Of a DNA stretch of 36,753 bases, positions 1 through 36,753 are shown in pieces. The stretch comes from Candidatus Campbelliibacteriota bacterium. Lineage in GTDB: Bacteria; Patescibacteriota; Minisyncoccia; Phycocordibacterales; GCA-2747955. Numbering within the stretch: position 1 is the first letter of the stretch; each line of letters begins with the position of its first letter. Below the pieces are notes generated by a model. It was given only the letters and a program-made list of their open reading frames with translations. It was not told the DNA's origin and did not search any database. The stretch lies in assembly GCA_947311625.1 (NCBI GenBank), contig CAMZKW010000014.1:1-36753 (forward strand). Reading direction: 5' to 3'. The translations under genes and the position numbers were made by a program.

Positions 1-1
1 A

Positions 2-7
2 TATAAT
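2..7 (+). promoter_or_regulatory. -10 box of leaderless pseudopilin gene
   Basis: TATAAT ends 7 bases before the ATG at 15, so the expected start of transcription falls on the start codon. The -35 region lies outside the window. Confidence 0.6.
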
Positions 8-14
8 TCTATAT

Positions 15-554
15 ATGTTAAAAAATATAAAAAATAAAAGAAAAAATATTATAAAAAAACAAAAAGCTTTTACTTTAATTGAACTATTAGTAGTAATAGC
101 TATAATAGGAATATTAGCTGGTATATTATTTATAGCTATTAATCCTAAAGAACGGAGTGATAAAGCAAATGAATCTAAAAGAATAGTTTTTATGAATCAA
201 TTAGAAAAAGCTTTAGATGAGTACCAATTAGATTATGGTTATTATCCAAAAACTAATTTTAATACATATGGCTATGACGGTGGAGTAAATGCAAGATATT
301 TTGAAAATAAATTAGCTCCTTATATGAAAGTTAATTTTAAAGAAAAATGATTGCATAATTGGTCCACTGATCATGAAACAGCTTTTTTCTATAAGTCCAG
401 TGGTAATAATAATTATAAAAACTATGGGGTGATGATTATATTGAAAGGTTCGAGTTATAATTCTATGGAACAAAATGATGGCGGATATCGGGGAAATTAT
501 TGAGAAAAAGGTGAACTTCCAAAATATTGTAATGATAAATATAATACAACTTAA
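15..554 (+). CDS. Type IV pilin-like (GspG/PilA-type) pseudopilin
   Basis: A 179-aa protein read with UGA=Trp (TGA codons at 348 and 498); the standard code would truncate it after 111 codons. The N-terminus is a class III prepilin signal: a basic leader (residues 1-17), then A18-FTLIELLVV with the conserved Glu5, then a hydrophobic helix to about residue 43. Ala replaces the usual Gly at the cleavage site, as in another pilin of this window (9873). The rest is a soluble GspG-like domain with two Cys-poor loops. It should be cleaved by a prepilin peptidase and assembled into a type IV pilus or pseudopilus. It stands alone before an IS element, with its own -10 box. Beyond the TAA the frame stays open for 11 more codons containing a Cys (HSGGTVCSSTD), so the ancestral protein may have been longer. 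Confidence 0.85.
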
Positions 555-635
555 CATTCTGGAGGAACAGTTTGTTCTTCAACTGATTAAATTATTCTTT
601 ATCAATTTAAAAATTTTAATTTTGGAATGAAAAAA

Positions 636-645
636 GGTGGCGCGC
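636..645. repeat. Left half of palindrome flanking the IS
   Basis: GGTGGCGCGC here and GCGTGCCACC at 2476-2485 are nearly complementary and lie just outside the IS3-type terminal repeats. A similar hairpin (GGTGGCACGC-TTC-GCGTACCACC) is intact at 20141-20163. This suggests that the IS entered a pre-existing hairpin of a genome-specific repeat type. That is inference from similarity of the arms. Confidence 0.45.
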
Positions 646-760
646 GGAGTGAACCGACCCCAAAAAAGTGGACTCAAAGTAGCCCGCTTTTTTGTTATTA
701 AACAATATATTAAAATAAGGAAAAAAATAATAAAAAATAATATACAATTGAATCTATAGA

Positions 761-1290
761 ATGGATAGTATTAAATTAAAAAAGAAAATAGTTTCTAATT
801 TAAGAAGAAAAGGTAAAAAATATAGAAAATCAAGTAAATTAAATGTTTTTGGTAATAAAACAGCTCTAAAAAAGATGATTAATGAAAGATTAGAAGCGAT
901 AAATAACAGAGAAAGGATTTGAGATTTTGAAGGAAAAAAAGTAAATTTCTTTACTTTTTTTCCGGTCCTGAACGAAGTGAAGGAATTTTCTATGTCTGAG
1001 TTTACGAAGACAGGAAAATAGGCGGCTCTGAAAGAGGACAGTTAAATTAAATGGATTGGAAAGATTATATACTTTAACAGATAGAAAGTCTGGTTATGAG
1101 TTTATCTTGCATATACCAAACGGAGAAACTATGACTATATATCAAGCTAGCTTAAAATTAAGTAAAAGAAAAGAATGAAAAAAAGTTAAACAATAGTCCT
1201 AGAAAAAGACTTAATTGATTAACTCCTTATGAAGTTTTTGTTTTAGGTCTTGATCCTGAGAAAGACTCTCGGGTTCAAGATTTAATCTAA
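761..1290 (+). pseudogene. IS30-family transposase remnant
   Basis: The first open segment (761-1021, 86 codons, one TGA as Trp) contains RERIWDFEGKK, which matches the first catalytic Asp region of IS30 transposases (usually GDWEGD). A later segment in another frame gives NNSPRKRLNWLTPYEVF (about 1192-1242), the hallmark C-terminus of IS30-family transposases. Between them are stops, frameshifts and a more GC-rich stretch around 960-1040. The N-terminal HTH domain is missing. This is clearly a dead gene. The family call rests on these two motifs. Confidence 0.7.
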
Positions 1291-1963
1291 GATCAATCTA
1301 TAATTATTATAAAATATAGAATAGTCAAATTTTTCTAAGTTTTTTAAACTAAATTTTAAAAATTAAGATAAAATATTATTTTTTTTAAAAATACTCTTTA
1401 AAAGAAAATATATAGATGTGTTTATTAATAGTGATGGTACCAATATTAAAACTATATGAAATGCACAATATGTGTCTCGATCAATTTTTTTTCCAAAAAA
1501 GAAACATATCAAAATTAAAACCAAAATTAAATATATAAGGTAATAACTTATCTTTTTTAGAAAATAAATTATTTTAAATATTTTTTTTTATTATTGAACT
1601 TAATTAAGATATAACTTAATATTATTTTAATTAAAAATGAAGGAATAATAACTCAAGATAAAACCCCCGCTCAAAATCTAAAAAAATTATCCTTTATTAT
1701 TATAAAATCATCGAATATAATATATTCAAAAAATAGATATGAAGTACTAGTAAAAAATAAAATACTTAAAATTGATATTTTCTTCATATAAATATAGTAA
1801 CATAAAAATTAAAAAAAAAAACAATAAAATCCATTTCTCAATGTCCATATTCATTATTTAAATTAGGAAACAATCTATTTCTATCTAAAATAGTTAATCT
1901 ATTTCTATCATTTAAAAATGATTTTTTTTTCTCCTCCTTCCTCTTTTTTTATTATTTCTTTCT
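1291..1963. other. AT-rich decayed region inside the IS, no intact gene
   Basis: No full gene is visible on either strand. Two short open stretches may be gene debris: about 1395-1540 (plus, contains DVFINSDGTNIKTIWN with TGA as Trp) and about 1630-1790 (plus, contains EGIITQDKTPAQNLKKL). I recognise neither. The stretch probably includes the lost 5' part of the IS3 transposase genes. Confidence 0.4.
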
Positions 1964-2443
1964 ACAGATATTACTTATCTAAAACATCAAGGAAGATTTT
2001 CTTTTCTTTCAGTAATTAAAGATATAGCTACAGGAGAGATATTAACTTACAAAATATCTCAAAAAATGAATCTTAATTTAGTTTTATCTACCATTGATAA
2101 TTTGGTTAAATATTTTAAAGAAAATAATTTAGATTCAAAGAATATTCTTTTACATTCAGATCAAGGATTTCAATATACTAATCAATCTTATCGTTACAAA
2201 TTAAAAGAATTAGGAATTATTCAATCTATGTCTAGAAAAGGGAATTCTGTAGATAATACACCCATTGAATCTTTCTTTGGACATATGAAAGATGAAATAG
2301 AATATTCTGATTTAAACTTTAATCAATTAAAAGATTTAATTGATGATTATATGGTAGAATACAATGAGAAGAGAAAGCAATGAGATAGAAAAAAGATGAT
2401 TCCTAAAGAATACAGAAATCATCTTCTTAATCCGTCCTTTTAG
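1964..2443 (+). pseudogene. IS3-family transposase (OrfB), 3' half
   Basis: The open frame encodes the C-terminal DDE integrase core of an IS3-family transposase. It contains TDITYLKHQG (first Asp), LHSDQGFQY (second Asp) and GNSVDNTPIESFFGHMKDE (catalytic Glu), then a C-terminal tail with one TGA read as Trp (KRKQ-W-DRKK). All three catalytic acidic residues survive. There is no start codon or N-terminal region upstream of 1964, only low-complexity T-rich sequence, so the gene is truncated. An internal ATG at 2066 would leave out the first catalytic Asp. The stop TAG overlaps the inner edge of the right terminal repeat. Confidence 0.8.
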
Positions 2444-2497
2444 TGTCCACTTTCTGGGGGTCGGTTCAGTTCAGAGCGTGCCACCTACTTTTTATTT

Positions 2498-3274
2498 TTA
2501 AAAAATAATTTTTAAAAATCTTTCTTTTTTATATTGATCTTCTTTAAATTCAAAATTTTGAATTTTTTCTTTTTCTAAAAAATCTAAAATTAATTCTTTT
2601 TGTCAAGGGTCAAATTCAATTCATAACTCACCATTTTTTTCTAAATAATTTTTGAATTTTTGAATTAGTTTTTTTATAAAAGACAAACCATCATCATTAG
2701 CAAAAAGCGCTCTCTCATCTTCAAAATCTAAAACTGATTTTTGGACTGTATCAATCCTATCCTTTGAAATATAGGGAGGGTTAGCTAAAATCAAATTATA
2801 TTTTTTTTTTGGAATTTGTTCAAAAATATCTGATTGATAAATATTAAAATTAGTTTTTTCTAAATTATTAATTTGAATATTTTTTTTGATTTGTAAAATA
2901 TTTTCTTTTTTTATTTCTCCAAAATCTACAAAAATTTTTTCAAAATTATTTAGTAGGGAAATCCCGATACAGCCAGAGCCGGAAAAAATATCTAGGATTT
3001 TTAAGGAATGATTTTGCGAAACAAAATCCTCATTATTTTTTATTTTTGGAAAAATGTATTCATAAATTCAAAATTCAGTTTCAGGACGTGGAATTAAAGG
3101 TCTAAATTCTAAATCAATTTTTATATTGATAAAATCAATGTTTCCAATTAAATAGGCAAGCGGATAATTTAATCTCAATTTTTTTACATCTTCTAAAAAA
3201 TCTTTAGATTTTATTCCATTGTATTTTTCCTCAAGCAATTTATTTTCTTCTCACATTGTTAAGTTTAAATTCAT
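2498..3274 (-). CDS. prmC: PrmC/HemK: release factor glutamine methyltransferase
   Basis: A 258-aa protein, close to the usual family length; four in-frame TGA codons (Trp 8, 69, 218, 224) hide it from standard-code ORF finding. It methylates the Gln of the GGQ motif in class I release factors using S-adenosylmethionine. Visible motifs are RPETE at 63-67 (PrmC substrate-recognition region), LDIFSGSGCIG at 94-104 (SAM motif I) and NPPY at 165-168, the catalytic motif that contacts the target glutamine. A -10 box 6 bases upstream fixes the start. In a UGA=Trp organism the expected client is RF1 alone. A palindrome (GATTTTGTTTCGCAAAATC) lies inside the coding region around residues 83-89, a non-conserved loop. 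The stop lies about 10 bp from the flank of the decayed IS. Confidence 0.9.
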
Positions 3275-3280
3275 TTTTTT

Positions 3281-3286
3281 ATTATA
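3281..3286 (-). promoter_or_regulatory. -10 box of leaderless prmC
   Basis: TATAAT on the minus strand ends 6 bases before the prmC ATG (3274), so transcription should start on the ATG. Confidence 0.6.
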
Positions 3287-3310
3287 ACATTTTTTTATTG
3301 TGGAAAACCC

Positions 3311-3339
3311 TTGTATTATTTTATTTTTTTTGTTATTAT
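3311..3339 (+). promoter_or_regulatory. Promoter of khpA
   Basis: TTGTAT, a 17-bp spacer and TATTAT predict a start near 3346 and a leader of about 50 nt. The leader can fold (GAGC...GCTC around a CTTG/CAAG stem). Unlike most genes here, khpA is not leaderless. Confidence 0.5.
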
Positions 3340-3396
3340 TAAAGTTAAGAGCTCTTGAGTTCCACAAGAACCAGGCTCGATTATAGGTTATAAGTA

Positions 3397-3678
3397 ATGA
3401 ATGATATGGATAATGATCAAAAATTTCTTGAGTTTGTTATAAAATCTATCGCAAATAATCCTGATGATGTTAAAGTTGAAAGGGTTATAGATGAAATGGG
3501 TGTCTTATTAACTTTAACAGTTAATAAAGATGATATGGCTCAAATTATTGGTAAAAGCGGTAGAACAGCATCAGCTGTAAGAACACTTCTAAGAGTTGTT
3601 GGAATGAAAAATAATTCTAGAGTTAACTTAAAAATTAACGAACCAGAAGGTGGAATAAAAGAAGGAGAAGAAGCGTAA
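3397..3678 (+). CDS. khpA: KH-domain RNA-binding protein KhpA
   Basis: A 93-aa, single-domain KH protein of the KhpA/YlqC family, which binds RNA and in Gram-positives works with KhpB in cell elongation and division control. The GxxG loop is GKSG at residues 52-55, within AQIIGKSGRTASAVRTLL, the typical KhpA core. The acidic N-terminus and C-terminus flank the domain. It uses no TGA codon. It often follows rpsP in other bacteria; here it lies between prmC (divergent) and ftsW, which fits a role near cell-wall growth genes. A terminator follows. Confidence 0.88.
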   Translation: MNDMDNDQKFLEFVIKSIANNPDDVKVERVIDEMGVLLTLTVNKDDMAQIIGKSGRTASAVRTLLRVVGMKNNSRVNLKINEPEGGIKEGEEA

Positions 3679-3710
3679 TCTATAATTTTGATATCAAGTT
3701 GAAAAACTAT

Positions 3711-3738
3711 AAAAAATACCGGCGGGTATTTTTTATTA
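3711..3738 (+). terminator. Rho-independent terminator after khpA
   Basis: AAAAAATACC / GGTATTTTTT with a GGCG loop, ending in a T-run. Confidence 0.75.
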
Positions 3739-3753
3739 TAAAAATAAATTTGT

Positions 3754-3759
3754 TATAAT
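3754..3759 (+). promoter_or_regulatory. -10 box of leaderless ftsW
   Basis: TATAAT ends 6 bases before the ATG at 3766. Confidence 0.65.
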
Positions 3760-3765
3760 ATTGCT

Positions 3766-4863
3766 ATGAATAAAATTGATAAAAAAATATTACTTCCTGT
3801 AATTATACTAGTTATTTTTGGTATTTTTATTTTTTTATCAGCATCTTTGATTTATTTAAAAAGTCCAAATCTATTTACTAAAATATTTTTTATTCAAATG
3901 ACTGCAATTGCCATTGGTTCCTTTTTGATTTATTTTATACAAAAAAATAAATATATTAATTATATGAGTATAAAAAATAATTCAATTTATTTTTTTGGAA
4001 TAACTCTAATATTACAATTAATAGTTTTAGTACCAGTGATAGGAGTTACGAGAAATGGTTCTACTCGGTGGTTGGATATAGGATTTATAACTATACAGCC
4101 TTCAGAAATATTCAGATTAGCGACTATTCTTTTTGTTGCAAATATTTTGTTTTTCCTTTCCAAAGAGTTGAAGAGTTTTTCTTTCTTTTTGAAGGTGAGT
4201 ATCCTACCAGTAATCTTTATAGGAGTATTTTATTTTTTCACAAAAGATTTAGGTTCTCTTATAATTCTATTATCATCTATTTTTGGAATGTTATTATTTA
4301 CAAAAATTAACAGAATAAAATTAATAATCTTAGCCATTGGTGGGGTGTTATTTATTTCTTTCATAGCTTGGAATTTTATACCTCATGCTCATGATAGAAT
4401 GAAAGATTTTATTAATCCTGAACAGGCTGACATAGCAGGTTCTTTTTATCAAAATTATAATATGATGAAAACTGTTGGTTCGGGACAATTAATAGGTGTG
4501 GGTTATGGAGAATCTTTACAAAAATTTAATGGGGTTATTCCCGAAGCAATTTCTGATTCTATTTTTTCTATTTTTGCAGAGGAATGAGGGTTTTTAGGAT
4601 CTAGTATTCTAATACTATTATATTTATTTTTTACCTATGCTATTTTTTCTAAAGTTAAATATATAAAAAATAAGTATCAAAAATATGTTGTTGTGGGGTT
4701 GGGAATAAATTTAATTTTTCCAGCATTCTATAATATAGCCGCATCTATTTCATTGGTACCTCTGAGTGGTATACCATTAACCTTTATTTCAAAAGGGGGA
4801 ACATCTATTCTTATTTCTTTAATATCTGTCGGTATTATATTACTTTTTATTAAAGAGAAATAA
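3766..4863 (+). CDS. ftsW: SEDS-family peptidoglycan polymerase, FtsW-like
   Basis: A 365-aa polytopic membrane protein (about 10 hydrophobic segments) of the SEDS family, which polymerises lipid II into glycan strands together with a class B penicillin-binding protein. Signature regions: RWLDIGFITIQPSEIFRLA near residues 103-121 (the QPSE motif), PEAISDSIFSIFAEE near 259-273 (which corresponds to PEAHTDFIF), a UGA-encoded Trp274 giving EEWGFLG, and PLSGIPLTFISKGGTS near the C-terminus. FtsW rather than RodA is suggested by the C-terminal motif and by the presence of a second SEDS gene directly downstream; the two are hard to tell apart by eye. It is leaderless. Confidence 0.85.
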
Positions 4864-4880
4864 AATATTCATTTTTATGA

Positions 4881-4886
4881 TAAAAT
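4881..4886 (+). promoter_or_regulatory. -10 box of leaderless rodA
   Basis: TAAAAT ends 6 bases before the ATG at 4893. Confidence 0.6.
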
Positions 4887-4892
4887 ATAAAA

Positions 4893-6020
4893 ATGAATAT
4901 TTTTTCTTTTTTTAAAAAAAATATAGATTGAACTCTGTTGTTTTTAGCTTTGACTATGACTTTTTTTGGTATGATAACTTTCTATTCATTTGATGGAAAT
5001 AACTCAATGTTTTGAAAACAGCTAATTTCCCTGGGAATTTCATTAGTTGTTTTTTTCAGTATAAGTTCTATGAATGTTAGATATTTAAAAAATAATAATT
5101 TAATTACGAGTTTATATTTATTTGTTATTTTTCTTTTCACAGTATTGACTATACTTGGTTCAGCATTCAATATGGGCGCCCAATCTTGATTTTCTTTAGG
5201 TTTTTTCGCCTTTCAACCAACTGATTTCGCAAAATTAATTTTAGTTTTGTTATTGGCAAAATATTTCTTTAGAAGACATTTAGAAATAAATAAAATAAAA
5301 CACCTTATAATATCTGGTTTTTATATGTCTATAATTTTTATTTTTTTATTAAAACAGCCAGACCTTGGTTCAGCTATGATTGTTTTCTTTATTTGATTTT
5401 TTATGATTATAATTCTTGGAGTTAGTAAAAAATATGTTTTCAGTTTTATAATTGGCGGAATAATTTTATCCATGTCGGCTTTTCCTTTTTTAGCAGATTA
5501 TCAAAAAAAAAGAATTTTTACATTTTTAGATCCCAGCTCTGATTTGTTAGGTTCTGGTTATAATATTAATCAAGCAAATATATCTTTAGGAAGTGGCGGG
5601 TGATTCGGAAAAGGTATTGGTGAAGGTACTCAGACTTATTTAGATTTTTTACCAGAATATGAAACAGACTTTATATTTTCAGCCTTTGGTGAAGAGTGGG
5701 GTTATGTTGGGATAATAATTTTATTTTTAATATTTTTAATATTTTCTTTTAGAATATTAAAAATTGCATATAATGCTAGAGGAAATTTTGAATCAATATT
5801 GGCTCTAGGAATTTTAATTTATTTTTCTACACATTTTATTTTACATTCAGGTATTAATTTAGGTTTATTTCCTGTAACGGGGATAACAATGCCTTTTATG
5901 TCATATGGAGGATCTCATTTAATTGTAGAATTTATTTCTTTAGGAATATTAAATTCCATAAGAAAGTCTGGATTAAAATTTAATAGAAATGATATTGAGA
6001 ATACAAATATATTTGATTAA
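4893..6020 (+). CDS. rodA: SEDS-family peptidoglycan polymerase, RodA-like
   Basis: A 375-aa polytopic SEDS protein, split by five in-frame TGA (Trp) codons that leave only fragments under the standard code. Conserved pieces are QSWFSLGFFAFQPTDFAKL (a variant of the QPSE motif), LKQPDLGSAMIV, GSGGWFGKGIGEG, LPEYETDFIFSAFGEEWGY (SEDS catalytic-loop region) and PVTGITMPFMSYGGS near the C-terminus. The PVTG-PFMSYGGS ending is typical of RodA/MrdB, the elongation polymerase. It follows ftsW by 29 bp but has its own -10 box, so the two may be transcribed separately. UGA at GWFG and GEEWGY matches Trp in homologues. Confidence 0.87.
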
Positions 6021-6059
6021 ATATTTTGTATTTTCTTTTTTTATAAAAAATTGTTAATA

Positions 6060-6065
6060 TATAAA
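6060..6065 (+). promoter_or_regulatory. Possible -10 box of the surface-protein gene
   Basis: TATAAA ends 8 bases before the ATG at 6074 in a run of TA repeats, so the exact hexamer is uncertain. Confidence 0.35.
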
Positions 6066-6073
6066 TATATATT

Positions 6074-8035
6074 ATGAAAAATAAAATAAAACATTATAAG
6101 GATAATCTTTATTCTAGAAAATATATAGATGAAAGTGAAGATGATTTAGAAAAAATAAGTAGATTAAAAAAGAAAAAAAATAACTTAGATAATAATTGAG
6201 AATCTATTTCTGAAAGGCTTGATAAAAATAATAATTTATATAAATATGACAAACAAGAAAAAAATACTTTCTCTATTATTTTTGTGATTTCTTTAATATT
6301 TTTTATTATGACCACAGCTGTGGCTGGACTATTTTTATATTTTCAAAAAACAGACATTCCTTTAAATCAATTAGAATACTCTTTACAAGCGCCCAATACT
6401 ATTGATAGTGGAGAAATATATGAATATACTTTGGAATTAGAAAATAATACAGATTTTAAATTTCATAACATAGAAGCTTTTGTAAAATATCCAAAAGGAG
6501 CAATTGATGCCAAAGATAATTACGAAAAGTTAAAAGACGATTGAGAGATTGATGATATCTTGCCTGGTGGTAAATTAAAAATAAAAAAAGAAATAGTATT
6601 CTCAGGCAGTCCTAATGATGAAAAAAAGATTCAAATAATCATAAATTATCAACTTGAAGGATATTCTTCGATTTTAACAAAGGAAAAAGAATTTTCTGTA
6701 AAAATTGAATCGGCCCCAGTCTTTGTAAAGATAGATACTCCTAAAAATATTATGTCCAATGAAGAATTTGATATAGATATTGAGGTGTTATCAAATTCTA
6801 ACACTGACTTAAAAAATTTAGTGTTTATAGGAAAGTATCCAAATGGTTTTGAAATTATCGATAATAATCCTATGGCAGATTATTCAACAAATTATAAAAA
6901 TATTTTTATAATAGATTCTTTAAAAATTGGTGAAAAAAAGAATATAAAAATAAAAGCAAAGATACAGGGTGAAAATGCAGAGACAAAAATATTATCTTTT
7001 GTTATCGGAAGTTCTGATAGTAAAAGTAATGAAATTCTAACAGAGTATTTTAATGCAAAGGAAAAAATAATTTTAAAGAAACCAAGTCTAAATTTAAAAC
7101 TTTTTTGTAATAATACTTATATTAAAGAGCATAATGTAATTATAAATGCTGGAACTATTTTAGATTGTAAGTATAAACTATATAATAATTTAACTTCAAA
7201 AATTACTAATATTTCTTTGGATTTAGAATACCAAGATGATTTGTTGGTTGAAGAAAAGATTAAGGCAGTTAATTCTTTTATAGATTCAAATAATAATATT
7301 ATTTCCTGAAATAAAAATAATGATTCTGTAATGTCTGTTCTTAAACCAGGTAATTTTATAGAAGGAGAGCTCTCGTTGCCATTTAAATCTGTTAGAGATT
7401 TGGCAGGATATGTTAAAAACCCAAATACATTATTTAATTTTAAACTAAAAGGGACAAACTTTGATAATGAAAATTCTATTGGTAATGTTCATAATGAAAT
7501 TAAAAAAGAAGTTAAATTAAATACAGATATTATTTTAGAATCAGAGACTAATTTTTATCATGATGAAGAACATCCTGATAAGTATAGTCCTTGAGAAAAT
7601 TTAGGTGGTGTAAATCCAAAGGTCGGAGAAAAAAATACATATGCAATAACTTGAAAATTATATAATTCTACTAATAGGATAAAAGATATAAAAGTTGTCG
7701 CAAGATTGCCTCTATGGGTGAAATTTGAAAATGTAATTTTTCCTGAAGGTAATTATGTAACCTATAACAAAAACACTAGGGAGGTGAAATGAAGTATAAA
7801 AAAAATAGAACCTTTTATAGGATATAGAACTGATCCTAAAAAGGTTAGTTTCAAAATTTCATATATTCCAGTATTAAATCAAGTGGGAAGTTATATTGAA
7901 CTGGTAGGAACTAAAAAATTAATTGCTAAAGATGAATACACACTTTCATACATAGAAACATCAACTGGAATAGATAATACCTTTATTGATGATGGTAATG
8001 TCCCTTACGGAACAGGGAGGATAATATTAAAATAA
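6074..8035 (+). CDS. Large membrane-anchored surface protein with beta-sandwich repeats
   Basis: A 653-aa protein made of six standard-code fragments joined at TGA codons. Residues 1-65 are highly charged and probably cytoplasmic, residues 66-90 form one membrane segment, and about 560 residues follow outside. The outer part has repeats of the kind found in DUF11/CARDB-like adhesion domains: phrases such as IDSGEIYEYTLELENNTDF, IMSNEEFDIDIEVLSNSNT and VGEKNTYAITWKLYNSTN (sequence to polarity change within each unit) suggest at least four Ig-like modules. CPR genomes often carry such proteins near pilus and wall genes, possibly for host contact, but no specific function can be given. The gene ends in a bidirectional terminator shared with glutaredoxin. 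Confidence 0.75.
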
Positions 8036-8068
8036 AAAACTAATTTTTTAAAAAATTAGTTTTTTATT
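8034..8068. terminator. Bidirectional terminator, perfect 32-nt palindrome
   Basis: AAAAAACTAATTTTTT (8034-8049) and its exact reverse complement (8050-8065) overlap the stop codons of both convergent genes. It serves the surface-protein gene and glutaredoxin. Confidence 0.75.
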
Positions 8069-8297
8069 TTATGTTTAGCAATTCAGCTATTCTTGGTTGG
8101 TCAAAACCAATTATAACTTCATCCCCAATCTTTGATACTGGTACACCCATTTGTCCTGTTAATTCTACCATTTCTTTACCTTTAGCTTGGTCTTCAGCAA
8201 CATTATAATCTACATATTCTATATTATTTTGAGTTAAATAAGCTTTAATCATATTACAATACATACATGATGGTGTTGAGTAAATTTCTACTTTCAT
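8064..8297 (-). CDS. Glutaredoxin-like thiol-disulfide oxidoreductase
   Basis: A 77-aa, single-domain glutaredoxin/NrdH-type protein. The active site is C11-M-Y-C14 in STPSCMYCNMIKAYL, followed by the cis-Pro loop GVPVSKIG and a C-terminal GFDQPRIAELL, which matches the family pattern GFxxxxL. Such proteins reduce disulfides or donate electrons to ribonucleotide reductase; without the partner reductase in view the exact donor is unknown. No TGA codon is used. It is convergent with the surface-protein gene. No good -10 box is visible at the spacing seen for other genes (TTAATA at best). Confidence 0.88.
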   Translation of the reverse strand: MKVEIYSTPSCMYCNMIKAYLTQNNIEYVDYNVAEDQAKGKEMVELTGQMGVPVSKIGDEVIIGFDQPRIAELLNIK

Positions 8298-8385
8298 ATT
8301 CTTTATTAATTATTTTCTTATAATGTGTTTAAATTTTAACATTTTTTTTTTATTTATCAAATTATAAATTAGCATTACTTAATGA

Positions 8386-8391
8386 TATAAT
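8386..8391 (+). promoter_or_regulatory. -10 box of leaderless ATP-grasp-like gene
   Basis: TATAAT ends 7 bases before the ATG at 8399. Confidence 0.6.
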
Positions 8392-8398
8392 AATTTAT

Positions 8399-9223
8399 AT
8401 GAGAAAAAATATATTGATTTTAATTTCAGAAAAAAAAAATAATGATAATTTTATAAATTGAATAAAAGAAATATTTGGTTTAGAAAATTTAGATATTTTT
8501 GTTATCGATAATAATTTAGAAAAATTAGATACAAAATTATTAACAGCAGATTATATTTTAAATTTTATAGAAGATAAAGAAAAGTATGAATATATTCAAA
8601 AAAAAATAGAATTACTTAAAATTCCTTTTTTTGGGAATAATTTAATAGATATAAAATTATTTTCAGAAAAAAATAATTTTAAAAAAATTATAAATAAGTC
8701 TAAATTTAAAACACCAGTTTTTGAAAAAATTTCTAAAAATAACCCTCTAGATTTATTTAATAATTTTCCGCAACCGTCAAGAATTTTTTCAAATGAAAAT
8801 AAATTCTTTTCAGGAAAATTATCATCACCAGATGATTTGAAAAATATTTTTGATAAAAATTCTAATTTAGAGGATTGTTTTATTGAAGAATTTATAGATG
8901 GAAAAGAAATATACGTCTTATCTTTTATGTTTTATGATGAGAGAATTATTTTACCAGTTATAAATAATAATGGTAATTTTGAAAGAATTGAAAAGTCTTT
9001 GGAAGAAGAAATAAAAAATAATATTAAAGACTTTTTTAAATATAGTGATATAAAAAGCTTTGCTCTATTTAATTTAATGTATTCAGAAAAAAGAGGTTTA
9101 TATTTTTTGAATATTTTTATAAATAATTCTATTATATATAAATATTCTAATCTTTTAGAAGAAATATTGGAAATACATAAATATTTAAATTTAAAAAAAA
9201 TATTTAAAAGAGATTTGTTTTAA
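8399..9223 (+). CDS. Degenerate ATP-grasp protein resembling D-Ala-D-Ala ligase
   Basis: A 274-aa protein, very rich in Ile, Asn and Lys, with one TGA (Trp21). The order of elements recalls D-alanine-D-alanine ligases: an N-terminal Rossmann-like half (KNILILISEKKN), a central part (KFKTPVF), then CFIEEFIDGKEIYVLSFMF, which looks like the ATP-grasp strand (EEYIxGREFxV), and a final region SFALFNLMYSEKRGLYFLNI resembling the Mg-binding end. The canonical catalytic N-T-x-P-G ending is not present: the gene stops after a helix-rich tail. It may be an inactive relative or a fast-evolving ligase. Its position 3 kb after two SEDS genes would suit a wall-precursor role, but this is weak. Confidence 0.45.
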
Positions 9224-9237
9224 GTCTTTTTTTAATA

Positions 9238-9243
9238 TATAAT
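9238..9243 (+). promoter_or_regulatory. -10 box of pseudopilin operon
   Basis: TATAAT ends 6 bases before the ATG at 9250, the first gene of a four-gene pseudopilin operon. Confidence 0.65.
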
Positions 9244-9249
9244 TATTCT

Positions 9250-9864
9250 ATGATAAAAAAAAATGGAAAAAATCTTGAAAAAGGTTTTACTCTATTGGAG
9301 TTATTAGTTGTAATTGCCCTAATGGGAATTATATATTCTGTGACATTAAGTAATTACAATGGTATGAATAAGTCCATAGAATTAAAAAATATGGCATATA
9401 GTCTCGCCCTATCAGTAAGGGAAACTCAGGTTTATGGTATAAATAAAAAACTTGATTCAGGAACTTTTTCAGATAGCAATCCTTATCCTTTTGGTTTATA
9501 TCTTGACCTATCAAATAATAATCAAATTATTCTCTTTAAAGATAAAAATTCAACAAATAATAAGTTTGATGGTAATTGTTCTACAAATACAATAGAGTGT
9601 AATAGGTTAATTAGTTTTAATGGTGGAAATCATATTTCTAAAATTAGAGTTAAATCTCTTGGGAATCCTTGAGCTGATTTTAGTGGTAAATTAAATATTT
9701 TTTTTAAAAGACCAAATCCCGATGCAAAAATTATAGATAATAATAATGCATCTAATATATATTCAAGGGTTGGGATTGAGTTATCAAGTCAAAGTGGAAC
9801 ATATAAATCCTGTGTTGAAATTGGTTCTGCAGGGGATATAACAATAAAAGGGGTGTGTAATTAA
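9250..9864 (+). CDS. Minor pseudopilin, GspH/FimT-type
   Basis: A 204-aa protein, read through TGA at 9670 (Trp141). It has a short basic leader KNLEKG followed by FTLLELLVVIALMGIIYS, a standard prepilin N-terminus with Gly-Phe cleavage and Glu5. The mature part, with KNMAYSLALSVRETQVYG (helix) and a Cys-containing beta region, fits GspH/FimT minor pseudopilins. It is the first gene of a compact group (9250-11576) that looks like the minor pseudopilin set H-J-I-K, which primes pilus assembly at the inner membrane. It is leaderless. The family assignment within the set is by position and N-terminal type. Confidence 0.82.
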
Positions 9865-9872
9865 ATTAAAAA

Positions 9873-10421
9873 ATGAATTATATTAAAAAAAAAAAAGAAA
9901 GCGCTTTTACTCTTATTGAGATGCTTGTATCAATAACCTTATTTAGTTTTGTGGTAACAATTGCCCTAGGGGCTTTATTTACTATTTTAAAAGCAAATGA
10001 AAAAACAAAAGTTATTAAAACCGTTGTAAATAATTTATCCATTGCTTTAGAAGGAATGAGCCGCGAAATAAGGGTAGGATATGGTTATGTATGTAGTAGT
10101 GATGAATGCAATGAATTCAAATTTAAAACCAAGGATGGCTGTGATGCTTCCTATAAATTCGGAGATTCAACAATTTATAAAAAACTTAATAAAAAAACAG
10201 CTGGTGGGGTCTGTTCTACCAATGCACAAACAGTTGCAATTGTGGGTGGCGATATCATTATAGATGATTTAAAATTTAGGACTTCTGGCTTGGGTGCAGG
10301 AGATAATTTACAGCCAAGAGTTTTGATAAATTTAAAAGGAAGTATCCATAATGCAAGTTTAAAAAATGATGAAGTATTTAATATACAGACAACTATATCC
10401 CAAAGAAAAATTCAACCCTAA
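9873..10421 (+). CDS. Minor pseudopilin, GspJ/PilW-type
   Basis: A 182-aa protein with leader NYIKKKKESA and mature start FTLIEMLVSITLFSFVV (Ala at the -1 site, Glu5 present), followed by a long hydrophobic helix. Four Cys residues in the mature domain (within VCSSDEC, DGC and VCST) could form disulfides outside the cell. It lies 8 bp after the previous pseudopilin without a separate promoter. Length and position in the set fit PilW/GspJ, which forms part of the pilus-tip complex. Confidence 0.8.
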   Translation: MNYIKKKKESAFTLIEMLVSITLFSFVVTIALGALFTILKANEKTKVIKTVVNNLSIALEGMSREIRVGYGYVCSSDECNEFKFKTKDGCDASYKFGDSTIYKKLNKKTAGGVCSTNAQTVAIVGGDIIIDDLKFRTSGLGAGDNLQPRVLINLKGSIHNASLKNDEVFNIQTTISQRKIQP

Positions 10422-10435
10422 TAAAAATAATTTTT

Positions 10436-10987
10436 ATGTTTAAAAAAATAATAAAAAAAGAAAAAGGTTTTACTCTAGTGGAAACACTAATTGCAATTTC
10501 AATTTTGATGATATCTGTGGCTGCGCCATTATCATTGGCCGCAAAGGGTATTCAGGCTGCTAATTTAGCTAAAGAACAAATAGTTGCATACTATTTAGCC
10601 CAAGACGCATTTGAAATGGTTAAAAATATAGTAGATAGTAATAAATTAGGTAGTTATAGTTATAGTCAAGGGGAGATGATACATGGAGATTTGAATGATA
10701 TTTGTATTTTCAATGAATGTAAAATAGATACACTGACTGGAAAAATTGAAATATATAGTTTGGGAGAAAAAATAAAATTTAGTAAAACAAATAATATTTA
10801 TGGCTTTGATAGTGCGAGTGCGTCAGACTATACAGATACTATTTATGAAAGATATTTTAAAATTGAGAAAGTTCAAGATGATGGAAGTAGCATTGATGAA
10901 ATAAGAGTTTTAATAACTATAAAATGAGACGTTCCTTTTGTTGGTGAGCAAACATATACTTTAAAAAGTAATATAACTAATTGATAA
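10436..10987 (+). CDS. Minor pseudopilin, GspI/PilV-type
   Basis: A 183-aa protein with KKEKG before FTLVETLIAISILMISVA (Gly at -1, Glu5 present). Two TGA codons are read as Trp, the second directly before the TAA stop (the last residues are NITNW). The mature part has the AKEQIVAYYLAQDAFEMVK helix seen in PilV/GspI/ComGE-like proteins, and two Cys. The gene sits 14 bp after the previous pseudopilin and ends 1 bp before the next, so it is translated as part of one operon. Confidence 0.8.
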
Positions 10988-10988
10988 A

Positions 10989-11576
10989 ATGTTAAAAAAA
11001 ATAAAAAAAAACGAAAGAGGTTTTGTAATTTTGATTGCTATAATGGTATCTTTAATTCTTTTATCTATTGGAGCTTTCATTGCTTCTATTGCTATAAGAG
11101 AAATTATGCTATCTAGTTCTGCAAAACAATCACAGGCTGCTTTTTTTGCTGCTGATTCAGTTTTGGAATGTGCTTTATTTAAAGAATTCAAAAAAGGTGG
11201 ATTTTCTAGTTCAAACTATACTTCCTATGATAGTGATAGCTCTCTAAGTTGTAATAATAAAAAATTTAATTGAGAAAGTTCTGTTATGAGTGGCGCTGGT
11301 TCTGATACGGTAACACATATCTACTTTGTTACTTTATCTCCAGAGAAAAATGCATCAGGGCAAACAGTGGATATAGATACCAATGTAGTAGACGGTTTGA
11401 TATCTAAAACTGAGATCGAAGCATCGACTTTTACAGAAAAATATCCCTTTGTTAAACTAATTATTATTAAAAAAAATACAGCTGTAGGTGGAGTTGATAC
11501 ATCAATCAGAGTTTATGGGCATAATTTTAGAAAAGCCAATTCTATAATTGAAAGAGCAATTGAGGTAAAATATTAA
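10989..11576 (+). CDS. Minor pseudopilin, GspK/PilX-like
   Basis: A 195-aa protein, read through TGA at 11271. The N-terminus KKNERG-FVILIAIMVSLILLS is a prepilin-like helix that lacks Glu5, the known distinction of GspK/PilX-type tip pseudopilins. Two Cys lie in LECALFKEF and SLSCNNKKF. It closes the pseudopilin operon, starting 1 bp after the previous stop. With H, J and I-type neighbours this completes the standard tip-complex set; it contains no obvious adhesin domain. Confidence 0.75.
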
Positions 11577-11600
11577 ATTGCCTTTTTTTATTTTTTTTGT

Positions 11601-11606
11601 TATAAT
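11601..11606 (+). promoter_or_regulatory. -10 box of rplU
   Basis: TATAAT predicts a start near 11613 and a leader of about 77 nt before the rplU ATG. Ribosomal-protein genes often have regulatory leaders. I see no strong fold here. Confidence 0.45.
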
Positions 11607-11689
11607 TCTGTTCATTATAGAAATATATTTTATTTTTTATCTTTGAAAGATTGGGTAAAATATTTAAATTTAAAAATATTAAATACATT

Positions 11690-12004
11690 ATGACATTTGC
11701 AATTATAGAAACTGGAGCTAAACAATATAAAGTTCAAGTTGGAGATGTAATCGAAATTGAAAGATTACAAGGAGAATTTAAAGAAGGTGATAAGATAATT
11801 TTTGAATCAGTTGTTTTAACTGATGATGGTTCAAAAACAGAAATAGGAACACCAATGGTTGAAGGGAAAAAAGTTGAAGCTAAATTTATTGAAGAATTTA
11901 AAGGAGATAAAATTAGAATTCAAAAATTTAAATCAAAATCAAACTATTCAAAAGTTACAGGTCATAGACAAAAACACTTTAAGGTAGAAATAACTAAAAT
12001 ATAA
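11690..12004 (+). CDS. rplU: Large ribosomal subunit protein bL21
   Basis: A 104-aa protein, the normal bL21 length. It starts with MTFAIIETGAKQYKVQVGD and ends with the signature KFKSKSNYSKVTGHRQKHF, which binds 23S rRNA. I chose the ATG at 11690 because homologues begin there; an upstream TTG (11651) in frame would add 13 unsupported residues. The usual partner rpmA (bL27) does not follow. There is no Shine-Dalgarno sequence: the upstream bases are AT only. Confidence 0.95.
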   Translation: MTFAIIETGAKQYKVQVGDVIEIERLQGEFKEGDKIIFESVVLTDDGSKTEIGTPMVEGKKVEAKFIEEFKGDKIRIQKFKSKSNYSKVTGHRQKHFKVEITKI

Positions 12005-12053
12005 AAATTTTAGTTTTTTTTGATAAAATTATTTTTTTTTAAAAAACTTTTTA

Positions 12054-12097
12054 AAAATTACGTTATAAATTGCTATAGCAATTTATAACGTAATTTT
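12054..12097. repeat. Perfect 44-nt palindrome after rplU
   Basis: Positions 12054-12075 are exactly complementary to 12076-12097, centred on GCTA/TAGC. It can act as the rplU terminator only weakly (few T residues follow). It could be a cruciform, a binding site or a remnant of a mobile element end. Confidence 0.6.
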
Positions 12098-12148
12098 GTA
12101 CTTAATATCTTTGTACACATATTAACAACAGGAGGGGGAAAGAAAGAC

Positions 12149-12177
12149 TTGACAAAAAGAATAGATTATGATACAAT
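12149..12177 (+). promoter_or_regulatory. Strong promoter of the 12.2-12.7 kb unit
   Basis: TTGACA, a 17-bp spacer and TACAAT: the best consensus -35/-10 pair in the window apart from the rRNA promoter. Predicted start near 12184, giving a leader of about 284 nt before the 12468 gene. A purine-rich GGAGGGGG lies just upstream. Confidence 0.7.
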
Positions 12178-12183
12178 GTATTT

Positions 12184-12467
12184 AATCAAACAAAAGGAAA
12201 AAACCTTTTAATTTAAATTAAAAAAGGATGACTGCTACGCAGTCATCCTTTTTTAATTTAAATTAAAAAAGGATGACTGCTACGCAGTCATCCACATAAA
12301 ACTTAAAAGTTCAAATCCAAGTAGAATTTTGAAAAAAAACTATTTTTTTCAAAATTCTGCTTGGATTCGACTCAGGCAGTACTTTAGTGAAAATGTCGAA
12401 TATTTTGACTAAAGTACAAAAGAGCCTGTAAGGCTGGAAAATTTTAAATTAAATTAAAGGATATAAA
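12184..12467 (+). ncRNA. Candidate structured RNA or leader with four hairpins
   Basis: This region follows a strong promoter and is dominated by pairing. (a) 12206-12235 pairs perfectly with 12239-12268 (30 bp, TAC loop), and the GC part is followed by T6, so it can act as a terminator. (b) 12271-12280 pairs with 12284-12293, an exact repeat of the first hairpin's core. (c) 12314-12338 pairs with 12343-12367 (25 bp, one G-U). (d) CAGGC (12373) and GTACTTTAGT (12379) pair with ACTAAAGTAC (12408) and GCCTG (12424). ATTCGAC (12365) could alternatively pair with GTCGAAT (12395). It may be an attenuated leader of the small gene at 12468 or an RNA in its own right. No known family was recognised. 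Confidence 0.5.
12206..12293. repeat. Two 43-nt direct repeats, each with a hairpin
   Basis: 12206-12248 and 12251-12293 are identical. Each holds GGATGACTGC-TAC-GCAGTCATCC. The second copy lacks the T-run that follows the first. Identity suggests a recent duplication or a functional need for alternative pairing. Confidence 0.8.
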
Positions 12468-12707
12468 ATGGCAAAAATTTGGAGTAGTTGGGATGGAAAA
12501 TCCCAAATAAAAATAGACATCAGCGGATTGGATACTGATGTAAAAAAAATTATAGATGATGCAATTAAGGAGGCATACAGAAATGAATGTCATCCGGTTG
12601 CATCATCGGACAGGTTGCTTAATCAGTATAAAGGTGCAGGTTTCACTATTGTGGAACACAAGCCTGCACCTTGGGGGTATTTAATAATATCCCCAATCTT
12701 GAAATAA
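12468..12707 (+). CDS. Orphan 79-aa protein, unknown function
   Basis: The product starts MAKIWSSWDGKSQIKIDIS and ends APWGYLIISPILK. It is soluble, mixed charge, with no membrane segment or recognised motif; the middle (VKKIIDDAIKEAYRNE) should be a helix. Three things set it apart from its neighbours: all three Trp codons are TGG while nearby genes mostly use TGA, the GC content and codon choice are higher (CCG, TCG, AGC, GAC), and AAAGGA lies 7 bases before the ATG, a rare weak Shine-Dalgarno-like site. It has its own strong promoter, long structured leader and terminator. This suggests transfer from a standard-code donor. That is inference. Confidence 0.6.
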   Translation: MAKIWSSWDGKSQIKIDISGLDTDVKKIIDDAIKEAYRNECHPVASSDRLLNQYKGAGFTIVEHKPAPWGYLIISPILK

Positions 12708-12740
12708 CCAAACAGTTTTGTTTGGTTATTATTTTATATT
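12703..12740 (+). terminator. Terminator of the orphan gene
   Basis: AATAACCAAAC / GTTTGGTTATT with a 6-nt loop, overlapping the stop codon and followed by a T-rich tract. Confidence 0.75.
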
Positions 12741-12799
12741 TTTTTTGTTGATGTTAGGTGCTGGAGGAATCAGTACTTTTAAAAAGAATATAAAAAACC

Positions 12800-12828
12800 T
12801 TTACTTTTATTAAAAAAAATGGTAAAAT
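12800..12828 (+). promoter_or_regulatory. Promoter of rpoBC
   Basis: TTTACT, a 17-bp spacer and TAAAAT predict a start near 12835 and a leader of about 183 nt. Confidence 0.6.
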
Positions 12829-12834
12829 TCTGTT

Positions 12835-13017
12835 AATTCTAGACTTGATTGTGTAATTCTTCTAGAAAATATTATTAGAAAAAAAATGTATCTAAAAAGT
12901 ACATATTAAATTAATATTTTAAAGTACAATCAGGTCTTTTTCTATTTCTGAAAAAACTACGATTGAGTTATGATTTTCTTTTTAAAAAAGAAGGTTGTGC
13001 TTTTCATATAAAAAATT
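12835..13017 (+). promoter_or_regulatory. rpoB leader with possible attenuator
   Basis: AGACTTGATTGT (12841-12852) can pair with ACAATCAGGTCT (about 12926-12937) with one G-U pair, and the right arm runs into TTTTTCT. This has the form of a terminator closing a large loop, so premature termination in the leader could control RNA polymerase synthesis. No Shine-Dalgarno sequence precedes the ATG. The fold is by eye only. Confidence 0.4.
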
Positions 13018-16000
13018 ATGAGTGTAGGACAATATAAACAAAAAACATTCAATAGATATAAAAAACCAGGAATGGAAATTCCAAACTTGGTAAAACATCA
13101 ATTGGATTCATACGATAGGTTTTTAGAAAAAACCATTGTTGGAGTATTCAAAGAAATTAATCCAATTTCTGATTATTCTGATAAAAAATTTGATTTAGTA
13201 TTTAAATCTCTAAAAATTGAAGAAACAGAGCATGATGATTTTTCCGCAAGAAGATTAAGGATATCTTTGGAAAAACCATTGAAAGCTGTATATGAATTAG
13301 TAAATAAAACAACGGGGGAAACAAAAAAACAGGAAATATTTATGTTTCATGTTCCCGTTTTAACAAAACATGGAACATTTGTAATTAATGGAGTTGAGAG
13401 AGTGGTGGTGCCACAACTTTCCAGATCAGCTGGTATATTTTTCACTGTTGATGAATCAAAAAAGGAAAGATATTTTGGAGCAAAAATTATTCCAGGAAGA
13501 GGTTCTTGAGTTGAAATTCAATCTGAGGCTAAAGACTTAATTTATGTTAAAGTTGATAGAAAAAGAAAACTTCCAATTACTTCTTTTTTGAGAATATTTG
13601 CTAATGGAATGGCAGACGAAAAAATACTATCTTTGTTTTCAGAAGAGGCACAAAAACATATCAAAACTACTTTTGAAAAAGATACAGCTTTAACACTTGA
13701 TGAATCATATGGAGAATTATATAAAAGACTAAGGGATGGTGAAACAGTTCCAGCTGATTTAGCAAAAGACCATATTGATGGTGTTTTTGCAAAGGAGAGA
13801 TATGATATTTCAGAAATTGGTAGAATCAGATTTAATAAAAGATTTGGTGAAAAAGAAATAGTAAAATATTCTGAAAAAGACCAACTAATTACTCTTTCTG
13901 ATTTAGTTCATATTATTGAAAAAATAGTTGAATTAAATCAAGATAAGGAAAATTCTCAACCCGATGATATTGACCATTTAGGTTCAAGAAGGTTAAGATT
14001 TTTTGATGAACAAATTGAAGCCAGGTTGAGACAAGGACTTTTGCAGATGGCTAGAAATATTAGAGATAAGATGTCGATTGCTGATTCTTTAACAACTGAT
14101 CCAGGATTTTTTATAAATCCTAGACCTATACAGGCAAAAATAAAAGAGTTTTTCAATACAAACCCTTTATCACAATTTATTGACCAAGACAATGTTTTGT
14201 ATGAATTAGAATCTAACAGAACTGTTTCTGCTCTAGGTCCCGGTGGGCTTGTGAGAGAAAGAGCTGGATTTCAAGTTAGAGATATTCACCCATCACACTA
14301 TGGTAGATTGTGTCCCATCCATACTCCTGAAGGTCAAAATATTGGATTGATAATGAGGCTTTCAACACATGCCATTGTAAATAAATATGGAGTTATTGAA
14401 ACACCTTACTATAAAGTAAAAAATGGTAAAGTTTCAAAAAATATTGAATATCTTGATGCATATCAAGAAGAAGCTGTTAACATAGCATCTTCTAAACAAA
14501 AATTAAATGATAAAAGAGAAATAGTTGATGAATCTGTAGAGGTTAGATACCAAGGAGACCCTTTGGTTATTCCTAAAGATAAAGTGGATTATATGGATGT
14601 ATCTGCTTATCAAATGTTTTCTGTAGCCACATCAATGATTCCTTTTGTTAATCACGATGAAGCCAACAGGGCACTGATGGGTTCAAATATGCAGAAGCAA
14701 GCTGTTCCTTGTATAAAACCAGATGCTCCCATAGTAGCAACTGGAATAGAAGCTGATGCAGCAAAATACACAGGTAGACTTTTATATGCACCAGAAGAGG
14801 GTGAAATAACTTATGTTTCAGGTTCTAGAATTGAGATGAAAGGAAAATCTGGTAAAAAAAGAGTTTATAATTTAGTAAATCATGAAAAAACAAATACTTT
14901 TGTTACATTTCATCAACAACCTAGAGTTAGTATAGGAGATAAAGTGAAAGAAGGTGATTTATTAGCTGATACTTCTTCAACTGACCATGGACAAATTGCT
15001 GTGGGTCAAAATATTTTTGTGGCATTTATGTCTTTCTACGGAGCAAATTATGAGGATGCTATTATTGTTTCAGAAAGAATTGCTAAAGAACATAAATTTA
15101 CAAATATTCACATTAAAGAATACATTGTAGATGTTAGAGAAACTAAATTGGGACCAGAACAAACTACTCATGATATTCCAAATGTTGGAGAAGATAAAAT
15201 TTCAATGTTGGATGAGGAAGGAATTATTAGAGTTGGTTCTGAGGTTGAAAAAGGAGATATTTTGGTAGGAAAAGTTACACCTAAAGGAGAGTCACAATTA
15301 ACTCCCGAAGAAAGATTACTAAGATCAATTTTTGGTGAAAAAGCCAAGGATGTAAAAGATTCTTCAAAGAAATTAAAGGCTGGTGAAAAAGGTAGAGTTG
15401 TTGGTATAAAGATTTTTGATAGAGCCAAAGGGGAAATTAATGAAAATGGAATTATAAAAAGAATTTTTATTCAAGTTGCTGAAATGAGAAATATTAAGGT
15501 TGGTGATAAACTTTCTGGAAGGCATGGAAATAAAGGTGTTGTTTCTATGATTTTACCAGAGGAGGATATGCCCTATACAGAAGATGGAAAACCAGTTGAT
15601 GTTATTTTATCACCTCTAGGTGTTCCTTCTAGAATGAACTTGGGTCAAATTCTTGAAGTTCACTTGGGGTTGGCCGCTAATACTTTAAAATATCAAGCAG
15701 TTGTTCCTCCTTTTGCCGGATCAAGTGATGAAGAAATTAAAGAAGAATTGGTAAAAGCAGGATTTCCTGCATCTGGTAAAGTACCTCTAATTGATGGGTA
15801 TACCGGTGAAAAATTTGCTAGAGATATAACTATAGGTTATATGTATATTCTTAAACTTCACCATATGGTTGAAGATAAAATGCATGTTAGGTCTGTAGGT
15901 CCTTACTCTTTGATTAACCAACAACCATTGGGTGGAAAAGCCAATGGTGGAGGACAAAGATTTGGGGAGATGGAGGTTTGAGCATTGCTTGGACATGGAG

Positions 16001-16203
16001 TAGCATACACTTTAAGAGAAGTTTTGACTGTTAAATCAGATGATATTATTGGTAGAACTGCCATGTATGATTCTATTATTAAGGGTAAGAATTTTATTCT
16101 TCCGAACACACCAGAGTCATTTAATGTAATGATGAATACTTTGAGAGGGTTGTCTCTAGATATTACATTAGGTTCTGATAGCGAAGATAATCAAAATAAA
16201 TAA
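13018..16203 (+). CDS. rpoB: DNA-directed RNA polymerase subunit beta
   Basis: A 1061-aa beta subunit, shorter than E. coli RpoB but normal for reduced genomes. Two TGA codons interrupt it: 13507 in GRGS-W-VEI and 15979 in GEMEV-W-ALLGHG; both are Trp in homologues (RGSWLDFEFD and GEMEVWAL in E. coli), which is direct evidence for UGA=Trp. Core motifs include LSRSAGIFF, DIHPSHYGRLCPIHTPEGQN near residue 422, SFYGANYEDAI, GDKLSGRHGNKGVVS near 829-843 and the C-terminal LGGKANGGGQRFGEMEV. rplJ and rplL, the usual upstream genes, are absent; a long leader with a possible attenuator replaces them. rpoC starts 1 bp after its stop. Confidence 0.98.
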
Positions 16204-16204
16204 T

Positions 16205-19882
<3,678 letters not shown>

Positions 19883-19919
19883 AATAGAAAAATAAAATTT
19901 TAGATTTACTTTATCATTA

Positions 19920-19954
19920 AAAAAATAGTATTTTTAAAATACTATTTTTTTTTA
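19920..19954. terminator. rpoC terminator, also at the end of the minus-strand gene
   Basis: AAATAGTATTT / AATACTATTT with a short loop, followed by T9 on the plus strand. The stop codon TAG of the minus-strand small gene lies in its right arm. Confidence 0.75.
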
Positions 19955-20064
19955 CATTCTTCTTCTGATTTTGATAAAGATCAACATATGAGAGGTTTTC
20001 AAATTGTTTTTTTAATTCAGTCTCATATTATATAAAATAATTGTAAAAAATCTTTTCAAGTCAT
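19942..20064 (-). CDS. Small 40-aa Trp-rich membrane-associated protein
   Basis: This gene is invisible under the standard code because 5 of its 40 codons are TGA. Read with UGA=Trp it gives MTWKDFLQLFYIIWDWIKKT, then IWKPLICW, then a charged tail SLSKSEEECKKK, ending in TAG. The middle is hydrophobic and aromatic, like a short membrane helix or interfacial peptide. Support for a real gene: a perfect minus-strand TATAAT box ends 6 bases before the ATG, the same spacing as in the clear genes here, and it fills the space up to the rpoC terminator exactly. It resembles no family I know. Confidence 0.6.
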
Positions 20065-20070
20065 AAAAAT

Positions 20071-20076
20071 ATTATA
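20071..20076 (-). promoter_or_regulatory. -10 box of leaderless 40-aa gene
   Basis: TATAAT (minus strand) ends 6 bases before the ATG at 20064. Confidence 0.6.
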
Positions 20077-20089
20077 TCATAAATAAAAG

Positions 20090-20182
20090 TAGAAAAGGTG
20101 GAAATTTGCTTCGCAAACTTCAGCTTTTTATGTGTTTTTGGGTGGCACGCTTCGCGTACCACCCAAAAACACGATCCCCCTC
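20090..20182 (-). ncRNA. Candidate short hairpin RNA (minus strand)
   Basis: Two adjacent hairpins: 20132-20150 pairs with 20154-20172 (19 bp, one mismatch, TTC loop), and GAAATTTGC (20101) pairs with GCAAACTTC (20113). A minus-strand TATAAT at 20189-20194 would start a transcript at about 20182, through both hairpins and then a U-rich stretch. Alternatively these are only repeat-type palindromes; the GGTGGCACGC core also flanks the IS at 636 and 2476. No coding gene is seen between 20065 and 20324. Confidence 0.35.
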
Positions 20183-20223
20183 ACTTATATTATACACCCC
20201 TTGTCAATTTTTTTCATTTTTCA

Positions 20224-20267
20224 ATATACCAGGTATGTCCTTTTTAAAAAAAACATACCGGGTATGT
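20224..20267. promoter_or_regulatory. Two operator-like palindromes
   Basis: ATATACC-A-GGTATGT (20224-20238) and ACATACC-G-GGTATGT (20253-20267) are near-identical 15-bp inverted repeats whose centres are 29 bp apart. Together with flanking TTTTTCA/TGAAAAA they also form a larger hairpin. Such paired sites are typical of a dimeric repressor. They lie between a minus-strand -10 box (20189) and the promoter of the 20325 gene. No regulator gene is adjacent. Confidence 0.5.
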
Positions 20268-20312
20268 TGAAAAATTTATTTTTAAAATTAAAAGCATTAA
20301 AAATAAATATGA

Positions 20313-20318
20313 TATAAT
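20313..20318 (+). promoter_or_regulatory. -10 box of leaderless 115-aa gene
   Basis: TATAAT ends 6 bases before the ATG at 20325. Confidence 0.65.
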
Positions 20319-20324
20319 TATTTT

Positions 20325-20672
20325 ATGGAAAGAATAAACGCAATAATTGAAAATATAAACATAGTAAAAGATGTTTTATTAATTCTTATTTCTTTGACTA
20401 CACTTTTTTTTGCTTGATGATTTTTTATTAACTTTTATTTAAGATATAAAAAAATTATTAAATATGAGAAAAAAAAGAAATTAAATAATGAATGATTATT
20501 TTGAAATAAACCGGTATTAAATGATGGAGAAAATTATGTAACAAACCAAGATCTTATTGATGAGCCAGATATTTTTGAAAGGATGGAATATGAAAATAAA
20601 GAATTAGATAAAGAGGTTGAAAAATTAAAAGAAGAAATAAAATTATTAAAAAAACCAAGCATTAATAAATAA
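20325..20672 (+). CDS. Single-pass membrane protein with C-terminal coiled coil
   Basis: A 115-aa protein read with four TGA codons as Trp (two adjacent in FFA-WW-FFINFYL). Residues about 17-42 form one membrane helix; a basic stretch (RYKKIIKYEKKKK) then gives an N-out or N-short topology with the C-terminus inside. The last 40 residues (MEYENKELDKEVEKLKEEI) have heptad spacing and should form a coiled coil. No known family. Located 38 bp before phosphoketolase but each has its own -10 box. Under the standard code it breaks into unreadable pieces. Confidence 0.65.
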
Positions 20673-20698
20673 AATTTAAATTTTAAAAATAAAAATGT

Positions 20699-20704
20699 TA
20701 AAAT
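20699..20704 (+). promoter_or_regulatory. -10 box of leaderless xfp
   Basis: TAAAAT ends 6 bases before the ATG at 20711. Confidence 0.6.
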
Positions 20705-20710
20705 GTATTT

Positions 20711-23077
20711 ATGCAATCAAAAATGACAAAAAAACAAGAAGCAAAAGCTTTAAAAAAAATGGTGAGACTAACTGATTATTTTTCAGCAGCTCAAATTTTT
20801 TTAAAAGATAATTTCTTTTTAGAAAGAGAAATTCAAAAAGACGATATTAAAGCACGTTTATTGGGACACTGAGGTTCTTGTCCAGGGACAAACTTTACCT
20901 ATGGGAATATTAATAGACAGATTATAAAAAATAAAGATAGAGACTTTATGTTTATTGTGGGACCTGGACATGGTTTTCCAGCATACCAATCGAATATTTT
21001 AATTGAAGGTTCTTTATCAAAATATTATCCAGAAAAAATTCCTTATTCAAAAGAAGGTTTTGAAGAAGTTATCAGAAATTTCTCGACACCCTACGGATAT
21101 CCATCTCATTTAAACCCCGAAGCTCCAGGAGTTATTGCCGAAGGTGGAGAGTTGGGTTATTCTTTGGCTATTGGAGCAGGTTCTGTTTTGGATAATCCAG
21201 ATTTAATTACTGCTGTAGTTGTTGGAGATGGGGAGGCAGAGACTGGACCACTTTCAGGTTCTTGAAATTTAAATAAATTTTTATCTCCTAAAACCGATGG
21301 AGCAGTTCTACCAATTTTACATTTAAATGGTTATAAAATTTCTGGACCAACTATTTTTGGGAGAATGAATAATTCTGAAATAAAAAAATATTTTAATGGT
21401 TTAGGATATAAAGTTTATTTTATAGAACAACATAAACATAAAGATGTTTATGTTAAAGCTATGGAAGTTTTTGATAAATCTATTCAAAGAATTAAAAAAA
21501 TACAAGAAAAAGCTAGAAAAGGTCAGGAAGTTTTAAAGCCAGAATGGCCAGTAATTATTTTAAAAACTGACAAGGGTTGAACTGGAATAAAAGAACTTGA
21601 TGGTGAAAAAATTGAAGGAAACTGTAAAGCACATCAGATTGTTTTTGATAATCAAAAAGATTTAGCTGAAAAACCAGAACATTTAAAAAGATTAAATGAA
21701 TGATTAGCTTCCTATAAAATTGATGAATTAATTTCATTTGGAAAAGATGATGAGATTATTTTAGATGAAGATATTAAAAATTTTATTCCCGAGGATGATA
21801 GAAGATTAGGTTCTTCAAAATATGCTCATGGAGAAACAAACCAAGATATTAAATTACCAATTTTTGATGAAATTTTTGTAGATCAAAAAAATACAAAAGA
21901 TGAGGGGGTGAGTTCTATGCACGAAGCTGGAAAATATATGAGAGATGTTATGAAGGAAAATAATAATTTAAGATTATTTTCTCCCGATGAAACATATTCA
22001 AATAAATTATCCTATGTTTTTGAGACAACAAAAAGGCAATGGCAATTACCAATAAAATCTTTTGATACAGATTTTGGAAGAAGTGGAAAAGTTATTGAAA
22101 TTTTATCAGAACATCTTTTGTTTGGTATGCTTTGAGGATATACTTTGACTGGTAGATACGGGTATTTTGTGACCTACGAGGCCTTTGGACAAATTGTGGC
22201 TTCCATGGCCGACCAGTATGTAAAATACCTACACGTAGCTAGAAATGTAAAGTTTAGAAAAGAAATTCCATCAATTAATGTAATACTTTCTTCTCTTTTA
22301 GAGAGACAGGATCATAATGGATTTTCACACCAAAACCCATCATTTATTTCCAACGCTTTAGATAGGGACAGAGATATTATAAATGTCTATTTTCCAGCAG
22401 ATAAAAATATTATGAAATTAGCAATGGAAAAAACTTTAGAATCAAAAAATGCTTTTAATATAATTGTGGCTGGTAAAAAAATGAATAGAACTTGATTAAA
22501 TAAAGATGAAGCAAAAATTTTAGTAGGACAAGGAGTTTCTGTTTGGGATAGATATTCCGATGAAAATCCTGATGTTGTTATCGCCACTGCTGGTGATTAT
22601 GCCGTGGAGGAAACAATGGCTGGAATTAAAATGTTAAGAGAAAGATTGCCAGAGGCTAAAATTAAATTTGTTAACTTTTTCAAATTAGATATATTAGCAG
22701 GTCAAGATCAGCTTGAAAAAGAAGATATTTTGAAAAATTATTTGACGGAAGATTTGCCAATTATTTTTAATTATCATGGATACAGGGGAACAATAAAAAA
22801 ACTTCTATTTGATTATAATTTATCTGAAAGAATTATTATTAATGGTTATGAGGAAAATGGTTCAACAACTTCACCCTTTGACATGAGAGCTAGAAATGGA
22901 CTTTCCAGAATGCACTTATTAAAAGATGTTTCAAGTCAATTATTTAAGACTGGAAAAATTTCCGAGGAAGAAAAAAATAAAATCCATCAAGAAATGGATG
23001 ATATGTTAGCTTGAGAAAAGAATTATATAATTGAAAATAAAGACGACCCTGATTTTATTAAGAATTGGGAGTTGTAA
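20711..23077 (+). CDS. xfp: Phosphoketolase (xylulose-5-P / fructose-6-P)
   Basis: A 788-aa thiamine-diphosphate enzyme of normal family length. It cleaves xylulose 5-phosphate (and often fructose 6-phosphate) with phosphate to acetyl phosphate plus glyceraldehyde 3-phosphate (or erythrose 4-phosphate), giving ATP by acetate kinase. Motifs: LLGH-W-GSCPGTNF near residue 53, GPGHGFPAYQSN near 84, the ThDP motif GDGEAETGP at 172-180, DGAVLPILHLNGYKI, FSPDETYSNKL and HQNPSFI. TGA codons fall on family Trp positions (LLGHWG, SGSWNLNKF, DKGWTG), which supports UGA=Trp. It is cytosolic. With pyruvate kinase at 30776 it points to fermentation. Its last 118 bp are repeated at 23681. Confidence 0.97.
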
Positions 23078-23088
23078 AAAAAATAAAA
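22971..23088 (+). repeat. Direct repeat copy 1 (3' end of xfp)
   Basis: 118 bp identical except for one base (T22987 versus C23697) to 23681-23798, 710 bp downstream. It covers the last 35 codons and stop of xfp and a few bases beyond. Confidence 0.9.
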
Positions 23089-23125
23089 AATCAGAAATTT
23101 GCGAAGCAAATTTCTGGTTTTTTTT
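23088..23125 (+). terminator. xfp terminator
   Basis: AAATCAGAAATTTGC / GCAAATTTCTGGTTT with a GAA loop, followed by a T-run. Confidence 0.8.
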
Positions 23126-23285
23126 AATTACTATCTAAATTTATTTTTTCAAAAATTTCTTTAATTTTTTCCACTCTAGGAGTTAAATATTTAATTATTT
23201 CTTAAAAATTTTACCACCAAATTTAATTATTTGAATCGTTTTAACAATTTTGGCTTATGAAGGTTTGGTTATAACCCAAAGAGGT
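23124..23285 (-). pseudogene. Possible gene remnant (minus strand)
   Basis: Minus-strand peptides with a frameshift and a stop between them can be joined: TKPS, then AKIVKTIQIIKFGGKIFK, then EIIKYLTPRVEKIKEIF ending at TAA (23124). They look like the decayed C-terminus of a helical protein. No family was recognised and the reading is tentative. Confidence 0.25.
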
Positions 23286-23426
23286 GATAAAAAAACTAAA
23301 GTTTAATAAAAATTGTAAAAATAATTTTAATTTGGTATTATATGTACTATAAAGTATTTTGATAAAATTAAAAAGGAATGAAATGAAAATAATACTTTTG
23401 AAAAAATAATGATGATAATATAATAT
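23286..23426. other. Intergenic segment, nothing recognised
   Basis: AT-rich sequence with short open frames only. A TATAAT at 23419-23424 could start a transcript near 23431 into the small gene at 23501. The 23-codon frame at 23427-23498 starts before that point and is not supported. Confidence 0.4.
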
Positions 23427-23500
23427 ATGTTTGGTATTTTTATAGCATTATCTCTTATTGGAACATTATTTTTTATAATAACTAATATAAAAATATAACT

Positions 23501-23674
23501 ATGAAATATTTAATAAATTTTATTTTCTTCAATAATGGATTGTTATATTTATTTTGTGGAATATGAATTTTATTTCCATTTGCATATTATTTCTATGGTA
23601 GAAAACATTCAAATTGATTATGAATTATTATAGGAATTATTATTTATGGATTAGGTTTATTTCTACTTATATAA
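23501..23674 (+). CDS. Small two-helix membrane protein
   Basis: A 57-aa protein starting MKYLINFIFFNNGLLYLF, with three TGA codons as Trp. Two hydrophobic segments (about residues 8-30 and 38-57) are separated by a short basic turn (YGRKHSN). It lies between the two copies of the xfp 3' end, so it may have arrived with that rearrangement. Nothing in the sequence gives a function. It could be a toxin-like small membrane protein or a gene fragment. Reading frame, TGA at plausible Trp and TAA stop are the only support. Confidence 0.45.
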
Positions 23675-23680
23675 ATAAAT

Positions 23681-23798
23681 AAAAAAATAAAATCCACCAA
23701 GAAATGGATGATATGTTAGCTTGAGAAAAGAATTATATAATTGAAAATAAAGACGACCCTGATTTTATTAAGAATTGGGAGTTGTAAAAAAAATAAAA
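23681..23798 (+). pseudogene. Direct repeat copy 2: orphan xfp 3' fragment
   Basis: Second copy of the last 35 codons of xfp with its stop (23785-23787), including the TGA read as Trp in DDMLAWEKNY. It has no start and is not expressed as a gene. A different version of the xfp terminator follows. With 99% identity the duplication is recent. Confidence 0.85.
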
Positions 23799-23801
23799 TA
23801 A

Positions 23802-23837
23802 AAAACCAGAAAGTTGCGAAGCAATTTTCTGATTTTT
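23802..23837. terminator. Terminator of the second xfp end, shared with minus-strand gene
   Basis: AAACCAGAAAGTTGC-GAA-GCAATTTTCTGATTT hairpin followed by T residues. It resembles the terminator at 23088 but has diverged by several bases. It also lies directly after the stop of the 23838 minus-strand gene. Confidence 0.65.
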
Positions 23838-24200
23838 TTAATTATTATTTTTTTCATAATAATATCCTTTTTTTGTTTTCTTTTTTTCTTCCTCTAAATT
23901 ATCTAAATAATAATCAACTATTTTTTTAGTATTTAAAAAATCATCATTATTATGAATAAAGAATCTTAAAAACCCCCTTTTCTTTTCTCTCTGCTCTTTA
24001 TTTTGTTGAAGTGTATCAATATCTATTACACCTGTCAAACTTTTAATCTCTTGCAACCTCTCTTCTAAATTGGTTCCTGTAATTGTGTATATTTCGATAC
24101 TATCAGTTTTTAAATATATTCTAAATCAAACTATATCATCTAATATAAAGCTTATATATGTGCTATTAATTTTTTTTAAAAAATTAATATTTTTTTTCAT
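23838..24200 (-). CDS. Unknown 120-aa charged protein
   Basis: Starts MKKNINFLKKINSTYISFI and ends KKGYYYEKNNN, with one TGA read as Trp (Trp25). It has no membrane segment or recognised motif. The middle (LEERLQEIKSLTGVIDIDTL) and the C-terminal part (EKKRGFLRFFIHN, VDYYLDNLEEEKKK) look helical. Its ATG lies inside the 3' end of the nuclease-like gene upstream (17-base overlap), so the two are translationally coupled and probably function together. A shorter start at 24056 is excluded in favour of this one because the frame is open and coupled. Confidence 0.55.
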
Positions 24201-24957
24201 ATATATAATTCCAAAGATTAGAATATCATTTTTTTACATTTTCATTACTATTTAACAATAAATCATCTTCAAAATATACTTTATTTAAATCTCTCTTCAC
24301 TTTTTCATTTTTCTTTTCCTTTTCCGAAATCTTTATTGTAAAATCTTCAACATCTTTGACTGGTATAATTTGTTGCATATCTAAAAAAACTTTTTCTTCG
24401 CTTTCGTAAGGGGTGGCTTTTATACACTGGATATTTAATCCATAATTCATTAACCATAAAACCGAAGATGTGATTTCTTTTCTAAAATTTCCCGCAACTA
24501 AAATTAATCTTTGAGAAGTGTTTCCATCATTCAAAATTAATTCTTCAATTTTTTCAATTTCATAAAATTCTTTTAATTTTTCTTCTGCATTTTCTTCAAT
24601 ATCATTTTTATCTAAATATTCTTGAAAAACTTTAATAATATCATCGGTAGTAAAAGTAGAAACATAGGAAGCATATTTTATAATTTGCCAAGTTACATCT
24701 TTTCCAGAATCATCTAATTTATTTTCAATAACTACTAAATTCTTATTTTTATCTAAAGCCAATAAATCTAACCTTTCATTTGTATCGTCAAAACCATGAT
24801 ATTCTTTTTGTATAATTAAAAATTCTTCCCCTAGAGTTTCTGGATTTGTTGCAATAATTTCTTGTAAATGATGAACCTCGTCCATTTCTAAATCTTTAAA
24901 ACTTTTTCTTTTTAATTTTTCTCCTTTTGTTTTGTTTTTATTTAATTCAAATAACAT
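24184..24957 (-). CDS. PD-(D/E)XK nuclease-like protein
   Basis: A 257-aa protein. GFDDTNERLDLLALDKNKNL leads to VVIENKL: Asp64 and Glu78-x-Lys80 form the PD-(D/E)XK pattern, in the form seen in NucS/DUF91-like and related endonuclease domains that begin with a hydrophobic beta strand before E-x-K. It then has VTWQIIKYASYVSTF, typical of the family. The start at 24957 is set by a TATAAT box 6 bases upstream; a longer ATG start (25137) would overlap rmuC's promoter and start. Reading a TGA at 24226 as Trp adds 14 residues to the C-terminus and makes it overlap the next gene. The role may be DNA repair or defence; not decidable here. Confidence 0.7.
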
Positions 24958-24963
24958 ATAAAA

Positions 24964-24969
24964 ATTATA
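24964..24969 (-). promoter_or_regulatory. -10 box of leaderless nuclease-like gene
   Basis: TATAAT (minus strand) ends 6 bases before the ATG at 24957; this spacing decides the start codon. Confidence 0.65.
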
Positions 24970-24989
24970 ACACAATATTATTAGAGATA

Positions 24990-25021
24990 AAGTCTCGTGG
25001 TGGTTGAGATACCACTTTTTT
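24990..25021 (+). terminator. Hairpin with T-run between divergent genes
   Basis: GTGGT...ACCAC within 24998-25016, followed by TTTTTTAT. On the plus strand it has terminator form, yet no plus-strand gene ends here. It may stop antisense transcription before rmuC, or end an undetected short RNA. Confidence 0.4.
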
Positions 25022-25043
25022 ATTTTTATTTTTTTCTTTATGT

Positions 25044-25049
25044 TAAAAT
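25044..25049 (+). promoter_or_regulatory. -10 box of leaderless rmuC
   Basis: TAAAAT ends 6 bases before the ATG at 25056. Confidence 0.6.
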
Positions 25050-25055
25050 ATAAAT

Positions 25056-26210
25056 ATGACAAATTTAGAAATAATAATTTTAGTTTTAGCGATAATTTTA
25101 TTTTTGGGAATTGGAATATTTTTATATTTTTTCTCAAAAAAGATTAGTGAAAAATTTTCAGAAAAAAAAGATGATAATTCTTTTTTACTTTTACAACAAC
25201 AACTTCAAGAATTGATAAAGAATAATTCTGAATTAAAACTTTCCAATGAAAAAATGAAATCAGAAATGACAGAAAAAATTCATGGAGAGATGACAAAATC
25301 TCAACAGATTATGACAGACTCTGTAAAAAGTCAATTTCAAGAATCTCAAAAATTAATTAAAGATATCACAAGGGAACTGGGAGATGTGAGAAAAACTTCA
25401 GAACAAGTTGTTGGCTTCACAGAACAATTAAAAAATCTTCAAGATATTTTACAAAATTCAAAACAACGTGGAGCCTTGGGAGAGTATTTTTTAGAGAGTA
25501 CTATTAAAAATATTTTACCAGTGGATTCCTATGAATTTCAATATTCTTTTAAAAATGGAGAAATTGTGGATGCGATTATAAAATTACCCGACGGATTAGT
25601 TCCCGTGGATTCAAAATTTTCTTTGGAAAATTATAATAATTATATTTCAGAAACTGACCCGAAAAAAAAGGAGGAGTATAGAAAAATTTTTAGGGAAGAT
25701 TTAAAAAAGAGAGTTATGGAGACTTCAAAGTATATTAAACCAAAGGAGGGAACTATGGATTTTGCTTTTATGTTTATTCCATCGGAAGGAATTTATTATG
25801 ATTTATTAACTTCTCGTTTGGGAGTTGGGTCCAATGATGAATCCAAGGTTGGAGCAGTAAATTCAAAAAACTTTTTAGAGTATGCTTTTAGGGATAAAAA
25901 AGTCATTGTGGTTTCTCCTACAACTTTGCATGCTTATTTACAAACGGTAATGCAGGGGTTAAAGGCTTTAAGGATTGAAAAAAAAGCTGGAGAGATTGGA
26001 AAAAGAGTAGAAGATTTAAAAAAGCATATTGAAAAATATGCTACTACACATGAAAAACTTGGAAATACAATTTCAACTGTTGTAAATCACTATAACTCTT
26101 CTTCGAAATCTTTAAAACAAATATCTAATGATACGATAAAAATTACAGGGAGTGGAGATAAAATTGATATGGACATGATAGATAAGCCAAAAACTAATTT
26201 AGAAGATTAG
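25056..26210 (+). CDS. rmuC: RmuC family DNA recombination protein
   Basis: A 384-aa protein: one membrane helix (residues about 5-27), a long coiled coil (about 30-130, with KSEMTEKIHGEMTKSQQ), and the RmuC nuclease-like core with RGALGEYFLESTIKNILP, VDAIIKLPDGLVPVDSKFSLENY, DFAFMFIPSEGIYYDL and KVIVVSPTTLHAYLQTV. RmuC proteins limit inversion at short inverted repeats and belong to the PD-(D/E)XK superfamily; Asp and E/D-x-K residues lie in the DAIIKLPDG-VPVDSKF region. This is notable in a window rich in palindromes. No TGA codon is used. Leaderless. Confidence 0.93.
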   Translation: MTNLEIIILVLAIILFLGIGIFLYFFSKKISEKFSEKKDDNSFLLLQQQLQELIKNNSELKLSNEKMKSEMTEKIHGEMTKSQQIMTDSVKSQFQESQKLIKDITRELGDVRKTSEQVVGFTEQLKNLQDILQNSKQRGALGEYFLESTIKNILPVDSYEFQYSFKNGEIVDAIIKLPDGLVPVDSKFSLENYNNYISETDPKKKEEYRKIFREDLKKRVMETSKYIKPKEGTMDFAFMFIPSEGIYYDLLTSRLGVGSNDESKVGAVNSKNFLEYAFRDKKVIVVSPTTLHAYLQTVMQGLKALRIEKKAGEIGKRVEDLKKHIEKYATTHEKLGNTISTVVNHYNSSSKSLKQISNDTIKITGSGDKIDMDMIDKPKTNLED

Positions 26211-26233
26211 TTTTTTTAAAATCATTTTTTTGC

Positions 26234-26239
26234 TATAAT
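26234..26239 (+). promoter_or_regulatory. -10 box of ftsEX
   Basis: TATAAT ends 15 bases before the ATG at 26255; a second weaker TATAAA is at 26246-26251. A very short leader is expected. Confidence 0.4.
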
Positions 26240-26254
26240 AAGAGTTATAAAATT

Positions 26255-26941
26255 ATGATTTATTTAGATAAAGTAACAAAAATTTTTAGTAATACACATT
26301 TTGAGACTGTAAGTGATATTACTCTAAATATAGAAAAAGGAGAATTTGTTTCTATAGTTGGTCATTCCGGTGCTGGAAAAACAACTATTTTAAAATTAAT
26401 TACTGGAGAATTAACCCCAACGGATGGTAAAGTATTTTTTAATTCCACTGACATATCAAAATTAAGTAGAGGAAAACAAAATAAATACAGAAGAAACATT
26501 GGAACAATTTACCAGGATTATAAGTTGATTTCCAATAGAACAGTTTATGAAAATATTTCTTTTGCAATGGAGGTTTCCGGTAGAACAGATAAGGAAATAA
26601 AAGAAGATGTTCCTCACGTTTTAGATTTGGTAGGCCTAACGGGAAAAGAAAATTTTTTCCCCGATGAGTTATCTGGAGGTGAAAAACAGAGAGTGGCCAT
26701 TGCCAGAGCTATTGTAAATAATCCAGATTTAATTATTGCCGATGAACCTACTGGAAATTTAGATCCAGAAAATACAGAAGATATTATAAAAATTTTAGAA
26801 AAAATTAATTCTTTTGGGACAACTATTATTTTAACAACTCACGATAGAACAGTTATTAATCTATTAAAAAAGAGAGTTGTAACTATAAATAATGGGGTTA
26901 TTATATCTGATAATAATAAAGATAAAAAAAATAATATATAA
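26255..26941 (+). CDS. ftsE: Cell division ATP-binding protein FtsE
   Basis: A 228-aa ABC ATPase, normal FtsE length. Walker A is GHSGAGKT at 36-43, the Q-loop YQDYKLI near 86-92 (typical of FtsE), the signature LSGGEKQ at 139-145, Walker B LIIADEP at 159-165 and the switch His in TTHDRT. With FtsX it forms a membrane complex that activates peptidoglycan hydrolases during division. ftsX starts 4 bp after its stop, so they are one operon. The last 15 residues are Lys/Asn/Asp-rich and not conserved. Confidence 0.95.
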   Translation: MIYLDKVTKIFSNTHFETVSDITLNIEKGEFVSIVGHSGAGKTTILKLITGELTPTDGKVFFNSTDISKLSRGKQNKYRRNIGTIYQDYKLISNRTVYENISFAMEVSGRTDKEIKEDVPHVLDLVGLTGKENFFPDELSGGEKQRVAIARAIVNNPDLIIADEPTGNLDPENTEDIIKILEKINSFGTTIILTTHDRTVINLLKKRVVTINNGVIISDNNKDKKNNI

Positions 26942-26945
26942 AAAT

Positions 26946-27884
26946 ATGTTTACTACATTAAAAAGAATAATATCATCAGGTTTAAAAACATTTTGAAGGA
27001 ATAGTTTATTATCTTCTTCATCTATTTTGACCGTAACAATAACATTGGTTACATCAATGATGATTTTTTTAGCTATTATAGTGGGTAATGCTAAATTAAA
27101 TGATATTGAAAAAAAAGTAGATGTAAATATATATTTTACATCAGATGCACCCATAGAAAAGGTTCTTGAGTTTAAAAAAGAATTGTCAAAATTATCAGAG
27201 ATTGATAGTCAAAAAACAATACTTTTGACAAAGGAAGAAGCCTTGGAAGATTTTAAAGTTTCAAATAATGACAATAAAGAAATATTAGAAGCTCTTGATA
27301 TAATAGGGGAAAATCCCATTGGTCCAGTTTTAAATATAAAGGCAAAAAAAATAGATGATTATAATAATGTTATAAAGTTTTTAGAATCAGATATTATACA
27401 AGCAAAATATTTATCTATAATAGAATCAACAAATTATAATGAAAACAAAGTTGTCATAGAAAAAATAACAACTTTAATAAAGTATATAACTATACTTGGT
27501 TTAGCTGCAGCAGGAGTATTAATTTTTATATCTTTAATTATTATTTACAACACAATAAGATTAATTATATATTCATACAAAGAAGAAATTCAGGTTATGA
27601 GATTGATTGGAGCATCTAATTTTTATACAAGAGGACCATTTTTAATTGAAGGTATATTGTATGGATTTATATCTGGAATTTTCGCAATTTTTGCTACTTG
27701 AGCTACTATATTCTATACAACAGATATATTAAAACAGGTATCAAATTTAAATTTAAACAAATATTTCTCAGATCATATTTTAGAAATATCGGGAAGTTTA
27801 ATATTGGGTGGAATTATTATAAGTTTTATTTCTACATACTTTACAGTTGCAAAATATTTAAAAATAAAAGACAAAACAAATTAA
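26946..27884 (+). CDS. ftsX: Cell division protein FtsX
   Basis: A 312-aa protein: N-terminal amphipathic segment, TM1 (about residues 28-50), an extracellular loop of about 110 residues, then three TM segments at the C-terminus. The N-terminal phrase GLKTFWRNSLLSSSSILTVT matches the family pattern with Trp, and that Trp is UGA (codon 17). A second UGA (Trp252) is in FATWATIF. The extracellular loop (KKVDVNIYFTSDAPIEKVLE) corresponds to the domain that contacts peptidoglycan hydrolases or adaptors. There is a 4-bp gap to ftsE and no promoter between. Confidence 0.93.
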
Positions 27885-27894
27885 TTTAAAAAAT

Positions 27895-28344
27895 ATGAAA
27901 AACATAAGAGGAAACAAAAATGTAAGATTAATAACATTATTAATTATAATTGCCATGGCAGCGGGACTTTGATATTGAGGTGATAAAAATGGGAGTACTG
28001 GTGCAAAAATAGCAGCTGGTGTCGCAGGTGGTGTAGCCTTAGTAGCAACAGGTTTAGAAATAAATGATACAGATTTTGATTTAAAAAAATTATATGAGAC
28101 AGGTTCATTTAAAGAATCTTTATTGGCTAGAGATAAGGATGGTAATTTGACTACAAATCCAAATGTATTTTGTGAAGCCCAAGAAAAAAACTTTTACAAT
28201 TTTAATTGTAAAGATTTCTTGACTCAGGGAGAGGCTCAAAAAATTTACGAAACTTGTAAAACTAAAACTGGAAAAGATAATTTTAGATTAGATGGAGATA
28301 AAGATGGTATAGTTTGTGAATCTTTACCAAAAACAAAAAAATAA
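27895..28344 (+). CDS. Excalibur-domain membrane-anchored protein
   Basis: A 149-aa protein with a first hydrophobic segment (about 10-28, including two UGA Trp in GLWYWG) and a second Gly/Ala-rich one (about 34-51). The C-terminal part (from [19 protein letters not shown] to [10 protein letters not shown]) is an excalibur calcium-binding domain: D-x-D-x-D-G loop with conserved Cys residues. Such domains are found in surface proteins and nucleases. It starts 10 bp after ftsX without its own -10 box, so it probably belongs to the ftsEX operon, which suggests a role at the envelope. Confidence 0.85.
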
Positions 28345-28377
28345 AAATTTTATATTTTTTTTTGTTTATAAAACTGT

Positions 28378-28383
28378 TATAAT
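28378..28383 (+). promoter_or_regulatory. -10 box of leaderless ATP-cone nuclease gene
   Basis: TATAAT ends 6 bases before the ATG at 28390. Confidence 0.65.
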
Positions 28384-28389
28384 CATTTT

Positions 28390-29223
28390 ATGAATATTTA
28401 TATTAAAAAATCAGATGGTTCAAAAGATTTATTTGATGAAAAAAAATTAAAGGCTTCTTTAAGAGCATCAGGTGCTCAAAAAGATGTCATTGGTAAAATA
28501 ATTTCTGAAATATCTGATGTTAGTTTTGATGGTATCACCTCTAATACTATTTATAAAATGGCTTTTAAACTTTTAAAAGAAAAATCAAAAAAAGCAGCTT
28601 TGAGATATAATTTAACTAATGCTGTAGCTCTTTTAGGTCCAGAAGGTTTTGCCTTTGAAGCATTCTTGGCTGAGATTGTTAAAACTTGAAATTATAAAAA
28701 AGTTTCCACTGGTAAAAAAATTAAAGGGCATTGTATGATACATGAGTTAGATGTTGTGGGTGAAAGTGATTGGGAAATTTTAACCATTGAAGCAAAATTT
28801 CATAATTCTCGTTCAAAAAAATCTGACCTTCAAGTTATTTTATATATGAAAGCAAGATTCCAGGATATTTTGGATGGTGGATATTATAAAGATAAAAAAC
28901 CAAGACAGATAATTATAACTAATACTAAATTTACAGATAATGCAAAAAAATATGCAAAATGCTCTGGAACGGAAGTTATATCTTGAGATTATCCAAAAAA
29001 GAATTTGCATGATTTAATTTTAGAATCTAATATACATCCAATGACAGCCTTGGTATCTTTGCCAAAATCAGCTAGAAATAAATTTATTGAAAGAAAGATA
29101 GTAACGATAAAACAATTGGCTGAAAATAATTTTAAAAAATTAGAAGAGTGTAAATTTTTATCAAATTTAAATATCAAAAAAATAAAAGAAGAAATTTTTG
29201 AATTTTTTCCAGATAAAATATAA
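28390..29223 (+). CDS. ATP-cone plus Mrr-type restriction endonuclease-like protein
   Basis: A 277-aa protein with two TGA codons (Trp100, Trp199). Residues 1-90 are an ATP-cone: IKKSDGSKDLFDEKKLKASL, then SNTIYKMAFKLLKEKS and AALRYNLTNAVALLGPEGFAFE. Residues 100-200 are a PD-(D/E)XK domain: HELDVVGE with Asp121 and Glu134-Ala-Lys136 (TIEAKFHN), as in Mrr-like restriction endonucleases. The C-terminal part, with ALVSLPKSARNKFIERKI, looks like a small helical DNA-binding module. ATP-cones bind ATP/dATP and regulate ribonucleotide reductases; here one is fused to a nuclease, an arrangement known from a few families. A nucleotide-sensing nuclease is a reasonable inference, target unknown. Confidence 0.8.
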
Positions 29224-29246
29224 AAACAACCCTTGGGTTGTTTTTT
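29222..29246. terminator. Bidirectional terminator
   Basis: AAAAACAACCC-TT-GGGTTGTTTTT, usable on both strands: it ends the ATP-cone gene and, on the minus strand, the candidate small RNA at 29247-29364. Confidence 0.8.
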
Positions 29247-29364
29247 AAGTTATATTTGTTAACTACTTCTTTTAAAAAGAATGTGGGTAAAAAGAATTAA
29301 AATCCTCAGATTATAATTACATAAAAACCCAAAATATGTTTGTAGGTAGTTAACTAAATAACTT
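29247..29364 (-). ncRNA. Candidate rod-like small RNA (minus strand)
   Basis: The ends pair as AAGTTAT/ATAACTT (29247-29253 with 29358-29364) and GTTAACTAC/GTAGTTAAC (29258-29266 with 29346-29354). Inside, TGGGT (29284) pairs with ACCCA (29327), and on the minus strand a further hairpin AATTATAATC-TGAG-GATTTTAATT follows. A minus-strand TATAAT (29371-29376) ends exactly 6 bases before the first base of the outer stem, the spacing used for start sites here, and a terminator lies at the other end. The rod with internal bubbles recalls 6S RNA in shape, but it is shorter and I cannot assign a family. There is no coding frame. Confidence 0.5.
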
Positions 29365-29370
29365 AAATTA

Positions 29371-29376
29371 ATTATA
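29371..29376 (-). promoter_or_regulatory. -10 box of candidate small RNA
   Basis: TATAAT on the minus strand, 6 bases before the predicted RNA 5' end at 29364. Confidence 0.5.
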
Positions 29377-29420
29377 CTCTTATAATTATTTTTTGTTAAA
29401 TTAAAATGTGTATAAAATAT

Positions 29421-29449
29421 TTTGTTTTTTTAGTTATTTTAGGTATAAT
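29421..29449 (+). promoter_or_regulatory. Promoter of nusA
   Basis: TTTGTT, a 17-bp spacer and TATAAT predict a start near 29456 and a leader of about 60 nt that contains the hairpin at 29467. Confidence 0.5.
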
Positions 29450-29466
29450 ATTGATATTAAAAAAGT

Positions 29467-29497
29467 AAAGAAGTTCGCCTTTGGCGAACTTCTTTTG
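29467..29497 (+). promoter_or_regulatory. Leader hairpin before nusA
   Basis: AAAGAAGTTCGCC-TTT-GGCGAACTTCTTT, a perfect 13-bp stem ending in CTTTT. It sits between the predicted start and the nusA ATG, so it could be an attenuator through which NusA controls its own synthesis (inference). Confidence 0.5.
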
Positions 29498-29515
29498 ATA
29501 ATAAACAAAAATATT

Positions 29516-30658
29516 ATGTTAGATTTAAAAGCAATTGAATTATTTTTACAAGAAGTAGGAGAAGAAAAAGGTTTAGACAAGGATGAACTTTTCGATGCCA
29601 TTGAAGAGTCAATGGCTGCTGCTTACAAAAGACAATATGGTGACAGGGGGCAAATAATTAGAGCAAAATTAGATAGAGAGACAGGGGAAGTTGATTTTTT
29701 TAGAATTAAAGAGGTTGTTACTTCAGATCAAATAATTACTGAAGAAGAACATGAATCAATGTCAAAGGAAGAATACATGAAGGAGAAAGATGAAAATGGA
29801 AAAACTAAGTTTATTGATGAGAGACATATAATGCTAGACACTGCTATTTTAATAAAATCTGATGCAAAAGCTGGTGATGAGTTAATCTTTGATTTAGAAA
29901 GAAAAGATGATTTTGGAAGGTTGGCTGCCATGTCTGCAAAACAAACAATAAAAAGAAAAATGAGAGAAGTGGAAAGTTCTTACATTAAAAAAGAGTTTGG
30001 TGATTTAGAAGGTGAAATTATTCACGGGAAAGTTTTAAGGGAAGATAATGGAACTTATTATATTGATTTAGGTAAAGCTGAGGCTGTCTTACCATATAAT
30101 GAACAAATAAAAGGTGAAATTTACAAAACAGGTGATAATATAAAAGCATATTTAATGCAGAGTGGTGAAAGTAGAGGGAATATTGAGTTAAGAGTTTCTA
30201 GAACTCATCCTGAATTTTTAAAAAAACTTTTTGAAGTTGAAGTTCCAGAATTGAGAGAGGGGTTAATTGAAATAAAAAAAGTTGTGAGAGAGCCTGGAAA
30301 AAGGTCAAAGGTATCAGTTGAAGAATATACAGATAGTTTAGATCCCGTTGGTACACTTGTTGGTCCGTCTGGTTCAAGAGTTTCAGTAATAACTTCAGAG
30401 TTATCTGGTGAAAAAATAGATATTGTAGAATTTTCTGAAAATGATGAAGAATTTATAAAATCCGCACTTTCTCCAGCTGAAGTGTTAGAGATAAGTGTAA
30501 ATGAGGAAGAAAGAAAGGCCACTGTCGTAGTTCCTCAAGAGCAAATTTCTCTTGCAATTGGGAGAGGAGGACAAAATGCAAGATTAGTTGCAAAACTAAC
30601 TGGATATAAAGTTGATATTCAAACTAACGAAGATAAAAAAGAAGAATTTAAAGATTAA
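29516..30658 (+). CDS. nusA: Transcription termination/antitermination protein NusA
   Basis: A 380-aa protein: N-terminal RNA polymerase-binding domain (MLDLKAIELFLQEVGEEKGL to about 140), S1 domain (GEIIHGKVLREDNGTYYIDLG), KH1 (DPVGTLVGPSGSRVSVI) and KH2 (ISLAIGRGGQNARLVAKLTG). There are no C-terminal acidic repeats, as in most non-proteobacteria. I chose the ATG at 29516 because homologues start at that Met; the in-frame upstream codons would translate the leader hairpin. No TGA codon is present. NusA modulates pausing and termination, and this genome uses many hairpin terminators. rimP and infB, frequent neighbours, are absent. Confidence 0.96.
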   Translation: MLDLKAIELFLQEVGEEKGLDKDELFDAIEESMAAAYKRQYGDRGQIIRAKLDRETGEVDFFRIKEVVTSDQIITEEEHESMSKEEYMKEKDENGKTKFIDERHIMLDTAILIKSDAKAGDELIFDLERKDDFGRLAAMSAKQTIKRKMREVESSYIKKEFGDLEGEIIHGKVLREDNGTYYIDLGKAEAVLPYNEQIKGEIYKTGDNIKAYLMQSGESRGNIELRVSRTHPEFLKKLFEVEVPELREGLIEIKKVVREPGKRSKVSVEEYTDSLDPVGTLVGPSGSRVSVITSELSGEKIDIVEFSENDEEFIKSALSPAEVLEISVNEEERKATVVVPQEQISLAIGRGGQNARLVAKLTGYKVDIQTNEDKKEEFKD

Positions 30659-30689
30659 GAATAAATAAAATCTAAATAAATTAAAGATA

Positions 30690-30735
30690 TAGATTCTGTC
30701 TAATAAAGAAAATTAATAGAAGAATCTATTTTAAA
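30690..30735 (+). terminator. Probable nusA terminator
   Basis: TAGATTCT (30690) pairs with AGAATCTA (30721), followed by TTTTAAAT. The stem is short and AT-rich. Confidence 0.4.
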
Positions 30736-30775
30736 TATTTAAAATCTTTTTTAGATTAAATCCAATATTAAAAAT

Positions 30776-32233
30776 ATGTTAAAAATGAAAAAAAATATGA
30801 AAAATTTAAAGAAAACAAAAATTGTGGCAACAATCGGACCTATTTCAGAATCTGTAGAAATGTTATCTAAATTATCAGATAAAGGGATGAATATAGCTAG
30901 AATTAATTTTTCCCATGGTGACAAGGATGCACTTGTAAAAATTGCAGAAAACATAAAAAAAGCAGAGGAAAAAACTGGGAGAATTATTGGACTAATGCAA
31001 GACTTACAAGGTCCAAAAATAAGAACTGGAGATTTTGTGTCTGGTTCAATAGAATTAAAGGTTGGAAAAAAAGTAGAAATAACTTCTAAAAATATTTTAG
31101 GTACAGCAGATAAATTTACCATAAATGTAAAAACTTTATTTTCAGATACTTCCATTGGAGATAGAATTATTTTGAATGATGGATACCAAGAATTAAAAAT
31201 AGTTTCTAAAAATAAAAAAGAAAAAACTATTATTTCAAAAGTTATATCTGGTGGAAAAATTAAAGATAGGAGAGGTGCTTCTTTTCCAGATTCATCACTT
31301 TCATTTTCTTCTTTAACTAAAAAAGATAAAGAAGATATTGAATGATTTGCTACAAAATATAAACCAGATTTTATTGCATTTTCATTCGTTAAAACTGCTA
31401 AGGATGTTAAGGAATTAAGAAATATCTTAAAGAAAAAAAAACTTAATCCAATGATTATTGCAAAGATGGAAACATCCGAGGGTATCAGAAATTTTGATGA
31501 AATTTTAGAGTTAGTTGATGGTGTTATGGTTGCTAGAGGTGATTTAGGTGTAGAGGTTCCGGCTGAAGAAGTTCCTTTTATACAGAAAGAATTAGTGAGA
31601 AAATGTAATATGGCTGGTAAGCCAGTTATTGTTGCAACTCAAATGCTAGAATCCATGATTGTTAATCCAGTTCCCACAAGAGCTGAAGTTTCAGATATAG
31701 CAAATGCTGTTTTGGATGGTGCAGATGCTATGATGCTTTCAGCTGAAACATCAGTAGGTGTTAACGCATTAAAAGCAGTTGAAATTATGGCTAAAGTTTC
31801 TAGAGAAACTGAAATTGAAATAAAAAGAGATTTAAATAATATAATAGGAAATAAAGGGCTTCCTTTTGAAAATCAGAAAATTTCAGAAATAATTACAAAA
31901 CATGCTGTGAGTGTTGCTGATGAAATAGATACAAAGGCTATGGCTGTTTTTACAGAAAGTGGTTTCACAGCTTTCAATGTATCAAAATTTAGACCAGAAC
32001 AAAATGTTTTTGTTTTTTCTCCAAGCGAGGATGTCTTAAGAAAAATTACTTTATCCTATGGTTTATATCCAGCAAAAACTGATATTGTTAATACAATTTT
32101 AGGAGCAGAAGATTTAGCAAAAGATTTTTTATTAAATGAAAAAATAATAAGAAAAAAAGATAATTTTGTTATTGTTGCAGGAATGCCATTTAGAAATTCT
32201 GGAAGTACAAATATTGTTTATATTTCTGAATAA
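30776..32233 (+). CDS. pyk: Pyruvate kinase
   Basis: A 485-aa protein; one TGA (31343) read as Trp in DIE-W-FATKYKPDFIAFSFV. Converts phosphoenolpyruvate and ADP to pyruvate and ATP. Key regions: KIVATIGP and ARINFSHGD (substrate binding), LQGPKIRTG, the catalytic Lys in IIAKMETSEG with metal ligands Glu and Asp in ARGDLGVEVP, KPVIVATQMLESM and MMLSAETSVG. The C-terminal domain (about 350-485) is typical of bacterial enzymes. A second possible start at Met4 or Met7 cannot be excluded: MLKMKKNMKNLKKTK has three Met codons. No perfect leaderless box is visible. Confidence 0.96.
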
Positions 32234-32235
32234 AA

Positions 32236-32268
32236 TAAAAAGTGGATAAGTATTTCACTTTTTTTTTA
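32236..32268 (+). terminator. pyk terminator
   Basis: AAAAGTG...CACTTTTTTTT hairpin directly after the pyk stop. Confidence 0.65.
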
Positions 32269-32345
32269 TATATATTAATTTAATGAATTGAGGGCCTCGA
32301 CAAATGTGGGTCACTGATTTGTTGTATAAAGTTAGCTGACTATTT

Positions 32346-32376
32346 TTGAAATAAAATAGTAGTTCCAATTTACAAT
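32346..32376 (+). promoter_or_regulatory. Possible promoter of the 32.4-kb small unit
   Basis: TTGAAA, a 19-bp spacer and TACAAT. The TACAAT -10 matches that of the orphan unit at 12149 and differs from the TATAAT used by most genes. The segment 32269-32345 before it holds no recognised gene. Confidence 0.4.
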
Positions 32377-32389
32377 AAAAGGATAAAAG

Positions 32390-32503
32390 ATGAAAAATTT
32401 TAATAAAAATTTTTCTGCAGGAGCAGGGAAGGAGGTGATCTTATCTAAGAAGTATCGATATGCTCAATTAGGAGCATCAGATACTTCATCTCTCTGTCGA
32501 TAA
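32390..32503 (+). CDS. Possible 37-aa peptide in a structured transcript
   Basis: An open frame MKNFNKNFSAGAGKEVILSK to DTSSLCR, preceded by AAAAGGATAAAAG, again AAAGGA-like as before the orphan gene at 12468. It uses GC-richer codons than its neighbours and no Trp. The same stretch folds well: AAAAATTTT/AAAATTTTT (32393) and AAGTATC-ATGCTC / GAGCAT-GATACTT (32449-32485), followed by a strong terminator at 32508, so the transcript may act as an RNA and the frame may be incidental. It contains AAGGAGGTGATC (32429-32440), the exact complement of a canonical 16S 3' tail. Confidence 0.35.
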   Translation: MKNFNKNFSAGAGKEVILSKKYRYAQLGASDTSSLCR

Positions 32504-32507
32504 TTTT

Positions 32508-32546
32508 GGAGAAAGGTATTAGTTGCCTTTCTCCTATTTATTTTTT
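32508..32546 (+). terminator. Terminator of the 32.4-kb unit
   Basis: GGAGAAAGG...CCTTTCTCC (9-bp GC-rich stem, 9-nt loop) followed by a T-rich tract. Confidence 0.75.
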
Positions 32547-32602
32547 ATTAAAAAATAATAGATGAGTTTTTTTTCATAGCTAAAAAAAATAATGAAAAAT
32601 GA

Positions 32603-32608
32603 TATAAT
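32603..32608 (+). promoter_or_regulatory. -10 box of leaderless rsmI
   Basis: TATAAT ends 6 bases before the ATG at 32615. Confidence 0.65.
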
Positions 32609-32614
32609 GTATTC

Positions 32615-33316
32615 ATGCAAGAAGAAAATAAAAAAGGAAAGTTTTATGTTGTAGGAACTCCCATTGGAAATTTAAATGATATGACTTTTAGAGCCATTGA
32701 AGTTTTAAAATCAGTTGATTTTATTTTGACTGAGGACACAAGGGTTTCTGGTAAATTGTTAAAACATTTTGAAATTGATAAAAAAATGTATTCCTATAAT
32801 TCCCATTCCAGTGAGGCAAAATCTGAAAAAATAATGGAAGGATTAGAATCTGGAAAAAATATTGCTCTTATATCAGATGCTGGAACTCCAACAATATCTG
32901 ACCCTGGAGTAAAAATTATTTCAGAATTGAGAGAAAAATTTGAATCAAATATTGAAATTTTACCAGTTCCAGGAGCAACTGCTTTGATATCAGCCATATC
33001 TGTATCTGGTTTTTCAGCTTCAGAATTTGTTTTTTATGGATTTTTACCTCATAAAAAAGGAAGAGAAACTATTTTTAAAGAAATATCAGAATCTAAAAAA
33101 ACTTCAGTATTTTATGAATCACCCCATAGAATTATGAAGGCACTGAACTCTTTAGAAAAATTTTGTGGTCTTGATAGAAAAATATTTATAGCTAGAGAAA
33201 TTACAAAACTTTATGAAGAATCTAGGTGAGGGGATATAGAAGAAGTAAAAAAATATTTTCAAGAAAATGAAAACAAGATAAGGGGGGAATTTGTAATTTG
33301 TGTAAATAAAAAATAG
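32615..33316 (+). CDS. rsmI: 16S rRNA (cytidine-1402 2'-O) methyltransferase RsmI
   Basis: A 233-aa SAM-dependent tetrapyrrole-methylase-type enzyme. Motifs: YVVGTPIGNLNDMTFRAIE-type N-terminus (here VVGTPIGNLNDM), TEDTRVSGKLLKHF, YNSHSSEAKSEKI, ALISDAGTPTISDPG, PVPGATALISAISVSG, FYGFLPHKKG and FYESPHRI; all belong to RsmI. It methylates C1402 in the decoding centre, which tunes start codon choice and fidelity. One TGA (Trp205) lies in ESRWGDIEE. It lies immediately before the 16S rRNA gene, its substrate's gene. The usual C-terminal extension of longer RsmI proteins is absent. Confidence 0.94.
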
Positions 33317-33372
33317 TTCTTTTTTATTTTTTAAATTATATACAAGTTATCCCCATATTTAATAAAATTACT

Positions 33373-33401
33373 TTGACTTTTTTTTTCTTCTAGTGTAAAA
33401 T
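33373..33401 (+). promoter_or_regulatory. 16S rRNA promoter
   Basis: TTGACT, a 17-bp spacer and TAAAAT; predicted start at A33408. Confidence 0.7.
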
Positions 33402-33407
33402 ACTCCT

Positions 33408-33684
33408 ACTTTGAACTTTGAAAAAAGGTAGTTGGGAAAGTGGAAATCTGAACCAGCACAATATATTGTCTACGATTAAATTTTAAAATTATTTTTAATA
33501 ATTTTAAATTTTAATCTAGTTAAAAAATTTCTAAAATAATTTATTATTTTAGAATTATAATTTTTTAACGACCTTGACTACCACCTCTTAGCAGCGGTGG
33601 TAGAATGTACCGAGAAGTAATTTGACGATTGCTTCTCAAATTGGTGAAACAAAAGAAGTTTTTCTTTTGCTTCGTCTATTCAAT
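33408..33684 (+). other. Structured 5' leader of 16S rRNA
   Basis: About 277 nt with a series of hairpins: an AT-rich pair around 33474-33517, GTTAAAAAATT...AATTTTTTAAC (33519-33568), CTACCACC/GGTGGTAG (33579-33604), GAGAAGTAAT/ATTGCTTCTC (33610-33640) and CAAAAG/CTTTTG (33649-33670). These probably guide rRNA folding or RNase processing. No protein gene is seen here. Confidence 0.5.
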
Positions 33685-35253
<1,569 letters not shown>

Positions 35254-35575
35254 AAAGAAGTTGTACATAATTCACTATTTTAGAGAATTGATGTAATTAA
35301 TGGTTGGTTATTACTCTATAGTAATAAGTCTTGATTTTCATAGACTTAAACATGAAAATAGGTTTTGGTTCATATACTTTAGAACTGACATTTGTATTTT
35401 TTCTTACGTGCACTAGGATTAGAAGCGCGACAGAACTCGATTCGAATCAAAAAATACTTAAGTCTTTGAATAGAACGGAGCAAAAGAAAGATTTTTTTAA
35501 AATCTGTTTTTCCAATAAATAGTACATATTCAAAAAGTAGACAATATATTAACTTTTTAAAAGTATAAAGTATGT
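35254..35575 (+). other. 16S rRNA trailer, no gene recognised
   Basis: This holds a perfect hairpin TTATTACT-CTAT-AGTAATAA (35309-35328) and a hairpin AGATTTT...AAATCT near 35490. A 63-codon open frame at 35331 has no homology-like features. A tRNA-like TTCGAAT occurs at 35442 but no cloverleaf can be built. No anti-Shine-Dalgarno CCTCC occurs here either. Confidence 0.5.
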
Positions 35576-35606
35576 AAAAATTAGGTCAAAAGCCTGATTT
35601 TTTATT
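35576..35606 (+). terminator. Terminator of 16S transcript
   Basis: AAAAATTAGG / CCTGATTTTT with a 7-nt loop, followed by T residues. It implies that the 16S gene is a single-gene transcription unit. Confidence 0.7.
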
Positions 35607-35642
35607 TGTATTGTATAATTTTATATTAAATTGATTCTATGT

Positions 35643-35648
35643 TATAAT
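35643..35648 (+). promoter_or_regulatory. -10 box of leaderless ABC exporter gene
   Basis: TATAAT ends 6 bases before the ATG at 35655; this decides that start over the in-frame upstream codon at 35631. Confidence 0.65.
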
Positions 35649-35654
35649 GTCAAA

Positions 35655-36753
35655 ATGTTAAATCTTTTTAAGAAAAAAGAAAAAAAAAATGTGGAAAAAG
35701 AAAATATATCTTTTAATTTAGGATTAAAAAGATTAATTTTGGAAATAAGAAGAAGAAAAAAAGATTTTATAATTTTATTTATTGCAGCTACCTTAATATC
35801 TCTAGGTGATTCAATGACTAAAATGTTTTTAGGAAAAGCTATAGATGGAATGATTAGCAATGATGTGATAGATATTTTTAGTCTTAATATAAAAGAAGGC
35901 TATTACTATGCCAGTATATTTTTATTTGTATTAATTACTGATATTATATCATCAACATTTTTATGAAAATATTATGATCCGATGATTTCATTTAAGGTAT
36001 ATAAATCATATGTGTTTGAGACTTTTTCAAAAGTTTTAGAATACCCAGTTTCTTTTTATAAAAAAGAAGGTTTGGGTAAAGTGAGTTATTCTGTCACAAA
36101 TGGTGGGGAAACTATTTCTACTGGAATTGAGTCAATAGGTAATGTATTCGTGATGCCTATGATGATAATAATGAATTTATTATTGCTTTTTTTAGTGTCT
36201 ACAGAGATATTTTTATTATCAATTGTAGGGTTTGTAATTTATGTTTTAATATTCATATTTTCAAAAAAAACTCTTGCAGTTTTAGAAGATAAAAATAATG
36301 ATAAGAGAAAAGAAGTTTCCGAATCTATTATAGAAAAATTAAATTTAATTTTTGAAGTAAAGAAAAATAATAAAGAAAAAAAGGAGATAGAATATTTTTA
36401 TCATGAAAAATTAGAAGAGCAAAATAAAACTTTTTATAATAAAATTATTTTTGGATTGAAGATGGGATTTTCTAGAGATATAATTTATATATTTACTTTA
36501 GGAGGGTCTCTATTTCTGTCAGTTTATTTATATGAAAAAAACTATATAACTATTGGTGAAATTGCATCAGTAAATATGTATGTGATGTATCTTAATTGAA
36601 ATTATGATTGATTAGTTAGAACTTTAGATACTATGATTAAAAATTTAACCGTGGTTGGCGACACTGAAAAACTACTACTCCAAACTCCAGAAAACTATGA
36701 CAAAGATAAAAAATCAAAAAAGGTGGAAGGAGAAATAGAATTCAAAAATCTAG
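35655..36753 (+). CDS. ABC exporter, membrane plus ATPase half-transporter (partial)
   Basis: The first 366 codons are in the window; the 3' end is cut. After a short basic N-terminus come hydrophobic segments typical of an ABC exporter membrane domain (for example IILFIAATLISLGDS, VFVMPMMIIMNLLLLF, IFTLGGSLFLSVYLY) and coupling-helix-like stretches (YPVSFYKKEGLGKVS). The last bases, encoding VEGEIEFKNL, match the first strand of the nucleotide-binding domain in MsbA-like exporters, so the ATPase follows outside the window. Three or more TGA codons encode Trp (for example STFL-W-KYYD). The substrate cannot be told. Confidence 0.85.

Follow-up and report, generated by a model that had tools for sequence, protein, structure and literature searches.

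Hairpins at the 5' ends of bacterial mRNAs guard them from 5'-dependent decay (PMC3997798), and stabilising 5' leaders, such as those of ompA and papA, are already known. Highly structured mRNA fragments of mycobacteria degrade slowly and need RNase J (PMC9312406). Here we compare with such systems a transcription unit, U1, found in a window (the whole stretch of DNA analysed) of 36,753 nt from a Candidatus Campbelliibacteriota bacterium. Like the ompA and papA mRNAs, U1 is monocistronic and has stable 5' hairpins and an accessible Shine-Dalgarno (SD) sequence (PMC3997798); unlike them, its structure continues through the coding sequence (CDS), and orphan genes with no relation to one another share its leader. 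U1 also resembles phage morons and other single-gene acquired cassettes, having its own promoter and terminator, atypical composition with foreign codon usage, and a position between resident genes. It does not lie in a prophage, however, being flanked by rplU and rpoB and having no phage, plasmid or IMG/VR match, and its leader architecture is common to several units. A third likeness is to the genome-scale ordered structure of RNA viruses, as the CDSs of the units are folded far beyond their synonymous shuffles. In contrast to RNA viruses, U1 is DNA-encoded in a bacterium and carries a canonical promoter and terminator, and no polymerase gene was recognised: searches of Pfam, PDB and PADLOC found no polymerase of an RNA-virus-like replicon in the U1 protein (P0001) or in the 589-aa U3 protein (for the latter, Pfam on the first 396 residues).

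The sequence-only reading had described a consensus promoter, four stems (30, 10, 25 and 15 bp), a 79-codon gene with only TGG for Trp and richer codons, and a terminator of its own, and each of these elements was recovered (Table 1). The promoter (TTGACA-17-TACAAT) is the top-scoring promoter-like match of the whole window; the stems measured 30, 10, 25 and about 16 bp, with a further small 5-bp hairpin; and P0001 has three TGG and no TGA codons, with a GC3 of 0.33 relative to a background of 0.16 +/- 0.06 (ORFs of at least 100 aa). The description of U1 as an isolated unit was right in that it is monocistronic and has rplU and rpoB as its neighbours, but the same genome contains relatives of it. 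In G001, a congener checked for an empty site of U1, rplU does not adjoin rpoB.

Table 1. Positions of U1 features in the window, and sites of the second promoter family in genome G000
Feature	Position	Strand	Remarks
Palindrome	12054-12097		44 bp, perfect, loopless; downstream of rplU; similar palindrome upstream of U2
U1 promoter	12149..12177	+	TTGACA-17-TGATACAAT; 11/12 match; TG before -10 (extended -10)
U1 leader, ~290 nt	12178..12467	+	transcription start inferred ~7 nt past -10
Tandem duplication, 45 nt	12206-12250/12251-12295		in U1 leader
P1a, 30-bp perfect (100%) hairpin	12206..12268	+	arms 12206-12235/12239-12268; GC core 12226-12248, then T6
P1b, second copy of 10-bp GC core of P1a	12271..12293	-	intrinsic terminator on minus strand, as in U2 and U3
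P2, 25-bp AT-rich hairpin	12311..12370	+	family-specific arms AGAATTTTG/CAAAATTCT
P3, 16-bp imperfect hairpin	12379..12417	+
3' arm closing leader beside SD	12442..12458	+	able to pair with 12207-12223 (or 12252-12268)
SD-like AAAGGA	12456..12461	+	mean unpaired probability ~0.7 (predicted)
U1 gene P0001, 79-aa orphan	12468..12707	+	CDS hyper-folded
CDS stems of U1	12555-12564/12598-12607; 12631-12643/12660-12672; 12671-12679/12688-12696
U1 intrinsic terminator	12703..12730	+	overlaps stop codon of P0001
Second-family sites (L112-L123)	C1:4092, 44774, 56188; C2:89037; C5:1434, 31331
Second-family sites (L112-L123), continued	C6:4210, 18452, 44901; C8:11698, 15784, 18494

The leader of U1 has a minimum free energy (MFE) of -114 kcal/mol, compared with -44.5 +/- 4.2 for dinucleotide shuffles (z -16). 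It was the most folded, after GC correction, of 2172 tiles of 290 nt from about 315 kb of its own genome, a draft of 22 contigs about half of which was sampled for folding; the leaders of the units, which span 180-310 nt, took ranks 1, 2 and 4 among these tiles. The predicted energy of P1a is -36 kcal/mol. Alternative pairing by the repeated arms, which had been suggested from the letters, was confirmed: the fold in which 12207-12223 pairs with 12442-12458 (-113.6 kcal/mol) lies within 0.6 kcal/mol of the MFE (-114.2), and one of the two folds pairs the region immediately upstream of the SD. In the predicted ensemble the first 10 nt are mostly paired (unpaired 0.22) and the SD is mostly open (0.70); U1 is thereby predicted to have the paired 5' end or adjoining stable hairpin of 5'-stabilised mRNAs.

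Folding was not limited to the leader. The MFE of the whole U1 transcript is -216 kcal/mol, relative to -106 for shuffles (z -18.7), and that of the CDS is -81.4, relative to -52.8 +/- 5.3 when protein and codon usage were held fixed; none of 1000 such synonymous shuffles reached the native value (z -5.4). The CDSs of U2, U3 and U4 gave z values of -3.9, -9.9 and -10.0, while ordinary genes mostly gave 0 to -2.6 (rplW, -4.4). Among 309 ORFs of the sampled genome (mean d -1.2, SD 2.1), the U1 gene had a d of -12. Apart from several doubtful ORFs, the other top-folded ORFs were U2, U3 and a lipoprotein-like gene (L124:6137-7507, 456 aa, z -9) that has a peptidoglycan-binding-like stretch and no family promoter; the highly expressed rplW, rpsS and rpoC were the next most folded genes of annotated type. 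Sliding windows placed the start of the folding excess near the transcript start in both U1 and U2. The excess stopped at the terminator in U1 and ran past the ORF in U3, and folding was not strong at the end of the U1 leader and in the first codons. The genome of U4 holds several additional hyper-folded orphan genes, and no such gene was present in roughly 100 kb from a different genus of the family; the other hyper-folded genes counted in G004 include some doubtful ORFs, with tRNA or repeat overlaps.

A DNA search of its own genome revealed that U1 belongs to a family, which the sequence-only reading had missed, as it had the hyper-folded CDS. U2 (L017:10311) and U3 (L016:8343) are diverged copies of the promoter and the start of the leader, and U4 (L018:9889) lies in a genome of the same genus. 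With a profile of the four promoters, U1-U4 scored 39-48 bits, and the next match in 614 kb scored 18.7 bits. Matches to the promoter pattern in 397 genomes of the order numbered three in the unit's own genome, one in that of U4 and one in each of eight others, where the leaders gave z values of 0 to -3.5, as against -9 to -17. A leader hairpin with the arms CAGRATTTTG/CAAAATYCTG is common to U1, U2 and U4, and the same arms, with a longer loop, can be seen by eye in U3. When ten genomes were searched for AGRATTTTG/AAAATYCTG with loops of 10-40 nt, the pattern was found only in U1, U2, U4 and one terminator, and the control gave no match. Further, U1, U2 and U3 each have a GC-rich hairpin soon after the start, which differs in sequence while its pairing is fully kept, and a U-run on the minus strand makes it an intrinsic terminator for opposing transcription. 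Promoter and hairpin are shared by U1-U4; P0001 has no homologue in the genomes searched.

Several candidate connections were discarded. The common strand of the units, considered as a sign of a special insertion mechanism, is that of most genes on their contigs. The same promoter occurs in 56 viral contigs, none of whose leaders folds like those of U1-U3, and the single match to the P2 arms in viral contigs, inside an iteron-like array, was taken as coincidence. Many IMG/VR contigs (among L044-L099) carry a conserved leader (ATTCTCTATAGCAAATAACTATGTTTACTAAGTAGCCTGACCCCAC...) directly after CTTGACAAATA-TATGATACAAT; it is unrelated to the units, and may be a structured viral RNA not yet described. 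For several cassettes (L103:4700, L017:10037, L127:15438 and L104:7602), a tRNA or tmRNA gene is found within some 250 nt, a possible hint of integration sites.

The proteins encoded by U1-U4 (79, 117, 589 and 349 aa, respectively) are unrelated, and those of U2 and U4 each have an apparent signal peptide. The homology search proposed for the 79-aa protein returned no credible homologue in IMG/VR, GTDB contigs, the 397 genomes of the order, phages, Pfam, PHROGs, NCBIfam, PADLOC or PDB; a Paenibacillus match was rejected, as it spans 14 residues. Likewise, the U3 protein has no homologue in the genomes searched and no match in Pfam (first 396 residues), PDB or PADLOC, and has one weak PHROG match (phrog_1196, E 5e-4). 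For the U2 and U4 proteins, the comparison covered family libraries only and gave no convincing match. AlphaFold confidence for P0001 (pLDDT 52) and the U3 protein (pLDDT 33) was too low for a fold search, and a DNA search of phages and plasmids gave no match. The GC3 of the unit genes is 0.31-0.38, relative to 0.16 for genome ORFs, and those that contain Trp use TGG only (U1, 3/3; U3, 13/13), against a background of 596 TGA to 155 TGG (21% TGG). Because TGG-only usage fits a recent arrival, the earlier suggestion of acquisition from a standard-code source is plausible, with TGG-using relatives as a further potential source.

The genome itself reads UGA as Trp, since TGA stands at conserved Trp positions in rpoB (13018-16203), rpoC (16205-19882) and a phosphoketolase-like gene, and a tRNA whose anticodon is UCA (L017:2944-3015) is encoded near tRNA-Trp(CCA). 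The rpoB stretch of G001, of the same genus, also contains a TGA but lacks TGG; only TGG occurs in the corresponding stretches of G002, G003 and three genomes from other genera of the family. This distribution suggests that the code changed inside the genus. In a 2026 review (PMC13293708), the only UGA recoding listed for Minisyncoccota is to Gly, in Gracilibacteria. The genome also contains 12 promoters of a second family, TTGACA(A)nCGATTATAAT, which is absent from nine relatives (Table 1). They mostly precede single orphan genes; L123 carries a ketol-acid reductoisomerase with 62-65% identity to proteobacterial-type IlvC, and its leader is near-identical up to the ATG to that of L120, which serves an unrelated gene.

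U1-U4 form a family that combines a shared promoter and hairpin, unrelated cargo and excess folding of both leader and CDS. We tentatively favour, at somewhat short of an even chance, the interpretation that they are self-contained cassettes for orphan or foreign genes, strongly transcribed into mRNAs that have been shaped by base pairing for longevity; a role in mRNA longevity is favoured because of the shielding that 5' hairpins give bacterial mRNAs against 5'-dependent decay. In every unit, a sigma-70 promoter close to consensus precedes a leader built from stable hairpins and a single orphan gene of atypical, TGG-using codon usage; U1 adds its own terminator. Pairing along the whole transcript may resist both attack at the 5' end and single-strand-specific cleavage, so that a few acquired or orphan proteins could be made strongly from a long-lived mRNA whose ribosome-binding site is mostly open. 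In U1-U3, the terminator on the minus strand, just within the unit, may keep opposing transcripts out of the promoter.

The main rival to this interpretation is a DNA-level palindrome-forming process, because the excess pairing hardly differs between the strands: it is almost as large on the antisense strand and when G-U pairs are forbidden. Under such a process, template switching or single-stranded DNA stages would turn near-palindromes into perfect palindromes where DNA is young, mobile or under weak constraint; the hairpins would be a by-product of the origin or entry of the sequence, with a functionless RNA fold. The perfect palindromes outside the U1 transcript and upstream of U2, the freshly duplicated tandem copies of P1 and the orphan status of the unit genes are all consistent with this origin. 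However, the strong folding excess of U1 lies between transcript start and terminator; within CDSs of up to 589 codons the reading frames stay open despite the excess; and most second-family cassettes, which are also foreign, are far less folded (IlvC, z -1.7). On balance, we consider a by-product of this kind unlikely.

Regulation by the leader was also weighed. The two near-equal folds could act as a cis-regulatory switch (attenuator, riboswitch or translational switch) by exposing or covering the region before the SD, which the alternative helix abuts, and the first stem does have the terminator form claimed for it, P1a being followed by T6. That sense-strand U-run occurs only in U1, though; U2 and U3 carry the U-run on the minus strand only, and an attenuator conserved in the family is therefore not supported, nor is the attenuated gene of the sequence-only reading as a shared function. 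In addition, the predicted closing helix of the U2 leader ends far upstream of the SD, and the 30-bp local hairpin would be the first to form as the leader is transcribed. No Rfam 15 family, riboswitches included, matched U1 at gathering score (the sole match of the window is 16S rRNA), a permissive scan gave only sub-threshold matches, mostly to microRNA-type hairpins, and no common ligand is suggested, because the cargo genes are unrelated. A switch is accordingly a distinctly poor prospect. Poorer by far is control by an antisense RNA ending at the minus-strand terminator of P1, as in plasmid copy control or type I toxin-antitoxin systems: the terminator does occupy the same position in U1-U3, but in U1 the stretch from P1 to the gene contains no strong promoter on the minus strand, and the proteins, which have no match in PADLOC, are not toxins of the small hydrophobic kind.

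The cassette interpretation, with mRNAs shaped for longevity, can be extended, more doubtfully, to a class of bacterial protein-coding genes, found in two or more species of a single genus, that are under selection for base pairing along the full length of their mRNAs and that spread or arise as promoter-leader cassettes in which the orphan cargo is interchangeable; the family on which it draws numbers four units with no homologous CDSs. If this is true, a CDS that beats every synonymous shuffle, joined to a shared promoter-leader and unrelated cargo, would represent a new expression strategy in ultra-small bacteria, and the units would be a natural system in which to gauge the extent to which mRNA structure sets mRNA lifetime and translation. 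The hyper-folded units also mark candidate recently acquired genes in a lineage whose genetic code seems to have changed within a genus.
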